From Undibacterium paludis (GTDB taxonomy: Bacteria; Pseudomonadota; Gammaproteobacteria; Burkholderiales; Burkholderiaceae_D): DNA of 64,000 nt. Positions 1 through 64,000 of this stretch are shown here, one piece after another (the stretch's first letter is position 1; every line of letters starts with the position of its first letter). Below the pieces are notes generated by a model. The model did no database searches. It was not told the DNA's origin and saw only the letters and a list, made by a program, of their open reading frames with translations. A program made the position numbers and the translations under genes. The DNA lies in assembly GCF_022568815.1 (NCBI RefSeq), contig NZ_JAKZHX010000005.1, positions 248,001 to 312,000 of the forward strand, read 5' to 3'.

Positions 1-747
1 CTGTTAAGCGGCGTGCTGATGTTGCCTTATGTATGGCGGCAGGGCCTGGGCAGTGCCTGTGGCCTGGGCTGGCGGCGTGCATCGGTATTGATATTGCTGG
101 CCGGACCGCTGTACAGCCTGGTACTGACAGGCGGCCTGACCTGGGCGCCTGCATCACACGGCGCCTTGATTTACCCGGCATTCACGCCGCTCTTCAGCAC
201 CGTGTTTGGCAGGCTGATCTTCAAGCAGAAAGAGCCTATCTCCGCCCCCGGCCTGGTCTTGCTGGTCATTGGCATGCTGGCTATCGCTACAGAAAACATC
301 ATGCATTCAGCAAATGGGGCAGACAGCAGTGCGTGGATAGGCGACCTGTTCTTTGTCGCCGCCGCCATCATGTGGTCACTCTACATCGGCCTGATGCGCA
401 AATGGAAGACCGAACCCATGGCCGTGGTCGGCGTCATACAGGTTGGCGGCTTTGCCTATGTGCCGCTCTACCTGCTGTACAAAGGCAGCGCGATCTTCGA
501 TGCCCCCGCACAAGTATTGCTGGAACAGGCGGTTTACCACGGTCTGATCGTCAGCATCATTTCCATCGCCATGTTCAACCACGCCGTGCAGCTGCTGGGC
601 ATCAGGGCATCGATGTTTACCGTACTGGCGCCGGTAGTTGGCGTTGCCCTGTCAGTGGCGGTGCTCGGTGAGCAAGCCAGTGTCTGGATGGGTGTGGGGA
701 CCATGGCAGTCGTTGCCGGACTGGTGCTGGCCTTGCGCAAAAAATAG
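1..747 (+). CDS. EamA/DMT-family transporter, 5' end cut by the window
   Basis: The C-terminal ~248 residues of a drug/metabolite-transporter (EamA) membrane protein. The frame is open from base 1, so the usual ~300-residue, 10-helix protein probably starts outside the window; the GTG at 13 is only the first in-window candidate. Seen: alternating hydrophobic helices, a proline/glycine-rich turn after the first EamA half, and a short basic C-terminus ending LALRKK. Family members are inner-membrane exporters or permeases of small metabolites; the substrate cannot be read from sequence. It converges with the flavin oxidase gene, which ends 12 bases downstream on the other strand. Confidence 0.85.
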   Translation: MLSGVLMLPYVWRQGLGSACGLGWRRASVLILLAGPLYSLVLTGGLTWAPASHGALIYPAFTPLFSTVFGRLIFKQKEPISAPGLVLLVIGMLAIATENIMHSANGADSSAWIGDLFFVAAAIMWSLYIGLMRKWKTEPMAVVGVIQVGGFAYVPLYLLYKGSAIFDAPAQVLLEQAVYHGLIVSIISIAMFNHAVQLLGIRASMFTVLAPVVGVALSVAVLGEQASVWMGVGTMAVVAGLVLALRKK

Positions 748-759
748 CACAATGCAATA

Positions 760-2514
760 TCAGTCTCTTTCTGAGAATACGGTTTTCCGGGTAGTAAACA
801 GGTGATTATTGTCCTGACTATAATTTGCCTTGATGTTGCAGAGCCTCTTGAAGTTGTCTGCAAAATAGGTGTTGGTTTCTATCGCATCATCCTTGAAGCT
901 GATGAAAGCCCCGCCGCTACCGGGGATGTCGGCATCGCGGCAGGCTTCAATCCAGTCTTCGGCAAGATTGCTCCAACGCCGGTTTGCCACGATGGCCTGG
1001 TTGATTATGCCATGCTGGTCTTCTTTTTCCTGGCCGACGACAGGCTTACCGTTACTGTCAAGGAATTGATTCCACCAGGCCTGGAACTGCAAGATAAAAG
1101 GGCGGTCCCGATAGGGAAACGCGCAGCCAATTCCGGCCTGCTTGTAGTGCTGATAAAAGGGGCCGGCAATCGCCAAAATGGTGATGTATTGCTGAACACC
1201 AAAACGGGTCTTGCTTTCGTCAGGTATGACCAGGGAAGACTGCAAGGTATTGACCAGAGCTTTGCGGCTGTGAGCGCCCCATCCCTTGCGTCGTCTCTGC
1301 CCGCGAAAAAGGAATACATCAAGAAAGCCATCCCAGGGCCAGCGCTGCACAAAAGGGTCAGCCAGACGCGAAGTAATTTTATGTGGCGCCGGGCCACTCC
1401 CTTCAAGTTGTATGCCATTCTCACTCGGCGAACCCTGGAAGATCCTGTCCCATGCTTCAAAAGACTCATAGAACAAACTTCCTACTCCGGGTCCATTCAC
1501 TGAGCCGTGCCCAACCTGCACAGACAGGTCCACTTTAACCTCATAATCTTTGCCAAAATTATTCTTGATCAGTTTCGTTATACCTTCTTTTGGCCCGTCA
1601 AAATAACCATAAAGCGTTGCATCCAGCCTGGCACGTGGATCCGGATTTTGACCTGGCGACAAATGAGCCGCTTTTATCTTGAGGTTGGTCCCTATCAATT
1701 GCGGATAACGTCCATCGGCAATCAGTTCTTCCCAGATTCTGAGAATTTCCACGGTGGGTCTGTCCGGCTTATCGTTGGCATCGACAAACCTGACTGAGAA
1801 ACTGTGCAATTTTTCAGGAAGAAGAAAAGGCTCGAATACCAGCTTCGTCACGATGCCATAACTAAAACCACCACCGCCACGCAAAGCCCATAAGAGCTCG
1901 GCTTTTTGCGTATGCGCCCCATCCGGGTCACTGACCTCCACCACATCCCCGTTACCTAGCACGATGGTGGCGCCGATCAGACGCTCACACCCCATGCCGT
2001 AACGCCGGGTCCACGGCCCCCAACCGCCTCCCAGGGTATAGCCTGTCACACCCACGGTACCACAGGTGCCGTGGGCAATGCCCCAGCCTTTGCTGTCCAG
2101 GCGGCGCTTGATTTCCCTGAAGATGACGCCAGGCTCGACGGTGACAATATGACGCCCCTTTGTTTGCGGACTGGCATCTATAGTCGTCACTTCTTTCATA
2201 TGGCGAAAATCGATTAACCACGCATCGGTTGCCGAGCATTCACCCTCATGATCATGTCCGCCAGATCGAACCCGCAAACTGATCTGACCAGGATGTTCAT
2301 TCACAAAACGTACAACAGCGCTGACCTGCTCTGTAGAAGATACCAGGATGATGACCTGGGGACGGAACTGGAATTTGGTATTGAAAATCTGCCGCTTCTT
2401 TTCATACTCGTCATCCTCGGCAACGGAGTCACATTCAGTCAGTATGTCCAGCGGTGCTTTGCTTATGGATTCGACATAATTTTTCATACTGGCAATCAAC
2501 GCTTTACTGCTCAT
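760..2514 (-). CDS. FAD-linked oxidase of the berberine-bridge-enzyme type
   Basis: A 584-residue flavoprotein with an N-terminal PCMH FAD-binding domain (about 45-230) and a C-terminal BBE segment (YFADNF.RL..IK, near 545-565). RSGGHDHEG puts a histidine at 87 and GTCGTVGVTGYTLGGG puts a cysteine at 151: these are the two residues that carry the 8α-histidyl and 6-S-cysteinyl bonds in bicovalent BBE-like enzymes, so bicovalent FAD is expected. Such enzymes oxidise alcohols, sugars or alkaloid-like substrates with O2. The protein is longer than the usual ~450-500 residues, with extra sequence between the domains. No signal peptide is visible. The gene stands alone, convergent with the EamA gene. 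Confidence 0.85.
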   Translation of the reverse strand: MSSKALIASMKNYVESISKAPLDILTECDSVAEDDEYEKKRQIFNTKFQFRPQVIILVSSTEQVSAVVRFVNEHPGQISLRVRSGGHDHEGECSATDAWLIDFRHMKEVTTIDASPQTKGRHIVTVEPGVIFREIKRRLDSKGWGIAHGTCGTVGVTGYTLGGGWGPWTRRYGMGCERLIGATIVLGNGDVVEVSDPDGAHTQKAELLWALRGGGGFSYGIVTKLVFEPFLLPEKLHSFSVRFVDANDKPDRPTVEILRIWEELIADGRYPQLIGTNLKIKAAHLSPGQNPDPRARLDATLYGYFDGPKEGITKLIKNNFGKDYEVKVDLSVQVGHGSVNGPGVGSLFYESFEAWDRIFQGSPSENGIQLEGSGPAPHKITSRLADPFVQRWPWDGFLDVFLFRGQRRRKGWGAHSRKALVNTLQSSLVIPDESKTRFGVQQYITILAIAGPFYQHYKQAGIGCAFPYRDRPFILQFQAWWNQFLDSNGKPVVGQEKEDQHGIINQAIVANRRWSNLAEDWIEACRDADIPGSGGAFISFKDDAIETNTYFADNFKRLCNIKANYSQDNNHLFTTRKTVFSERD

Positions 2515-2708
2515 GACAACTCCTTTTCATCTTCCAGAAAAATCGTTCTGTCCTCACTGCCGCTCAGATTGCTGTCTGTGGTCACGAGCAAGAGCAGGAT
2601 TTCGCAGCAAAAAAATGCGGCAAAATACAATGCGTCATCCACAGAGAGATCATCAAAAAATATTGCTTTTAATTCTACATTCCCCTAACTTGGTTAACAA
2701 ATAGATAT

Positions 2709-2999
2709 TTATTCAAACAGCCAGAACTGTTGCGTTTCAAGCGAAACATGAATCAGAAAAGGCAAGCTGATAGCCATTTCCTGTTTGACTCTGGATTTAT
2801 TTTTTAATGGACCGGCCTGCAATTTGATTTTTATTGCTTGTTCAAGTGGAGGAAGCAATGGCATGTCGCAGCAATGTTCAAAGGCAGACAGATTATTTAT
2901 TTGACGATCGAAAAAGAAGCGAGAGGCTTGTCTGATACTGCAATGCCGCATAGAGGAATTGCTCAATTCGTCATGCAGATTTTCACCTTGTAATCTCAT
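2709..2999 (-). CDS. Possible small protein, unknown function
   Basis: A 96-residue reading frame with an ATG preceded by an AGGA about five bases upstream. The protein is rich in phenylalanine, cysteine and histidine in its first half and has no recognisable domain, signal peptide or membrane segment. It sits in the otherwise gene-free 690-base stretch between the flavin oxidase and the hemerythrin-like gene, and is divergent from the latter. It may equally be a chance frame in an A+T-rich spacer; nothing else was seen in this stretch. Confidence 0.3.
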   Translation of the reverse strand: MRLQGENLHDELSNSSMRHCSIRQASRFFFDRQINNLSAFEHCCDMPLLPPLEQAIKIKLQAGPLKNKSRVKQEMAISLPFLIHVSLETQQFWLFE

Positions 3000-3204
3000 G
3001 AATCCTGCCTATACTAAACCCCTCTATTAACCTCACTGGCTCGCTGCATGTAAGCCAATTATTTCCCGGTATTGCAAATCGTAACATCACTACTGAAACC
3101 GACACGACTCGCTTAACATAGTTTTGCATCACATTATGCAGAGCGAAAAAACACAGATATATCGCGGTCTATTTCTTTAAGGGAGAAATATTTCAGGAGG
3201 TAAC

Positions 3205-3783
3205 ATGCTCAGTACGACATTGTCAATTATCACTCTTTCTGCCGAACACAAAAAATACAGGGACGACATTGCAAGAATGCTGCAACGCATACAAACCGCC
3301 TGGTATGAACAGCAGCGTATCAATCAACAGGAACTATCATCATTGCTGCTTGAACTGAGCCGCTTTCATTCTGCCTGCCACGAACGTATTGTTGAACGCT
3401 GCCTGATACCGACCTTGCGCGTCGCGTCCAGCCTGGCAGATAGTTTGATCGCACAACTCGACATGATCAGCGATGCCAGTGAAGCGATTTTAAAATCACT
3501 GAAGCAACTTTCATCACCATCAACAACACAAGCACAGGAGGCAGCAGCCAATCCCGACATACACACCGCAATGGAAACCTATTGCGTGCAAATGCAAAAA
3601 CGCCTGGACCTGGAAGAAAAAGAATTGCTGCCACTGACACTGCATGTCTTAACCAAAGAAGAAGACTGGTTCTCTATCGCCACACAGTTACTGAAAAGGG
3701 CCGACACCAATCACCAAAGCCCACCTGTCACAACCAGCTACCTGCCGCCCATGCCCTCCTATTCACCGGACAGGGGATGGTGA
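3205..3783 (+). CDS. Hemerythrin-like (HHE-type) four-helix protein, degenerate ligand set
   Basis: A 192-residue all-helical protein whose layout follows bacterial hemerythrin-like HHE proteins: AEHKKYRD (His15) in helix 1, FHSACHE (His55, His59) in helix 2, and MQKRLDLEEKELLPL followed by KEEDW in the last helix. HHE proteins bind a non-haem di-iron site and handle O2, NO or iron stress. Here the helix-3 histidine and the helix-4 histidine before the LEE motif (Arg/Leu instead) are missing, so a normal di-iron site is doubtful. The start is decided by a perfect AGGAGG six bases before the ATG, which predicts strong translation. A clear terminator follows at 3829-3859. Confidence 0.6.
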   Translation: MLSTTLSIITLSAEHKKYRDDIARMLQRIQTAWYEQQRINQQELSSLLLELSRFHSACHERIVERCLIPTLRVASSLADSLIAQLDMISDASEAILKSLKQLSSPSTTQAQEAAANPDIHTAMETYCVQMQKRLDLEEKELLPLTLHVLTKEEDWFSIATQLLKRADTNHQSPPVTTSYLPPMPSYSPDRGW

Positions 3784-3828
3784 CAATGTAGCCTGGTGCC
3801 AAGGTGCAAGGTCCGCACATGTCCAGCC

Positions 3829-3859
3829 ATGCGATCTGTCTCTGACAGATCGCATTTTT
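3829..3859 (+). terminator. Rho-independent terminator of the hemerythrin-like gene
   Basis: Perfect 12-bp stem (ATGCGATCTGTC / GACAGATCGCAT) with a 3-base TCT loop followed by a run of T, 45 bases after the stop codon at 3783. It also separates this gene from the opposing frameshifted gene that ends at 3877. Confidence 0.9.
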
Positions 3860-3876
3860 CATTCACATGCCCATGT

Positions 3877-4549
3877 TCAGCCTTTGAAACGATACGGTTT
3901 TTGATTCACCAGTTTCTTGTTCAACTGCACATGTTGACGGAAATGTTCAAGCATGGCGCGCACCCTGCTCAATGAGTGTTCAGGAAATGCCTCGTCATAT
4001 TTCTTGTCATCAGAGGGTAGTACCCGAACCTGAGCCTGCCTGCGTCTGGCAAAAAATTCATCCATTGATGTCAGCACGACAGGCTCTTCGCTTGATTTCG
4101 CCGGTTCCGGGGTGGCAATCATGGAGACCATCGCCTCACGCACGCCGCGTCGTACCTTGCTCCAGTGATTCAAAATTCACCTGAAACAAAAATTTTTCGA
4201 ATGGCAACCAAACGATGCCAACATAGTACATGCCTGAATGATCTGGTATCGGTGACTTATATTTGAACACACCCACCAGGCATTCCACACCGGCGATGGT
4301 TTCCACTGCGATATCAAGCAGCGCCCCTCCGAAACTTTGTGACTGTGCATAAAAAAATGCATGTGCCGCTTTCTCATCCCTCAAATCAAAAGACCAGCTT
4401 GCAGGCGGCCCGAAAAGTTGAATCCGCACCGGATCGCGCGTCTCCGTATACCAGGATTGATTGTTTTGAGCATTATCACAACACTCCCAGCCATCTTCAT
4501 GAAAATGGACATCTGCCATGTTGGGTTTGTAGAAATTGAATATACTCAT
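3877..4549 (-). pseudogene. Conserved-looking hypothetical gene split by a +1 frameshift
   Basis: Two overlapping frames together look like one 223-residue protein. The upstream part (4549-4136) encodes residues 1-134 (MSIFNFYKPN... to ...LEQGTT) and then reads RRA and stops. The downstream part (4173-3877) carries GVREAMVSM... to ...KPYRFKG. Removing one base in the CCGCG at 4145-4149 joins them as ...EQGTTGVREAMVSM... with no stop, so a single-base insertion, either a real mutation or a sequencing error, is the simplest reading. The first half has aromatic-rich strands (YYVGIVWLPFEKFLFQVNF), the second an acidic/basic helical tail (LPSDDKKYDEAFPEH). No catalytic motif or known function recognised; cytosolic by appearance. 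Confidence 0.65.
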
Positions 4550-4653
4550 TTAATCCAGATAAAAATTCACAAGCAAAACACAAGAAAAGAAATGCCTTTG
4601 TTAAACTGCCAAAGCGATTTGCTCACAAGCGTCAAACAAACCCAATTGCTGAC

Positions 4654-4908
4654 TTATGAAGTGTGTATAAGTTCTTCCGCCACAACCTGCCCATCGCGCA
4701 CGACACACCACCCATAAGAGTAATTGAATCGCCCACCACGTTCGGCAGACCAGTGATATTCCCACAGCTGATCAGTAACTGTCATAACGCGTATTATTTT
4801 CTTGAACTGCTGCTTGAGACGCTTCCCTTTAACCAGCAAAAGATAATCGTCAACATTGTCTATACGTTGGGTCAGATAAGGTAAAAGAGAAAAATCATTC
4901 AAAGGCAT
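4654..4908 (-). CDS. Small hypothetical protein
   Basis: An 84-residue frame from the ATG at 4908 (MPLNDFSLLP); a longer TTG start at 4959 is possible but has no better ribosome site. The protein is mixed charged/aromatic with a C-terminal strand pattern (WEYHWSAERGGRFNYSYGWCVVRDGQVV) typical of a small folded domain, but I do not recognise it. It lies 105 bases upstream of the frameshifted gene on the same strand, in the same A+T-richer patch, so the two may have been acquired or decayed together. Confidence 0.5.
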   Translation of the reverse strand: MPLNDFSLLPYLTQRIDNVDDYLLLVKGKRLKQQFKKIIRVMTVTDQLWEYHWSAERGGRFNYSYGWCVVRDGQVVAEELIHTS

Positions 4909-5086
4909 CACCTGCTCAAAAAACCATGATGCAGATAATTGTATAACACATGCCAGCAAAGCAAATCCATACTCATGAACTGATCACCGCATTAAAAAAT
5001 CCTGCAGGTTGGTGCTGAACCTGCGAAACCCAACACCCCCTCTCACCATCATATCGGAGACATCAACACCGACATCGCCAACAGTA

Positions 5087-5476
5087 TCAGGATGATTCCA
5101 CAAACGCCTTCAAGCTGCCCAGCGCCACTTCCCACTGTTTGCCGATGATGTCAAGCGTGCGCTTGGCTTCGGCAATCTGGTCGGGTTCAAGCTGCCATAA
5201 CCTTTCACGCCCCAGCTTGATATCGCGCACCACACCAGCCTGCGCCAGCACCTGCAAATGCTTGGTCACACCCTGGCGGCTGATGTCGGTATTGGCGGTC
5301 AGCTGCGCAATCGAAAACGCACCGCCGACGCACAAGGCCGCTACCAGCTTGAGGCGAACAGGGTCGCCCAGTGCAGCAAAGACATTTGCCATGGCATCGC
5401 TGGCCTGTATCAATGCCGATGCGCCGACGTCCTGCGCTTGCGGTGACGTACCCGCTTTGTCATCAAGCTTCGACAT
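5087..5476 (-). CDS. ArsR/SmtB-family winged-helix regulator
   Basis: About 129 residues from the ATG at 5476. That start overlaps the end of the upstream AHSA1 gene by 14 bases and is preferred over the TTG 36 bases earlier. The winged helix is plain: FAALGDPVRLKLVAALCVGGAFSIAQLTANTDISRQGVTKHLQVLAQAGVV, with the recognition helix around SRQGVTKHL. None of the cysteine metal-binding motifs of ArsR/SmtB metal sensors is present, which fits the metal-free subgroup that pairs with AHSA1 proteins. It is probably the autoregulator of the AHSA1-AHSA1-ArsR operon, acting at the two palindromes at 6595-6658. Confidence 0.88.
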   Translation of the reverse strand: MSKLDDKAGTSPQAQDVGASALIQASDAMANVFAALGDPVRLKLVAALCVGGAFSIAQLTANTDISRQGVTKHLQVLAQAGVVRDIKLGRERLWQLEPDQIAEAKRTLDIIGKQWEVALGSLKAFVESS

Positions 5477-5930
5477 GGCGCGCGATGTTACGGAGCTGGG
5501 CTTCCCAGCCATTGTTATTCATGCGGAAGGCTTCCAGGCGGCGGCCTGGGGGCACCTTGTCAAAACCGGCTTCCACCACAGTCAGCATCGTGCCATTGCC
5601 GGGTGCGTCATTCAAGGTAAAGGTCACCGAAGTCGGCTCTTCACTGTCATAGTCCACGGCTGGGTCCATGGGGTAGGGGTGCCAACGGTAGGCAAACACG
5701 TCTTGCGGGTCAATACGCTCAACGACGACATCAAACTGGATGTGTTCAAATCCCTTGTGAATGATTGGCCCTCTGGTGCGCTGGCCGACAGCAAAGCTCT
5801 GGCCTTTGAGATTGGCGCCAAACCAGGTACCAAATTCTTCTGCATTGGTCAATGCGCGCCACACCTTTTCACGCGGGGCATTGATCATGACTTTACGTTC
5901 GATACGATCGGTTTCTGTTGTGTTGCTCAT
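5463..5930 (-). CDS. AHSA1/SRPBCC-domain protein (first of the pair next to ArsR)
   Basis: A 155-residue single-domain START/Bet v1-like (AHSA1) protein: INAPREKVWRALTNAEEFGTWFGANLKG at the front, a central β-sheet (VFAYRWHPYPMD) and the closing helix GRRLEAFRMNNNGWEAQLRNIARHVEA. The fold makes a hydrophobic pocket; small bacterial members have no assigned reaction. AGGAG lies nine bases before the ATG. Its stop overlaps the ArsR start, so the two are translationally coupled. Confidence 0.88.
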   Translation of the reverse strand: MSNTTETDRIERKVMINAPREKVWRALTNAEEFGTWFGANLKGQSFAVGQRTRGPIIHKGFEHIQFDVVVERIDPQDVFAYRWHPYPMDPAVDYDSEEPTSVTFTLNDAPGNGTMLTVVEAGFDKVPPGRRLEAFRMNNNGWEAQLRNIARHVEA

Positions 5931-6052
5931 CGTGATTCACTCCTGATTTTTTGAATGCCGGACTGACATAAAACTCCACCAAGCATGACTGTATCTTGCC
6001 ATGGATGATTTTACGTAAGTCCCGTTATAAAAAATAGCCGCTGGTTATGGAT

Positions 6053-6075
6053 GCCGTCACTGAAGCAGTGACGGC
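6053..6075 (-). terminator. Hairpin between the two AHSA1 genes (possible attenuator)
   Basis: Perfect 9-bp stem GCCGTCACT / AGTGACGGC with a GAAGC loop, 29 bases after the stop of the upstream AHSA1 gene. On the transcribed strand a T-run follows only ~18 bases later, so it is not a classic terminator. It may lower read-through to the second AHSA1 and ArsR or protect the upstream mRNA. Confidence 0.35.
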
Positions 6076-6103
6076 TTGTCGGCCGAATTGTCTTCTTGCA
6101 GTT

Positions 6104-6568
6104 TCAGGCAGCCAGGGCTTCTGTCTGCTCAAATGGCGTCCCCTTGCCGGTCTCCAGCAATTGCTGCAGGCTCGACAGGAAATGACGCCAGCCATCATTG
6201 CACATGGCATAGCATTCCAGCTCCGGCACCAGCCCGATATGCTCAAAATCCAGCCGCGTGCGCCCCGCACCAGCCTGCGCCAGGCGGAAGATCAGGCGCG
6301 TACCCGGCCATTCACGAAGACAGGCAAAATGAGGGTCGCTACTTTGTGCAGCCACACAATGCCACTGCACTTCACGCCCAGGCTCCAGCTTTTCAACGAG
6401 CATGCTTTTTTGATGCGGCCCAAAGCGGAAATGACTGGTGCCGCCCACCTCCAATGCCACATCACAATCTGGCGTCCACCATCCCTGCAAACCCTCAGGC
6501 GTAACAAGCGCAGCATAGACAGCGGCAGGATCAGCCCCGATCACGAGGCTTTGCTGATAATGACTCAT
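6104..6568 (-). CDS. AHSA1/SRPBCC-domain protein (operon-leading copy)
   Basis: A 154-residue AHSA1 protein: LVIGADPAAVYAALVTPEGLQGWWTPDCDVALEVGG, a β-sheet core, and the terminal helix CNDGWRHFLSSLQQLLETG. AGGAG sits seven bases before the ATG. It leads a minus-strand run with the second AHSA1 gene (173 bases on) and ArsR. Two near-identical palindromes lie directly upstream of its start, so this is the regulated promoter of the operon. The reaction is unknown; the fold suggests binding of a small hydrophobic molecule. Confidence 0.88.
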   Translation of the reverse strand: MSHYQQSLVIGADPAAVYAALVTPEGLQGWWTPDCDVALEVGGTSHFRFGPHQKSMLVEKLEPGREVQWHCVAAQSSDPHFACLREWPGTRLIFRLAQAGAGRTRLDFEHIGLVPELECYAMCNDGWRHFLSSLQQLLETGKGTPFEQTEALAA

Positions 6569-6594
6569 GTGATCACTCCTTAATAATTAATCAA

Positions 6595-6610
6595 GCAACC
6601 AAATGGTTGC
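6595..6610. promoter_or_regulatory. Palindromic operator candidate 1 of the AHSA1-ArsR operon
   Basis: GCAACC-AAAT-GGTTGC, a perfect 6+6 palindrome with a 4-base spacer, 27 bases upstream of the AHSA1 start at 6568. The same half-site recurs at 6641-6658. Placement in front of an operon that encodes an ArsR-type repressor makes it a likely binding site; the link is inferred. Confidence 0.6.
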
Positions 6611-6640
6611 AAATGAATTATAGGAGCAGGAATTTATAAA

Positions 6641-6658
6641 TGCAACCAAAAGGTTGCA
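6641..6658. promoter_or_regulatory. Palindromic operator candidate 2 of the AHSA1-ArsR operon
   Basis: TGCAACC-AAAA-GGTTGCA, a perfect 7+7 palindrome with the same half-site and 4-base spacer as the copy at 6595-6610. The two centres lie ~47 bases apart, between four and five helical turns, which could let two dimers cooperate or bracket the promoter. Confidence 0.6.
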
Positions 6659-6869
6659 ATAAAATTGATTTGACTGAAGTCACCACAAAGTCAACCCCGC
6701 CCAGACCACGGCCCTTGAACCTGACAGCCTGAAAACCACTCATCCCCCTGCAGGAGTAGCTTCAAATTGTCAGCATGCCCGCCTGCCGCCGCTGAACGGC
6801 AGCACCAGGCTTCGCCCCCCCTGGTCAGTGCATAGATACGATGAGTTAAACGCGATCACAGCTTCACAC

Positions 6870-7541
6870 TTATTGATTGCCGACCGCATCTTCCAGCAGG
6901 GTAACGCTTTTGGCGACCTTGCCTTTCTTTGAACTGAGTATGATCTTGCGATCGTGGTTCTGGTCATATTGGTAGGTTTCGCTGATTTGCTGCCCGGTCA
7001 GCAAGTTGGTGCTGATGGTGGAACCCTTACCCACCATGCCATCTGCATCTTCTTCATCCACCCCTATCATTTTCAGGCGCTGGCTGGCGGCATCCAGACG
7101 AAAGCGCCAGGTAAAAACTGAGTATTCACGTGAACCGCTGTACTGACTGACGATCAGCACGCCGTTTTTGATGGTGAGGTTGACACCGTCCTTGATGCCA
7201 CCACAACCACGGCATTGCAGAAGCTTGTCATTACTGCCCGACAAGCTGTAGCCCTTGCCAGCGCTGGCCAGCAGCACGATCAGGCCACGCTGCCTGTCAT
7301 CGGCGCCAGCGCTGTCCTTACCCTCTACCACGACAGCGGCAATATCGGCCAGGCCATCACCGTTGAGGTCACCGCTGACCTGGTTTTCCACCGTCCAGCC
7401 AGGCGGTACAAAATCACGCAGCGCCTGCGCTGTGGCCGGTAATTTTTTGCCGAAGGGTACGCTTTGCTGCGCCTGACTGTTGTCGTGCAGCAGCGCGGTC
7501 AGTAACAGGGCGATGAATTGAATAGACGTGGCAAGCTTCAT
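6870..7541 (-). CDS. Exported hypothetical protein with a GDLNGDG calcium/FG-GAP-like motif
   Basis: A 223-residue protein with a signal peptide (MKLATSIQFIALLLTALLHDNSQA, cleavage after about 24), so periplasmic or secreted. The recognisable element is VSGDLNGDGLADIAAVVVEG at about 56-75, the acidic D-x-N-x-D-G loop seen in FG-GAP and EF-hand-like repeats; a second weaker aspartate cluster is GVDEEDADGM. A CRGCGG pair could form a disulphide. Proteins of this type often measure or bind calcium at the envelope, but no function is assigned. It is monocistronic. Confidence 0.7.
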   Translation of the reverse strand: MKLATSIQFIALLLTALLHDNSQAQQSVPFGKKLPATAQALRDFVPPGWTVENQVSGDLNGDGLADIAAVVVEGKDSAGADDRQRGLIVLLASAGKGYSLSGSNDKLLQCRGCGGIKDGVNLTIKNGVLIVSQYSGSREYSVFTWRFRLDAASQRLKMIGVDEEDADGMVGKGSTISTNLLTGQQISETYQYDQNHDRKIILSSKKGKVAKSVTLLEDAVGNQ

Positions 7542-7845
7542 GGACTATTGATCTCTCTGATAAGGCATGGATACATGTGATGTTGATGCGCTCTGGACTC
7601 AACACAATGACGCAGATGTGTGCAACGCAGACATGGACATGATACTTGATGTCATCCTCCCCCATCCCGTTGACGCCCACCTGACGGTTAAAGATTTTAT
7701 TCGTCTATGTGTGCTGGCGCGCAGAAATTGAGGACAATGGCGAGTACACTCATGCAGGTGACAAGATGAATGGCGGGCCTGATGGCAATGTATGGGCATC
7801 TGCCCGTCTGTACAGGATATTTACCAATATCAATGAGGTCATGCC
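7542..7845. other. Gene-free stretch
   Basis: About 300 bases between two divergent exported-protein genes. No coding frame with a credible start, no repeat and no strong hairpin seen. It should hold both promoters, but no clear -35/-10 pair stands out. Confidence 0.4.
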
Positions 7846-8313
7846 ATGAAACATTATCAAACAAAAGATAGTACCGGCCATCTTCTGCATGAAACATCCC
7901 ACATGCCTGCCATCAGGAAACCAGCCACCCCAAAAAAAGCGAGGGTGATTGCCGGAATCATTTCAGCCTTCCTGCTCGTCAACATCTGCATGGCGGCAGA
8001 TCGCCAGGACACCAGCGCCCGTGCACGTTATGACTATGAGAAAAGCCTCTGCATCAAAGGCCAGACCAATCAATCCAAAGAAACCTGCCTGCGCGAGGCC
8101 GGTGCAGCCTTGCAGCAGTCCCGGTCAAACGGTCTTACCACAGAGAGCGAAGATCAATTGCAACGCAACCGCGAACGCCGCTGCGAGGCCCACCCGCCAG
8201 CAGAGCGCGAATACTGCCTGCAACGCATGCGCGGGGAAGGAACCCAATCCGGCAGCGCAGAACGCGGCGGCATCTTGCGTGAACTGGTTGTGCCGGTGAA
8301 GCCGGGGCAGTAA
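7846..8313 (+). CDS. Exported/anchored hypothetical protein, cysteine- and charge-rich
   Basis: 155 residues; a TGAGG seven bases before the ATG supports this start, though the ATG at 7903 (MPAIRK) is also possible. One hydrophobic stretch (VIAGIISAFLLVNICMA, about 34-50) follows a basic N-terminus and reads as a signal peptide or anchor. The mature part is a highly charged helix with evenly placed cysteines (SLCIKG, ETCLRE, RRCEAH, EYCLQR), which suggests two disulphides in the periplasm. No family recognised; similar small Cys-helix proteins are common near envelope genes in Burkholderiales. Confidence 0.65.
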   Translation: MKHYQTKDSTGHLLHETSHMPAIRKPATPKKARVIAGIISAFLLVNICMAADRQDTSARARYDYEKSLCIKGQTNQSKETCLREAGAALQQSRSNGLTTESEDQLQRNRERRCEAHPPAEREYCLQRMRGEGTQSGSAERGGILRELVVPVKPGQ

Positions 8314-8433
8314 ATTAAGTGGACTGTAGCAGTGAAAAACGAAGTGCCTGCCATACGCGCTCGACCAGGTCAACACATCCTTGCCGCTCCTACGCCATAC
8401 CCCAAAATACATACTCAGGGATGCCCCCAGGCA

Positions 8434-9696
8434 TTAGCGCCTGCAACCAATTCTGGCCAGTTCCACCCGGCGATTACGTGCACGGCCTGCATCCGTGTTG
8501 TTGTCTGCAACCGGGCGTGACTTGCCATAACCTCTGGAAGTCAGTCGTGCCGCATCGATACCATGCTGCACCAGCCAGTTGCGCACGCTGGCAGCACGGG
8601 CGTCAGACAGCTTGAGGTTATAGTCATCACCGCCAACATTGTCTGTATGCCCCTCGATTTCCGCCTTGATGTTGGCATCAGTCTTCAGCAATGCAGCAAC
8701 CTTGCCCAGCACGCTGTCAGACTCCGGCTTGAGCGTGGCCTTGTTGAAGTCAAAGAACACACCATACAGCGGTACATGGCAATCCTTGGCGAATACGCTG
8801 CCCAGGTCGGTCTTGCCGACATCGGTAGTGCTGATGGTCAGCGAAGCGGTAAATTCATAATTCAAACGTGCCCAGATGTCGCGCCCGTCCTGCGTGTAAT
8901 GCGCCACCAGTGAGCCATAATCACGCACGGCAGCAGCACTGGCCGGGAAAACCACTGTCCAGCCAGCCTTGATCAAAGCCTCGCGATATTCACCGATGAA
9001 CTGCAACTTGGACAAGGTAGTCGGCCCCTGGTAATTGCGCACCTCCACCGCCTGTCCCACCAGTTGCGCCTCTTGCCCCTTGCCGGGTTCCGTCACATCG
9101 AGCGGATCATTACCACGCCCCTCACCGATGCGTTTGGAACCAGGCCAGGGCGGCAAATAGGGAATGTCATCATTCACCCCAAATTTTTCAGGCTGCTTAC
9201 CCGGCTTGGGCACGCTGAAGGCAGCCCCCGCATCCGCAGACTCAATCAACTCCACCCACACCTGCGCCTGCGGCGCATCCATCTTCACCGCCGCCCAGGC
9301 CTGCTTGCCACCCGCCTGATACCGCATGGTCCAGCCCGACTTGCTCTCGTCCGAGCGAACTGTCTGCCACCCCCCTTTGCCAAACACCGCCTGCATGGCG
9401 TTATAGATGCGCGCCTCGCTACCGTTGTAATAACCGAGCGCAGGCTCACCCGCCGCAGGCTTGTAAGTCATCCAGCGCGCAAACCGCTTGCCCTTGAAGA
9501 CCTTGGTTGTGCCAGCATTGTCAACAGCAAACTCAGCCTCGGCCACATTCTCCGCCTGCAAAGCCTGATCAGGATTCAACACCACCTGCGGCGGGAACTT
9601 CACATAATCAGGAAAACCCAGATCAGCCCAGGCGGGTGATGCTTGCAGACAGGCAATGACTAACAACAGGATGGGTAACTTGAAAAACTTTGGCAT
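8434..9696 (-). CDS. OmpA-domain envelope protein
   Basis: About 420 residues from the ATG at 9696 (MPKFFKL), which has a GGA six bases upstream; the ATG at 9720 would add eight residues and has no ribosome site. A signal peptide ends near ASPAWA. The middle is an uncharacterised periplasmic region. The last ~115 residues are an OmpA/Pal-type peptidoglycan-binding domain: VFFDFNKATLKPES, IEGHTDNVGGDDYNLKLSDARAASVRNWL, RGYGKSRPVADN and RARNRRVEL, with the conserved Asp and Arg that contact diaminopimelate. There is no β-barrel, so it is likely a periplasmic linker between peptidoglycan and another partner. Confidence 0.88.
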   Translation of the reverse strand: MPKFFKLPILLLVIACLQASPAWADLGFPDYVKFPPQVVLNPDQALQAENVAEAEFAVDNAGTTKVFKGKRFARWMTYKPAAGEPALGYYNGSEARIYNAMQAVFGKGGWQTVRSDESKSGWTMRYQAGGKQAWAAVKMDAPQAQVWVELIESADAGAAFSVPKPGKQPEKFGVNDDIPYLPPWPGSKRIGEGRGNDPLDVTEPGKGQEAQLVGQAVEVRNYQGPTTLSKLQFIGEYREALIKAGWTVVFPASAAAVRDYGSLVAHYTQDGRDIWARLNYEFTASLTISTTDVGKTDLGSVFAKDCHVPLYGVFFDFNKATLKPESDSVLGKVAALLKTDANIKAEIEGHTDNVGGDDYNLKLSDARAASVRNWLVQHGIDAARLTSRGYGKSRPVADNNTDAGRARNRRVELARIGCRR

Positions 9697-9877
9697 AAGA
9701 ATTCCAGGTGATTGGGGCATCGATAGACAGAATTATATTAACCTGAGAACAAAACCTTGATCAAGGTACATATCTGAGCCCAGCTCTCTTGCGATAGCCT
9801 GAACCACAATGAATTACGTACTTCCCGGATACTTAAGACAATTTTACGCATACGCCAATGACGTATAACATATCAAT

Positions 9878-10222
9878 ATGACAAAGCGCCAGCATATTGA
9901 AAGAGTGCCTAAGGTTTTTGTTGAAACTACGATTTTCACCAGCCAATTGAAAGGCTTGTTGACCGTTAATGAGCACAGGCAATTACAAAACGAACTCGTA
10001 GAAAACTCCGAATCAGGCAACCTGATCAGTGGCGACGGAGGTATTCGAAAGATACGTGTCAGTTACGGTGACAAAGGCAAGAGCGGCGGAGCAAGGGCAA
10101 TCTACTATTTCAGGGCCACAGATGATCAAATCTACATGCTGGTAATCTACCCCAAATCAGTCAAAGACAATTTATCCGCCGCCGAAAAAGCCATACTCAA
10201 AGAGTTGGTAAAATCATTGTAA
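9878..10222 (+). CDS. higB2: HigB2-type RelE/ParE-superfamily toxin
   Basis: 114 residues matching the HigB-2 pattern: VFVETTIFTSQLKGLLTVNEHRQLQNELVENSESGNLISGDGGIRKIRVSYGDKGKSGGARAIYYF, then YMLVIYPKSVKDNLS. This is the RelE-like ribosome-dependent mRNA interferase fold, with the conserved basic residues on the RKIR and GGARAIYYF strands. Toxin-first order, 23 bases ahead of the HTH antitoxin, is typical of higBA and not of relBE. Family knowledge predicts growth arrest by cutting mRNA in the ribosomal A-site. It borders the giant STAND ATPase gene, a common setting in defence islands. Confidence 0.85.
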   Translation: MTKRQHIERVPKVFVETTIFTSQLKGLLTVNEHRQLQNELVENSESGNLISGDGGIRKIRVSYGDKGKSGGARAIYYFRATDDQIYMLVIYPKSVKDNLSAAEKAILKELVKSL

Positions 10223-10245
10223 GTCGCAGATACAAGGAGTAAAAA

Positions 10246-10614
10246 ATGGACAAAGAATTATTCGCCTATTTGGTCACCAGCCTCACAGAAGCAGGGAAAA
10301 TCGCCAAAGGCCAGGCAAAACCTCCTCGTATCACGACACTGGAAAAATCTGGCAAGACAAGCAAAGGCCCGGCAAAACCAAAAAACAAAACGGCAACTGC
10401 GCCAGTGATTCAACATAAAAAAATCGATGCCAGAGAAGTTCGTGAAAAAACCGGTCTGTCACAAAGCGATTTTGCCATAGTCATGAACGTCAGTATCAAG
10501 ACCCTGCAAAACTGGGAGCAACACAGACGCGAACCGACTGGTGCGGCAGATTCCCTACTCAGAGTATTTGCCGCTGCGCCGGAGTTGGTTTTGAAGGCTT
10601 TGCATCATTCTTGA
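10246..10614 (+). CDS. higA2: HigA2-type HTH antitoxin
   Basis: 122 residues; AAGGAG lies eight bases before the ATG. The C-terminal half is an XRE/Cro helix-turn-helix of HigA-2 type: REVREKTGLSQSDFAIVMNVSIKTLQNWEQHRREPTGAADSLLRVFAAAPELVLKAL. The N-terminal ~55 residues carry a lysine/proline-rich linker with two similar blocks (AKGQAKPP and SKGPAKPK), longer than in the ~104-residue Vibrio HigA-2. It should bind HigB2 and repress the shared promoter in the ~160 bases upstream of the toxin gene. It converges with the STAND gene, 26 bases away. Confidence 0.85.
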   Translation: MDKELFAYLVTSLTEAGKIAKGQAKPPRITTLEKSGKTSKGPAKPKNKTATAPVIQHKKIDAREVREKTGLSQSDFAIVMNVSIKTLQNWEQHRREPTGAADSLLRVFAAAPELVLKALHHS

Positions 10615-10640
10615 TTACTTATATTAGCTAGGCGGCAGCA

Positions 10641-13600
10641 TCAGTTCAATAACGCAAACTTGAGCAAATTATCTGGTGCTTTCAAACCAAAGAGAGTGTC
10701 TTTTCTTTTTTCCGTACGTTTTTTTGCAGCCGACTCAATATTGGAAATCAGATTATCTCCAAATTTCTTAAATATTTCACCACGACTCACCTCATAAAAC
10801 CATAGATAGCATCTTCTATCAGCAACACCTTTTGCCAGTTGACCATAGCGCCAAAAATCATTCTGATCAGCGGCCATTGCAGCTAGCGAAAACCAATGAT
10901 ATGCCCACTCATTTTTTATATAAGCTCTGCTTGCCTTCTCCGCTACATCTCCCAGAAATCCCATTCCCCATAATCTTTTAAATGTAGCTTCTGATATTAC
11001 ATTTCTATGACGCAATCCTGCAATTGTTAAACCTCTAGCTTGCTCTCCAGAACAGCTAGATTCAAGCAATTTGGCCATGTAAGTATCTAGCCATAATCCA
11101 GCTCCACAAGCATCTGCCGATATGACCACCAGCTCCAGTTCCTGATCCGTTAACGCCTCAGAAAAACTAGCTTCCCGTAAAATGTCTAACTCAGCGACAG
11201 CGCAATTTTTGAAAAGCGATTGCATGTATAAGGAAACTTGTGCATTACCTACAAGAATTGAAACGAAGGGGCGGATATCATGCAAGTGCCCTAAGACTCG
11301 CTTCGACATATCTCCATCGTGAATTGCAAATACTCCCGCCAGCACCGTTCCAAAATTTGAAAAATTGCGAAGTATCCTACGGTCATTTGTACTCAAAATC
11401 TGCTGAAGCCATTTCTCTACAATATCTTTATCATGCTTTACAAGTAAAGCAGCGCTACTCCAGTCTAAGTTTGATAATAACTCTTGTGCCTGCTCACTTA
11501 TTATTTCTTTTTTGAATGTTTTCACTTGATCAAAGATTTCTCTTTGTTCTTTGGCATAATCTTCAAGATCATTGTCCTTAGCTAAATCTCGTAGCATGCT
11601 CCTTAAATCTTGTTCTGAATTTGAATCTTCAAACTCATCTATCTGCATCCTGCTTTTTTGCCCATTTTCACTAATTTGCATTGAGACTCTTGCAGATAAA
11701 GGCTCAGAAACATGAACAGGTTGGGTAAATCTATTTACAGCTTGACTTGTCATTTCAAGTAGCGCCTTATAAGCATCGCCTTCCAAAGCACAAGCTACGG
11801 AACCAATAAATTCAGATGTTACTAGTGACACTAGATCTGGCCGTTTTTGACTTATTACTACGGCAGCAATTGCGCGTTCGTGAAAAAAAAGGAAGCCATC
11901 TTCATTTGCCAAGAAAGGTGGATTTGAAAGTGGCACTTTTTCTAAAGCCATCTTATTAAGCAGTTCATCTTCAGCAACAAACACCAATTCTGACGCGAAA
12001 GCTGCAATAGCAGAGTTACTACTAACAATGTTTTCCGCAATTATTCTTCTTGCACACTCAGTAAGTACCGGGCGGTTAACCATGGCGATCATCAAGACTT
12101 TTCTCAACAAAGTAAAGTCTGTGTTCTGACTTGCGATCTTCAAGTAATGTTCTAATCGCTCAGTACTGAGTGGTTTTATGGCATATAGTAAAGCATCAAA
12201 TTCATGAATGTCTTTTGGTAATTTCAAAAGAATTTCTAGTTGATCTTCCACTTCAAGATGTGGCATCAGGCTCATTCCGATGTAATTTAGAATGAATTGA
12301 AAATCTTCGCTCTGAACTAAAGAAGGGTCGTTAATTACTCTTTCAAAAGTAGAGGTTACCGAACTAATAGTTTGCTCGTTAAATAATGGGCTGAGTTCAG
12401 GCAATCGCCAAACCAACTGCCTGAGTGGCATTTGCGAACGACCTTCTATCGAGTGAATGGTATCCCGCAACAGTTTTATAACATCTGACGAACTAAAACG
12501 CGCCAACGCAGGGGTTACATCTTCCAAGTCAATCTCCGCGCTATCTTGACTAAAATTATTCCAAAGAGTGGCTGCTTCAATTTTCGTTATTACATCACGA
12601 GCATTTTGGATGTTACTTCCTATCTGAGAATTAGTGTCGTATGGGTCAGTATTACAATATCGTTCAACACGTCTGAAGCGCTCTCCGCTAGAAATAGGTA
12701 ACAAGTCATCTGCGCGAGCATCAAGATCAATATCACCTAACATCCTCATAGCATAAACCGAGGCTTGGCACATAGATTCTGAGGCTTCAACTAAAACAGT
12801 ATCTACTTGCTGCACCAAAGAGTTTTTTGTATTTATATAGTCCTGTGAATTTAATCGAACTGCCCATAACAAATCATCAATTCGACTTAGAAAATCTGGT
12901 GCCACAACTGCGGCCAATCTTGAAGCAAGAAATGCAGCACTAAAGTTTGCTTGCCGCCTCCCAGCGACTAAGATAGCAGCAGCTCTTAGTAATGGCGTCA
13001 CCGTGGGCTTTTCACATTCAATGCAATTTTTCGCAAAAAATAAATTCTCTTCAGTTGATAATTTCATTCGCACTTGAGATATTGTCAATTCATATTCTTC
13101 TTGCCTTTGAATTTGTTTTTCATCATTCATTTGCACGGACGTACGACTGGACCAACTTCCCAGCCATTTTTTTATACGTTCTTCAAAAGTGCATTGTAAA
13201 TTGACATTATCCCGAGCATTGAGTAGTAATTTCAATATATCATCTTCACGTACGTGTGACCCAATCAACTCAACAATATCAAGAAAACTCTCAGGAAATG
13301 AAGGAACACAATGCGACAATTCTAGAATCATATTCCTGTCAGGATTTTGCATAGCAAGACTGAATTCTAACAATGCCACACGGGCAGAACCTAGGTAGTC
13401 CGGATTATTGCAAGCCAATACTGTCGCTGCCGTAACTGCGCTGCTCACCAAATCGAAAGCACGTATTGGCTCCAATATTCGATCTAATAATTCGCGGTGA
13501 TTTGAAGTATTTTGCGTTTTTAGCTCATGAGCAATCAACAACCCAATGGCAAACGGAAGTGTCTCCGATTTAAACTCATAGAAATTTTCATCACCTTTAC

Positions 13601-15218
13601 TAATCTGCAAAAACCTTCCTTCTTCAATTTCTGTAAGATCATTAACATAATTTCTGCCATGATTTCCCGATACGGCAGGAGATCTGCTTGCCCAACTATC
13701 TCGATCGAACGATGAATTAGGATTCTGTATCCATTCGCGAGCATGAGCTCGCAATAAATTTAAAAAAGCAACTGCACTATGAGCAATCAAGTCCCCCCGC
13801 TCTTCCAGCCTGGCTCTCCAATACTCAAGAAGTAAGCGTTCTATTGTCAATGCTCCTGGTTGATCTAGTTGTGGCAGCAGACCTATAGCCACTGAACATA
13901 CTCTTGGATTACGGATGAAAACCTGAACCTTTGGTGCTACAGTATTAGGATCAATATCATGCCGCTTAAAAATTAAATTCAAGTCAGATTGAGAGTAGTT
14001 ATTGACGTCTACTCTATTCACTAGCAACTTCCCTAATCGAGCACTAATTTCACGCTGCCAATATGCTGGACGACAAGTAGCTATTACACAGCCGCCAAGC
14101 TTTGCAACTGCAAACGTCATGGATTTGAGAATGTCAGCCCAAGGCTTTCCCGCATGTTCGTTTAAGCCATCAAGAACAATGACAAAACGTATGCAATTAT
14201 CTGCTTTTTGCTCTTGCCAGCGCTTTAGTTTGCACGCCCAGCTTTGTATCGACGATTGCCGGGCAGAACCATCTTGTTGTGAAAGCAAATGGGCAACACT
14301 CTCTATCGGATTCCCAGGGTCTAATTGTTCAGTTCTGCGTCCAGCAACAAATAACACTACTGGGGCTTTAGCTAATTGAGATACCCATTGAGCGACAACC
14401 CAAGTCTTCCCGACTCCCTCTTCTCCTAAAACGGCAATTAGCGATGGCGCTCCATCCGAATTTTGTATCTCTATTACTTTGTCGTTGAGCTTTTCAACTT
14501 CGATATTGCGTGGAATTATTTTGGAGACAGAATTAACTACGTCAATATATTGTCCAAATACAATTTGTGATTTATCTCGATCATTAAACTTCTCCAATAG
14601 CCATTCGTTGCTACGCTTTCTTAAAGCATCAAGTCCAACTTCAGACAAACTTGCTTTTCGACGCAATTGTTCTATCTGAGAAGTGAAACGGGAATCTGCA
14701 ACAATCGAATCAAAAATTGTAGATAAGTTAGTTGGCAATACATCTGGTGTATGTCGAACAAACCAAGCCTCGCTACTGATGCGAGCACCTGCTAACAGGA
14801 CAGCAAGGTGCGGCAATGATTGTTCAGACCAATCCAACGTAAGTAAGCTAATACCAGACTTTTCTAATATCTCGTGTAATTTTGCATTGATATCATCACC
14901 AACCTCACTAGTTGCAGCCAGCACCCAAAGGTCGATTCGATTTTCCAAAGAAAAACCCGCAATCCCTGCTTTCCCTACTAAGTCATCTAGAGTCAACTTT
15001 TCTTTATAACGCTTTGCCTCCATTGCTATTGCAAATGGAGCTGGTCCCGTACTTGCGTCACGACCAAACTGAGAACCAGATTTTGCGAGGCGGAATACAA
15101 GTCCTGTTAATTCTGACAGCGAACATGCGACGAGGCCTTCGAAGCCATCTGGGCCAGCAGGTTTTAGATCTAAAAGAAGTTGTCGAAGCGTACTGAGAGA
15201 AATATTCAACGTAGACAA
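10641..15218 (-). CDS. Giant PD-(D/E)XK nuclease-like / STAND ATPase protein, probable antiphage sensor
   Basis: 1525 residues from a TTG start with AAAGG nine bases upstream. Domain 1 (~1-145) looks like a Mrr-type PD-(D/E)XK nuclease: FEGLV (Glu26), SGSQFGRD (Asp54), AMEAKRY (Glu67, Lys69), then IDLWVLAATSEVG. Domain 2 is a STAND/NACHT-like ATPase: Walker A LGEEGVGKTW (265-272), Walker B FVIVLDGLNEH (345-354) and an arginine-bearing TCRPAYW (381-387). The remaining ~1000 residues are predicted mostly helical, without clear TPR or LRR periodicity, the place of the ligand sensor in Avs proteins. Nuclease-STAND-sensor order and length are those of Avs4-type defence proteins. It is visibly A+T-richer than its neighbours, pointing to transfer. 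The assignment to defence is inferred. Confidence 0.8.
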   Translation of the reverse strand: MSTLNISLSTLRQLLLDLKPAGPDGFEGLVACSLSELTGLVFRLAKSGSQFGRDASTGPAPFAIAMEAKRYKEKLTLDDLVGKAGIAGFSLENRIDLWVLAATSEVGDDINAKLHEILEKSGISLLTLDWSEQSLPHLAVLLAGARISSEAWFVRHTPDVLPTNLSTIFDSIVADSRFTSQIEQLRRKASLSEVGLDALRKRSNEWLLEKFNDRDKSQIVFGQYIDVVNSVSKIIPRNIEVEKLNDKVIEIQNSDGAPSLIAVLGEEGVGKTWVVAQWVSQLAKAPVVLFVAGRRTEQLDPGNPIESVAHLLSQQDGSARQSSIQSWACKLKRWQEQKADNCIRFVIVLDGLNEHAGKPWADILKSMTFAVAKLGGCVIATCRPAYWQREISARLGKLLVNRVDVNNYSQSDLNLIFKRHDIDPNTVAPKVQVFIRNPRVCSVAIGLLPQLDQPGALTIERLLLEYWRARLEERGDLIAHSAVAFLNLLRAHAREWIQNPNSSFDRDSWASRSPAVSGNHGRNYVNDLTEIEEGRFLQISKGDENFYEFKSETLPFAIGLLIAHELKTQNTSNHRELLDRILEPIRAFDLVSSAVTAATVLACNNPDYLGSARVALLEFSLAMQNPDRNMILELSHCVPSFPESFLDIVELIGSHVREDDILKLLLNARDNVNLQCTFEERIKKWLGSWSSRTSVQMNDEKQIQRQEEYELTISQVRMKLSTEENLFFAKNCIECEKPTVTPLLRAAAILVAGRRQANFSAAFLASRLAAVVAPDFLSRIDDLLWAVRLNSQDYINTKNSLVQQVDTVLVEASESMCQASVYAMRMLGDIDLDARADDLLPISSGERFRRVERYCNTDPYDTNSQIGSNIQNARDVITKIEAATLWNNFSQDSAEIDLEDVTPALARFSSSDVIKLLRDTIHSIEGRSQMPLRQLVWRLPELSPLFNEQTISSVTSTFERVINDPSLVQSEDFQFILNYIGMSLMPHLEVEDQLEILLKLPKDIHEFDALLYAIKPLSTERLEHYLKIASQNTDFTLLRKVLMIAMVNRPVLTECARRIIAENIVSSNSAIAAFASELVFVAEDELLNKMALEKVPLSNPPFLANEDGFLFFHERAIAAVVISQKRPDLVSLVTSEFIGSVACALEGDAYKALLEMTSQAVNRFTQPVHVSEPLSARVSMQISENGQKSRMQIDEFEDSNSEQDLRSMLRDLAKDNDLEDYAKEQREIFDQVKTFKKEIISEQAQELLSNLDWSSAALLVKHDKDIVEKWLQQILSTNDRRILRNFSNFGTVLAGVFAIHDGDMSKRVLGHLHDIRPFVSILVGNAQVSLYMQSLFKNCAVAELDILREASFSEALTDQELELVVISADACGAGLWLDTYMAKLLESSCSGEQARGLTIAGLRHRNVISEATFKRLWGMGFLGDVAEKASRAYIKNEWAYHWFSLAAMAADQNDFWRYGQLAKGVADRRCYLWFYEVSRGEIFKKFGDNLISNIESAAKKRTEKRKDTLFGLKAPDNLLKFALLN

Positions 15219-15398
15219 ATGAATTAACCTTTAAGTTGTTCAAGCAACTTGCAATTATTCAATCCATCTCGGGTTAGGATGGGCTATCTATACTTTATCC
15301 TCAAATACTCGTGAAAAAAAGTAGAAATTAATATTTTCCATGTAATTCCCAAAATCACCGTCAACGATACTCTTGCCTTTGCACCCGCTCACGGATAA

Positions 15399-15435
15399 AA
15401 CGCCACTCATGCGCAGGCGGGAGCCTAGTGGCGTT
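15399..15435 (-). terminator. Terminator of the GH31 gene
   Basis: Nine-bp outer stem AACGCCACT / AGTGGCGTT with an inner AGGC / GCCT stem, 40 bases after the GH31 stop codon. On the minus strand the stem runs into TTTTA, so a Rho-independent terminator is likely. It also shields the STAND gene, which starts ~180 bases further on in the same direction. Confidence 0.6.
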
Positions 15436-15475
15436 CGTTGATCAATCCGGTGATTCGGCAAGATGAGCTACAAAC

Positions 15476-18400
15476 TCACCTCCCCACCCCGTCCCCCACA
15501 AACCCAATCACGGCCGCATTCGCCCAGTTTGCACAAACCTCGGCCTTGCCTGTCGCCTTGACGCCCGTGGTCTTCAATTTGAGTTTGCTGATGCCGCGAA
15601 TATCAAGTTCTGGCTTAACGACTGCGGGTGCGGTAATCAAGCCGCTGTCGAACAATAATTTGTCGTCACCCCAGACCTGGAATTGCAGGCTGCCGTTGTT
15701 GCGGCAACTGTCATCTATGCCTACGTCGGCGCGGAAGGTTTGCCAGTCGCCTTTTAGCTGGTAGGCAATCTCGCTGTTGCCTGCAATGCCCAGGCCTTTG
15801 CGGAAGCGCAGGCCATTCATTTGCATGTTACTTTGCATGCTGACATCACCCTTGACTGCCTTGGCGTGATAGACAAGGTCTTTGGCATAGCTGGCTTTGG
15901 TGCTGGGTGCTACGTCGGACAAATAAATTTGCAGCTTGGCTTTGTCTGGCGTTGGTTTTTCGAGGATGCTGAATTCTGAAATGGTGATGGGGCTGACGAC
16001 GACGGGGTTGAAGGCGTTGTAGGCTTTGGCCGGTTTGGCTTCGCCTGTGCTGGTCAGGACCATGGGGTCTTGGGCGTCGCCGTCATCATTCTGGTCGTGG
16101 GTGCTCAAGACGCGGAAGCGGAACAGGCGGCCTGCTTTGGCGGCGAATTCGACTTTTTGTTTACCCTCCTGTTTTTTGAGCTGGCCGGTGTAGACGGGTT
16201 TGCCCCATTCGCCATTGGTGTCGGCCAGGTAGATTTCAAAGTCTTTGACCTGGCCGTATTGCCAGTTCTTGTCGTTGCGCGGGGCGATCTCGAAACCGCT
16301 GACCATGCGGCGCTCGCCGAGGGCCAGGCTGAATTCATGGGCGCCTGTCTTTTGCGACTGGTCACGCACGGTGCGGAACCAGGTGCCGGGTTTGCCGTCG
16401 AAGGCGTTTTCCAGCGGGTAGCCGGGTTCTTCTGCCGGGCGGCTTAGTATGATGAGGCTATCTGCGGCGATGGTGTTGCCGAGGTCTGGTGCCGGCGGGT
16501 AGTCTGCTGTTGCCGCGAGTTGCCTGTTTGCGGCTATGCTCAGACGGAACTGGTAAGCCTGGTTGACAGGCAGTTTGGCGGTTTTGATGTGGATGGTGCC
16601 GTACTTTTCTGCAGCGTCAAAATACCAGCCGCTGCTGGCTTTGTCGTAGTCTGCGCGGCTGCTATATGCCTGCAAACCCTGCTCACCCAAGTGCACCGTA
16701 TCTGGCTGCACGCGGGTGTGCACTTGCAGTTGCAGGGCGCGTTGCTGTTCCATGCCTTCATAGCTGCCATTGACGGCGCCAACACTGATACTGATATCAC
16801 CTGCCTTGTTTTCTGGCGCATCAACAGTGAAGGTTTGCAGGCTGGATTTGCCGCTCTGGTACTGACGGCTTTCGCCATCGTCTTCATACATCGTGAAGCT
16901 GGATTTGCCATGCGGGTAGATGTCCAGCGTCAGCACATCTTTGGGTACCTGGCCGTCATATAGCGCAACCGGGTACATGGGCAGGATGGCGCCAGCGCGT
17001 ACCATGACGGGCAGTTTGTCCAGCGTGACTTGCTGGTCGATGACCTTGCCTTTGGCGTCTGCTGCCACGACGCGGCCATCCCAGTAATCTATCCAATGGC
17101 CTTGTGGCAGGTAGATGCCTTTGCGCCAGCCTTTGCTGGCAGCCTGGCTGCGATAGATGGGAGCGACCAAAAAGTCTTTGCCGAGCATGAACTGGTATTT
17201 GTAGTTCTCATTATTGGCGTTGAGGTCTTGCGGATAATCCCACATCAGGCCGCGTACGATGGGTGCGCCGCTCTGCTCTGCTTCATGCGCATAGGTGTAC
17301 ATATAGGGCATGAGGCGCATCTTGAGTTTGAGGTAATCGCGGTTGATGCTGCGATAGGGTTCGTCAAACCACCAGGGGTGTTTGCGTTCTGATTTTGACC
17401 AGCCGGACATGCCCATGAGTACGGGCGTGAAGGTCTTCCATTGCAGATCACGTGTGAAGGTCTCGGGGCTGCCGCCAAAGATGCCATCGACATCACCCGT
17501 CGCATAGGCCTGGCCGGACAGGCCTGAGCCTATCAGGGTGGGGATGTGCCAGCGTATATAGTCCCAGCTGCCTGACTGGTCACCTGTCCAGGTGACGGCG
17601 TAGCGTTGTGTGCCTGCCCAGCCCATGACGGTCCAGATAAAGGGGCGCGCATTGGAATTATCGAGTATGCCTTGTGCTGCGGCCATGTTGGCATCCAGCG
17701 AGAATTGATAGCCCTTGCCTGTCCAGGCGACGTCAAGTTTTTGCGCGCGCGTACCTGCGGTGCCGACTTCCCAGGCGATTTTATCGACGCCGTTTTCTGT
17801 CCACAGACCGGTGCGAAAGCCATGTCTTTTTAATCCGGCAACGACCTCGGGCAAATTGGTGTAGCCGCAGCCATAGCCATCATTGGGTAAAATCCAGCCG
17901 CCGGGCATGTCGTGCTCGCGGTATTTGGCGGCCACGCTTGCCACCACGTCTGGCGTCTTGCCGGTGGGGCCATCACTCCAGCCCACGGGCACGGTGCCGG
18001 GTTTTTTGCTGTTGTCGCCATCGTTGTAGCAATCGGCATCGCCATATTCATAGGCCCAGCGCGGTAGCAGCTTTGCCCGGCCTGTGAGTTCGGTATAACT
18101 GGCCAGCACGTCCTTGATGCTGTCGCCGACGAAGTAATAGGCATCGAAGCGTTTTTCCTGATGGCTGGTGCTTAAGTATTCATTCGAGCGAAAATCATAG
18201 CTGCCATTGGCCCAGGTATTGCGCAGCACGCCATAGCCTTTGCTGCTCATGTAAAACGGCGCGGGGCTGGGCCTGTCGCCCTCTTCCCAGCCGCCTGAGT
18301 AAGATACTTCAAGCTGTTTTCCCTTGAAAGCATAAGCACCATTTTGCTGGCCGCCGCCAAAGAAGGCTTCGTCTGCACTGCTCGATAATGTCTGGAAGCT

Positions 18401-18850
18401 GGTCTTGTCGCCCAGCTCCAGCGGTTGTTTTTCTTCCCAGAGCAGGGTTTTGTTATCTGCCTTGTAGAGCGCCAGGCGCACGGGCGAGCGGTAGATGCGC
18501 AAGGCCATGGCGGATGTCTGCACCAATTGATAGCCTTCTGGCGCGGTCACGCTGAAGTGGAAGTCTTCGTAGTCTTTTTTAAGGACGATGGGTGCGGCCT
18601 TGTCACCGGCATCCGTCAACTGCCCTTTGGGGCCTGCCCACACGCGGAACAGGTCGGGCTTCAACAGGCTGATGCGGACGATGCTGCCGTCGTCCGTGGC
18701 GAACTCTATCTGACGCTGTGCACTGATGGACAGGCTGCGCATGGTGCCCAGGGATGCAGCATGACTGGTGGACAGAGGAGAAACAAGCAGGCTGGCGATG
18801 AAGCTGGATACTAAGCTGGCGATCAGGGTCTTGCGCAGTTGTGGATGCAT
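15476..18850 (-). CDS. Secreted GH31-family glycosidase with discoidin-like and NPCBM domains
   Basis: 1124 residues from the ATG at 18850; a TTG 54 bases earlier would put 18 residues before a good signal peptide (RKTLIASLVSSFIASLLVSPLSTSHA). The GH31 (β/α)8 barrel (~255-600) shows LLPRWAYEYGDADCYND, a KLDVAWTG nucleophile motif (Asp373) and WTGDQSG (Asp424, acid/base candidate), followed by a GH31 β-sandwich. A F5/8-type-C (discoidin) domain (~815-930) and an NPCBM domain (~970-1120) follow; both bind carbohydrate. It should release α-linked sugars from polysaccharides or glycans outside the cytoplasm; the exact linkage cannot be told. There is no transporter or regulator next to it, which is unusual for a sugar-use gene. 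Confidence 0.88.
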   Translation of the reverse strand: MHPQLRKTLIASLVSSFIASLLVSPLSTSHAASLGTMRSLSISAQRQIEFATDDGSIVRISLLKPDLFRVWAGPKGQLTDAGDKAAPIVLKKDYEDFHFSVTAPEGYQLVQTSAMALRIYRSPVRLALYKADNKTLLWEEKQPLELGDKTSFQTLSSSADEAFFGGGQQNGAYAFKGKQLEVSYSGGWEEGDRPSPAPFYMSSKGYGVLRNTWANGSYDFRSNEYLSTSHQEKRFDAYYFVGDSIKDVLASYTELTGRAKLLPRWAYEYGDADCYNDGDNSKKPGTVPVGWSDGPTGKTPDVVASVAAKYREHDMPGGWILPNDGYGCGYTNLPEVVAGLKRHGFRTGLWTENGVDKIAWEVGTAGTRAQKLDVAWTGKGYQFSLDANMAAAQGILDNSNARPFIWTVMGWAGTQRYAVTWTGDQSGSWDYIRWHIPTLIGSGLSGQAYATGDVDGIFGGSPETFTRDLQWKTFTPVLMGMSGWSKSERKHPWWFDEPYRSINRDYLKLKMRLMPYMYTYAHEAEQSGAPIVRGLMWDYPQDLNANNENYKYQFMLGKDFLVAPIYRSQAASKGWRKGIYLPQGHWIDYWDGRVVAADAKGKVIDQQVTLDKLPVMVRAGAILPMYPVALYDGQVPKDVLTLDIYPHGKSSFTMYEDDGESRQYQSGKSSLQTFTVDAPENKAGDISISVGAVNGSYEGMEQQRALQLQVHTRVQPDTVHLGEQGLQAYSSRADYDKASSGWYFDAAEKYGTIHIKTAKLPVNQAYQFRLSIAANRQLAATADYPPAPDLGNTIAADSLIILSRPAEEPGYPLENAFDGKPGTWFRTVRDQSQKTGAHEFSLALGERRMVSGFEIAPRNDKNWQYGQVKDFEIYLADTNGEWGKPVYTGQLKKQEGKQKVEFAAKAGRLFRFRVLSTHDQNDDGDAQDPMVLTSTGEAKPAKAYNAFNPVVVSPITISEFSILEKPTPDKAKLQIYLSDVAPSTKASYAKDLVYHAKAVKGDVSMQSNMQMNGLRFRKGLGIAGNSEIAYQLKGDWQTFRADVGIDDSCRNNGSLQFQVWGDDKLLFDSGLITAPAVVKPELDIRGISKLKLKTTGVKATGKAEVCANWANAAVIGFVGDGVGR

Positions 18851-19025
18851 GGTGGTGTCAGGGTTGAGTTCAGCGATGGAGCGAAAAGGCGAAGAGGCGT
18901 TCAATCAGACCGAATGGTAAATATATTAGAAGTATTTTCCCATAGGTCTCAAGCATCACTCAAGCAATGCTTCGCTAACTGGCATAAAAAGAGCTGGTCA
19001 GACCCCGCTGCCCCGATCAGGACAA

Positions 19026-19051
19026 ATTCGCGGCTCAAGTCGCTCCTGCTG
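19026..19051. repeat. REP-like palindromic element, single copy
   Basis: TTCGCGGCTCAAGTCGCTCC, read on the minus strand as GGAGCGACTTGAGCCGCGAA, matches the AGGAGCGGCTTNAGCCGCG core of REP elements and the copies at 36835-36907. It lies between the GH31 gene and the PaiB-like gene, downstream of the latter's stop. Likely a dispersed extragenic repeat. Confidence 0.55.
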
Positions 19052-19074
19052 GATACACTCCAAACTTCACCTTC

Positions 19075-19692
19075 TTATGTATCGGGCTGATGCAGTTTGC
19101 TCATGGCGTCAGCCAGGCCATGATTGCCGGTGCGGTGCAATGCCTTCACACTGTCCTGTATCAGTTGTGCCGGATCACCCTGCCCCAGCTTGAACTGGGC
19201 CGTGGTGGAAATGACGTTGGCATGAAAAGGGACGATGTACTTGGACAGTTGTTCTGCCCTTGGGCTTTCGGTTGTCTTCCATGGCTCTGGTTCATTGGCG
19301 TCCATCTGGCTGACCAGGGTATTGAGTGCACGCATGGCCGCACCCGGTTCTTCGTCAAGCACGATATCGACTTCAAAGTGGGCGACTTCATAATTCCAGG
19401 TGGGTGCGTAGCGACGGTCGCTGAGCCAGGCAGAAGAAATATAGCCCTGTACACCGGTAAAGGCCAGCAGGGCGCGCGGGTTCTTGCGTATGATTTCAAG
19501 CTGCGGGTTGTGCATGGAAAAATGCCCGATGAACACGGCGCTGCCATCTTCATTTCTTTGCAGGACCAGGGGCAAGGGGGAAGCCTGGATGTTAATACCG
19601 TCAGCGCTGATCACCAGTGCCAGGGGATTGCGGGCGACCATGTCGTCGATTTCTGCTGTCGTTTTAGGGCGGAAAACTTCCGGGTTGTTCAT
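19075..19692 (-). CDS. PaiB-like FMN-binding protein
   Basis: 205 residues from the ATG at 19692, which has GGAG seven bases upstream; a longer frame to 19755 is less likely. The sequence follows the PaiB/FMN-binding split-barrel family: FRPKTTAEIDDMVARNPLALVIS, PLPLVLQRNEDGSAVFIGHFSMHNPQ, ALLAFTGVQGYISSAWLSDRRYAPTWNYEVAHFEV and KLGQGDPAQLIQDSVKAL. Family members bind FMN; Bacillus PaiB is described as a negative regulator of sporulation and protease genes, but in proteobacteria a flavin reductase or oxidase role is as likely. Monocistronic. Confidence 0.85.
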   Translation of the reverse strand: MNNPEVFRPKTTAEIDDMVARNPLALVISADGINIQASPLPLVLQRNEDGSAVFIGHFSMHNPQLEIIRKNPRALLAFTGVQGYISSAWLSDRRYAPTWNYEVAHFEVDIVLDEEPGAAMRALNTLVSQMDANEPEPWKTTESPRAEQLSKYIVPFHANVISTTAQFKLGQGDPAQLIQDSVKALHRTGNHGLADAMSKLHQPDT

Positions 19693-19896
19693 GTCTGACT
19701 CCAGTTCAATAATCTTCAATGCCTGCCCGCACAAGTAGCGGAGGCTGTTACACATTCATTGACAGCTATAGTAGTCTGACAGCGTCTACCTGAAAACGAC
19801 ATTATTGCAAGATTAATTTGCAATAATGAACAATAAAAAATGCATTGAAATGCGCTCAGAGAATCACCTGTAAGCCATGATGAGAAAAAACCGACA

Positions 19897-20337
19897 ATGA
19901 CACACAAAAGACCGACCACCCTGGCGCTTGATCTGGAAGGTACGCTGATTTCCAACGCCATGAGCCAGATACCACGCCCTGGCCTGCATGATTTTCTGAT
20001 ACGTTGTGCAAAATTATTCCCACGTATGGCGATGTTCACCACCGTCAAAGAAGACAAATTCAGGCAGATCGCGCGCCTGCTGGTGGAGGAAAGTATGGCA
20101 CCAGCCTGGTTTGCCAACATAGAATACGTGAACTGGCAAGGTGAAACCAAGAACCTTGAATTTGTACCCGACTCAGTTGTCAGCGACATTGTGCTGGTCG
20201 ACGACTTTGAAATTTATGTGCACCCCAGCCAGGAAGCGCAATGGCTGCAGATCAGGTATTTTGATTTTCCCTACGCAGATGACGACAGGGGGCTGGCGGA
20301 GGCTTTGGAAAAGCTGGAAATCCTGGCCGTTTCCTGA
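19897..20337 (+). CDS. HAD-like small phosphatase (NIF/NLI-type)
   Basis: 146 residues. The N-terminal ALDLEGTLIS (Asp12, Glu14) is HAD motif I with the second Asp replaced by Glu; MAMFTTVKEDKF is motif II (Thr) and IVLVDDFEIYVHP carries the acidic pair of motif IV. The short cap-less layout resembles NLI-interacting-factor/CTD-like phosphatases. The D-x-E change removes the general acid/base Asp, so phosphatase activity could be weak or the protein could be a binding relative. It is convergent with the secreted-protein gene that ends at 20379. Confidence 0.65.
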   Translation: MTHKRPTTLALDLEGTLISNAMSQIPRPGLHDFLIRCAKLFPRMAMFTTVKEDKFRQIARLLVEESMAPAWFANIEYVNWQGETKNLEFVPDSVVSDIVLVDDFEIYVHPSQEAQWLQIRYFDFPYADDDRGLAEALEKLEILAVS

Positions 20338-20378
20338 CTGTTTCCTGACCACACCATACAACCCGTCATGGCAATACT

Positions 20379-21077
20379 TCAATGGATGATCAATAGCTTC
20401 AACAAACGCCAGGGCTTGCTGGTCCTGGGGTCAACAGGTTTGCGCTGTTCGTTGCTGGCGTAGTCGTCTTCAAACACGGCCCACTTGTCTTGCTGCCTGA
20501 CCAGGTACCAGAATGGGAGTTTTCGCCCCTGCACGCGCAAGGGTGTGCCATACAGGTCCAGTTCAGACAGATCAAGTTCCAGTCTGGCATTGACGGCTTT
20601 GCCATTGATGCTGATCTTGCCATGATGGAAGCACCATTGTTCATTTTCTGCACTGGCAAAGCAGCCTTCGATAATATGGGCCAGGTAGAGATCGGCTTCA
20701 TTTTTTTGCAGGCTGCCCAGACGCAGGTAAGGGCCGGCTTCTGGTTGCTTGCCTTCTTCGGCCTGCAACCAGATTTTATCGCCGTCCTGCCGCAGGCAAT
20801 GACGGCTTTCGTCGCCTTCATGCCAGGCCAGGTTGCGTTTGATTTTGCCGTTTTTGATACTTAGGCCATTTTGCTGGCTGTCCACCGCCTGCATGGCGTC
20901 GGCCCATGTACGATGCTGGTCCAGCAATGCCAGGAAACGGGTGTCAGCCCAATAGCCCTCCAGCTTTTTAAGGGCAGCATCACCCGTGCACAATTTGCTG
21001 GTGGCAGCCATGGCAGCACCGCTGTATAAATTGCTGCATAAAAGCAGGCCAAGACTGGTCAGCAATAATTTGTGCAT
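20379..21077 (-). CDS. Exported hypothetical protein, third gene of the BlaI-BlaR1 operon
   Basis: 232 residues with a signal peptide (MHKLLLTSLGLLLCSNLYSGAAMA). The mature protein is a compact α/β sequence with CTGDAALKKLEGYWAD, RHCLRQDGDKIWLQAEEGKQ and a disulphide-capable GCFASAENEQWCFHHG; no known family recognised. It begins 30 bases after the BlaR1-like stop on the same strand, so it is very likely controlled by the BlaI-type repressor and is a candidate output of the BlaR1 sensor, in the position that a β-lactamase would hold in bla operons. Confidence 0.7.
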   Translation of the reverse strand: MHKLLLTSLGLLLCSNLYSGAAMAATSKLCTGDAALKKLEGYWADTRFLALLDQHRTWADAMQAVDSQQNGLSIKNGKIKRNLAWHEGDESRHCLRQDGDKIWLQAEEGKQPEAGPYLRLGSLQKNEADLYLAHIIEGCFASAENEQWCFHHGKISINGKAVNARLELDLSELDLYGTPLRVQGRKLPFWYLVRQQDKWAVFEDDYASNEQRKPVDPRTSKPWRLLKLLIIH

Positions 21078-21107
21078 GGGCAGACAATTGACAGAAAGGT
21101 GGTGGTT

Positions 21108-22421
21108 TTATTTTACTATGCTGGCGATCAGACTGATATCAAAATCGCCTTTGTGGTCGGGCTTTTCCTGCTGGATGCGGGCGGTCTGGTCCAATCCTAC
21201 CAGCAGACGCGGCTGGGCCAGTACGGCGCCATTCTTGCTGATCACCATGGATAGCAAAGCAGCATCGGCTGCGACAGGCTTGCCGCTGTTTTTCCTGATT
21301 TTTTCCAGCAGGGCAAGATCGTCCGATTTGGCGTCTTGCTGCGCGGTCACGGTCATCAGAAAATCCCATTGCGCACCAGCTTCTGTAATACGGACGACGG
21401 CTTGGTCGCCCGACCTGGCAACGACTTTGGGGCTGAAGGTTTTACCTTCTATCTTGATCGTGGTGCTGACTGCAAAGCTGCCTGCCAGTTCGTGTTGACC
21501 TGCGGTAGTCGTGGCCTGTGGGGCAGCAAGCTGCGGTGCATTCGCCCAGGCACTATAGGTGCTGACCGTCGCTGCGCAAGCCAGCATGACATAGGCGGAA
21601 AAACGACGGGCACGGGATGGATAATTGTGTGACAGATGCATGATTCTCTCCTTGAGTGGGTGATGTGATTGCCAGTGACAGGCAAGACTGCTGGTTTGCA
21701 GATTCAATTGGGTCTTGAGCATGGCCTGGGCATAGTCGCGCCGCGCTGCCGGATGGTGGCGGATGACCAGGGCGTCACAAGCCAGTTCCTGGTCCAGCCG
21801 GAAGCAGCGGGCAGCCAGGTGCACCAGCGGGTTGAACCAGAACAGGCATTGCAGCAGGGCGAACAGGGTATTCATGCTGACGTCGCGCCTGTGCTGGTGT
21901 ATCTGTTCGTGACGCAGGATCAGTTCTTGTTCGGTTGCGTCGTAGCGTTCAAAAAAATCTGCTGGCATGATGATTTTTGTTCGCCACAGACCGGCTACCG
22001 CGGGGCCTGCATGCGCATATTCTGCCAGGTAGATGTTTTCATGGGCCTGCAATTTTCCCAGGCTGCGCATGAACCAGGTCTGCTGCAAGGCAAACCACAG
22101 CAGACAGGCCAGCAGCCCGGCCAGCCAGATTGCGAGCATGGCATAGGGCCAGATTACCGGCGCCAGGCCAAGTGCCGTGGCAGCGCCTGTCGCGACCTGC
22201 TCCGCAGGCAATTGCAAAGCAGCCTGCTGGACTGTTTTATGCGGCAGCACTGCGGCCACTATTCCAGCCAATAAGACCAGGGGCAACAATATCCAAGACT
22301 GGTAAGCGAGGTTGGCGCCGAAGTAATGGCGCAGCGGCAGGCGCAGGCATAGCACCAGCATGAGCACGGCGCTGCTGATGATGGCAAGGCCAAGCAGCAG
22401 GTCCAGGATGTCATTTACCAT
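21108..22421 (-). CDS. BlaR1-like M56 membrane metalloprotease sensor without penicillin-binding domain
   Basis: About 437 residues from the ATG at 22421, with GAGGAG seven bases upstream and an 11-base overlap with the BlaI gene. Hydrophobic segments lie at about 7-27, 40-60, 92-112 and 270-290. The M56 zinc site is LRHEQIHQHRRD (His171, Glu172, His175), with the distal LDQELACDALVI. In BlaR1 the activated protease relieves BlaI repression. The C-terminal ~150 residues (from PQLAAPQATT) are not the class-D β-lactamase-like sensor; the input signal is therefore different and unknown. Confidence 0.85.
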   Translation of the reverse strand: MVNDILDLLLGLAIISSAVLMLVLCLRLPLRHYFGANLAYQSWILLPLVLLAGIVAAVLPHKTVQQAALQLPAEQVATGAATALGLAPVIWPYAMLAIWLAGLLACLLWFALQQTWFMRSLGKLQAHENIYLAEYAHAGPAVAGLWRTKIIMPADFFERYDATEQELILRHEQIHQHRRDVSMNTLFALLQCLFWFNPLVHLAARCFRLDQELACDALVIRHHPAARRDYAQAMLKTQLNLQTSSLACHWQSHHPLKERIMHLSHNYPSRARRFSAYVMLACAATVSTYSAWANAPQLAAPQATTTAGQHELAGSFAVSTTIKIEGKTFSPKVVARSGDQAVVRITEAGAQWDFLMTVTAQQDAKSDDLALLEKIRKNSGKPVAADAALLSMVISKNGAVLAQPRLLVGLDQTARIQQEKPDHKGDFDISLIASIVK

Positions 22422-22788
22422 CACCAAGCTCCTCGATCAGGCGTTTCAGCTCGGCGATGTCTTGCCTGGACAGTTTTTTCTGCTGGCTGAAATGGGCGAC
22501 AAGCGGCGCAATCCTGCCGTCAAACATGCGGTCCAGGAAACCCTTGCTTTCTGACAGCACCCATTGTTCACGCTTTAGTACCGGCGAATACAGGAAGCGT
22601 CTACCATCTTTTTCTGCCCTGATGGCGCCCTTCTTCAAGAGGCGGTTGAGCAGGGTCTTGACGGTTGCCTCTTGCCAGTCCTGTTGTCGCTGCAAGGCGG
22701 CGATGACATCGTCGGCGGATAAGGGATGTTCTTTCCACAGGGTTTCCATGACGATGGATTCTGCTTCACTGATGGCGATGGTATTCAT
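22411..22788 (-). CDS. BlaI/MecI/CopY-family repressor
   Basis: 125 residues after an AGGAGG seven bases before the ATG. A winged-helix N-terminal domain (SEAESIVMETLWKEHPLSADDVIAALQRQQDWQEATVKTLLNRLLKKGAI) with the family hallmark ATVKTLLNRLLKKG, then the helical dimer domain with a possible protease-sensitive linker. It should bind TACA-NN-TGTA dyads; two perfect ones lie upstream (22833-22848 and 22858-22875). It is first in the operon BlaI-BlaR1-exported protein. Confidence 0.9.
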   Translation of the reverse strand: MNTIAISEAESIVMETLWKEHPLSADDVIAALQRQQDWQEATVKTLLNRLLKKGAIRAEKDGRRFLYSPVLKREQWVLSESKGFLDRMFDGRIAPLVAHFSQQKKLSRQDIAELKRLIEELGDGK

Positions 22789-22832
22789 TGCTGCGCCTCC
22801 TCATTTATATACATTCATCTGCATTGATCATC

Positions 22833-22848
22833 GATTACAAATGTAATT
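22833..22848. promoter_or_regulatory. BlaI-type operator 1
   Basis: GATTACAAATGTAATT contains the family dyad TACA-AA-TGTA with extended ATTACA/TGTAAT arms, 45 bases upstream of the BlaI start. TACA/TGTA is the known half-site of BlaI and MecI. Confidence 0.8.
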
Positions 22849-22857
22849 GATAATCAA

Positions 22858-22875
22858 TGATTACACTTGTAATCA
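22858..22875. promoter_or_regulatory. BlaI-type operator 2
   Basis: TGATTACACTTGTAATCA, a perfect 8+8 palindrome with the TACA-CT-TGTA core. Its centre lies 26 bases from that of operator 1, so two repressor dimers could sit side by side over the promoter. Confidence 0.85.
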
Positions 22876-23158
22876 AATGCGTCAAGCGATTTGATGCGCT
22901 TTTTTTCGCGGCAGAGGATAAGCTGGAGCGAAATACCGACGCCCGCTGGCGACAGATATTTGCCTTTGCACAAATATATGACAGTCTGTCACAGGCAAAT
23001 TGCCCGGATTGAGGTAAAGTTGTCGCTAGAAGAGGTGCACACAGATGCACACAATGGCATCATGCCAGAATAGAAAGGGATGCAGGCCGTGCTTAAACAC
23101 TACTCATCGGCTGGCGCTGCAGACAATAACAGAGACAAAACCGTACAGGTAAATCATC

Positions 23159-23884
23159 ATGCGTATTTTGCTAGCAGAAGACGACAGCGTACTGGCCGAC
23201 GGCCTGACCCGTTCGCTCAGGCAATCGGGCTATGCCATCGATTTTGTCGACAATGGACAGGAAGCCGATACCGCCCTGTCCACCCAGGATTTTGATTTGC
23301 TGATACTCGACCTGGGCCTGCCCAAACTGAGCGGGCTGGAGGTATTACGCCGCTTGCGGGCGCGCAACTCACATCTACCGGTACTGATATTGACGGCGGC
23401 TGATTCGGTCGAGCAAAGGGTCAAGGGCCTGGACCTGGGCGCCGATGATTACATGGCCAAACCGTTTGCCCTGTCTGAGCTGGAAGCCAGGGTAAGGGCG
23501 CTGACACGGCGCGGCGCCGGCGGCGGGCCAACCGTCATCAAGCACGGGCCGCTGACGTATGACCAGGTCGGGCGTATTGCCTATATCCACGAGCAGATGC
23601 TGGATTTGTCCGCGCGTGAACTGGGTTTGCTTGAAGTGCTGCTGCAGCGCACCGGGCGACTGGTCTCGAAAGAACAACTGGTCGACCATTTGTGTGAGTG
23701 GGGCGAAGAGGTCAGTAACAATGCCATTGAAGTGTATGTACACAGGCTGCGCAAGAAGATAGAAGTCGACGGTGTGCGCATTGCCACGGTACGCGGGCTG
23801 GGGTATTGTCTGGAAAAAATCTTTACTCCGGCTGCGAACGCCACCCCGCCCCAGTCATCAGCACCGCCCGCTGAATCAAAATGA
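23159..23884 (+). CDS. OmpR-family response regulator (TctD/QseB-like)
   Basis: 241 residues: receiver domain with EDD (7-9), phospho-acceptor Asp51 (LLILDLGLPK), LTAADS and the KPF lysine, then a winged-helix effector (SARELGLLEVLLQRTGRLVSKEQLVDHLCEWGEEVSNNAIEVYVHRLRKKI...IATVRGLGYCL). An extra proline-rich tail of ~20 residues follows. Its stop overlaps the kinase start by ATGA. It heads a four-gene operon with kinase, DUF4212 protein and sodium symporter and probably controls it. Confidence 0.93.
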   Translation: MRILLAEDDSVLADGLTRSLRQSGYAIDFVDNGQEADTALSTQDFDLLILDLGLPKLSGLEVLRRLRARNSHLPVLILTAADSVEQRVKGLDLGADDYMAKPFALSELEARVRALTRRGAGGGPTVIKHGPLTYDQVGRIAYIHEQMLDLSARELGLLEVLLQRTGRLVSKEQLVDHLCEWGEEVSNNAIEVYVHRLRKKIEVDGVRIATVRGLGYCLEKIFTPAANATPPQSSAPPAESK

Positions 23885-25425
23885 GCATGCAGCCAGACAG
23901 GGCAGACGGGGCAGCGCAGCAGTCTGCGCCAAGCCCTGACAGCACCTTGGTGAAGCCGGCTGAAGAAAAAATCCAGCGCTCACTGTTTGGCGAAATCCTG
24001 GACTGGATGCTGGCCCCCTTGCTGCTATTATGGCCGATGAGCATCGCCATCACCTACCTGGTGGCGAAGTCGATTGCCAACCAGCCTTTTGACCGTGCAC
24101 TCGAAGACAATGTGCTGGTCCTGTCACAGCAGGTCAAGGAAACGGATGGCAAGGTGGTGACGGCGCTCAGCAATCCGGCCCGTGACATCCTGCGGGCCGA
24201 TGATCTGGACAATGTGTACTTCCAGGTCAAGGACAGCCATGGCGAAGTGATTGATGGCGACCGTGATTTGCCCGCGCCAACCGAAGAAGAAAAACCGCTG
24301 ACCGGCACCGTGCAATTGCGTAATGCTTCGCTGCGCGGCATCGACATACGCGTCGCCTACAGCTATATCGATTTGAACAAGACTGTACAGAAAGGCGTCC
24401 CCAAAGAACCGCATCTGGCCCTGGTGCAGGTGGCAGAGACGCTGGAAAAACGCGCCCTGCTTGCCAATGAAATCATCAAGGGTGTGATACTGCCACAATT
24501 CATCATTTTGCCTATCGCTCTCGCCCTGGTCTGGTTTGCGCTGACGCGCGGCCTGTCGCCACTGGTGGAGTTACAGCAAAGAATACGTGCGCGGCGGCCT
24601 GATGATCTCAGCCCCATTGATTCGCGCCATGTGCCGGAAGAAATCACCCCCCTGGTCACTTCGCTCAATGAAATGCTGGAAAGGCTGGCGCAGACCATCG
24701 CCATACAAAAGCGCTTTATTGCCGACGCCGCCCACCAGATGAAGACACCGCTGGCCGGCATGCGCATGCAATCAGAACTGGCGCTGCGCCAGACCGACCA
24801 GCAGGAAATCCACAAGTCACTGACGCAGCTGGCCACGAGCTCAGAAGCAGCAACCCGGCTGATCAATCAGTTGCTGACACTGGCAAGGGCAGAAAACCAG
24901 GCGCCGGCCAACCAGAGGCTGGAACAGATAGACCTGAACCTGTTGGCCCGTAATGTGGTGCAGGATTGGATACAGACTTCTTTCAGCAAAAAAATCGACC
25001 TCGGTTTTGAGCAGCAGGATACACCTGTACTGATTTTTGGCAGTCCGCTGATGCTGCGCGAAATGCTCAGCAACCTGATCGATAATGCCTTACGTTACAC
25101 ACCGCAAAATCATGCAGTGACGGTAAAGGTAGCGCTCGATCGTTACCAGCAGCTGGCCAGACTGGAAGTGGAAGACAATGGCCCCGGTATACCGGTCGCA
25201 GAAAGAGCCCGTGTGTTCGAACGTTTTTACCGCATCCTGGGCAGTAATGTACAGGGCAGCGGCCTGGGGCTGGCCATCGTGCGTGAAATCGCCAGCCAGC
25301 ATGATGCGGTGATAGAGATACTGGACAACCCGCATCCGCAGGACCCGGCCTTCCCTGGCTGTCTGTTCCGCATTTCTTTCAGACTCAATCCCTATGATGA
25401 AATCGCCATGGAGGGCCTGTCATGA
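23881..25425 (+). CDS. Sensor histidine kinase (TctE-like)
   Basis: 514 residues with two membrane helices (~44-63 and ~203-222) flanking a 2CSK-type periplasmic region, then HAMP-like sequence, the H-box FIADAAHQMKTPLAGMR (His285), N-box EMLSNLIDNALRYTP, G1 DNGPGIP and G2 GSGLGLAI. An unusual 30-residue hydrophilic N-terminus precedes TM1. The start overlaps the regulator stop by ATGA. It overlaps the DUF4212 gene in the same way, so the whole run is translationally coupled. The likely stimulus is the carboxylate imported by the downstream symporter, by analogy with TctE and related kinases. Confidence 0.93.
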   Translation: MSMQPDRADGAAQQSAPSPDSTLVKPAEEKIQRSLFGEILDWMLAPLLLLWPMSIAITYLVAKSIANQPFDRALEDNVLVLSQQVKETDGKVVTALSNPARDILRADDLDNVYFQVKDSHGEVIDGDRDLPAPTEEEKPLTGTVQLRNASLRGIDIRVAYSYIDLNKTVQKGVPKEPHLALVQVAETLEKRALLANEIIKGVILPQFIILPIALALVWFALTRGLSPLVELQQRIRARRPDDLSPIDSRHVPEEITPLVTSLNEMLERLAQTIAIQKRFIADAAHQMKTPLAGMRMQSELALRQTDQQEIHKSLTQLATSSEAATRLINQLLTLARAENQAPANQRLEQIDLNLLARNVVQDWIQTSFSKKIDLGFEQQDTPVLIFGSPLMLREMLSNLIDNALRYTPQNHAVTVKVALDRYQQLARLEVEDNGPGIPVAERARVFERFYRILGSNVQGSGLGLAIVREIASQHDAVIEILDNPHPQDPAFPGCLFRISFRLNPYDEIAMEGLS

Positions 25426-25682
25426 ATGACACCGGTGAGATCACAGTCAGCAGGCAATACTGGCGACATACCAGACGGCTGACCGTGGGCCTGTTAAGCT
25501 GCTGGGCGCTGCTGTGTTTTTGCGTGCTGTTTTTTGCCCGCGAACTGTCGGGCTGGACTTTTTTTGGCTGGCCATTTTCTTTTTACATGGCTGCCCAGGG
25601 CCTGACACTGAGCTTTGTGCTGATCATCGCCATCTATTCGCTGGGTATGCGCTGGATAGGCCGCAAACCAACAGGACATTAG
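25422..25682 (+). CDS. DUF4212 small subunit of sodium/solute symporter
   Basis: 86 residues with two helices (LTVGLLSCWALLCFCVLFFA and the helix after WPFSFYMAAQG). The sequence RQYWRHTRRLTVGLL..., WTFFGWPFSFYMAAQG is the DUF4212 pattern. Such proteins always sit next to a VC_2705-type symporter and are thought to be its small membrane partner. The gene overlaps the kinase by ATGA and ends three bases before the symporter ATG. Confidence 0.9.
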   Translation: MNDTGEITVSRQYWRHTRRLTVGLLSCWALLCFCVLFFARELSGWTFFGWPFSFYMAAQGLTLSFVLIIAIYSLGMRWIGRKPTGH

Positions 25683-25685
25683 CCC

Positions 25686-27722
25686 ATGCCACAAAAGCGC
25701 TTTACGCAAAAACTGACGATCTATTACCTGTGGTACACCCTGCTTTTTTTCGTCTTTCTGATCAGTCTGGCGATACTGGAAAAAGAAGGTGTGCCGCGCG
25801 CCTGGATAGGTTATCTGTTCATGTTTGCCACGATCGTCCTGTATGCAGGTATAGGCGTGGTCAGCCGCACTTCGGACATTGCTGAATATTATGTGGCGGG
25901 GCGGCGCGTGCCGGCTGTCTTCAATGGCATGGCGACAGCAGCAGACTGGATGTCGGCCGCCAGCTTTTTGAGCCTGGCCGGTGGCCTGTATTTGCAGGGT
26001 TTTGATGGCCTGGCCTATATCATCGGCTGGACCGGCGGTTTTTGCCTGGTGGCGATGCTGATTGCGCCCTACCTGCGCAAGTTTGGTCAATATACGATAC
26101 CGGACTTTCTCGGTGCCCGCTTTGCCGGTACGCCAGACAACAACGTGGTCAGGATACTGGCGGTGATTGCCACGGTGTTTATTTCTTTTATCTATGTGGT
26201 GGCGCAAATCTACGGCGTGGGGCTGATCACTTCGCGGTTTACCGGCGTGGATTTTTCTGTTGGCATCTTCCTCGGTCTGGCCAGCATACTGGTCTGTTCT
26301 TTTCTCGGTGGCATGCGCGCCGTCACCTGGACCCAGGTGGCGCAATACATCATTATCATCATCGCCTTTTTGATACCGGTCGCCTGGCTGTCGATCAAAC
26401 ATACCAACAGCCCTGTCGCACCGTTGACCTATGGTGAATTGCTACCCGAGCTGGTCAGCAAGGAAAAAGCGTTTGCCAGCGACCCCAGGGAAAAAGAAGT
26501 GCGTGCCATCTATGGTCAGCGCGCAGCGGAGATGCAGAAGAAAATACAGCAATTGCCGCAGTCCTGGGAAGATGGCCGCTTTGAATTGCAACGCAAACTG
26601 GAAGACCTGAAGTCAGGCAACGCATCACTGATCGATATCAAGACAGCCAGCCGGGTACTGGCCGCCTACCCCAAGTCACCGCAAGAGGCGCGGACACGCT
26701 GGACAGACATCAAGAATGTCTACCAGGCCAAGGCACAGCCGGGCTTTTCGCAATACACGCCGTATGCCGCCAGGGACAAAAAAGAATCCGACGACAAGCG
26801 CAATAACTTCATGGCGCTGATACTGTGCCTGATGATGGGCACCGCCGCCCTGCCGCACTTGCTGGTGCGCTATTACACCACACCCACCGTGCGTGAAAGC
26901 CGTGAATCGGTATTCTGGTCGCTGTTTTTCATCATGCTGCTGTATGTGTCCATCCCTGCGCTGGCGGTGCTGGTCAAGTACGATATCTATAGTTCGCTGG
27001 TGGGTAGCGAGTTTTCCCGGCTGCCATCCTGGGTCACCTATTGGGCCAGCATAGACCGCAACAACCCGCTGGTGAGCATTATAGACATTAACCACGACGG
27101 CATCGTCCAGCTGGCCGAGATTGTGCTCGACGGCGATATCGTCGTGCTGGCCACGCCAGAAATTGCCGGCCTGCCCTATGTGGTGTCGGCCCTGGTGGCG
27201 GCTGGCGGGCTGGCAGCCGCTCTGTCGACCGCTGACGGCCTGCTGCTGACGATATCGAACTCACTGTCGCATGACATCTATTACAAGATCATTGACCCGC
27301 AGGCGTCGACGCAAAAGCGGGTGACGATATCCAAACTGTTCCTGCTGGTGGTGGCGCTGATTGCCGCCTATGTGGCCTCACTCAAGCCGGCGGACATCCT
27401 GTCACTGGTCGGGGCGGCATTTTCGGTGGCGGCGTCTGCATTGTTCCCAGCCATGGTGCTGGGCATATTCTGGAAGCGGGCGAACCGCCAGGGCGCCATC
27501 ACCGGCATCGTCACCGGTTTTCTGGTCTGCGTGTTTTATATGCTGTACTGCCACCCGCTGTTCGGCGGCAGTACTGCTAACCAGTGGTTCAATATCGCGC
27601 CGATTTCTGCCGGGGTATTTGGCGTACCGGCCGGTTTTGTGACCATGCTGGTGGTCAGCTATTGCACGCCCAGGCCGGACCCCAAGACGCTGGAGCTGGT
27701 GGATTTCATACGGCAGCCCTGA
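25686..27722 (+). CDS. VC_2705-type sodium:solute symporter
   Basis: 678 residues, 13-14 helices of the SSS (LeuT-fold) family: GVVSRTSDIAEYYVAGRRVPAVFNGMATAADWMSAASFLSLAGGLYL is the Na+-site region, followed by WTGGFCLVAMLIAPYLRKFGQYTIPDFLGAR. A ~115-residue hydrophilic insert (~245-360) lies between helices, a feature of the VC_2705 subfamily that makes it longer than ActP-type symporters. The substrate is probably a short-chain carboxylate such as acetate; inferred from the family and from coupling to the kinase/regulator pair. It closes the operon that starts at 23159. Confidence 0.92.
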   Translation: MPQKRFTQKLTIYYLWYTLLFFVFLISLAILEKEGVPRAWIGYLFMFATIVLYAGIGVVSRTSDIAEYYVAGRRVPAVFNGMATAADWMSAASFLSLAGGLYLQGFDGLAYIIGWTGGFCLVAMLIAPYLRKFGQYTIPDFLGARFAGTPDNNVVRILAVIATVFISFIYVVAQIYGVGLITSRFTGVDFSVGIFLGLASILVCSFLGGMRAVTWTQVAQYIIIIIAFLIPVAWLSIKHTNSPVAPLTYGELLPELVSKEKAFASDPREKEVRAIYGQRAAEMQKKIQQLPQSWEDGRFELQRKLEDLKSGNASLIDIKTASRVLAAYPKSPQEARTRWTDIKNVYQAKAQPGFSQYTPYAARDKKESDDKRNNFMALILCLMMGTAALPHLLVRYYTTPTVRESRESVFWSLFFIMLLYVSIPALAVLVKYDIYSSLVGSEFSRLPSWVTYWASIDRNNPLVSIIDINHDGIVQLAEIVLDGDIVVLATPEIAGLPYVVSALVAAGGLAAALSTADGLLLTISNSLSHDIYYKIIDPQASTQKRVTISKLFLLVVALIAAYVASLKPADILSLVGAAFSVAASALFPAMVLGIFWKRANRQGAITGIVTGFLVCVFYMLYCHPLFGGSTANQWFNIAPISAGVFGVPAGFVTMLVVSYCTPRPDPKTLELVDFIRQP

Positions 27723-27790
27723 TTTGCCAGACTGCCATGCCATGGCGGGTGAGCCTGCTCATTTGCAGAAAAGCCCGCAATATGCTTTAA

Positions 27791-27809
27791 TTTGCAACCT
27801 GGTTGCAAA
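27791..27809. promoter_or_regulatory. Perfect 19-bp palindrome upstream of the ZIP gene
   Basis: TTTGCAACC-T-GGTTGCAAA, a perfect 9+9 dyad around one central base, immediately upstream of the ZIP transporter. The arms match the GCAACC half-site of the AHSA1-ArsR palindromes but with a 1-base spacer. It is a good operator candidate for a dimeric repressor; the protein is unknown. Confidence 0.6.
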
Positions 27810-27824
27810 TTCCCGAGGCTTAAA

Positions 27825-28598
27825 ATTCATTCAACCCTGTTATCCATTCTGTTTGCCACCACGATTGCTGGTGTTTTAAGCATTACTGCCGCCGCTATTT
27901 TTTCGTTTTCGCTGCTGTCCAAGGTTGTTGAACGCATGGTGAGCCTGTCGGTAGGCATCATGCTGTCCACCTCATTGTTGCACGCCCTGCCGGAAGCCTT
28001 TGAATCCGGCGCTGACCCGCGTACGCTGTTTGCCTGCCTGCTCGGCGGTCTGCTGGCGTTTTTCATGCTGGAAAAATTCGCCATCCTGCGTCATTCACAT
28101 CACCATGAAGGCGATGGTCATCATCATGAACATGGTCATGATGCGCATGAAGCAGGCCGGGCTGGATGGATGATACTGGTGGGCGATGGCCTGCATAATT
28201 TTACGGACGGCATACTGATCGCCGCCGCCTTTCTGGCCAATCCCAAGCTGGGTCTGGTGACGGGCCTGGCCATCATCGCCCATGAAATACCGCAAGAGAT
28301 TGGTGATTTCATTGTCTTGCTCAATGCCGGTTTCAGCCGCATGCGCGCCTATGTGTACAACCTGATTTGCAGCATGATGGGTGTGGTCGGTGGCGTACTC
28401 GGCTATTTCACGCTGGAACATGCCAGCGGCATGATCCCCTATGTGCTGGTATTTGCTTCGTCTGGCTTTATCTATATTGCCGTCAGCGACCTGATGCCGC
28501 AAATGCAGCGCCGTGCCACCATCAGGGAAACCATACCGCAGATCATCCTGGTGGCCCTGGGTGTTGCGCTGGTGCTGTTTGTGACTTCGCATCGTTAA
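27825..28598 (+). CDS. ZIP-family divalent metal transporter with His-rich loop
   Basis: About 257 residues of a GufA/ZupT-type ZIP transporter: eight helices, TM2 SVGIMLSTSLLHALPEAFESG, a cytoplasmic loop HSHHHEGDGHHHEHGHDAHE that should bind zinc, then the metal site DGLHNFTDGILIAAAF and HEIPQEIGDFIVLLNAGF. It imports Zn2+ (possibly Fe2+ or Mn2+). The start is uncertain: a TTG at 27792 lies inside the palindrome and has no ribosome site, whereas an ATT at 27825 has GAGG six bases upstream and gives the expected N-terminus (HSTLLSILFATTIAG). No downstream ATG gives a full first helix. Confidence 0.8.
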   Translation: MHSTLLSILFATTIAGVLSITAAAIFSFSLLSKVVERMVSLSVGIMLSTSLLHALPEAFESGADPRTLFACLLGGLLAFFMLEKFAILRHSHHHEGDGHHHEHGHDAHEAGRAGWMILVGDGLHNFTDGILIAAAFLANPKLGLVTGLAIIAHEIPQEIGDFIVLLNAGFSRMRAYVYNLICSMMGVVGGVLGYFTLEHASGMIPYVLVFASSGFIYIAVSDLMPQMQRRATIRETIPQIILVALGVALVLFVTSHR

Positions 28599-28657
28599 GC
28601 TTGTCACTACCAGGGCCATGCAAGCATAGCCCTGTTGCCGCCATACTGATCAGTGTA

Positions 28658-29503
28658 TCAACGCTCTACCGGCCTGCTGGCATCAGCACACCATTCACTC
28701 CAGGAGCCTGGGTACAGCAACGCGCCATGCATGCCGGCTACTTCCAGCGCCAGCAGGTTATGGCAGGCGGTCACGCCGGAACCGCATTGCATGATGGCCT
28801 TGCTGGCATCGCCGACAATGACACCCCATTCATGCTGTAACTGCGCGCCGGGCTTGAAACGGCCATCGACCTGCAAGTTGTCCTTGAAGAAGCGGTTTTT
28901 TGCGCCAGGGATGTGACCACCCACCGGATCGATGGTTTCATTCTCGCCACGGAAGCGATCAGCAGCACGGGCATCCACCAGAGTTCGGGCACCACTGCTG
29001 ATATTGCCCAGCACATCGATGACGTCAACGGTCAGCGCCAAGGTATGCTTCTCGGTGATATGGCCTGCACGGGCTGCCGGGACTTCTGTCGTCACCGGCA
29101 GGTCTGCCGCCTGCCAGGCAGGCAGGCCGCCATCAAGCACGGCCACGGCATCATGACCGATCCAGCGCAACATCCACCACAGGCGCGCCGCATACATGCC
29201 GCCCTGTGCATCATAGACAATGACCTGGGTATCATCATTGATGCCAAAGCTGCGCAGGCTGGCGATGAAGGTTTCTTTCTCTGGCAAAGGGTGGCGGCCA
29301 CGGAATGTGCCATCAGGCCCGGTCTTGGCAGCAGACAGGTGCTGCTCCAGGTTAACGAACTGCGCACCGGGGATATGGCCGTGGTCATAGGCTTTTTGAC
29401 CGGCGCTGTGGTCCATCAGGTCATGGCGGCAATCCAGCACGACCCAGTTGGCATTGTCTTTATGCGTGGCAAGGTTGGCGGCACTGATTAAGGTTTTGAA
29501 CAT
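28658..29503 (-). CDS. sseA: 3-mercaptopyruvate sulfurtransferase (two rhodanese domains)
   Basis: 281 residues from the ATG at 29503, with GGAG six bases upstream. The catalytic loop is CGSGVTAC (Cys240 to Cys247), the CG[S/T]GVT[A/S] motif of 3-mercaptopyruvate sulfurtransferases, as opposed to the CRKGVT of thiosulfate rhodaneses. The inactive N-terminal rhodanese domain covers ~1-135 and the catalytic one ~150-280. It moves sulfur from mercaptopyruvate to a thiol or cyanide acceptor in the cytosol. It converges with the ZIP gene. Confidence 0.9.
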   Translation of the reverse strand: MFKTLISAANLATHKDNANWVVLDCRHDLMDHSAGQKAYDHGHIPGAQFVNLEQHLSAAKTGPDGTFRGRHPLPEKETFIASLRSFGINDDTQVIVYDAQGGMYAARLWWMLRWIGHDAVAVLDGGLPAWQAADLPVTTEVPAARAGHITEKHTLALTVDVIDVLGNISSGARTLVDARAADRFRGENETIDPVGGHIPGAKNRFFKDNLQVDGRFKPGAQLQHEWGVIVGDASKAIMQCGSGVTACHNLLALEVAGMHGALLYPGSWSEWCADASRPVER

Positions 29504-29551
29504 TGAATTCTCCAATTGATGTCAACACGGCTAACGGTCAACCATGCCATT

Positions 29552-30472
29552 CTATTCCGAACTGATGGCATCGCTGGGCAAGGCTTGCTTATTTGTCCTG
29601 GTATTATAAAAGGTCGCGAGCAGGCCGCTGCATAAAATCACGGCAATGCCCAGCCAGCTCAGCCAGTGCAGGCTGTCATGCCAGATCAGCACATCCCACA
29701 TGCTGGAAAATACGATGCCGACATATTGCAGGTTGGCGGTCAGCAAGGGGTTACCAAGACGATAGGCGCGGGTCATGGCCATTTGTGCAGCGGCAGCCGT
29801 CAGGCCTATCGCCAATAACAGGGTCAGGCCACGGACATCCAGACTATGCCAGCTGACATGCTGGGTCGTATTGTCCACTGCCCTGCCAAACAGGGTACCC
29901 AGCACACCGGCAATGGCGCAGGTCATGGAAAAATAAAACACGACGCGGTATTCAGGCTCCCCCAGCAAACCCATCTGCCTGACCTGCATGTAAGCCCAGG
30001 CAGCCAGCATGCCGGAACCAAGGGCCACCAAGCCGCCTATCACCTGATCTGCATGGATGCTGGGCCGCAACAGCATTATCACGCCGACAAAGCCCATGCC
30101 TATTGCCGCCAGCGGTTGCCAGGCCAGCATGCGCCGGGTCTTGAGCCAGGCTCCGCCAAGCAGGATGCCGGCAATCCAGATCGGTGACATGTAATTGAGT
30201 GTGACAGCCATGGCCAGCGGCAGCTTGCTGATGGCATAGAACCACATCCACAGCGAAATCACACCTACCCCGCCACGCAGGAGGTGATGGTAAGGCATGC
30301 GGGTCAGCAGCGTGCCACCCTGCCAGCGTATCAGGGCGATGATCATCAGCATGCCGATGGCGCCGCGATAGGCGACGATCTCGGCCGTGGAATAATCAGC
30401 CGAAGCCAGCTTGACGCAGACACCCATGATGGAAAACAAGAAGCTGGCAACCAGCATCCATAAAGACTGCAT
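29552..30472 (-). CDS. EamA/DMT-family transporter
   Basis: 306 residues from the ATG at 30472 (MQSLWMLVASF), with GGAG ten bases upstream; a GTG at 30505 is weaker. Ten hydrophobic helices in two EamA repeats, with FSIMGVCVKLASADYSTAEIVAYRGAIGMLMI marking the first and the GNPLLTANLQYVGIVFSSMWDVLIWHD end of the second. A small-molecule exporter of the inner membrane; substrate unknown. It lies 48 bases upstream of sseA on the same strand, so co-transcription is possible. Confidence 0.9.
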   Translation of the reverse strand: MQSLWMLVASFLFSIMGVCVKLASADYSTAEIVAYRGAIGMLMIIALIRWQGGTLLTRMPYHHLLRGGVGVISLWMWFYAISKLPLAMAVTLNYMSPIWIAGILLGGAWLKTRRMLAWQPLAAIGMGFVGVIMLLRPSIHADQVIGGLVALGSGMLAAWAYMQVRQMGLLGEPEYRVVFYFSMTCAIAGVLGTLFGRAVDNTTQHVSWHSLDVRGLTLLLAIGLTAAAAQMAMTRAYRLGNPLLTANLQYVGIVFSSMWDVLIWHDSLHWLSWLGIAVILCSGLLATFYNTRTNKQALPSDAISSE

Positions 30473-30560
30473 TGTGTTCTGACTCCAAAATGGAAAGGGA
30501 GGCACAGGCCTCCCTTACATGATTACTTGCTACTTGCATTGAATACGAAAAAACGGGCTT

Positions 30561-30600
30561 CTCACCACAGAGGCACGGAGACACAGCGGTTCACAGAGAA
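30561..30600. repeat. CACAGAG-type degenerate short repeat
   Basis: Four imperfect 8-9-base units (CACAGAGG, CACGGAGA, CACAGCGG, TTCACAGAG) in a row between the DMT and Rieske genes. The same short A/C/G-purine pattern is a dispersed intergenic sequence in many proteobacterial genomes. No coding frame runs through it. Confidence 0.4.
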
Positions 30601-30680
30601 AAAATGAGGCTGCAAAATCCCGGTCTGATGCCATTGTAGATGCGTCTTTCAGCTTGAAGCACACACTTTACCTGTGCACT

Positions 30681-31781
30681 TCAAAACGTCATTTTTTGTC
30701 GGTACCATTCATGGAAGTGTTGCATGCCGTCTTCCATGGGTGACTGGTAGGGGCCGACTTCATTGACGCCACGATCGAGCAGTATCTTGCGGCCAGCATC
30801 CATACGCTGGCCGATTTCATCATCTTCTATGCAGGTTTCCATATAGGCGGCGCGTTCTGCCTCTATGAATTCACGCTCGAACAGGACAATTTCTTCAGGG
30901 TAGTAAAACTCGACGACATTGCGGGTCTTGCCTGTTGCGGTTGGCCACAGGGTGGAAACCACCAGTACATGCGGATACCATTCGACCATGATGTTGGGAT
31001 ACAAGGTCAGCCAGATCGCGCCGTATTTGGGGGTTTCACCATTGCGGAACTTCAGTACCTGTTCCTGCCAGCGCTGGTAAACAGGCGAACCGGATTTTTG
31101 CAGTCCCTTGTGTACACCGACAGTCTGCACACTGTAGTCTTCGCCGAATTCCCATTTGAGGTCATCGCACGATACAAAGCTGCCAAGGCCAGGATGGAAA
31201 GGCTCGACATGATAATCTTCGAGATAGACTTCGATAAAAGTCTTCCAGTTGTAATCACACTCATGCACTTCTACATGGTCAAGCATGTAATCGCTGAAAT
31301 CGAGGTCTTTGGTGACACTGAGATTGGCCATGCGCTCGATGACGTTGTAACCGTTTTGCTCGAACAGCAGGCCATTCCAGTTTTGCAGCGGCGTGCGTTG
31401 CAGGTTAAGACAAGGCGTGTCGGCAAAATGCGGTGCGCCGATCAATTCGCCCTTGAGGTCATAAGTCCAGCGATGCAACGGACAGACAATGTTATTGGTA
31501 TTGCCGCGACCATTGAACATCAGTGCCTGACGATGACGGCAGACATTCGACATCAGTTCTATGCCATGGGCATTACGCACCAGCATGCGGCCTTCGTTTT
31601 CTGCCGCAAGCGTGGCAAAGTCGCCGACATTGGGCACCATCAACTCATGGCCGACATAACGCGGACCAGACTGGAAAAGTTCTTTGATTTCGCGCTGTAA
31701 CAGCGTTTCATCAAAATACACATGAACAGGAAGTTGCGCGTCAGAACGCGCGAGTTTAGACAAAGAAGCCAGATCGGACAT
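30681..31781 (-). CDS. Rieske-type ring-hydroxylating oxygenase, alpha subunit
   Basis: 366 residues from the ATG at 31781 (MSDLASLSKL), preceded by a G-rich ribosome site. A longer frame to 31874 adds a non-homologous hydrophobic stretch. The Rieske [2Fe-2S] site is Cys81-x-His83 and Cys100-x2-His103 (NVCRHRQ, CPLHRW). The mononuclear iron site is in EVYLEDYHVEPFHPGL (His191, His196). It is of the choline monooxygenase/phenylpropionate type and needs a separate reductase, which is not nearby. It could demethylate or hydroxylate a quaternary amine or aromatic acid; substrate unknown. The SRPBCC and GntR genes lie upstream on the same strand, ~290 bases off. Confidence 0.9.
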   Translation of the reverse strand: MSDLASLSKLARSDAQLPVHVYFDETLLQREIKELFQSGPRYVGHELMVPNVGDFATLAAENEGRMLVRNAHGIELMSNVCRHRQALMFNGRGNTNNIVCPLHRWTYDLKGELIGAPHFADTPCLNLQRTPLQNWNGLLFEQNGYNVIERMANLSVTKDLDFSDYMLDHVEVHECDYNWKTFIEVYLEDYHVEPFHPGLGSFVSCDDLKWEFGEDYSVQTVGVHKGLQKSGSPVYQRWQEQVLKFRNGETPKYGAIWLTLYPNIMVEWYPHVLVVSTLWPTATGKTRNVVEFYYPEEIVLFEREFIEAERAAYMETCIEDDEIGQRMDAGRKILLDRGVNEVGPYQSPMEDGMQHFHEWYRQKMTF

Positions 31782-32068
31782 CCCCACCCCCCAAATTAAT
31801 TTGCACCAACCTAAGAGAGAAAGAATCCACAAAAACCTGTTTCGACAAGACTTTCGGTCTTGAAGATAATTCAAACGATCAAACGACTTGAAGAGGAAAT
31901 TTTGGACAGAACCGCAGATTATACCTGATCTGGAAAAATTTACCCTGAAATGATGGCGAAATGATATAGAAACATGAGAAGTTGTCGCAAAGTCAATTCA
32001 TTTTTTCAATCCAGCCATCAAAGCCTGTTGAAAATATTACCTGAGCCTAACGCAAGAGCACAGGCAAT

Positions 32069-32542
32069 TCAGGCGACATGCTGCTTGCCCCTCTCTTGCC
32101 CGGCTTGCAGGACATCTTGCAAACGCTGCAAGGACAATGCCGATTCTGCCACAATGCGGCGACGCAAGACGAGTAAGTTCAGTATTTTCAGCACAAAACC
32201 GGGCAAATCATAATGCAAGTGACGCTCGAACAAGGTGCCCGTCGGGGTGGCTGACACATGGTAGATGACCGTCAGGTTCGCGCCATTATCCACGGTTGCC
32301 TGTCCGGTCCAGCTGCGCTGCTCTGTGTATTCAGTCACGGTCCAGACCAGGTGCCCGGTACGGCCACCGGCACGCACATCTTCTTCAAAGCGCGCTCCCT
32401 TCTTCGCGATGCCAGCATTCTTGGTATACAGCTTCAAGGAAGAAGGATGCCAGTCCGGCCAGTGTGTGGGTGTGCAGGCATAGTCAAATACCTGCTGTAC
32501 GGGGCGCTGTATTTCTATCGCGTTATAGATATGTGTGCTCAT
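32069..32542 (-). CDS. SRPBCC-family (polyketide-cyclase/dehydrase-like) protein
   Basis: 157 residues: AIEIQRPVQQVFDYACTPTHWPDWHPSSLKL at the front, central TGHLVWTVTEYTEQRSWTGQATVDNG strands, a FERHLHYDLPGFVLKILNLLVLRRRI segment and an amphipathic final helix. A single Bet v1-like domain, presumably binding a hydrophobic ligand; family members are grouped as polyketide cyclases/dehydrases but few have an assigned reaction. It begins 20 bases after the GntR gene and is probably co-transcribed with it. Confidence 0.85.
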   Translation of the reverse strand: MSTHIYNAIEIQRPVQQVFDYACTPTHWPDWHPSSLKLYTKNAGIAKKGARFEEDVRAGGRTGHLVWTVTEYTEQRSWTGQATVDNGANLTVIYHVSATPTGTLFERHLHYDLPGFVLKILNLLVLRRRIVAESALSLQRLQDVLQAGQERGKQHVA

Positions 32543-32562
32543 GTGCTTCTTTCAGTTCTGTA

Positions 32563-33243
32563 TCAGCTTCTGTCCAGGGCAGCGCGGGTATAAGCCTCTA
32601 CATTGTCGAGCAGTTTTTCAGTTGCACTGACGGCTGCTTCGGCATCACCACTGGCGATCGCCTCCGCCAGGTCGGCATGGGTCATGGCGGTGACATGGAG
32701 AATGTCTTCAAACTGCGACTGTATCTTCCAGAAGCGGCGCGACAAGGCGTGCATGCGCTGTAATGCAGACACCACGAATTCATTGGCAGCCACCTCAAAC
32801 ACCAATTGATTGAAGGCGCTGTCTGTCTCACTGAGTGCCAGTTCATCCCTGCTGTGTGCCGCCTGGCGAAACTGCTCTGCCAGCGTTTGAAAGCGGACGC
32901 GTTCATCCTTGCCGGCCTTGCGGGTGGCGCTGCGTATCAGGCTGCTTTCCATGGCTCGCCGTGCTTCTATCAGGCGCATCTGGCATTGCAGGTCGACTTC
33001 GCTGACGATCATGCCACGCCGGGGCAGGATCTTGATCAGCCACTCCTGTGCCAGCCTCTGTAAAGCTTCGCGCACCGGCGTGCGGCCAAGGTCGAGATAG
33101 TCGCATAACTCACTTTCGGTAATCGCCTGACCGGGAGCAAGGTCCAGCGAAACGATGCGCAATTCCAGCAGGCGATAGGCACGCGCTGCCTGGGATTCAT
33201 TCTTGATGAGGGGGAAGAGCTTGTGGAATTCTGTTTTATCCAT
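32563..33243 (-). CDS. GntR-family regulator with FCD domain
   Basis: 226 residues from the ATG at 33243 (MDKTEFHKL). The N-terminal winged helix (AYRLLELRIVSLDLAPGQAITESELCDYLDLGRTPVREALQRLAQEWLIKILPRRGMIV) has the FadR-subgroup hallmark LGRTPVREAL. The C-terminal FCD-like helical domain (~80-215) carries the ligand pocket, often a metal-bound carboxylate. It probably controls the SRPBCC gene 20 bases downstream and perhaps the Rieske oxygenase. The target is inferred. Confidence 0.9.
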   Translation of the reverse strand: MDKTEFHKLFPLIKNESQAARAYRLLELRIVSLDLAPGQAITESELCDYLDLGRTPVREALQRLAQEWLIKILPRRGMIVSEVDLQCQMRLIEARRAMESSLIRSATRKAGKDERVRFQTLAEQFRQAAHSRDELALSETDSAFNQLVFEVAANEFVVSALQRMHALSRRFWKIQSQFEDILHVTAMTHADLAEAIASGDAEAAVSATEKLLDNVEAYTRAALDRS

Positions 33244-33330
33244 GGTCTGCAATATCTTGCGTCAGGTCATTTTTTTCAGGTGCAGGTGCATGGGCATGGC
33301 GGACGGCAGGTCACGCTCATTCATACCCGG

Positions 33331-34134
33331 TCACACTCGCTCCGTCACAGGCAGGCACTCTGCCTGCAGCGGTGCCTGTACATGCGGCACCGGCGGCTCC
33401 ATGCCCAGTTGCTGATAGCGCATGGCCACTTCCGGCTTCAGATGTTGCGAGCCATAGCCATTGAATATCGTACCCCACAGGCCGCGCTGCAAATCGGATG
33501 TACCCAGCAGCCAGTCAGCAAAGGGAAAGGTCAGGTTCATATTGTATTCGGTCATCAGTGCCTGGGTGTGATGTACGAGGTGGTTGCGGCGCATGGTGTT
33601 GACCAGGGGCAGATTCCTGACCAGGCTGTTTTCATCGACATGGCAGAGAAAATGCATGGCCTCGTACAAGAGATAAAAACCGATCGCCGTAGCAAATACG
33701 ATATAGCCAAGGTTGTGCCCCGCCAGCAAACCACAGACCAGGCCAAGCAACACACTTTGCAGTGCGACGAGGACGAAAGCATAGGCCGGGAAAAATACGA
33801 TGCGGTATTCACGCGTACTGGCCACCCTCATTTCTTCATGTGTGAAGTAGTGATGATGCTCTTTGGTGTGGCGATACCAGATCAATTGCGACAGGCGATT
33901 CTTGCCACGTTTGTGCAAGCGGTTTTTATGGATGTGCCATTCATTGACATTGGCAAACAGCAAGGTGAAAGGCAAACCCAGCCAGGCCCAGCCGGCAGAC
34001 TGCACCTGTGCCATGGCGAACACGATGAGACTGACACCTGTCACAAAGACGAACAAACCATGCAGGACACCATTGTAGTAAGGACTGATGGCAGACTGGT
34101 ATTGAAGGCGGAACAATCGCTGCTTGTCATCCAT
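33331..34134 (-). CDS. Membrane fatty-acid-hydroxylase/sterol-desaturase-superfamily enzyme
   Basis: 267 residues from the ATG at 34134 (MDDKQRLFRL), strongly supported by AGGAG seven bases upstream; the open frame to 34416 is non-coding in appearance. The di-iron histidine clusters are NEWHIHKNRLHKR, IWYRHTKEHHHYFTHEEM, EAMHFLCHV and RRNHLVHHTQALMTEYNMNLTFPFADWLLGT, as in the fatty-acid hydroxylase family. Four membrane helices (GVLHGLFVFVTGVSLIVFA and following). It should insert an oxygen into a lipid chain; substrate unknown. Confidence 0.88.
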   Translation of the reverse strand: MDDKQRLFRLQYQSAISPYYNGVLHGLFVFVTGVSLIVFAMAQVQSAGWAWLGLPFTLLFANVNEWHIHKNRLHKRGKNRLSQLIWYRHTKEHHHYFTHEEMRVASTREYRIVFFPAYAFVLVALQSVLLGLVCGLLAGHNLGYIVFATAIGFYLLYEAMHFLCHVDENSLVRNLPLVNTMRRNHLVHHTQALMTEYNMNLTFPFADWLLGTSDLQRGLWGTIFNGYGSQHLKPEVAMRYQQLGMEPPVPHVQAPLQAECLPVTERV

Positions 34135-35683
<1,549 letters not shown>

Positions 35684-35793
35684 GCATCTTTTGGTGCCAA
35701 GAGTTTATGACATCGTGTAAGCAGGTGTAATAAACCTTGGTCTTAATGCAACAGTCGTAATACGTTTCAAATCTGGATAAGGAGCGGGAGTCT

Positions 35794-36750
35794 ATGAGAA
35801 CAGCCAATCTGGCATTTGCTGGCGCGACAGCTGTAGCTGTCGCGGTTTTTTTTGTGTTTACCTCCCTGAAATCAGCGCCTGCTGATGAGCCGATCAAATT
35901 GCGCAAGGCTGACCCCAGCTTTGATTTTGTGCGCTCTTTCCAGGGCACCACCCATGACGGCAATCTCACGCAAAATGACAGTGGTGACTTGCAGGTCAAC
36001 GCCGAACTGCGCCTTTTATTTGATTATTACCTGAGCGCCACCGGTGAAAAAAAACTCCCCGAAATACGTGCTGAAATCGAGCGTGTACTTGACCAGAAAC
36101 TGACGGGCCGGGCAGCCCTGCAGGCAAAGGATTTGCTGTCCCGCTATCTGCAATACAAGCAGGCGCTGGTCGGTGTAGAAAGCAATGCACAGAATATCAG
36201 CATGGGCAAGACCGGCATGGCCGCGGCAGCAAGACAGCGCTGGTCGGCAATGCAGCAAACCCGTCAACGCTATTTCAGCGAAAAAGAAAACCAGGCCATG
36301 TTCGGCTTTGACGATGCCTATGACATTGACTCACTGAATCGCATGGAGATTGCAGAAAACAGCAACCTCAATCCCGAGCAGAAGCAGGCGCAATTGAAAG
36401 CGTTGGACGACGCCATGCCCGCTGCACTGAAAGAAGAAAAAAACGCGCCTTATCAGGTGATACGCCTGGAAGAGCAAGCCAAAAACCTGCGCGCCCAGGG
36501 CGCCAGCGAAGAAGAAATCTTCCGCCTGCGCGCCAGCGCAACCTCACCGGAAGCTGCGGCACGGCTAGCTCAGGTCGACCAGGAAGAAGCCGCCTGGAAG
36601 GGACGCATAGAGCAATACCTGGCACAGAAAAGCCGTCTCAGCACAGAAATGACTTTTCATAGCGAGACAGAAAAACAGGCCGCACTGACGCAGGTGCGCA
36701 ACCAGTTTTTCAATGCCGATGAACAGCGACGCCTGCCGGCATATGAGTAA
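35794..36750 (+). CDS. lifO: Lipase-specific foldase (Lif), membrane-anchored
   Basis: 318 residues: one N-terminal anchor helix (LAFAGATAVAVAVFFVFTSL), a variable linker, then a helical steric chaperone with the Lif signature RLLFDYYLSATGE at about 72-84. The C-terminal two-thirds is almost all helix, as expected for the arm that wraps around the lipase. It folds the upstream lipase in the periplasm. GGAG precedes the ATG. A REP-like pair follows downstream. Confidence 0.92.
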   Translation: MRTANLAFAGATAVAVAVFFVFTSLKSAPADEPIKLRKADPSFDFVRSFQGTTHDGNLTQNDSGDLQVNAELRLLFDYYLSATGEKKLPEIRAEIERVLDQKLTGRAALQAKDLLSRYLQYKQALVGVESNAQNISMGKTGMAAAARQRWSAMQQTRQRYFSEKENQAMFGFDDAYDIDSLNRMEIAENSNLNPEQKQAQLKALDDAMPAALKEEKNAPYQVIRLEEQAKNLRAQGASEEEIFRLRASATSPEAAARLAQVDQEEAAWKGRIEQYLAQKSRLSTEMTFHSETEKQAALTQVRNQFFNADEQRRLPAYE

Positions 36751-36834
36751 GCTCAACATGTTTTGAGAGCAGAGAAAAACAGGCAGCGCCACTGTCAGGG
36801 CGAAGCTTGCAAAGAATTGAAGGGAGTATTTTTT

Positions 36835-36907
36835 GTAGGAGCGGCTTTAACCGCGAACAAAGCTACACACAAAGCTGGTCATTGTGCGCAGCTAAAGCCG
36901 CTCCTGC
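36835..36907. repeat. REP-like inverted pair (REPIN) after the foldase gene
   Basis: AGGAGCGGCTTTA (36837-36849) and its exact reverse complement TAAAGCCGCTCCT (36893-36905) face each other across 43 bases. The left copy continues with ACCGCGAA, as in the TGTAGGAGCGGCTTNAGCCGCG-type REP elements of proteobacteria. Likely a mobile non-autonomous repeat, possibly also ending the lipase operon. Confidence 0.7.
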
Positions 36908-37026
36908 CTGAAGTAACCACATCCCCAATTCCCATTGGCAGAATTTGTGCAACATGATTCACCCAATGCGAAACCAGGTAAAAATCAGGGCAGGGCTTGT
37001 GGTATAAAAAGCGCGAGCAAGGGAAA

Positions 37027-39324
37027 TCAGACCAGGCTGACTTCCTCTTCTTCCTCTTCTTGTTCGTCAGGTGTATTTTCCAGCACTTCCATCAGGGCGC
37101 GGTCAACGACCTTGTCGAGTACCAGTATCTTCGCACGTTTTTCGCGGAAGGTTTGCTCAAGTTCTTCGGCCGTGACCTGGAAGGTTTTTTCCTTGTCGCC
37201 GGTGGTGAAGATATACAGGCTGCGCATGGGGCTGACCCAGGCCAGTTTGACCTTGTTGGTGCCACCTGTTTTTTTGGTGAATTCCAGCCAGACACCGCGT
37301 TCCAGTTGAGTGACGGTATCGACATGTTCGTCCGGCACCGGTTCAGGTTCTGCCTCGGCCTTGCTTTCTGCTTCTGCACGTTTGGCCAGCCTGCGTTCTG
37401 CTGCCTGTTGCGCCACTTCGACAGCGATTTCAATCTGGCGTTCTGGCGACAGGTCAAGCGGCGCACGCACTATCGACGCATGGCATTCTGCCAGTTCGGC
37501 AAAGAATTGCACGCGATCAGCATCTTCCCACTTGATCAGGCTCAGCCATTTGTTCAGGCGGGCCAGAATGGCGGGCAGTCGGTTCAACAGTTCTTGTCTT
37601 TGTTGCAGGGTGATCTTGGGCTTGACGCTCCAGATCAGGTCATCCATGGTCTTGATGGCGTCTTCGACGGCATACGGTTTTTCTTCCTTGACGCTGTAGG
37701 CCAGGGTCAGCACCTTGGTCCAGCGGTTTTCGAGGAAGGTTTCGACAAAGGCGACGACTTCACCTGTGCCGACACGCAGATTCACTTCGTGGGTAGCGGC
37801 AATACCAGCCTGTTTGACTTTTTCTTTTTTCAGTGCCGTCTTGATAGGCACCTGCAGGGCTTCTGCAGCTTCTTTTTCTTCTTTCTGTATGAAAGATTCC
37901 AGGTCGTTGACGACTTCATCAAAGAGCGCGATTTCCTGATCAAACTCTTGCTGCACACGATGTACATTGCGCTGCATGGTCTGGAACAGCGGGTCCTGCT
38001 GACCTTTTTTCTGGTCCCAGGCCAGGCTGTAACGTGACAGCAGCTCTACCAGACGGCGGGCCGGATGGTTTTCCTGGAAAAAGAATTCCTTGTCCATCAG
38101 GGCGGCCTTGAGTACCGGTATCTGCAGGACGGAAATCAGTTCCTTGATCTGGGTCGGTATGGCCTGGTTGCGGAAAACGCTGTCAAAAACCTGCGACAGC
38201 AAATCCAGGGTATTTTTTTCTACACCGGTATTGGCCAGTTCCGGCATATGTTCACGCATTTGTGACAGGCGCAATACATCTTGCGCCCCAGCCATCATTT
38301 GCTGCAGCTTGACGCTCTTTTGCAGGTCTGCGAGCTTCTGGAACAATTCTGCACGGGCGACAGTCTGTGGCTCACCCGCCTGCGCAAAACCAGAGTAAGG
38401 CGTACTGCCAGACGGCCCTCCCTGGCCCATGCCACCATCTGCATGCCCGCCTTGACCACCAGCCTGACCACCAAAGCCGCCACCCAGGCCACCTGCCTGC
38501 CCTCCACTGCCCTGGGCAAACTGCCCGGAGGCATCATTGGCAGCACCGGCCTGACCATTACCGGACAGGAGGTTTCGAAGTTTTTGTGACACATCACCTG
38601 GAGCTGCATCCTTTCGCCTTTCCGAATTGCGGCTGCGGCGGATGCGGAAGGATTCATGCAGGTCAGGCAAAATGCCCTTGGCTATCAGGGCCTCATTGAG
38701 CGCATTAAGGATGGGCTCAAGATCAAACAGTATGTCTGCACGCAATAAAGGCAGCACCAGTTCGTGGGTATTGACCTCTGGGTCAAACTCACACCATGCC
38801 GAATAGATCGTGTGCAGGAAAATCTCTGGACGGAAAGGGTTTTGAGCAATGCTCAGTGCTTCATGATCCATCAGATGCGCAAAGCGCATATTGAGGGCGG
38901 CATATTGCTCGGCGCTATCGAGTTCCAGTGTGCGCCCGGCGCGACTGAGCGCCAGCTTCTGGTCCATCTCTTCATAAGTGACCAGGGTCAGGGCTACATC
39001 AGCTGGCGAGGCCACGGCCTTGACGCCTTGCAGGAGCGCTTCCACTTCTTTACGGAAGGTCGCTTCAAAACCTGCAGTGGTAAGGTAATAGAATGCATAG
39101 GCATTCTTTTTCAGTAACTGGCCGGCATTGAAGCTCAGGTTGGCTTCACGGGCATCCATGCTTTGCTCGGACAAAGCCAGGAAAGCATTCGACAGGCGGG
39201 CAGAAAAAGCATCAATTTGCGACGCCACCAGATGGTTGGCCAACGGAACCAAACCACGCAAAACGCCATCACGGGACTGCAAGGCAGTTCCGCTGGTTTG
39301 AGGTTTATTGGTCAACGTTGACAT
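37027..39324 (-). CDS. DUF1631-family protein
   Basis: 765 residues typical of the betaproteobacterial/gammaproteobacterial DUF1631 family: an N-terminal helical domain (GVLRGLVPLANHLVASQIDAFSARLSNAFLALSEQSMDAREANLSFNAGQLLKKNAYAFYYL), a low-complexity Gly/Gln linker (~270-310, GGQAGGLGGGFGGQ), and a helical C-terminal domain ending in an acidic tail (EEEEEE). The family is sometimes mislabelled thymidine phosphorylase; no enzyme motif is visible. The function is unknown; a cytosolic, possibly regulatory, RNA/lipid-linked role has been guessed elsewhere and is not supported here. Monocistronic. Confidence 0.88.
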   Translation of the reverse strand: MSTLTNKPQTSGTALQSRDGVLRGLVPLANHLVASQIDAFSARLSNAFLALSEQSMDAREANLSFNAGQLLKKNAYAFYYLTTAGFEATFRKEVEALLQGVKAVASPADVALTLVTYEEMDQKLALSRAGRTLELDSAEQYAALNMRFAHLMDHEALSIAQNPFRPEIFLHTIYSAWCEFDPEVNTHELVLPLLRADILFDLEPILNALNEALIAKGILPDLHESFRIRRSRNSERRKDAAPGDVSQKLRNLLSGNGQAGAANDASGQFAQGSGGQAGGLGGGFGGQAGGQGGHADGGMGQGGPSGSTPYSGFAQAGEPQTVARAELFQKLADLQKSVKLQQMMAGAQDVLRLSQMREHMPELANTGVEKNTLDLLSQVFDSVFRNQAIPTQIKELISVLQIPVLKAALMDKEFFFQENHPARRLVELLSRYSLAWDQKKGQQDPLFQTMQRNVHRVQQEFDQEIALFDEVVNDLESFIQKEEKEAAEALQVPIKTALKKEKVKQAGIAATHEVNLRVGTGEVVAFVETFLENRWTKVLTLAYSVKEEKPYAVEDAIKTMDDLIWSVKPKITLQQRQELLNRLPAILARLNKWLSLIKWEDADRVQFFAELAECHASIVRAPLDLSPERQIEIAVEVAQQAAERRLAKRAEAESKAEAEPEPVPDEHVDTVTQLERGVWLEFTKKTGGTNKVKLAWVSPMRSLYIFTTGDKEKTFQVTAEELEQTFREKRAKILVLDKVVDRALMEVLENTPDEQEEEEEEVSLV

Positions 39325-39867
39325 GGCTGCAATAAAATCTATTTAAATTTTACCAAGGCTACGAATAATTACAATTATTACCAGGCAATACCTGAAAAAG
39401 AATGGAAATATAATGATTGCCAGGAATAGATATAGGTATAAAACAATATAAGTAAAAAAGCAAGACACGGAATCAATATATTTATTGCAATTCCCTATCT
39501 GATAACTCCAGTTTCGGACTTGACGATGACTTGGTAATGACAAACTGCTTATGTGCTGCTTACCTGCTCAATATCTGCCCAATAATTAATCACATCTTCA
39601 GGCACACTATATACGGTTAATTTCCACATGGAAATGATTGAAACGCAATTCCGGGAACTTTTTTAAGTATATCTTGTTGCCTGTAGTTAAAACGAAAAGC
39701 ACTTCGAGCGTCTCCCCTAATTTGAATTAGCAGGAAAACACCAAACACTAAATTTCTCGGGATTGCTCTAAAATAGCAGGTCGAACACTGTTTACCTTGA
39801 TTTTCACGCCGATTTTTACGTTTGGTTTCACTTTTTTTTGTTAACGGCGCGAAACAAACATTTCTTT
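39325..39867. other. Gene-free stretch upstream of xseB
   Basis: 543 A+T-rich bases between the divergent DUF1631 and xseB genes. Frames present are short, without ribosome sites. It must hold the promoters for both; no -10/-35 pair was clear enough to name. Confidence 0.5.
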
Positions 39868-40161
39868 ATGACAAAAAAACAAGCAACTGCAAATCTGGTT
39901 ACGCCCGCCCATCTTGAAGGTTTGTCTTTTGAAGCAGCGATGGCCGAGTTAAACAAACTCGTCGCCAGCATGGAGGCCGGAGAACTGGCATTGGAGGCAT
40001 CAGTAAGCGCTTACCAACGTGGCTCTGATCTGGTCAAATACTGTGCATCCCAGCTGGAAAAAGTAGAACAACAAGTCAAGATACTGGAAGCCGGCATGCT
40101 CAAGCCTTTTGCCGATTCCGGAGCTGCTGGTGGCAGTACTGATACAGAGGATGCAGTATGA
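39868..40161 (+). CDS. xseB: Exodeoxyribonuclease VII small subunit
   Basis: 97 residues from the ATG at 39868 (MTKKQATANL). The XseB core is LEGLSFEAAMAELNKLVASMEAGELALEASVSAYQRGSDLVKYCASQLEKVEQQVKIL, a helical hairpin. It works with XseA (not in the window) to degrade single-stranded DNA. The gene overlaps the ispA start by ATGA, and xseB-ispA-dxs is a common order in proteobacteria. Confidence 0.95.
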   Translation: MTKKQATANLVTPAHLEGLSFEAAMAELNKLVASMEAGELALEASVSAYQRGSDLVKYCASQLEKVEQQVKILEAGMLKPFADSGAAGGSTDTEDAV

Positions 40162-41045
40162 ATGAGAAATTTAGTAACTGGATGCGACAAATCCAGGCAG
40201 CCTGTGAAACCAGCCTGGCGCAATTTTTACCTGATGAAAATACCGTCCCGAACAAGCTGCATGCAGCCATGCGCTATGCCACTCTGGATGGCGGTAAAAG
40301 AGTACGTCCTTTATTAGTCCATGCAGCAGGGCAATTGTTTGATGCACCGGCCGACATGCTCAGCCGCGCCGCTGCGGCGGTTGAAATGATCCATGCCTAC
40401 TCCCTGGTGCATGACGACATGCCTTGCATGGATGACGATGCCTTGCGTCGCGGCAAGCCTACTGTCCATGTAAAATATGACGAAGCAACCGCCCTGCTGG
40501 TTGGCGATGCCTTGCAGGCACAGGCTTTTCTGGTCCTGGCTGAAGGCGCAGGCGATGCAGCCAGCAAACTGGCCATGCTGCAATTGCTGGCCAGGGCGGC
40601 CGGCTCGGTCGGCATGTGCGGCGGCCAGGCCATAGACCTTGACAGTGTCGGCGTGGCCCTGAATCGCGAGCAACTGGAACAGATGCACAGGCTGAAAACC
40701 GGCGCCCTGCTGCGCGCGTCCGTCCTGCTGGGCGCCATGTGTGGAAAAACCCTGACGGCAGCAGACCAGATTGCCCTGGACCGCTATGCGGCTGCCATCG
40801 GCCTGGCTTTCCAGGTGGTGGATGATGTTCTTGACGCCACCGCTGACTCGGCCACCCTGGGCAAAACCGCCGGCAAGGATGCGGCAGACAACAAGCCAAC
40901 CTTTGTCAGCCTGATGGGGCTCGATGCTTCACGCGCACTGGCGGCGCAACTGTGCCATGATGCGCATGCTGCCCTGCAGGATTATGGTGACAAGGCAAGC
41001 TTGCTGCATGATCTGGCAGACCTGATTGTGCAACGCCAGGCCTGA
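40158..41045 (+). CDS. ispA: Farnesyl diphosphate synthase
   Basis: 295 residues; the two Asp-rich motifs are HDDMPCMDDDALRRGKPTVH (85-104) and VVDDVLDATADS (~217-228), with GGKRVRPLL at 45-53. It condenses DMAPP with two IPP to farnesyl diphosphate, the branch point to ubiquinone, undecaprenol and hopanoids. The chain-length position before the first DDxxD is Tyr-Ser-Leu-Val-His, consistent with a C15 product. It overlaps xseB by four bases. Confidence 0.95.
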   Translation: MNEKFSNWMRQIQAACETSLAQFLPDENTVPNKLHAAMRYATLDGGKRVRPLLVHAAGQLFDAPADMLSRAAAAVEMIHAYSLVHDDMPCMDDDALRRGKPTVHVKYDEATALLVGDALQAQAFLVLAEGAGDAASKLAMLQLLARAAGSVGMCGGQAIDLDSVGVALNREQLEQMHRLKTGALLRASVLLGAMCGKTLTAADQIALDRYAAAIGLAFQVVDDVLDATADSATLGKTAGKDAADNKPTFVSLMGLDASRALAAQLCHDAHAALQDYGDKASLLHDLADLIVQRQA

Positions 41046-41230
41046 TTATTTAATTTGGTTTTGCTTGCAGGGTACGCCCTGCAAAGTAAGGCAACAAGAA
41101 GTTTGACAGGGAATCCTGAAAGGGCAGTGCCCAAGGCAGGATTACCGTGCAGGTATGCGATAGCAGCTCAGGCTGTCAGCCAGACCAGATGTAGCTGAGT
41201 AGCTGACAATCAGAGGCGTTTAGCCAGGTA

Positions 41231-43087
41231 ATGAAAACAACAATGACAACTTTATTAAACACCATTAATTCCCCCGCTGACCTGCGCAGCATGACGCGCA
41301 GCCAACTCAAGCCACTGGCGGACGAATTGCGCCAGTACGTGCTTGACTCTGTCTCCAAGACTGGTGGCCATCTGTCGTCGAACCTGGGTACGGTGGAATT
41401 AACCATTGCCTTGCACTATGTGTTCAACACCCCTGAAGACCGTCTGGTCTGGGATGTCGGCCACCAGACTTATCCGCACAAGATATTGACGGGTCGCCGT
41501 GACCAGATGCACAGCCTGCGCCAGTTGCATGGCATATCAGGCTTCCCGCGCCGTTGTGAAAGCGAATACGACACCTTTGGCACGGCCCATTCGTCGACCT
41601 CCATCTCTGCCGCGCTGGGCATGGCACTGGCCGCCCACACCAAGGGTGAAGACCGTCATGCCGTCGCCATCATCGGTGACGGTTCGATGACGGCAGGCAT
41701 GGCCTTTGAAGCGATGAACAATGCCGGTGTCCATGAAGACATCAACCTGCTGGTGATCCTCAATGACAATGACATGTCGATCTCGCCACCGGTAGGCGCA
41801 CTGAACCGTTATCTGGCGCGCCTGATGTCGGGCAAGTTTTATGCGGCTGCCCGTAACGTCGGCAAATCAGTCCTGCCGTCACCAGTGCTGGAACTGGCCA
41901 AGCGCTTTGAAGAACATGCCAAGGGCATGATCGTCCCAGCCACCATGTTTGAAGAATTCGGCTTCAATTACATTGGCCCTATCGATGGCCACGATCTTGA
42001 ATCCCTGGTGCCTACGCTGCAAAACATCAAGAACCTGAAGGGCCCGCAATTTTTGCATGTGGTCACCAAAAAAGGCCAGGGTTATAAACTGGCAGAAGCT
42101 GATCCCATCCTGTATCACGGCCCCGGCAAGTTCAATCCGGCAGAAGGCATCAAGCCGGCTGCTGCACCGGCCAAGCAAAGTTATACCCAGGTATTTGGCA
42201 ACTGGCTGTGCGACATGGCTGCCGCTGATGAAAAACTGGTCGGCATCACACCAGCCATGCGTGAAGGTTCCGGCATGGTGGAATTTGAAAAACAATTCCC
42301 CAAGCGTTACTACGATGTCGGCATTGCCGAGCAGCATTCGGTCACCTTTGCCGCCGGTCTGGCCTGCGAAGGCTTGAAGCCAGTGGTCGCCATCTATTCC
42401 ACCTTCTTGCAACGCGCCTATGACCAGCTGATCCATGACGTCGCCCTGCAAAACCTGGACGTGACTTTTGCACTGGACCGCGCAGGGTTGGTCGGCGCTG
42501 ACGGCGCTACTCATGCCGGCAATTACGACCTCGCTTACCTGCGCTGCATCCCCAATATGGTGGTCATGGCGGCATCCGATGAAAACGAATGCCGCCAGAT
42601 GCTGAGCACCGCCTATCACTACCCTGGCCCTGCTGCCGTACGCTATCCGCGCGGTGCCGGCATAGGTGTGCCCACAGAAAAGAATCTTGACACCCTCACG
42701 CTGGGCAAGGGCGAAATCAAACGCCAGGGCAAGCGCATTGCCATCATGGCTTTTGGTTCCCTGGTCCACCCTGCCTTGCAGGCTGCAGAAAAACTCGACG
42801 CTACCCTGGCTAACATGCGCTTTATCAAGCCGCTCGATATTGACCTGGTCAAGTCACTGGCTGCCAGCCATGATGTACTGGTCACCGTCGAAGAAGGCTG
42901 CACCATGGGCGGTGCCGGTTCTGCCGTCGCCGAAGCCCTGGCCGAAGCTGGCATCAGCAAACCTTTGCTGATACTGGGCCTTCCAGACAAGTTCGTTGAC
43001 CATGGCGACCCGGCTTTGCTGCTGGCGCAATGCGGGCTGGATGCGACGGGTATAGAAAAATCGGTGATGGCGCGATTTGGTGAGTAA
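41231..43087 (+). CDS. dxs: 1-deoxy-D-xylulose-5-phosphate synthase
   Basis: 618 residues. Thiamine-diphosphate motif: [18 protein letters not shown]...[14 protein letters not shown] (about 147-180). Dxs pattern [45 protein letters not shown] near 46-90, and in the transketolase pyrimidine domain [18 protein letters not shown]-like [13 protein letters not shown]. It makes DXP from pyruvate and glyceraldehyde-3-phosphate, the first step of the MEP pathway, feeding ispA upstream. The start used lacks a strong ribosome site; the 185 bases after ispA may carry their own promoter. Confidence 0.95.
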
Positions 43088-43240
43088 AACCTGGCTCTTC
43101 AAAGCATGCAAAGCGCCAAGATACAAGTCATTGCATAAGCCTCAGGTATTGTCGCCCTGTTTGCTGAAGTCACATTACTGGCCGCCTTTCTGTCAACCGG
43201 AGACTATATTGCCATTGCGATAGTTTGTAATTTAGCAGCA

Positions 43241-43534
43241 ATGGCATTCGCCTGCCTGGCATGGACTGAAATACTCTGGTCGGCAGGAAAGAACAAATCT
43301 TACGGGCCAGAGACTCCAGGCGAGTGGGTAGGTCTATTTGTGTGCGCTTTCTTGATCAGCCTCATTTTTTTGTCAATTGATTGCGGCCACGTACCTGTTC
43401 TCAAACCAGAATTCATTTGTAAAGGTCATCCCGGATTTAGTGTTATTTTCACAGTAGCCGCAATCGGCATGACCATCATTGCCTTACCCAGTGCGCTACG
43501 TGCTTGGATACTACAGCATTACACACGAATGTAG
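43241..43534 (+). CDS. Small membrane protein, possibly lacking its normal start
   Basis: 97 residues from the ATG at 43241, with three hydrophobic segments (FACLAWTEILW, LFVCAFLISLIFLSI, VIFTVAAIGMTIIAL). In the same frame the sequence upstream, from the stop at 43136-43138, reads a further hydrophobic helix (IVALFAEVTLLAAFLSTGDYIA) with no ATG, GTG or TTG. So either an unusual start (ATT at 43148 or CTG) is used, or the gene has lost its first part. No family recognised. It lies between dxs and the TPR glycosyltransferase. Confidence 0.5.
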   Translation: MAFACLAWTEILWSAGKNKSYGPETPGEWVGLFVCAFLISLIFLSIDCGHVPVLKPEFICKGHPGFSVIFTVAAIGMTIIALPSALRAWILQHYTRM

Positions 43535-43662
43535 CGCGCAGCAACCGTCAATGCAAGCTGATCTTAATACAGTACCAAAGCAAGCATGCGGCGAAGCGGA
43601 AATTGCTTTATCGAAAAACTTAATGTAGTGTGGCTGACATTACAACAACCGGTCGAATTATC

Positions 43663-45516
43663 ATGCTCAAATGGCTGAAAAGAAAATTTGCCAGTCACAA
43701 AGATGCATCCAACTTTGCAAAACAGAATACTGAAGCGAGGCCCTCCCCCATACTCTTTGACGAAGCCGTAAAATTATGCCAACTGGCTTCCCTGCAAATG
43801 GAACAAGGCAAGTTTCATGATGCAGGCAAAAACTTGCAAGGGGCCATTGCTATCGCCCCCGACTACGCGGACGCTCACGGTACCATGGGTCTACTGCTGA
43901 TGAGCCTGGGTCACTTTCCAGCCGCTGAAAACAGCCTGCGACAAGTCTTGCGGATACGGCCTGATGATGCCATCGCCTATGACAATCTGGGCTTGATCTC
44001 ATATCTGCAGGGCCGCTTCAAAGACGCCATCGTCAGCTTGAAACGCGCTGTCGAGATTGCTCCTGATTTATTGAATGCGCATAACAATCTGGCCAGTTCC
44101 TACAAAAGAGACGGGCAGTTGCAAGAAGCTGAAAACAGTTACCGTCATGCGCTCAGACTGGACAGTAACAATCCCATGCCACACAATAATCTGGCCTTGG
44201 TGTTTTCCGATCAGGGGCGTATTGCCGATGCCGTCAATGCTTATCAAAAAGCACTGGAGCTCAATCCTGATTTTGCAGAGGCCCATAGCAATCTTTTGTT
44301 TGCACTCAACTACCACCCCGATCTGAGTAGTAAAGAAATTTATGCTGCCTACCAGGCCTATGATCAACGTTTTGCGGTAGCACTGAAAAGCACCTGGCGC
44401 AGCTTCGAGAATGAGCGCTCCCCTGGCAGCAAGCTCAGGATAGGGTATGTGTCGCCCGATTTTAGCAATCATTCGGTCAAATATTTTCTCGAGCCCTTGA
44501 TGGCTCGACACGACAAAAGCCAGTTTGAAGTCTATGCTTACGCCCAATTAAATTGGGAAGACGAAGTGACAGCGCGGTACAGAAAATATGCTGACCACTG
44601 GATACCAACCATACTTATGTCTGATCATGAACTGGCAGAACGCATCCGTGCTGATCGCATTGATATCCTGATCGATGTGGCCGGCCATACCGGACATAAC
44701 CGCCTGCAGGTATTTGCCAGAAAACCCGCACCGGTCTCCATGTCCTGGCTAGGTTTTGGCTATACCACCGGGATATCCGCAATCGACTATCTTTTAATGG
44801 ATGACATCAGCGTGCCGACAGGCAGCGAAGACCTGTTTACAGAACAGCCCTGGCGTCTGGCTGGGCCTCTCTATGTCTATCGCCCGCCAGAAGATACTGG
44901 ACCGGTTAGCGACTTGCCGGCACTACAAAACGGCTACGTAACATTTGCCACCTTTAGTCGTGCGATACGACTCAATGACCAGCTTATCAAGGTATGGGCC
45001 AACATTCTGAAACAAATGGATGGTGCAAAGCTGGTCATCAATAGTGGCAACTTCCGAGAACCCTTCATGCAGGAACGCTACCTGGAAAAATTTGCCGCCC
45101 ACGGCATAGATGGTAGTCGTCTGGAAATAGCTTGCCATAGCCCACCGTGGGACAGCTTGCGCAAGGTCGATATCGTGCTCGATTGTTTTCCCCATAATTC
45201 AGGGACTACCTTGTTTGAATCCCTGTATATGGGCATACCCTATATCACCCTGGCAGGCCGACCCAGCATGGGCTTGCTAGGCAGTTCCATACTGAGTGGC
45301 CTTGGTCATTCGGAATGGATAGCGAAAACCGAGGAAGAATACATCGAAAAAACCCTGGCCATGGCCAGGGATCTGCCACAACTAAGCAAGCTGCGCATGA
45401 ACTTACGTCAAGAAATGCAAGCCAGCCCGCTCATGGACGAAGCTGGTTTCGCCCGCAAGATGGAAACAGCGTACCGTAGCATGTGGCAAGACTGGTGTGA
45501 AAAAAATCCTCATTAA
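43663..45516 (+). CDS. TPR-containing SPINDLY/OGT-like glycosyltransferase (GT41)
   Basis: 617 residues from the ATG at 43663 (MLKWLKRKF); a GTG at 43630 is possible. At least four TPR units (~30-215) with the typical A..NLG..Y..QGR...A...Y..AL...P pattern (AIAYDNLGLISYLQGRFKDAIVSLKRAVEIAP and following). The C-terminal ~390 residues are a GT41-type catalytic domain: RIGYVSPDFSNHSVKYFLEPLMARHD, DILIDVAGHTGHNRLQVFARKPAPVSMSWLGFGYTTG, DYLLMDD and LDCFPHNSGTTLFESLYMGIPYITLAGRP. Family members move a sugar from a nucleotide sugar to proteins or to a surface glycan; the bacterial targets are usually unknown. A perfect hairpin follows. Confidence 0.88.
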   Translation: MLKWLKRKFASHKDASNFAKQNTEARPSPILFDEAVKLCQLASLQMEQGKFHDAGKNLQGAIAIAPDYADAHGTMGLLLMSLGHFPAAENSLRQVLRIRPDDAIAYDNLGLISYLQGRFKDAIVSLKRAVEIAPDLLNAHNNLASSYKRDGQLQEAENSYRHALRLDSNNPMPHNNLALVFSDQGRIADAVNAYQKALELNPDFAEAHSNLLFALNYHPDLSSKEIYAAYQAYDQRFAVALKSTWRSFENERSPGSKLRIGYVSPDFSNHSVKYFLEPLMARHDKSQFEVYAYAQLNWEDEVTARYRKYADHWIPTILMSDHELAERIRADRIDILIDVAGHTGHNRLQVFARKPAPVSMSWLGFGYTTGISAIDYLLMDDISVPTGSEDLFTEQPWRLAGPLYVYRPPEDTGPVSDLPALQNGYVTFATFSRAIRLNDQLIKVWANILKQMDGAKLVINSGNFREPFMQERYLEKFAAHGIDGSRLEIACHSPPWDSLRKVDIVLDCFPHNSGTTLFESLYMGIPYITLAGRPSMGLLGSSILSGLGHSEWIAKTEEEYIEKTLAMARDLPQLSKLRMNLRQEMQASPLMDEAGFARKMETAYRSMWQDWCEKNPH

Positions 45517-45938
45517 GACCATGTGTTGACCGCTCTTGACGGCAAAGCGTTTCCCCTTTGACAGCCCCCTATCGGGGGGCTGTCAAAGGGGAAACAGGAG
45601 CTTCAGGCGGCATGCTGTTTGCCGGTGCGCTGCGCTGTTTCGACTACCTGGCCTTGTTTTTCCGGTCAACACCATCAACGCTGACATGCATGCCAGTACG
45701 CCTGCCTACACAGCCTCACCCACAGCACAGCAACCATACATCGCCCAGGACTGCCGCTGATCGCCCGGGATTTGAGCCTGAGGCACGACATCAATATAAT
45801 CATGGTATCCGGCTTGATACTCATGCCCTCCTGACTTATCCGTCGCTGGATCCCAGGGTATGAGAATAAAACTGTACAGTTTCCGTATGACGTCTTGTAT
45901 TACATCTCCACATGTTATTTATTATGAAGGAAACCACC
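45517..45938. other. Gene-free stretch with a long hairpin
   Basis: About 420 bases between the TPR glycosyltransferase and a secreted-protein gene. Apart from the 47-base hairpin at 45549-45595 nothing with a credible start or ribosome site is seen. Confidence 0.5.
45549..45595. terminator. Perfect 21-bp hairpin after the TPR glycosyltransferase
   Basis: Arms 45549-45569 (GTTTCCCCTTTGACAGCCCC...) and 45575-45595 are exact complements with a 5-base TATCG loop, 33 bases after the stop. It lacks a following T-run on either strand, so it is not a textbook Rho-independent terminator. It may be a Rho-assisted or mRNA-stabilising stem, or the palindrome of a small mobile repeat. Confidence 0.5.
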
Positions 45939-46499
45939 ATGTGCACCCACCACAATCGATTATGGTCGGCAATCATTTTAATCAGCAGCCTGCTTTGCGG
46001 ATTTGCGCAGGCGGCAGATGCCGGCGGTCAGATATTTACGACTGAGGACAAACACGTCAGATTCTGGGCAGCAGGCGCACCGGAAAAAACCGAAGAAACC
46101 ATGTCTGAGCGCAAAGGCGCCCCCTACAAGCGCACCACCTACACGATGGAAACCGAGGGCACGACACTCATGCTGGGGATACTGGCCTTTCGCCACGATG
46201 ACCCATCCGCATCAGGCTATGAAACCCGCTACCTGAACACCATGCTGGACAACCTGCTCAAGGGATTCCACACAAAATTGTTACTGGATTCTGATACCGG
46301 CTGGAAAGACATCGACATGCCGGCAGGCAATCTGAAAGGCAAGCAGTTAAAAGGCAGGCTGGATGGCCAGGACTTCACCCTCAGAGCCTATGTAGCACCG
46401 CATACCATCTACATGCTACAGACTGGACATGCACCACTGAACAACAAAGCGGCCGAAGTCGCGGAACGTTTTTTGCAGTCACTGGAACTCATTCCATAA
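45939..46499 (+). CDS. Exported hypothetical protein
   Basis: 186 residues from the ATG at 45939 (MCTHHNRLW), with AAGGA seven bases upstream; ATGs at 45912 and 45924 are alternatives. Signal peptide (LWSAIILISSLLCGFAQA). The mature protein is a small α/β domain (FTTEDKHVRFWAAGAPEKTEETM, TTLMLGILAFRHDDP, QDFTLRAYVAPHTIYMLQTGHA, AEVAERFLQSLELIP). The pattern recalls short periplasmic domains of unknown function that end in FLxSL. No partner genes adjacent. Confidence 0.65.
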   Translation: MCTHHNRLWSAIILISSLLCGFAQAADAGGQIFTTEDKHVRFWAAGAPEKTEETMSERKGAPYKRTTYTMETEGTTLMLGILAFRHDDPSASGYETRYLNTMLDNLLKGFHTKLLLDSDTGWKDIDMPAGNLKGKQLKGRLDGQDFTLRAYVAPHTIYMLQTGHAPLNNKAAEVAERFLQSLELIP

Positions 46500-46589
46500 A
46501 CGAAGATAAGGTTAAAAATTTGACCTGGCGATACTGAGCCGCCAGTAGCACAGGTCCAGTCAAGAACCTGCGCTGACAAACCATCGCCA

Positions 46590-47510
46590 TCATTTAAACG
46601 GGATCAGCATCACCTGCAGCACCTTGTCACTCTCGGGGTAGGCTTGCGGTTCATGTACTCCCAGGGCCTCGGGCACTGTATCCGGGCGGTAGTCGAAGCT
46701 GCCGAACAACTGATCCCAGATGGTGATGACAGCACCATAATTTTTTCCTTCATTCAACGCCGCACCGTGATGGTAGCGATGCAATTCAGTACCCATGAAA
46801 ATATAATTCAGGTATCCCGCCCTGACATCCACATTGAAATGAGATACCAGCCCCTGAAGGCCAGTCAAGGTTGCGGCTGCAAAAATGGCTTCTGTTGAAA
46901 AGCCCAGAAAGACCGGTGGCAACAACAGTATCGCCCTGACATAGGCACCATTGATGGGGTGACCGACGACATGCATGAAGACATATACCTGCCGGGGCAG
47001 ATGGTGTGCAACATGGGTCTTCCAGAGCCACTGTCCAAATCGGCCTTGCCCTTCATGGCTATAGCGATGCACCCAGTACCATAAAAAATCAGAGATGAGG
47101 ATGGCAGCACAGGCCTCTCCCCACCAGGGCAGCCAGTGCGTGCTGCCTGCACCTGTGCCCAGCCACTGTGTCAGCGCGGTGAGGCAGAAATTCGTCCCCG
47201 CCAATGCAACACCATTGACCAGCATCATTGGCACGTCCCTGTGCAAAAAGCTGCGCCAGGTCATGGACCAGTCGCGTCTGGCTGGCATATACCATTCCAG
47301 AAAAAGCATGCTGCCGATGAGAACAAGCAGATAGACCGCGTAAGCCTGTTTGGGATTGCCCAGTAATTTCTGTGTGCTGAGGTAGATGAATGTCAGCGTC
47401 AATACCAGGCTGACAGGATAAAAGCCAAATCTGATGAAACGAATAAAGTGCGTGCGGACAAAACCATCTTCTGGCGAAGATGTGTACGTCTTGGCAGGTA
47501 AGGTTTGCAT
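46590..47510 (-). CDS. Sterol-desaturase/fatty-acid-hydroxylase superfamily membrane enzyme
   Basis: About 306 residues from the ATG at 47510 (MQTLPAKTY); the ATG at 47528 would overlap the upstream gene by 11 bases. Several membrane helices, and the di-iron histidine boxes WYWVHRYSHEG, WKTHVAHHLPRQ and ELHRYHHGAALNEGKNYGAVITIWDQLFGSF. This is the C-5 sterol desaturase-like layout; bacterial members modify lipids such as hopanoids, carotenoids or acyl chains. It is a different subfamily from the enzyme at 33331-34134. Preceded on the same strand by the DUF2141 protein. Confidence 0.88.
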   Translation of the reverse strand: MQTLPAKTYTSSPEDGFVRTHFIRFIRFGFYPVSLVLTLTFIYLSTQKLLGNPKQAYAVYLLVLIGSMLFLEWYMPARRDWSMTWRSFLHRDVPMMLVNGVALAGTNFCLTALTQWLGTGAGSTHWLPWWGEACAAILISDFLWYWVHRYSHEGQGRFGQWLWKTHVAHHLPRQVYVFMHVVGHPINGAYVRAILLLPPVFLGFSTEAIFAAATLTGLQGLVSHFNVDVRAGYLNYIFMGTELHRYHHGAALNEGKNYGAVITIWDQLFGSFDYRPDTVPEALGVHEPQAYPESDKVLQVMLIPFK

Positions 47511-47517
47511 GATATAT

Positions 47518-48012
47518 TCACTCAACATTAATTTGCAGGGTCTGCACACTGCTGCCGTGCGAGAAACGCAATTTTTCAAAATTGGGCATGCCAGAAGTCA
47601 GGCTGACTCGGAAGCCATTGGAAAACCCCAGCGCCTCTGATGGCAAACCATAGAAATGATGGTCAACAGTACCGTTATCGTTGGCGTCATGGAATACCAC
47701 AACGGCGTACTCCCCCGCAGGCAGGGCCGGGAACAAAAAACTGCTTCGCCCTTCATGTATGGTGGCGCTGACTTCCTGCTGGCCTTTTTTTGTCAGCTCA
47801 CTACCTGGCAAATAGAGCCTTGCAATGGCATGGCCCTGGCTGTTTTTAAACCCGCTTGCCAGCACATGCAGGTCGCCATGTTGCTGTTGCGCGATTGCCA
47901 TGTGACTCGATGTGAGCAGAACTAGCGCCACGATCCAGAGAAAGTGGGGGTAAAAATGGGAATCGGCGAAACGCAGGGATTTGTACTGATATGGATGAAC
48001 TAAGTTTGTCAT
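47518..48012 (-). CDS. DUF2141-family exported protein
   Basis: 164 residues from the ATG at 48012 with AAGG five bases upstream. An N-terminal hydrophobic segment (FLWIVALVLLTSSHMAIA) is a signal peptide. The DUF2141 core is DLHVLASGFKNSQGHAIARLYLPGSE, FLFPALPAGEYAVVVFHDANDNGTVDHHFYGLPSEALGFSNG, a β-sandwich with an acidic Asn-Asp loop. The function is unknown. Stops 8 bases before the 47510 start of the desaturase-like gene, so the two are an operon; in other genomes DUF2141 proteins also sit beside lipid/carotenoid enzymes. Confidence 0.82.
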   Translation of the reverse strand: MTNLVHPYQYKSLRFADSHFYPHFLWIVALVLLTSSHMAIAQQQHGDLHVLASGFKNSQGHAIARLYLPGSELTKKGQQEVSATIHEGRSSFLFPALPAGEYAVVVFHDANDNGTVDHHFYGLPSEALGFSNGFRVSLTSGMPNFEKLRFSHGSSVQTLQINVE

Positions 48013-48139
48013 CATGGCCTTGTTTGAAAATGAACAGGCGTCCATAATCGCAAGCAAATGCAGGCGCCAGAAGAACCTGATACCTGATTACGACCATTTA
48101 CAGACATTTTCCTCATTCTTGTCCAGGAAAGCCCCTACC

Positions 48140-48697
48140 ATGTCCGCAGAAACAGCGCCTGACCGGCGCATTATCAAAACCAGACTGGCACTGCGCGAAG
48201 CCATGCTGAACCTGCTGGCCGAACATGGCTGGGACGACATCAGCATCCAGCAGATTTGCGATCAGGCCAACGTCGGCCGCTCAACTTTTTACCTGCACTA
48301 TGACAGCAAGGATGACCTGCTGTCAGAGAGCCTGAATGATTTGCGCGATGCCCTGACGACAGGGACGGGTGCAGTGCAGCCGCCAGCATTTGCGTTTTTG
48401 CCAGGCTTGCTGGCACACATGGAAGAAAACCGCCGGGTGTTCAGGAATGTCATCGGACGCCGCAGCGGCTATGGTGTTGAGCGCAGGTTCAGGGAAATGG
48501 TCTGTCAGTTACTGGAACAGGATCTGGCAAAGCAGAATGTCGCAGCAGATCAGCGACCAATGCAGGCGCGTTTCCTGGCCGCTGGCATCGTAGACCTGAT
48601 GAGCTGGTGGGTCGATGCAGCAGATGCGCCAGCCATCAGCACGCTCGAACACTTCATGCTCACCAGCAGCAAAAACATCACTTTTCACAATGAATAA
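48140..48697 (+). CDS. TetR-family regulator
   Basis: 185 residues from the ATG at 48140 (MSAETAPD), with AGGAAAG nine bases upstream; the open frame to 48014 is non-coding. HTH: RRIIKTRLALREAMLNLLAEHGWDDISIQQICDQANVGRSTFYLHYDSKDDLL, the classic TetR pattern. The ligand-binding helical domain follows. It lies just upstream of and on the same strand as the His-tailed DMT gene, which it probably regulates. Divergent from the DUF2141 gene. Confidence 0.92.
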   Translation: MSAETAPDRRIIKTRLALREAMLNLLAEHGWDDISIQQICDQANVGRSTFYLHYDSKDDLLSESLNDLRDALTTGTGAVQPPAFAFLPGLLAHMEENRRVFRNVIGRRSGYGVERRFREMVCQLLEQDLAKQNVAADQRPMQARFLAAGIVDLMSWWVDAADAPAISTLEHFMLTSSKNITFHNE

Positions 48698-48747
48698 AGA
48701 CCCCTGCTCAGATGGGAACAGGGAACAGTTTTTTCAGAAATACCAAA

Positions 48748-49809
48748 ATGAAGAACATGCATCAAGGTGTCCTTTACGCGCTGATGGCGGCGGTGCTGTT
48801 TGGCGCCAGCACGCCGCTTGCCAAAACACTGCTCAACCAGGCTGCACCGCTTACCCTGGCTGGCATGCTGTATTTGGGCAGCGGCCTGGGTCTGTCCGCC
48901 TGGTATGTCTTGCGAGCAACCCTTGCACGCAAGGACCAAGGGGAAACAGCCCGATTGAAATCAGAAGACCTGCCATGGCTCAGCGGTGCAGTGCTGGCAG
49001 GCGGCATTGCCGGCCCCGTCCTGTTGATGCTGGGGCTGACCCTGACACCGGCTTCGTCCGCCTCACTGCTGCTCAATATGGAAGGCGTGCTGACCGCCAT
49101 GCTGGCATGGTTTGTTTTCAAGGAAAATTTTGATAAACGTATCTTTATTGGCATGCTGCTGATCGTCGCTGCCGGGCTATTATTGTCCTGGGAACAGGTT
49201 CCTGTCCTCGGCGTGCCATGGGGCGCTGTGGCGATTATCGGCGCCTGCCTGTGCTGGGCGATAGACAATAACCTGACCCGCAAAGTATCTGCCAGTGACG
49301 CCGTACAGATAGCGGCCATCAAGGGACTGGTTGCAGGCGCGGTCAACCTGCTGATCGCACTGATGCTGGGATATTCCTTACCTGATGCCAGCACAATACT
49401 GGCTGCCGGCCTTACCGGTTTCTGTGGCTATGGCCTGAGCCTGGTGATGTTTGTACTTGCACTCAGGCACCTGGGCACAGCGCGTACCGGCGCTTATTTT
49501 TCAGCCGCGCCTTTTGTCGGCGCAATCATCTCCCTGCTGATGCTGGGGGACAAACCTGGTATCTCATTCTGGATAGCGGTAGCGTTGATGGGCGCGGGTA
49601 TCTGGCTGCACCTGACTGAAAGTCATGACCATACTCACGAGCATGAGGAACTGGAACATATGCACGAACACCGTCATGATGACCACCACCGGCACGAACA
49701 TGACTTTGTTTGGGATGGTAAGGAACCACATATCCATCCACACCGGCATGATGCAATGACACATGCCCACCCGCATTTCCCAGACATTCACCATCGGCAT
49801 TCACATTAA
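48748..49809 (+). CDS. EamA/DMT-family transporter with a long His-rich cytoplasmic tail
   Basis: 353 residues from the ATG at 48748 (MKNMHQGVLYALMAAVLFGASTPLAKTLL). Two EamA repeats (~10 helices) end near residue 290, then ~60 residues of HDHTHEHEELEHMHEHRHDDHHRHEHD.. and HIHPHRHDAMTHAHPH: more than 20 histidines. DMT proteins normally lack such a tail; it predicts binding of Zn2+, Ni2+ or Cu2+ and so a metal-related export, or a metal-sensing role. TetR gene directly upstream. The split of the His-rich tail from metal site is inferred. Confidence 0.88.
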   Translation: MKNMHQGVLYALMAAVLFGASTPLAKTLLNQAAPLTLAGMLYLGSGLGLSAWYVLRATLARKDQGETARLKSEDLPWLSGAVLAGGIAGPVLLMLGLTLTPASSASLLLNMEGVLTAMLAWFVFKENFDKRIFIGMLLIVAAGLLLSWEQVPVLGVPWGAVAIIGACLCWAIDNNLTRKVSASDAVQIAAIKGLVAGAVNLLIALMLGYSLPDASTILAAGLTGFCGYGLSLVMFVLALRHLGTARTGAYFSAAPFVGAIISLLMLGDKPGISFWIAVALMGAGIWLHLTESHDHTHEHEELEHMHEHRHDDHHRHEHDFVWDGKEPHIHPHRHDAMTHAHPHFPDIHHRHSH

Positions 49810-49915
49810 GAACACGGACATGACGGTACAGGTGGATGACTGTTCTACGTTGTACTGACCGCACAGTGGCCTCACACAGGCCAGCACATACAAATCAGCA
49901 CATCATTTTGCCGAT

Positions 49916-50563
49916 TTACTCCGCAGCCATGATCTTGCGCAGCGCCTGCTCAAACACCTCGGGCGGCTGGCCGCCAGAAATCAAATGACGCTCGTTGATG
50001 ATGATCGCCGGTACCGAATTGATACCCTGCTGCTGATAAAAACGCTCGGCCTCACGCACATCAGCAGCATAGTCGTCAGACGCCAGTATGCGCGCCGCCT
50101 CTGCCGTATCGAGCCCCACTTCAGCCACTGCCTGCAGCAGCTCTTCATGCGAAGACGGGTTGCCGCCCTTGCTGAAGTAAAGTTCAAACAGCGCCACCTT
50201 CAGGGCATGCTGACGCCCCTGCAACTCAGCCCAATGCAACAGACGATGCGCATCGAAGGTGTTGTAGATGCGGCTGCGTGTCGCCATGTTGAACGCAAAA
50301 CCCAACTCAGCACCACGCGCCCGTATCATCTCGCGATTCTTCGCCGTCTGCTCTGCCGTCGCCCCATATTTTTGCGCCAGATGTTCGCCTATGTCCTGCC
50401 CTTCCGCCACCATCTTGGGGTTCAGCTCAAAAGGCTGGAAGTGCAACTGCACACTCACGTCATCACCTACCTTGTCTATCGCCTGCTCCAGCGATTTCAG
50501 GCCGATGATGCACCACGGGCATGACACGTCCGACACGAAGTCGATTCTGATTTCTTTACTCAT
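49916..50563 (-). CDS. DsbA-family oxidoreductase (FrnE-like)
   Basis: 215 residues, cytosolic by lack of a signal peptide. Active site SCPWC (about 14-18) in MSKEIRIDFVSDVSCPWCIIGLKSLEQA, then the inserted helical domain and the closing cis-Pro loop INSVPAIIINERHLISGGQPPEVF. FrnE-like proteins act as dithiol oxidoreductases or, in polyketide clusters, as isomerases. Role here is unknown. Followed by the A+T-rich Schlafen-like locus. Confidence 0.9.
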   Translation of the reverse strand: MSKEIRIDFVSDVSCPWCIIGLKSLEQAIDKVGDDVSVQLHFQPFELNPKMVAEGQDIGEHLAQKYGATAEQTAKNREMIRARGAELGFAFNMATRSRIYNTFDAHRLLHWAELQGRQHALKVALFELYFSKGGNPSSHEELLQAVAEVGLDTAEAARILASDDYAADVREAERFYQQQGINSVPAIIINERHLISGGQPPEVFEQALRKIMAAE

Positions 50564-50853
50564 TTTTTGATCTTTCTGCTGTCAGTACTATGAGCTGCAC
50601 CTATAATGACCAGTGCCGTATGCACCAGGATAAGATCACATATTTGCACGCTTGATGCCAATTCAAGTGCAAGGCTGGAATGAAGTGGAAATTCAGAAAT
50701 CTATAATACGCCAGTATTACGATTACAGTAGTCGAAAATATAGCTGAGGAGGTAACACCCCCGGGAAATTAATCGCGTTTAAAAGTAGAATTTTCTTAAA
50801 AGAGTCGTTGAGGAAGTTTTACATGAAAGTATTTTAACGCACAACATTAAGGT

Positions 50854-52689
50854 CTATTTTCTTCCTGAAGCTATCTTAAGGACTAAGAGATTGTTTCCCA
50901 ATCTCAAATCTTTTGCGGACAATGCTGCATTCGTTTCATCAACCGATGCAAACTCAACAAACGCATATCCTTTGGAGCTACCTAAATTAAATGGCAGGTA
51001 CATTTCTGCAACTTCTCCAAATTGAGCAAATAAGTCAAACAATTCATCCTTTGAAATTTTGCGCGGGAGATTTCCAACATACAATCGTTTTGAATCGTCG
51101 CGAATGTCTTCTTGATCGCCAACAATGAATTGTTTTGATATTGCAGTACCAGTTTTGCTATTGGAAAAAGTTGTTTTAGGAACTTTGATTCCATATCTAG
51201 GAAATTCTCTAAAAGGTATTCTCTTCCTTTTTGCAAGGTTCTGGGCCGTTTGTTTGTTTACCCTACTATCCAAAATATCCAATTTCATCAATGTATCAAC
51301 AAGTTTTCGATAATGCTCAGTATCAACGATTCCTACGGCATCCCAAACTTGCTGAGCAGAGAATATGCTTCCATTCTCACCAAGCAAAACAACTGCTTTC
51401 TGCTCTCGGTCTAATGCAAAATGATCAAACTGACCAAGCCACAATAAGTCTTTTGCAGTATAGAGTGGCAGATGTGTTAAGGTGATTTTGAACCCATCTG
51501 GTGAACTTTCAAGTTTCGGGGGAGCGAGTTCATTTCTATGCATTAGATCATATATCCGGCGCATGCCTTCACCCAATTCACGCATATAACCTAATTCACG
51601 CAACACCCTCGCGATATGAGTATTTCTTGATTGATGCACTCCCTTCTGACTTGCTATATCTTCTAAACGAATTGAAGATAATAATGCACCAGGATTTCTA
51701 ACTTCAAGATGATTATCAAAAGCGTAGACCTCGATTCCACGTCCTTCATCAGAGTAGTCCCTGTGCGCAATTGCATTGAGGAGAGCCTCCCTACAAGCAA
51801 GTTCGGGATACATAGAGCGCCGTTCAAATCGCCCCGACTTATCAAACCGTGTATGAATAAGGTGTGGACGCAATGCTTCCCAAGCACGGTCAACTAACGT
51901 TAAGATATTTCCAGCAACCAATTCATCTGAAATTACATTGTAATCTTCCCCTGTTAGAACTGACTCCCCATCAACTTTTAATATTCGGATTTGAAGCCTC
52001 GGATGCCACTTTGATGGTATTTTTCCAAATAACAATAATGAAGCGCGCCTGAGTCTAAGCTGCGACATACCGTATTCACCAAGATCCAAGTATTGCAAGC
52101 ATTTTTCAGGGGACATGCCTTTAGATACTTGATCAGCGACAATACGAACAAGATTAATGTCTAGGTCATCTGCCGAAACACCATCTACAAACTCCCGATC
52201 ATATTCTCTTGATTTTCGTTCTTGCCTATCAAATTGAACTGCTTCTGTAGCAACTGGAATAGACTCTAAATCTCTTCTCTGTAAACACCGGCCATCAGAG
52301 GTAATATGAATAAACTGTGTACTCTTTGAAACAGAAAAATAAAGAATCTTTTTGTTGTCAAGATCAAGACGATATTTTCTTACCGTTGGAAGCGGAGTGT
52401 CTGTGTGTACTCGTGTCACAGGTGCTTGTTCCAACTGATCAATCTCACTGTCAGAAAACCCTAAAAGCCCAGTGATTTCACCTGAATCTTCAACACCAAT
52501 AAGTAATTCACCGCCGTCCGCGTTGGCGAACGCAACTAATGTTTGAGCTATATTTGTCGCAATATCTTTTATTGGGCGTTTCTGTTTACTTCCTGGAGGA
52601 CCTTCTAAAGCACTTTTGAACTCCCGAAAATGGCTTTCACCCAACTCTATCGCAGTTCGAGCACGTTCGGAAATAGCAAAGGCACTCAT
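50854..52689 (-). CDS. AlbA_2/Schlafen-type, GHKL-like ATPase and RRM fusion protein
   Basis: 611 residues from the ATG at 52689 (MSAFAISERARTAIEL), supported by GGAG eight bases upstream. Domain 1 (~15-130) is AlbA_2/Schlafen: ESHFREFKSALEG (Glu23, Lys25), AFANADGGELLIGVEDSGEITGL. Domain 2 (~290-400) is the GHKL-like part of AlbA_2 proteins: ACREALLNAIAHRDYSDEGRGIEVYAFDNHLEVRNPGALLSS. A winged-helix region follows (~425-490). Domain 3 (535-611) is an RNA recognition motif: RNP2 LYVGNL (536-541) and RNP1 KGYAFVEF (573-580). The first two are found in many bacterial AAA_4 proteins, with regulatory or antiphage roles; the RRM addition is unusual. Visibly A+T-richer than its neighbours. Confidence 0.85.
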   Translation of the reverse strand: MSAFAISERARTAIELGESHFREFKSALEGPPGSKQKRPIKDIATNIAQTLVAFANADGGELLIGVEDSGEITGLLGFSDSEIDQLEQAPVTRVHTDTPLPTVRKYRLDLDNKKILYFSVSKSTQFIHITSDGRCLQRRDLESIPVATEAVQFDRQERKSREYDREFVDGVSADDLDINLVRIVADQVSKGMSPEKCLQYLDLGEYGMSQLRLRRASLLLFGKIPSKWHPRLQIRILKVDGESVLTGEDYNVISDELVAGNILTLVDRAWEALRPHLIHTRFDKSGRFERRSMYPELACREALLNAIAHRDYSDEGRGIEVYAFDNHLEVRNPGALLSSIRLEDIASQKGVHQSRNTHIARVLRELGYMRELGEGMRRIYDLMHRNELAPPKLESSPDGFKITLTHLPLYTAKDLLWLGQFDHFALDREQKAVVLLGENGSIFSAQQVWDAVGIVDTEHYRKLVDTLMKLDILDSRVNKQTAQNLAKRKRIPFREFPRYGIKVPKTTFSNSKTGTAISKQFIVGDQEDIRDDSKRLYVGNLPRKISKDELFDLFAQFGEVAEMYLPFNLGSSKGYAFVEFASVDETNAALSAKDLRLGNNLLVLKIASGRK

Positions 52690-52916
52690 TATTTGACTCC
52701 GATTTATATTTGATTTTGAAAAATTAATGATGCTAGTACAGTATAAATGCATATCACATAATACTTTGACTCATGTTGACATATAAATATGAGACGTGCA
52801 ATGTTATGTACATGTGATTAGGATTAATCTTCAAAGGCCACAAACGAATATGCTTTACTCAAAAGTGTATGACAAGCATCAGATGCTTCAAATTACACTA
52901 GCTTTGGCAAGTTTTT

Positions 52917-53468
52917 TTACCGTTCCCTGCCCTTCTCCCACAACACATCGCTCCCCCCCGCATACCGGTTCAACACCCGCGACAACACAAACAGCAAATC
53001 TGACAAACGGTTCATGTACTGGCGTGGTGCATCGTTGATGGTCTCTGCATTGCCGACGCTGACGATGGCGCGTTCGGCGCGGCGGCAGACTGTGCGGCAG
53101 ACGTTGGCGATGGCGGCGGCGCGGGAACCGCCGGGCAGGATGAAGTCTTTTAGCGGCGGCAGGTCGGCATTGTATTTTTCCAGCAGGGCGTCCAGCCTTT
53201 CTACCTGGGTATCGGTGATCATGGTGTAGCCGGGGATGCAGAGTTCGCCGCCCATGTCGAAGAGATCATGCTGAATGGATAACAATTCATGCTTCATCTG
53301 CTCTGGCATGTCTTCGCACAGCAAGACGCCGATTTGTGAATTGAGTTCGTCCACGTCGCCCATGGCGTGTACGCGCAGGGCGTCTTTGGCGATGCGGCTG
53401 CCGTCACCGAGGCCGGTGGTGCCCTTGTCGCCAGTGCGTGTTGCAATTTTTGAGAGTCGGTTACCCAT
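52917..53468 (-). CDS. PduO-type cob(I)alamin adenosyltransferase
   Basis: 183 residues: IATRTGDKGTTGLGDGSRIAKD (ATP-binding front), AMGDVDELNSQIG, GGELCIPGY, and the closing RRAERAIVSVGNAETIN..YMNRLSDLLFVLSRVLNR. The enzyme moves the adenosyl group of ATP to cob(I)alamin to make coenzyme B12. Five-helix bundle, cytosolic. It is divergent from the FAD-linked oxidase gene. Confidence 0.93.
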   Translation of the reverse strand: MGNRLSKIATRTGDKGTTGLGDGSRIAKDALRVHAMGDVDELNSQIGVLLCEDMPEQMKHELLSIQHDLFDMGGELCIPGYTMITDTQVERLDALLEKYNADLPPLKDFILPGGSRAAAIANVCRTVCRRAERAIVSVGNAETINDAPRQYMNRLSDLLFVLSRVLNRYAGGSDVLWEKGRER

Positions 53469-53574
53469 GGCAAATAAAATAAAGTGAAAAATAAATAAGG
53501 AAGTTTGAAAGGATACGGCAAAATTTGGCCGGACACAGCATAATAGAGCGTATCAAGACCCGTACGGAAGCATT

Positions 53575-54999
53575 ATGAACCATCCTGCCCTGTTAGCCAG
53601 TGTCAGAAAGCCCTTGCCGGCCGGTTTGCTGCATGCCCTGCAAACCCTGCTGGAAGACCGTTGCAGCATTGCCCAGGCGGTGCGTGATCATCATGGCCGT
53701 GACGAGTCGTCTTATGACCCCATGCCGCCAGAGGCGGTGGTGTTTGCCCAGAGTACGGAAGAGGTCGCTGCCATCGTCAGACTGTGCCATGCGCATGATG
53801 TGCCTGTTATCCCCTATGGTGCCGGCTCTTCGCTGGAAGGCCATATTCTTGCCCTGCATGGCGGTGTGACCATTGATCTGTCGCAAATGAACCAGATGAT
53901 TGCCGTCCATGCTGAAGACCTGACGGCCACGGTGCAGGCTGGCGTGACCCGCAAGCAGTTGAATACCGAGATACGCGATACCGGCCTGTTCTTCCCCATC
54001 GACCCCGGTGCTGACGCCAGCCTGGGCGGCATGGCGGCCACGCGGGCATCGGGCACGAATGCGGTACGCTATGGCACCATGCGCGAAAACGTCATGGCGC
54101 TGACGGTGGTGACGGCAGATGGCCGCATCATACGCACGGGTTCACGCGCCAAGAAATCCTCAGCCGGCTATGACCTGACGCGGGTGTTTGTCGGCAGCGA
54201 AGGCACGCTGGGTATCATCACTGAAGTGACGGTCAAGCTTTACCCTTTGCCCGAGGCGATATCGGCAGCGGTGTGCAGCTTCCCGGACAATGCCGATGCC
54301 GTCAATACCGTGATACAGACCATTCAGATGGGTGTGCCGGTTGCGCGGGTGGAATTTCTCGATGCCAACGGCGTGCGCGCCATCAATGCGCATGACAAGC
54401 TCGATTTGCCGGTCAAACCTTTGCTGCTGTTTGAATTCCACGGTACCGAACATGGTGTGAAAGAGCAGGCCGAACTGGTGCAGGAAATTGCCGCCGCCAA
54501 TGGCGCCGGGGACTTTGAGTGGGCGACACGACCAGAAGACCGTTCGCGCCTGTGGGCAGCACGGCACAATGCCTATTTTGCGCTGCTGCAGTTGCGGCCA
54601 GGTTCACGTTCCATTTCCACCGATTGCTGCGTGCCGATTTCGCGCCTGGCTGAATGCATCAGCGAGACCCAGATTGATTGTGAAAACCACGGCATCACTT
54701 ATTCCATCATCGGCCATGTCGGCGACGGCAACTTCCACGTGCTGATGCTGGTCGACCCTGACAGTGCAGAAGAAATCAATACTGCCGAAGCCGTCAACCA
54801 GCGTATGGTGACGCGCGCCATTGCCATGGATGGCACCTGTACAGGTGAGCATGGCGTGGGCATGCACAAGATGCCGTTTTTGATTGAAGAACACGGAGCA
54901 GACGCCATACACATGATGCGCATGCTCAAGCATGCATTTGACCCCAAGAATATTTTAAACCCGGGCAAGATCATTGCGTGGGATGAGGTTGAAGAATGA
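53575..54999 (+). CDS. FAD-linked D-2-hydroxyacid dehydrogenase (GlcD/D-lactate dehydrogenase-like)
   Basis: 474 residues: FAD-binding PCMH domain (~45-225; GAGSSLEGHILALHGGVTIDLSQMN, FPIDPGADASLGGMAATRASGTNAVRYGTMRENV) and a FAD-oxidase C domain (ISTDCCVPISRLAECI, GHVGDGNFHVLMLVDP, CTGEHGVGMHKMPFL). Family members oxidise D-lactate, glycolate or D-2-hydroxyglutarate and pass electrons to quinone, cytochrome or a flavoprotein. No iron-sulfur partner follows. LysR gene 77 bases downstream on the same strand, a possible regulator. Confidence 0.93.
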   Translation: MNHPALLASVRKPLPAGLLHALQTLLEDRCSIAQAVRDHHGRDESSYDPMPPEAVVFAQSTEEVAAIVRLCHAHDVPVIPYGAGSSLEGHILALHGGVTIDLSQMNQMIAVHAEDLTATVQAGVTRKQLNTEIRDTGLFFPIDPGADASLGGMAATRASGTNAVRYGTMRENVMALTVVTADGRIIRTGSRAKKSSAGYDLTRVFVGSEGTLGIITEVTVKLYPLPEAISAAVCSFPDNADAVNTVIQTIQMGVPVARVEFLDANGVRAINAHDKLDLPVKPLLLFEFHGTEHGVKEQAELVQEIAAANGAGDFEWATRPEDRSRLWAARHNAYFALLQLRPGSRSISTDCCVPISRLAECISETQIDCENHGITYSIIGHVGDGNFHVLMLVDPDSAEEINTAEAVNQRMVTRAIAMDGTCTGEHGVGMHKMPFLIEEHGADAIHMMRMLKHAFDPKNILNPGKIIAWDEVEE

Positions 55000-55076
55000 G
55001 GACTGATACATTTTTTTGCGGCATAAAAAGATTTTTTAATAGCGGTAAGCAGCATCATTGATTTGGATAAAAACGT

Positions 55077-55964
55077 ATGGCAACACGATTACCACCAGTA
55101 CATGCATTATCGGCTTTTGAAGCCGCTGCCCGTCACAGTTCTTTTGCCGTTGCGGCGGAAGAATTGTGTATCACCCCGTCCGCCCTGTCGCACCGCATAC
55201 GCCTGCTGGAAGAGCATCTGTGCGAGCGCGTATTCGTGCGTGAAGGGCGCAGTGTCACCCTGACTGAATTTGGCCGTCGTTATCTCGATGTGGTGCGCGC
55301 TGCCTTGCGCACGCTGTCTGACTTTCCCTTGCCGAACAAGGTCACACAGAGCCAGTTGCGCGTCAAGGTAACAGTGCCGCCGACTTTTGCCCGTTATATG
55401 TTCATGCCGCGCCTGGCAGAGTTCATGCGTCAGCACCCTGACATAGAAATTGAAGTCTACCTGTTTGTACCGCTGTATGACCTGAGCCTGTCGGAAAGCG
55501 ATGTTGAGGTACGTTTTGGCGCCGGTGAATACCCCAACCTGGTCACCAAGAAATTATTTGTGGAACCCAGCTTTGCGGTGGCGAGCCCGGCTTACCTGAA
55601 GTCTTTGCCGCCGATACAGGCACCGGCAGATTTGCGTCATGCAAAGCTTTTGCGTTCTGCGCTGGAACCCTGGCAGCCCTGGTTTGAAGTGGCGGGCCTG
55701 GACTGGCCTGAGCCAAGCACGGGCCTGCGCATTGATGACCTGGGTCTGTTGCTGGAGGCGGTCAAGCATGGTCACGGCATAGGTCTGACACGACAGCATT
55801 TTGCCCAGGACATGATACGTCGCGGTGAAGTAGTCCGGGTGCTCGATATCCAGCTGGCGACACCGCCGCATGCTTATTACCTGGTGCATGAAGCGCAAGC
55901 CAATATACGGCCAGAGGTGCAGTTGTTCATTGACTGGATGCAGGCAGCCTACCAGCAAATCTGA
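55077..55964 (+). CDS. LysR-family regulator (GcvA-like)
   Basis: 295 residues: HTH PPVHALSAFEAAARHSSFAVAAEELCITPSALSHRIRLLEEHLCERVFVREGRSVTLTEFGRRYLD, then the periplasmic-binding-like effector domain with RVKVTVPPTFARYMFMPRLAEFMRQHPDIEIEV. The PSALSHRIRLLEE pattern is of the GcvA type. It probably controls the FAD-linked oxidase upstream; target and effector unknown. Confidence 0.92.
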   Translation: MATRLPPVHALSAFEAAARHSSFAVAAEELCITPSALSHRIRLLEEHLCERVFVREGRSVTLTEFGRRYLDVVRAALRTLSDFPLPNKVTQSQLRVKVTVPPTFARYMFMPRLAEFMRQHPDIEIEVYLFVPLYDLSLSESDVEVRFGAGEYPNLVTKKLFVEPSFAVASPAYLKSLPPIQAPADLRHAKLLRSALEPWQPWFEVAGLDWPEPSTGLRIDDLGLLLEAVKHGHGIGLTRQHFAQDMIRRGEVVRVLDIQLATPPHAYYLVHEAQANIRPEVQLFIDWMQAAYQQI

Positions 55965-55981
55965 GACCGCTTGGGCCAAGA

Positions 55982-58348
55982 TCAGGCGATACTGCTGTTC
56001 TCCCTGGCTGGCGTCGCGATCTGTTGTTGCAGGGCTATCCATTTGTCCAGCGCCATGGGGCGGGCGAACAGGAAGCCCTGCATGGAAGCGCAGCCATTGG
56101 CGATCAGGAACTCTGCCTGTTCGCGCGTCTCCACCCCTTCTGCCACCACGCGCAAACCCAGGTGGGCTGCCATGGACAGGATGGATTGCACGATGGCCGT
56201 GTCATTGGCGTCACCGGGAGTGTCCTGCACAAAACTCCTGTCTATCTTGAGTTCATACAGGGGCAGGCGCTTGAGGTAGGCCAGGCTGGAGTAGCCCGTG
56301 CCAAAGTCATCGATGGAAAAGCGTATGCCCAGCGTGGTCAGTTCCAGCATGCGTTCTATGGTGTCTTGCAGGTTGTCGATGAGCAGGCCTTCAGTGACTT
56401 CAAAGATCAGCCGGGACGGTGATGCGCCCGTATATTTGAGCACACGCTTCACCTTGGCGACAAAGTCTGGCTGGCGGAATTGCTTGGGGCTGACATTGAT
56501 GGACACGGGCAGATCAAAACCGGCGGCATGCAGTTGCAGCAATGCAAGGCACCCCTGCTCCATGACCCAGTCACCCAGCCGCAATATCATGCCGGACTCT
56601 TCTGCCACGGGGATGAACAGGGCCGGTGAAATCGGCCCGCGCTCGGGGTGTGTCCAGCGCATCAGCATTTCGCCACCGACCGGTTTGCCCAGCCTGTCCA
56701 CCTGGGCCTGCATGTACATCTGCAACTGTCCACCGGAGATGGCTTCGGCCAGTTCCCTTTCCATGGTCAGTCTTTGTTCGACCTCGGTCTGCATGCCCGT
56801 TTCATAGAACGCGATCTGGTTGCGGCCACTGCTCTTGGCGCGGTACATGGCGGTGTCGGCCTCACGCAGCAGGTCATGGGCATTCTGGTTGTCACGTGGC
56901 AGCATGGTCACACCGATGCTGCAGGTAGTGCTGTATTGCAGGCCGTCGATGTCAAAAAACTGCGAGATGGAATGACGGATTTTTTCTGCCACGGCCTGGG
57001 CAGCACGCGCACCGGCTGTCACGTCAGTGGAGATATGGCACAGCAGTACGACGAATTCATCACCGCCGATATGGGCAACCGTATCGACCTCACGCAGGCT
57101 GCTGGCCAGTCTTTGCGACACCAGGGTCAGCAGGGCGTCACCAACGGAATGGCCACGTGCATCATTGATGTATTTGAAATGGTCCAGATCAATGAACAGG
57201 ACGGCGCTGACCATGCTGCTGCGCCTGGCTGTCGCCAGCAGTATGCTCATGCGGTCAAGCAGCAGGCGGCGGTTGGGCAGGCCGGTCAGCACGTCAAAAT
57301 AGGCCAGCTTGTGTATATGTTCCTGGGCTTTTTTGCGTTCGCTGATGTCGCGACCAGTCGCCACCCAGTGCGTGTATTGCCCATGTTCATCGGCCAGGGG
57401 AACGACATCGGCTTCCATCCAGAATTCGCTGCCATCCTTGGTATAGCAGATCAATTCTATGTGCACTGATTCACAGGCGGCCAGGGCATTATTGAGTCTT
57501 TCCAGTTCGTCTTGCTGGGTGCGTGGTCCTTGCAAAAAAACCGGCGACCGGCCCATCACCTCGCTGTCCTTGTAACCCGTCTGGCGCATGAAGGCGTCAT
57601 TGACAAATACCAGCCTCAGCCTTTGCTTGTCTGCGGCATCAGCTTCAACCTTGATGATCATCACGATGTCATTGAGACGTGCGACAGCGGCAACAATCAG
57701 ACGCAGTTCTTCGTTTGCCGCCTTGAGTGAGGATTGCCCCTGTTGCAGGGACGCGGTGATCACCCTCTGGCTTTCCAGCGAACCATCCAACCTTTGCAGG
57801 AGCACACCGCAAGAAATGGAAATGACGGCAGCAATAAAAGTGAAGTTGATGGTGACCACCACCAGTTGCATGACGGGGTGAGAATCAAATCCGAACACGT
57901 GCAGGTTGGTATCAGACATATAGCCGACAACGAGCAGGCTCGATGAAGCCAGCACCAGGGCCTGCATGGCCCGGCGTATGTTCAGCAGCAGCGAAGTCAA
58001 TGCCGGGAAAGCCATCAGGTAAATCAGGCCGGTCAGGCCGACCTTGATGATGAACCAGACGCCGAGCAGGTAAATCAGCAACAGGAAATTCCAGGCACGC
58101 TGTTCAAAATTGAGGAAAGGCAGACGCCAGATAGTAGCTATCCAGGCCAGGGCCAGCAGATCAACGACAACGACAGACCAGAGGTTTTCAGTAATCGCCA
58201 GCACGATGCTGGGTACCGCTGTTGCGCCGCCCAGCACCAGCACAAAAAACAGGATGGCAGACAACACCTGCTCTCGCCACTGATGGGTTTCAGTCAGCGT
58301 AGAAGGGTGTGCCAGATAGGTGCTGCGGATGAATTGAAAAACAGTCAC
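55982..58348 (-). CDS. Membrane-anchored PAS-GGDEF-EAL protein
   Basis: 788 residues. Five or six membrane helices (~30-185) of an unnamed sensor, a PAS domain (~215-335; DAFMRQTGYKDSEVMGRSPVFLQGP), a GGDEF domain (~350-515; HIGGDEFVVLL, Gly428-Phe432) with an intact active site and a candidate RxxD inhibitory site upstream (SLREVD, Arg419), and an EAL domain (~530-775). The EAL signature itself is EML (Glu560-Met-Leu), the remaining catalytic residues (IDDFGTGYSSLAYLKRLPLYELKIDRSFV) are intact. GTG start, GAAGGA ten bases upstream. It should make or break c-di-GMP; the net activity is not predictable. Confidence 0.9.
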   Translation of the reverse strand: MTVFQFIRSTYLAHPSTLTETHQWREQVLSAILFFVLVLGGATAVPSIVLAITENLWSVVVVDLLALAWIATIWRLPFLNFEQRAWNFLLLIYLLGVWFIIKVGLTGLIYLMAFPALTSLLLNIRRAMQALVLASSSLLVVGYMSDTNLHVFGFDSHPVMQLVVVTINFTFIAAVISISCGVLLQRLDGSLESQRVITASLQQGQSSLKAANEELRLIVAAVARLNDIVMIIKVEADAADKQRLRLVFVNDAFMRQTGYKDSEVMGRSPVFLQGPRTQQDELERLNNALAACESVHIELICYTKDGSEFWMEADVVPLADEHGQYTHWVATGRDISERKKAQEHIHKLAYFDVLTGLPNRRLLLDRMSILLATARRSSMVSAVLFIDLDHFKYINDARGHSVGDALLTLVSQRLASSLREVDTVAHIGGDEFVVLLCHISTDVTAGARAAQAVAEKIRHSISQFFDIDGLQYSTTCSIGVTMLPRDNQNAHDLLREADTAMYRAKSSGRNQIAFYETGMQTEVEQRLTMERELAEAISGGQLQMYMQAQVDRLGKPVGGEMLMRWTHPERGPISPALFIPVAEESGMILRLGDWVMEQGCLALLQLHAAGFDLPVSINVSPKQFRQPDFVAKVKRVLKYTGASPSRLIFEVTEGLLIDNLQDTIERMLELTTLGIRFSIDDFGTGYSSLAYLKRLPLYELKIDRSFVQDTPGDANDTAIVQSILSMAAHLGLRVVAEGVETREQAEFLIANGCASMQGFLFARPMALDKWIALQQQIATPARENSSIA

Positions 58349-58562
58349 AAATGCTGTCCTTCTGCAATCAAACCTCAGAGCGGGCCAGACTCAGGCGTAA
58401 CGTCTAACGGTGGCCATTACAGTAATACTATACCAACATTTGCACTATTACGTAGCGATTCAACACAGTTTCAATGATTGCAACCGAAATGCCACAGCGC
58501 ATCTTGAGCTGTGGCAAGTACATTATATTGCTTTAAAATTTATCAGCGCTTGCTTGAATATT

Positions 58563-59486
58563 TCAATCGACGTTTTTGCCGGCTGACGCACACCACAGGG
58601 CAAACCATTGCTCACGGCTGAGTTTGATATTGGTGGCCTGCACTGCTTCCTTAACGGCAGCAATCCGGCCAGATCCAGTCAATACCAGTGGCCTTGACGG
58701 ATGCTGCAATATCCAGGCAATGGCGATGACCGGTGTGCTGACTGCATGCTCGTCGGCAATTTTTGCCAGCACCTTGCTGATACGCCGGCCCTGCTCGTTT
58801 TGTTCATGCAGTGGCATGAACAAGCTGCCGCCGCCCAGGGCCGACCAGATCATCGGTGCAATGCGCAAACGTTGCAATAAATCAAGAGTACCGTCATGCA
58901 GGGGTTGCCTATGCAACAACGACATTTCAATCTGATTGGTCACCAGCGGAAAGCGTGAGGCCAGCAATTCAAACTGGCTATTAGTGAAGTTGGACACACC
59001 AAAGTGCCTGACCTTGCCGCTGTCCTGCAATTGCCTGAAGGCATCTGCCATTTCATCAGCGTCCATCAGCGGGTCTGGCCTGTGTATCAATAGCAGGTCA
59101 AGCTGCTCCAGTTGCATGGCGCGCAGCGATTGTTCTGCCGAGGCAATGATATGCGCTGCACTGGTGTCGTAGTGCTGCATGCCGTGCGCAGGTCTGTTGG
59201 CAGAAACCAGCTTGATGCCGCATTTGCTGACAAACTGGAATTTGTCGCGCAGATGCGGTGCCAGGGCAAGCGCTTCACCGAGCAGGCTTTCGCTCTGGTA
59301 GTCGCCATAGATATCTGCCTGGTCGATGGTGGTAATGCCCAGTTCCAGTGCCTGCTCCAGAAAACTCACCCTTTGCTGTGGCGTCATCTGCCAGCTGACC
59401 AGACGCCACAGGCCCAGCACGACGCGCGAAAATTCTGGCCCGTCCGGTGCGATCTTCAGTGCAGGGCTATGCAGGTGATTGCTCAT
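58563..59486 (-). CDS. Aldo/keto reductase (YdhF-like)
   Basis: 307 residues of the (β/α)8 AKR family: TTIDQADIYGDYQSESLLGEALALAPHLRDKFQFVSKCGI (Asp, Tyr, Lys of the tetrad), LDLLLIHRPDPLMD (His), HFGVSNFTNSQFELL, and the NADPH loop VLTGSGRIAAVKEAVQA. A cytosolic NADPH-dependent carbonyl reductase; substrate unknown. Its ATG overlaps the stop of the DsbA-like gene (ATGA), so the two are co-expressed. Confidence 0.92.
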   Translation of the reverse strand: MSNHLHSPALKIAPDGPEFSRVVLGLWRLVSWQMTPQQRVSFLEQALELGITTIDQADIYGDYQSESLLGEALALAPHLRDKFQFVSKCGIKLVSANRPAHGMQHYDTSAAHIIASAEQSLRAMQLEQLDLLLIHRPDPLMDADEMADAFRQLQDSGKVRHFGVSNFTNSQFELLASRFPLVTNQIEMSLLHRQPLHDGTLDLLQRLRIAPMIWSALGGGSLFMPLHEQNEQGRRISKVLAKIADEHAVSTPVIAIAWILQHPSRPLVLTGSGRIAAVKEAVQATNIKLSREQWFALWCASAGKNVD

Positions 59487-60151
59487 GCTTGTTCTTTCTG
59501 TGATGACTGCTGTAATTCTTGCAGGGACTTGATCAGGTCGTCGCGTGCTGTATAGCCATTGGCTATCATGTGCAGGGCATTGTCATGCAAGACCAGCAGC
59601 GCCGGGAAACCGCGTATGCCCCATTGCTGGCTCTGTTCAAAGTCGGCCCTGGTATCCGACATGGCCATGGGGGATGCGAGCGTCTCGCCGAAGCTGGCTT
59701 CATCAAAACTGCCCTCGCCTTCGACCTGGTTCATGGCGGCAACGGCCAGCTCTGCCAGTACGGCAGAATCGCACACATCGCGCGCACTGGCATAAAAACC
59801 ATGCTGTATGGCATGGAATACCGCCAGCACGGCCCGGCCACTGTCATCATCTGTCAGGATGCGGGCTGTCACAACGGCGCGGCAGGCCGGCTCTGTATCA
59901 TAGATAAAGCCCGGCCGCATCAGGGCCTGCTCATCGAAAGGCAGGCCGCTGCGCTCTGCCACGTGTTGCCAGTGGCCCAGCAACATGGTACGAGTGGCAT
60001 CGTCAAGCGCTTGCTTGTTATAGGCGCGCAAACCGCCCATGACCAGGTCAATTTTTGCATCTGGTATAGTTTCCAGCAGGGCCTGCAATTCCGGCCCGAA
60101 GCCATAACACCAGGAACACATGGGGTCGGCTACGTAGATCAGGTGAGTCAT
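59483..60151 (-). CDS. DsbA-like thioredoxin-fold protein with CSWC motif
   Basis: 222 residues from the ATG at 60151 (MTHLIYVADP), with AGAGAAAAC upstream; the frame open to 60265 lacks a ribosome site. The active site is PMCSWCYGF (Cys12, Cys15), followed by the helical insert and the cis-Pro IRGFPALLVLHDN. No signal peptide, so a cytosolic DsbA-family protein, by analogy an oxidoreductase or stress-linked thiol protein. Coupled to the aldo/keto reductase. Confidence 0.88.
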   Translation of the reverse strand: MTHLIYVADPMCSWCYGFGPELQALLETIPDAKIDLVMGGLRAYNKQALDDATRTMLLGHWQHVAERSGLPFDEQALMRPGFIYDTEPACRAVVTARILTDDDSGRAVLAVFHAIQHGFYASARDVCDSAVLAELAVAAMNQVEGEGSFDEASFGETLASPMAMSDTRADFEQSQQWGIRGFPALLVLHDNALHMIANGYTARDDLIKSLQELQQSSQKEQA

Positions 60152-60165
60152 TGTTTTCTCTGGTG

Positions 60166-60225
60166 TCTGTGTTGAATAGGTTTGTATTAAATGCATTTGT
60201 ATGGAATGAGCTGGTATGTCATTGT
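60166..60225. repeat. Degenerate 15-bp tandem repeat
   Basis: Four imperfect 15-base units in a row (60166, 60181, 60196 and 60211), best seen in TTTGTATTAAATGCA and TTTGTATGGAATGAG. They sit just upstream of the DsbA-like gene and could hold or space a promoter. The match of the outer two is weak. Confidence 0.3.
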
Positions 60226-60337
60226 ATAGAAACTGGAAAAAGACTGTCATGGTCGCCAGCACCATGGTCAGTTCTGACTATGCTTGCCAAGTGCATAATC
60301 CGGTGCAATACTAAGATAGAGATTCTTGGTGTTACTA

Positions 60338-60451
60338 AGAGGCTGTTGCGAAATTAAGATGGCTAGGCGACGCCGACGCAGGCAGTACTTTAGTACCGGG
60401 TTTTACGTTCGGGAGGCGCAACAACGCCAGCTTAATTTCGCAACAGCCTCT
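60338..60451. mobile_element. MITE-like element with 21-bp terminal inverted repeats
   Basis: AGAGGCTGTTGCGAAATTAA(G) at 60338-60358 and its exact reverse complement at 60431-60451 bound a ~110-base element. From the GAGG end outward, TAA occurs on both flanks (60336-60338 and 60451-60453), a 3-bp target duplication as made by IS5-group (ISL2/IS1031-like) elements; the GGCTGTTGC ends resemble that family. The ~72-base centre has no gene, so it is non-autonomous. It lies directly upstream of the TPR gene and may now carry its leader. Confidence 0.75.
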
Positions 60452-60457
60452 AAAGAA

Positions 60458-61192
60458 ATGATCGCCATGACCGAGCAAACAGCACAGCAACTACAGTACG
60501 AACAAAAGATGGCTTACTTTGATGAGCGTCTGGTGCTGTATCGGCAAGTCATCGGCGGCTGGCCCACCAATATCAGTTCTGAAGAGCAGGAACGCGAAAT
60601 CCGTTTCTTGTGGCAAACCGATTATTCCCATGCATCGTCACTGCTGCGTGACCATCCACAAGACATGACAGTCAAGCTGGTGGTGGCAGAACTGCTGCGC
60701 ATGGGACACAATCTGGGCATACCTAATGCAGCGCAACATGCCGACATGTTGCTCAATGAAATTTTCCGGATTGATGAATATCACCTGCAAGCAATGATGT
60801 GCAGGGCCACCATGTATGTCAGTCTGCATCATGACCTGATGCCCGATGCCGAACGTCTGTTCAGCAAGGTGATAGAGCTGACCACACCTTACGTACCGGC
60901 AGAAGCCTATCAAGGCCTGGGCTTTGCCTGCCTGCATCAGGGAAAAACCGGGGAAGCCATCGTCCAGTTCGACAAATACCTGAAACTGGTACCGGCAGAT
61001 GGCAAGGTCAAGGAGATTACCGAGCGACTGAGGGCAGGGGAAAAAGGCTCTTCACGTTTTTACCCTGATCCGCAATTGTCAACTGACACCGCCGCAACAG
61101 AAACATTGTCGGCAAGTGGAACAGCAACGCCGTCGTCACAGCAGGAAGAAGCCGCATTCAAACCCATCAAACCCTGGTGGAAATTCTGGTAA
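60458..61192 (+). CDS. TPR-type hypothetical protein next to a MITE
   Basis: 244 residues from the ATG at 60458 (MIAMTEQT); an ATG at 60467 is also possible. The open frame to 60326 runs through the inverted-repeat element and is not credible. The core is helical with one or two TPR-like units (ADMLLNEIFRIDEYHLQAMMCRATMYV.., AEAYQGLGFACLHQGKTGEAIVQFDKYLKLVP), then an acidic/Ser-Thr-rich tail ending in FKPIKPWWKFW, a Trp-rich C-terminus that could touch a membrane or partner. Family function unknown. Confidence 0.75.
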   Translation: MIAMTEQTAQQLQYEQKMAYFDERLVLYRQVIGGWPTNISSEEQEREIRFLWQTDYSHASSLLRDHPQDMTVKLVVAELLRMGHNLGIPNAAQHADMLLNEIFRIDEYHLQAMMCRATMYVSLHHDLMPDAERLFSKVIELTTPYVPAEAYQGLGFACLHQGKTGEAIVQFDKYLKLVPADGKVKEITERLRAGEKGSSRFYPDPQLSTDTAATETLSASGTATPSSQQEEAAFKPIKPWWKFW

Positions 61193-61242
61193 ATACCACG
61201 CCCTTTTCACGTACCATTTCTTGCGCGATCTCATGCACCATA

Positions 61243-62421
61243 TCATGCAGGATAAAGCGCACCGAGAATACGCCCGCCCCTGGCCCCGGTCACCTCGGCC
61301 AGATTGCCGGGCAAACGCAAACAGAAACGCTGTGCCAGCCAGGCGAAGGCCAGGGCTTCTACCTGTTCGGGCGCAACGCCCAATGCGGCAGTACTGCTGA
61401 CAGCGGCATCGCATGATTGTGCTGCCAGCAAAGCCTGCAAACGCTGCATGAGCAGTCGATTGAAAGCGCCGCCGCCACAAACATATACATGGGCAGCATC
61501 CGCAGCGTAACGGGCGATATCGTTCGCCAGTACCTGTGCAGTAAATTCACACAGCGTGGCCTGCACGTCGACGGCCGATGCCGTCTCAAAACCCTGCAAT
61601 CTGGCTTGCAGCCATGCCATGTGGAACAGGTCGCGGCCTGTGCTTTTGGGTGGCGGCATGTGCAGGTAAGCTTCACCCATCAGCCTGCTCAACAACGCGG
61701 GAATGACAGTCCCCTGCGCTGCCCAGTTACCGTTCACGTCATAAGTTTTACCATGATGCTGCTGCACCCAGGCATCCATCAGCACATTGCCTGGCCCGGT
61801 ATCAAAACCACGGGTACTGCCATCTGCCGCCAGCACGCTGATGTTGCTGATGCCGCCGATATTGGCGACGACGTTGGAGACACCTGCACGTCCAAAAACA
61901 GCGCGATGAAAAGCCGGGACCAGAGGTGCGCCCTGGCCGCCAGCCGCAACATCGCGGCTGCGGAAATCAGCAATGACATCAATGCCGGTCAACTCTGCCA
62001 GCAGTGAGGGATTATTTGTCTGCCGGGTATAGCCCAGTTCCGGCCTGTGCCTGATGGTTTGTCCATGCACTCCTATGGCATGTACAGCTTGCCCTTCTGC
62101 CGCTGCCTGCAGTTTTTTGACGCAGGCCGCATAGGCCTGCACCAGCTCATTTGCCAGCATGGCTTCATGATGCAACTCATCGTCACTGGCTTGTTGCAGG
62201 CGCATGGCTCGCTGGCGCAGCTCTGCATCAAACGGGATATAGGCCGTCGCCAATATCTGCATGCCGGTATCACTCCCGTCGTCAATATCAGGGAAGCGCA
62301 CCATGACGCCATCGACACCGTCAAGGCTGGTGCCTGACATCATGCCTATGTAGATTTGTGCCTGATTGTTTTTGCTTTGCTGCATGCTCATGCTGTTACC
62401 CGTTACTGTCGCTGTGGACAT
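61243..62421 (-). CDS. anmK: Anhydro-N-acetylmuramic acid kinase
   Basis: 392 residues (the ATG at 62391 would remove ten; neither has a clear ribosome site). Signatures: IYIGMMSGTSLDGVDGVMV, IGVHGQTIRHRPE, NIGGISNISVLAADGSTRGFDTGPGNVLMDAWVQ, VYVCGGGAFNRLLMQRL. It cleaves and phosphorylates 1,6-anhydroMurNAc in cell-wall recycling. It lies between a GNAT gene and downstream TPR gene; the M23 endopeptidase two genes upstream also works on peptidoglycan. Confidence 0.95.
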   Translation of the reverse strand: MSTATVTGNSMSMQQSKNNQAQIYIGMMSGTSLDGVDGVMVRFPDIDDGSDTGMQILATAYIPFDAELRQRAMRLQQASDDELHHEAMLANELVQAYAACVKKLQAAAEGQAVHAIGVHGQTIRHRPELGYTRQTNNPSLLAELTGIDVIADFRSRDVAAGGQGAPLVPAFHRAVFGRAGVSNVVANIGGISNISVLAADGSTRGFDTGPGNVLMDAWVQQHHGKTYDVNGNWAAQGTVIPALLSRLMGEAYLHMPPPKSTGRDLFHMAWLQARLQGFETASAVDVQATLCEFTAQVLANDIARYAADAAHVYVCGGGAFNRLLMQRLQALLAAQSCDAAVSSTAALGVAPEQVEALAFAWLAQRFCLRLPGNLAEVTGARGGRILGALYPA

Positions 62422-62433
62422 GAGTATAGAAGA

Positions 62434-62979
62434 CTACACGGACGATGACAGCGTCTTGCAGAAAATTCTGTTGGCAAGCTCTTCATCTTTCATCTGGAAG
62501 ATGGTAGCTCCAATGTCAGCATAACCGGCCTGCGGATAAAAACGCAGCGCCTTGTCATTGCCCACCCAGGCGGTGAGCCAGACTTGCTGCACGCCTTGTG
62601 AGCGCAAGTGCGCTTCTGCTTCACCCAGCAGGCAGCGTCCTATGCCGCGCCCGAAAAAAGCAGGATGTACATACAGATGATCAAGTTCGGCTTGAAATTC
62701 GCCCGGTATTTGCGTACAGCATTTGCCGTTCACGGTCTGGCAATAGCCAACCAGATGGCCATCGACCTCTGCCAGCAAAATGTGGGTATGCTCTTGTGCG
62801 AGATAAGCTGCCGTGCGTGCCGTTGTCAGTTCAGACAAGACATAGTCGGCGATGGAAGGTCTGACACCTTGCCTGACGTAGGTATCAAGCCATACTTGCA
62901 GTATCAGAACAGTCAAGGCAGAGACATCTGCTGTCTCTGCCTTGCGTATGATGAGCTGGTCTGCGGACACAGTGCCCAA
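62434..62979 (-). CDS. GNAT-family N-acetyltransferase
   Basis: 181 residues; TTG or GTG start (62979, or 62970 as GTG). The GNAT core is ILLAEVDGHLVGYCQTV, FQAELDHLYVHPAFFGRGIGRCLLGEAEAHLRSQGVQQVWLTAWVGNDKALRFYPQAGY, with the acetyl-CoA pyrophosphate loop RGIGR. The substrate is unknown. It lies 12 bases upstream of anmK on the same strand and follows the M23 gene by 27 bases, so it is inserted in a peptidoglycan-related run. Confidence 0.9.
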   Translation of the reverse strand: MGTVSADQLIIRKAETADVSALTVLILQVWLDTYVRQGVRPSIADYVLSELTTARTAAYLAQEHTHILLAEVDGHLVGYCQTVNGKCCTQIPGEFQAELDHLYVHPAFFGRGIGRCLLGEAEAHLRSQGVQQVWLTAWVGNDKALRFYPQAGYADIGATIFQMKDEELANRIFCKTLSSSV

Positions 62980-63006
62980 GTCAGTCTTGTGACGACTTAT
63001 ACAGAC

Positions 63007-64000
63007 TTATGAGCGCTTGGTCGCCAGGCGCATCACTTCTGCCATGCGTTCCGGGTGCATCAGGTTGAAGCGGTGGATCATGTCGCCGGCAAAGCCTTTG
63101 AAACGATTCATTTCAGCGGTAGCCAGCGGCGCCGCTTCCGTCATGTTGATGGACATGGGGTCACGCGCTTCGTTATTGACACGGAACTCATAATGCAGAT
63201 GCGGACCGGTGGACCAGCCGGTGGTGCCGACATAACCAATCACATCGCTCTGGCTGACCTTCATGCCCTTGTGTATACCTGCCGCAAAGCGGCTCATATG
63301 GGCATAGGCTGTGCTGTAACCATTCCAGTGCTTGATGACGACCAGGTTGCCGTAACCGCCGCTGGGGCCTACCGATTCAATCACGCCATCGGCAGAAGCA
63401 CGGATAGGTGTGCCAGTCGCGGCTGCAAAATCAACACCCTTGTGCTGCTTCCACTGGCCGGAGATAGGATGCACACGCATGGAGAAACCGGACGAGACGC
63501 GGGTAAATTCTATCGGTGACTTGAGGAAGGCTTTTTTCAGGGACTTGCCGTCAAAGGTGTAATACCCCCCCTTGCCGCCGGTTTCTTCAAACCAGGCTGC
63601 CTGGTAGAGTTTGCCGGAATTGCTGAATTCACCTGCCAGCACACGGCCGGTGCGGACGCGCTCGCCGTTTTGCCAGAAGCTTTCGTAGACAATATTGAAA
63701 TAATCACCTTTTTGCAAGCGACGATAATCAACATTGGTCTCGAACATGGTATTGACCTGTTGCGCTATACTGGTAGCAATATTGGCATCATCCGTTGCCT
63801 GGTAGAACGAAGTACGGATATAGGCTGATGCCATTTCTATACGTCTTTCCAGGTTGGCGGTAGTATCTGAAGATGTCAGCTTGCCATTTTTATCACGGCT
63901 GATCGTGATGTTCCTGACCGGTTTGTCCGGACCATCCGAGACTGTTGTCTGCAACCACAGGAGTTCGCCTTCATCATCGGTCTTGACTGCCACGGTCTTG
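63007..64000 (-). CDS. M23-family (LytM) peptidoglycan endopeptidase, N-terminus cut by the window
   Basis: The C-terminal 330 or so residues; the frame is open to the window end, so the usual N-terminal anchor lies outside. An OapA/LysM-like region precedes (QQVNTMFETNVDYRRLQKGDYFNIVYE), then the M23 zinc-peptidase domain: SGFSMRVHPISGQWKQHKGVDFAAATGTPIRASADG (His, Asp ligands), NGYSTAYAHMSRF and TTGWSTGPHLHYEFRVN (HLH ligand/catalyst). Members such as MepM cut D,D-crosslinks. Followed by the GNAT gene and anmK. In related genomes tyrS is often upstream, which would be outside the window. Confidence 0.92.
   Translation of the reverse strand, partial: KTVAVKTDDEGELLWLQTTVSDGPDKPVRNITISRDKNGKLTSSDTTANLERRIEMASAYIRTSFYQATDDANIATSIAQQVNTMFETNVDYRRLQKGDYFNIVYESFWQNGERVRTGRVLAGEFSNSGKLYQAAWFEETGGKGGYYTFDGKSLKKAFLKSPIEFTRVSSGFSMRVHPISGQWKQHKGVDFAAATGTPIRASADGVIESVGPSGGYGNLVVIKHWNGYSTAYAHMSRFAAGIHKGMKVSQSDVIGYVGTTGWSTGPHLHYEFRVNNEARDPMSINMTEAAPLATAEMNRFKGFAGDMIHRFNLMHPERMAEVMRLATKRS

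Follow-up and report, generated by a model that had tools for sequence, protein, structure and literature searches.

Avs Proteins and Related Immune Sensors

Avs proteins are the bacterial counterparts of NLR immune receptors. Their NTPases belong with the STAND/NACHT proteins, which are defined by a Walker A motif, a hydrophobic Walker B motif containing D-G-x-N/D, a sensor-1 arginine, an N-terminal effector and a long C-terminal sensor. Mrr nucleases of the classical kind need no separate sensor protein to act on DNA, and Mrr enzymes are not known to carry a STAND switch or a sensor. The Avs activators named in one account are few: the large terminase, the portal, Ksap1 and the jumbo-phage protein JADA (PMC12931631). 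The systems described with DefensePredictor number 42, and PD-(D/E)XK and NACHT proteins are among them (PMC13092281).

A gene in Undibacterium paludis encodes a protein of this general layout. It lies in a stretch of 64,000 nucleotides, called the window here. With a probability of about 0.8, the protein is an Avs-type immune sensor that guards against phages as a one-gene system, with a nuclease, a STAND NTPase and a sensor following one another. This reading draws on the order of the domains, on intact residues for catalysis and ATP binding, on conservation across the family, on defense neighborhoods and on a patchy distribution.

Gene and Domain Organization

The gene and its parts are as follows:

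10641..15218, minus strand: nuclease-STAND-sensor gene, 1525 aa, TTG start at 15218, stop included; backed by a 16-member full-length alignment
15228..15232, minus strand: putative ribosome-binding site AAAGG, 9 nt 5′ of the TTG, read by eye
14769..15218, minus strand: predicted Mrr-type PD-(D/E)XK nuclease, residues 1-150, from hhalign to Mrr_cat, predicted fold order and conservation
14529..14768, minus strand: poorly conserved linker, residues 151-230, from the model and the alignment
13779..14528, minus strand: STAND/NACHT-like NTPase, residues 231-480, from motifs, Pfam and profile alignment
10644..13778, minus strand: putative sensor spanning residues 481-1525 (about 1045 in all), predicted to be helical, from a low-confidence model and the alignment

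The open reading frame has no internal stop and is real, as the original prediction held; the strand, which that prediction did not give, is minus. The gene had also been called richer in A+T than both its sides, and its G+C content is indeed 0.407; the window as a whole has 0.522, the GH31 gene 0.570 and the adjoining OmpA gene 0.574. No equal-length stretch of the window, sampled in 500-base steps, is lower. The predicted motif positions held for D54, E67-x-K69, the Walker A motif at 265-272 and the Walker B motif at 346-354; the first catalytic glutamate is Glu27, not Glu26.

The N-Terminal Domain Is Probably a Nuclease

Residues 5-150 carry the catalytic set E27, D54 and E67-A-K69, which fits the Mrr-type PD-(D/E)XK pattern (E, D, (Q/E)xK), and membership of that group was found by profile only. 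The family nuclease profile aligns with Mrr_cat (PF04471) at a Prob of 92.4 in local and 94.6 in global mode, well above 10 other slices (Prob ≤1.8) and eight column shuffles (≤0.6). hmmscan at E ≤ 0.1 detected Mrr_cat in neither the U. paludis protein nor any of the 16 members, and single-protein searches of Pfam and the PDB matched no nuclease family. Strands and helices are predicted in PD-(D/E)XK order, with low confidence around D54 in the structure model. The profile alignment supports an Mrr-type PD-(D/E)XK nuclease at the N-terminus, where the original prediction had proposed a nuclease fold.

Among the 16 full-length relatives, E27, D54 and E67 are retained in 15 and K69 in 14. One relative (L022) has Arg in place of K69, and another (L024) lacks the nuclease motif set; a separate MAFFT run gave E67 in 16/16, because the divergent L024 row was placed differently. 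The nuclease is also the most conserved region, with 57-73% identity to the four nearest relatives vs. 24-34% for residues 901-1170 (L024 was left out of the nuclease profile and of this identity table). These observations bear on whether the protein is instead a STAND regulator of transcription or development whose N-terminal domain has degenerated. Bacterial STAND proteins are described as having been studied chiefly as transcriptional regulators (PMC7159879), but the near-invariance of the catalytic residues, the nuclease's rank as most conserved part and its alignment with Mrr_cat leave a regulator very improbable.

The STAND/NACHT NTPase

The central domain has Walker A GEEGVGKT at 265-272, Walker B VIVLDGLNE at 346-354, a sensor-1-like R383 and NPR at 437-439. 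G265, G268, G270, K271, D350, G351 and N353 are invariant in all 16 full-length relatives, and since the nuclease and Walker motifs are kept across these proteins they are not due to chance. Pfam NACHT matches half of the members (8/16) at E ≤ 0.1, with a best value of 1.7e-6, and the match of the U. paludis protein itself sits under the gathering score. These motifs, the Pfam matches in members and the alignments with Avs NTPases given below place the domain among STAND/NACHT NTPases. NCBIfam matches to Csm6 (E 0.0037) and Orc1/Cdc6 (E 0.038) lie far under the cut-off and were judged to be chance.

The Putative Sensor Arm

Pfam finds no reliable match beyond residue 480, in agreement with the earlier statement that this part holds no known repeat. 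The weak AlphaFold model of the region is nearly all helical, and among the 50 PDB matches listed for it there are only HEAT-repeat/importin-type solenoids and no Avs proteins. Because the model is of low confidence and its matches are generic, no functional conclusion is drawn from the sensor fold. The region is conserved inside its own family, and residues 1171-1240 are its most variable stretch.

The sensor profile was compared with those of three Avs types and showed no homology to Avs2 (Prob 0.4; five Avs2 sequences from five of ten fetched loci), Avs3a (Prob 0.1; three sequences from three of five fetched loci) or Avs4 (Prob 0.1). As a positive control, E. coli Avs4 was compared with the sensors of two Bacteroidota Avs4-like proteins and aligned at a Prob of 100 (E 1.7e-59). 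The sensor had been said to resemble no family that could be named, and this is borne out for the three types compared. At the level of sequence profiles, this supports a sensor family distinct from the sensors of Avs2, Avs3a and Avs4; the protein would therefore be a further Avs-like type.

Family and Distribution

Sixteen family members can be aligned end to end, with 18-44% identity to the U. paludis protein. Excluded before this alignment were a split copy (L014), fragments (L018, L019, L027/L030) and repeated or shorter retrievals of identical or nearly identical loci (L004-L008, L010, L020, L025, L026, L028); some of the additional family copies are split or fragmentary. The family reaches Alpha-, Beta- and Gammaproteobacteria and Nitrospirota. 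Its distribution is patchy, with relatives in 4/398, 2/300 and 3/118 genomes, the protein's own genome being counted in each. Relatives were not found in phage records or in four viral-contig scans, each made with one family protein. No model in PADLOC, NCBIfam or Pfam covers the family. Literature searched by topic held no recognized description of it in titles and the beginnings of abstracts, and a search by six accessions of relatives found no paper, with supplements and most subscription journals outside the scope.

Relatives also occur on plasmids (14 of 72,556 records match), a setting in which elements might plausibly exclude one another. The protein could be a STAND nuclease directed against plasmids or other mobile DNA and not phages, or it could respond directly to DNA or to replication structures with no phage protein as its cue, much as classical Mrr nucleases do. 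A helical region of about 1000 residues joined to a STAND switch is, however, the layout of protein-sensing Avs proteins, and anti-phage systems are found among the neighbors; a target of this kind is considered unlikely.

Defense Neighborhoods

In the surroundings of 13 of the 16 loci, 105 ORFs gave matches to 109 PADLOC models (E ≤ 1e-15), whereas 139 control ORFs, taken from the same records over equal lengths, matched nine, a contrast that overstates the number of proteins because PADLOC models are redundant. The relatives' neighbors include HamA/HamB (Hachiman), GajB (Gabija), an AbiLi-like ATPase with RloB, a retron RT II-A, PDC-S28 and an Avs4-like giant protein. A species of the same genus encodes full-length AriAB (PARIS) between a match to window positions 7996-8313 and the same GH31 gene. 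In the window itself, none of the four other neighbors scanned is a recognized defense gene. The enrichment, together with PARIS at the same locus of another species, supports the defense function that had been proposed from the sequence.

The STAND gene adjoins a toxin-antitoxin pair:

9878..10222, plus strand: RelE-family toxin of the pair, tail-to-tail neighbor of the STAND gene
10246..10614, plus strand: HTH antitoxin, NadS-like, 59.9 bits vs. a cut-off of 60

An operon of the STAND gene and this pair was rejected: they converge tail-to-tail and can be separated, since another species (G688) retains the RelE pair while lacking the STAND gene. Toxin-antitoxin genes also lie directly upstream on the same strand in a Sphingobium relative and near a fragment in Methylobacterium indicum. 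With the split copies and fragments, these genes could point to an addiction or cell-death module that serves its carrier element without sensing invaders. Nevertheless, the window's pair is separable, the pairs are of differing types and, by eye, no partner gene recurs at every locus, which makes such a module quite improbable.

Proposed Mode of Action

As an anti-phage sensor, the protein would be kept inactive at rest by its NTPase. A phage protein produced in infection may bind the C-terminal helical region, and ATP-dependent oligomerization, as in other STAND proteins, would then unite the N-terminal Mrr-type PD-(D/E)XK domains. These could cut phage and host DNA and end the infection, by analogy with Avs1-4 as described in one account (PMC12931631). 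More tentatively, at somewhat less than even odds, the protein may be a further Avs-like pattern-recognition receptor whose helical arm reads some conserved protein of phages that is neither terminase nor portal.

Comparison With Known Systems

Mrr_cat restriction nucleases share with this protein the nuclease core and catalytic residues, which align by profile. bNACHT NLR-related proteins, compared through Pfam NACHT alone, share a sub-threshold NACHT match and an effector-NTPase-sensor logic, as outlined for them (PMC12169576).

An Avs-type order had been predicted with Avs4 as the model. That architecture is supported by the top structural match, to Avs4, and by NTPase homology to Avs2, Avs3a and Avs4, but the sequence is not that of an Avs4. 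E. coli Avs4 (1587 aa) has the same effector-STAND-sensor order and its NTPase aligns at a Prob of 96.8. In the PDB, neither a single-sequence search nor a family-profile search gave a significant match, and the best structural match of residues 1-640 among 350,542 chains is Avs4 bound to phage portal (E 1.9e-8, 644 alignment columns). With a TM of 0.33 and an rmsd of 17.8, this match is a domain-level one only; the structure models, with mean pLDDT values of 63.9 and 55.4, are weak. The PADLOC Avs4 model matches none of the 16 members, while E. coli Avs4 matches PDLC02169 at E 0, and neither the nuclease nor the sensor profile aligns. The nuclease profile gave a Prob of 0.5 with the E. coli Avs4 N-terminus, which in the same test (two sequences) did not align with Mrr_cat either (Prob 0.2). 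Filing the protein as an Avs4 was rejected because the family model and sensor tests fail despite the fitting domain order; "Avs4-like" refers to domain order only.

Avs2 has the closest NTPase of the three types tested (Prob 98.4, E 1e-14) and a weak in-register nuclease match (Prob 62, E 7.4e-5), but its sensor does not align and its sole PADLOC contact is one of 16 members at E 0.029. Avs3a shares the NTPase (Prob 95.5) and differs in nuclease and sensor, neither of which aligns; the three Avs3a proteins compared are longer, at 2128-2178 aa. For Avs1 and Avs5, the 16 members have no PADLOC or NCBIfam match in libraries whose inclusion of Avs1/Avs5 models is unconfirmed. Among Avs2, Avs3a and Avs4 themselves, the best alignments likewise stop short of the Avs4 sensor. 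The protein would best be read as a type of its own, distinct from Avs2, Avs3 and Avs4. Here, the STAND core is joined to yet another sensor for which profiles show no relation to the others, and the same effector-switch layout with an unrelated sensor raises a testable question: which conserved phage fold is read.

A giant open frame and its rare family

The gene called in the original prediction stands as a 1525-aa open frame at window 10641-15218 (minus strand), with a TTG start codon and AAAGG nine bases upstream. Its A+T-richness holds against the window as a whole (G+C 0.407 versus 0.522); the window is part of contig C45 of a 6.5 Mb genome. The product, P0001, is divided as follows:

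Residues 1-150: nuclease
Residues 231-480: STAND NTPase
Residues 481-1525: putative sensor

P0001 is a nuclease-STAND-sensor protein of Avs design, with a predicted and very probable anti-phage role. The kind is known already, while the type looks new.

Three relatives lie on genome contigs (tblastn and genome searches), and genome searches found further copies in other genomes. Relatives occur in 14 of 72,556 plasmid records, in five of which the match spans ≥80% of the query; no match was found among 50,697 phage records, and four scans of viral contigs returned no relative. The family is rare across genome samples, being present in 4/398 genomes of the phylum, 2/300 of the order and 3/118 close relatives, own genome counted each time. 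Its alignment comprises 16 rows of at least 1444 residues each, 18-44% identical to P0001, and their tree splits with good support into one half of 6 rows and another of 10. Direct searches with P0001 reach only part of the length of more distant members; a profile test that aligns the sensor across the two halves (Prob 100, E 2.4e-74, 1016 columns) shows that their kinship extends to this region. A scan of members showed the family to be covered by no model of PADLOC 2.0.0 (a library of defence-system models), NCBIfam 20.0 or Pfam.

Nuclease and NTPase

No Pfam nuclease was detected by hmmscan in P0001, nor at E≤0.1 in other members. A profile built from residues 5-160 of 15 rows (omitting L024, a member lacking nuclease motifs) was compared by hhalign, whose E-values refer to single comparisons, with 19 Mrr_cat domains (from 20 loci fetched; one with a stop was left out). 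Local alignment of the two gives Prob 92.4 and global alignment 94.6, and the catalytic positions line up; ten other family slices gave Prob ≤1.8 and eight column shuffles ≤0.6. In the same run, the N-termini of two Avs4 proteins from E. coli match neither the family nuclease (Prob 0.5) nor Mrr_cat (Prob 0.2), so the test misses some distant nucleases. E27, D54 and E67 are kept in 15/16 rows and K69 in 14/16; together with the profile match, this conservation supports the PD-(D/E)XK-like N-terminus first noted by motif. The AlphaFold model (helix 26-38, strands 42-44 and 64-69, helix 77-90, strand 97-102, helix 108-120, strand 124-128) shows the PD-(D/E)XK order, with pLDDT <50 for residues 49-63, D54 among them.

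In L024 (180-4826, genome G536) STAND and sensor are present and nuclease motifs are absent, so that this copy either carries a different effector or is truncated. By eye, its upstream gene resembles an IS110-type transposase, and a DACNG-DACNH sensor-domain protein lies nearby (8237-9583).

The proposed Walker A/B NTPase is supported too. The Walker A glycines and lysine, D350, G351 and N353 are invariant in 16/16 rows, and R383 is kept in 15/16. Pfam NACHT is matched at E≤0.1 by 8/16 members, P0001 itself falling below the gathering score. When single sequences serve as templates, the scores are 64-91 for four proteins that are Avs4 or Avs4-like, 77 and 94 for two giant STAND proteins adjoining family members, 2.5 for an own-genome SIR2-like STAND protein and 0.1 for the GH31 neighbour. 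With the profile matches to Avs2, Avs4 and Avs3a, these scores place the family NTPase in the NACHT/Avs-type branch without singling out Avs4.

Genomic neighbourhoods

Neighbours of relatives, named by annotation or scan (some proteins hand-picked)
Manganitrophus: Hachiman HamA and HamB
Methylobacterium: HamA
Sphingobium: GajB, AbiLi-like ATPase, RloB
G329: retron RT II-A, PDC-S28
Azospirillum: Avs4-like giant (E 1.5e-23 to sensor part of Avs4 model)
G710: LmuA-like STAND giant

An unpicked scan took 105 selected non-overlapping ORFs (≥130 aa, ≤7 kb away) from 13/16 family loci, leaving out L001, L003 and L024, which had no matched control. At E≤1e-15 these hit 109 PADLOC models and 139 control ORFs hit 9; the controls were drawn from the same contigs or plasmids, over matched lengths (171,202 bases) and at positions fixed in advance. 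The figures are a contrast and not a count of systems, because the models are redundant and 25 of the 109 are listed, without protein names.

On the Azospirillum oryzae plasmid two STAND giants stand side by side: the Avs4-like one (~1735 aa, L017 4544-9748), directly upstream of the family member, also matches PDC-M54A. The G710 giant (~1477 aa, L029 3934-8364) adjoins its family member on the opposite strand, and a second family copy in that genome is a C-terminal fragment (L030 7093-7545). Upstream of the G329 member (L023 3300-6214), a serine-esterase-like (DUF676) gene sits beside the retron-type II-A reverse transcriptase. AAA-TOPRIM OLD-like and NucS-like proteins (L016 32-1864 and 7519-9234) lie near the member on a Rhizobium phaseoli plasmid.

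The slot beside the GH31 gene differs among related species. G688 keeps the RelE pair (84% DNA identity) and, where the STAND gene would be, encodes a 263-aa protein together with one small ORF. In G702 the same OmpA and GH31 genes flank a ParE-family toxin, a partner ORF and two small ORFs. The congeneric G696 carries full-length AriAB (PARIS, E 1.7e-248; L056 1956-4046) and a ParE/Phd pair, flanked by GH31 and by sequence matching window 7996-8313; its OmpA homologue sits elsewhere. The slot is thus variable in content and serves for defence in at least one further species; within the genus it looks like a defence hotspot. The neighbourhoods and PARIS in the same slot support the suggested, very probable role in defence.

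The own genome encodes a second giant STAND protein (≥1117 aa, contig C11 about 94382), SIR2-like by eye, whose N-terminus matches the PADLOC LmuA model (E 6.2e-17); a partial match to the Avs4 model (E 1.6e-8) was obtained as well.

Comparison with known Avs types

Foldseek of residues 1-640 against 350,542 PDB chains ranked two chains of Avs4 in complex with phage portal first (E 1.9e-8 and 8.6e-8), followed by origin-recognition and other AAA ATPases (from E 6.7e-5) and a plant NLR (E 3.1e-4). Since TM is 0.33, the modelled likeness to Avs4 would be at domain level only. For residues 481-1525 the model predicts helix almost throughout, but with low confidence (mean pLDDT 55.4 over residues 430-1525), and no Avs protein is among the 50 matches listed for residues 430-1525 in the PDB search. 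Divergence is faster in the sensor than in the nuclease, which would fit a recognition surface exposed to shifting selection.

Sensor profiles of Avs2, Avs3a and Avs4 (five, three and four sequences) gave no alignment with the family sensor. The Avs4 set joined two proteins annotated avs4 to two Bacteroidota proteins matching the Avs4 model (E 5e-157 and 1e-114); as positive control, the E. coli and Bacteroidota sensors align at Prob 100, E 1.7e-59. When the known types are compared with one another, alignment is best in the NTPase region for Avs2-Avs3a and Avs3a-Avs4, and over the N-terminal half including the nuclease part for Avs2-Avs4; none of these alignments reaches the Avs4 sensor. The family sensor, first noted as resembling no nameable family, is thus separate from these three, which places the P0001 family beside those types, not inside one: its NTPase resembles those of Avs2 (Prob 98.4), Avs4 (96.8) and Avs3a (95.5), whereas its sensor is unlike theirs (Prob 0.4, 0.1 and 0.1, respectively).
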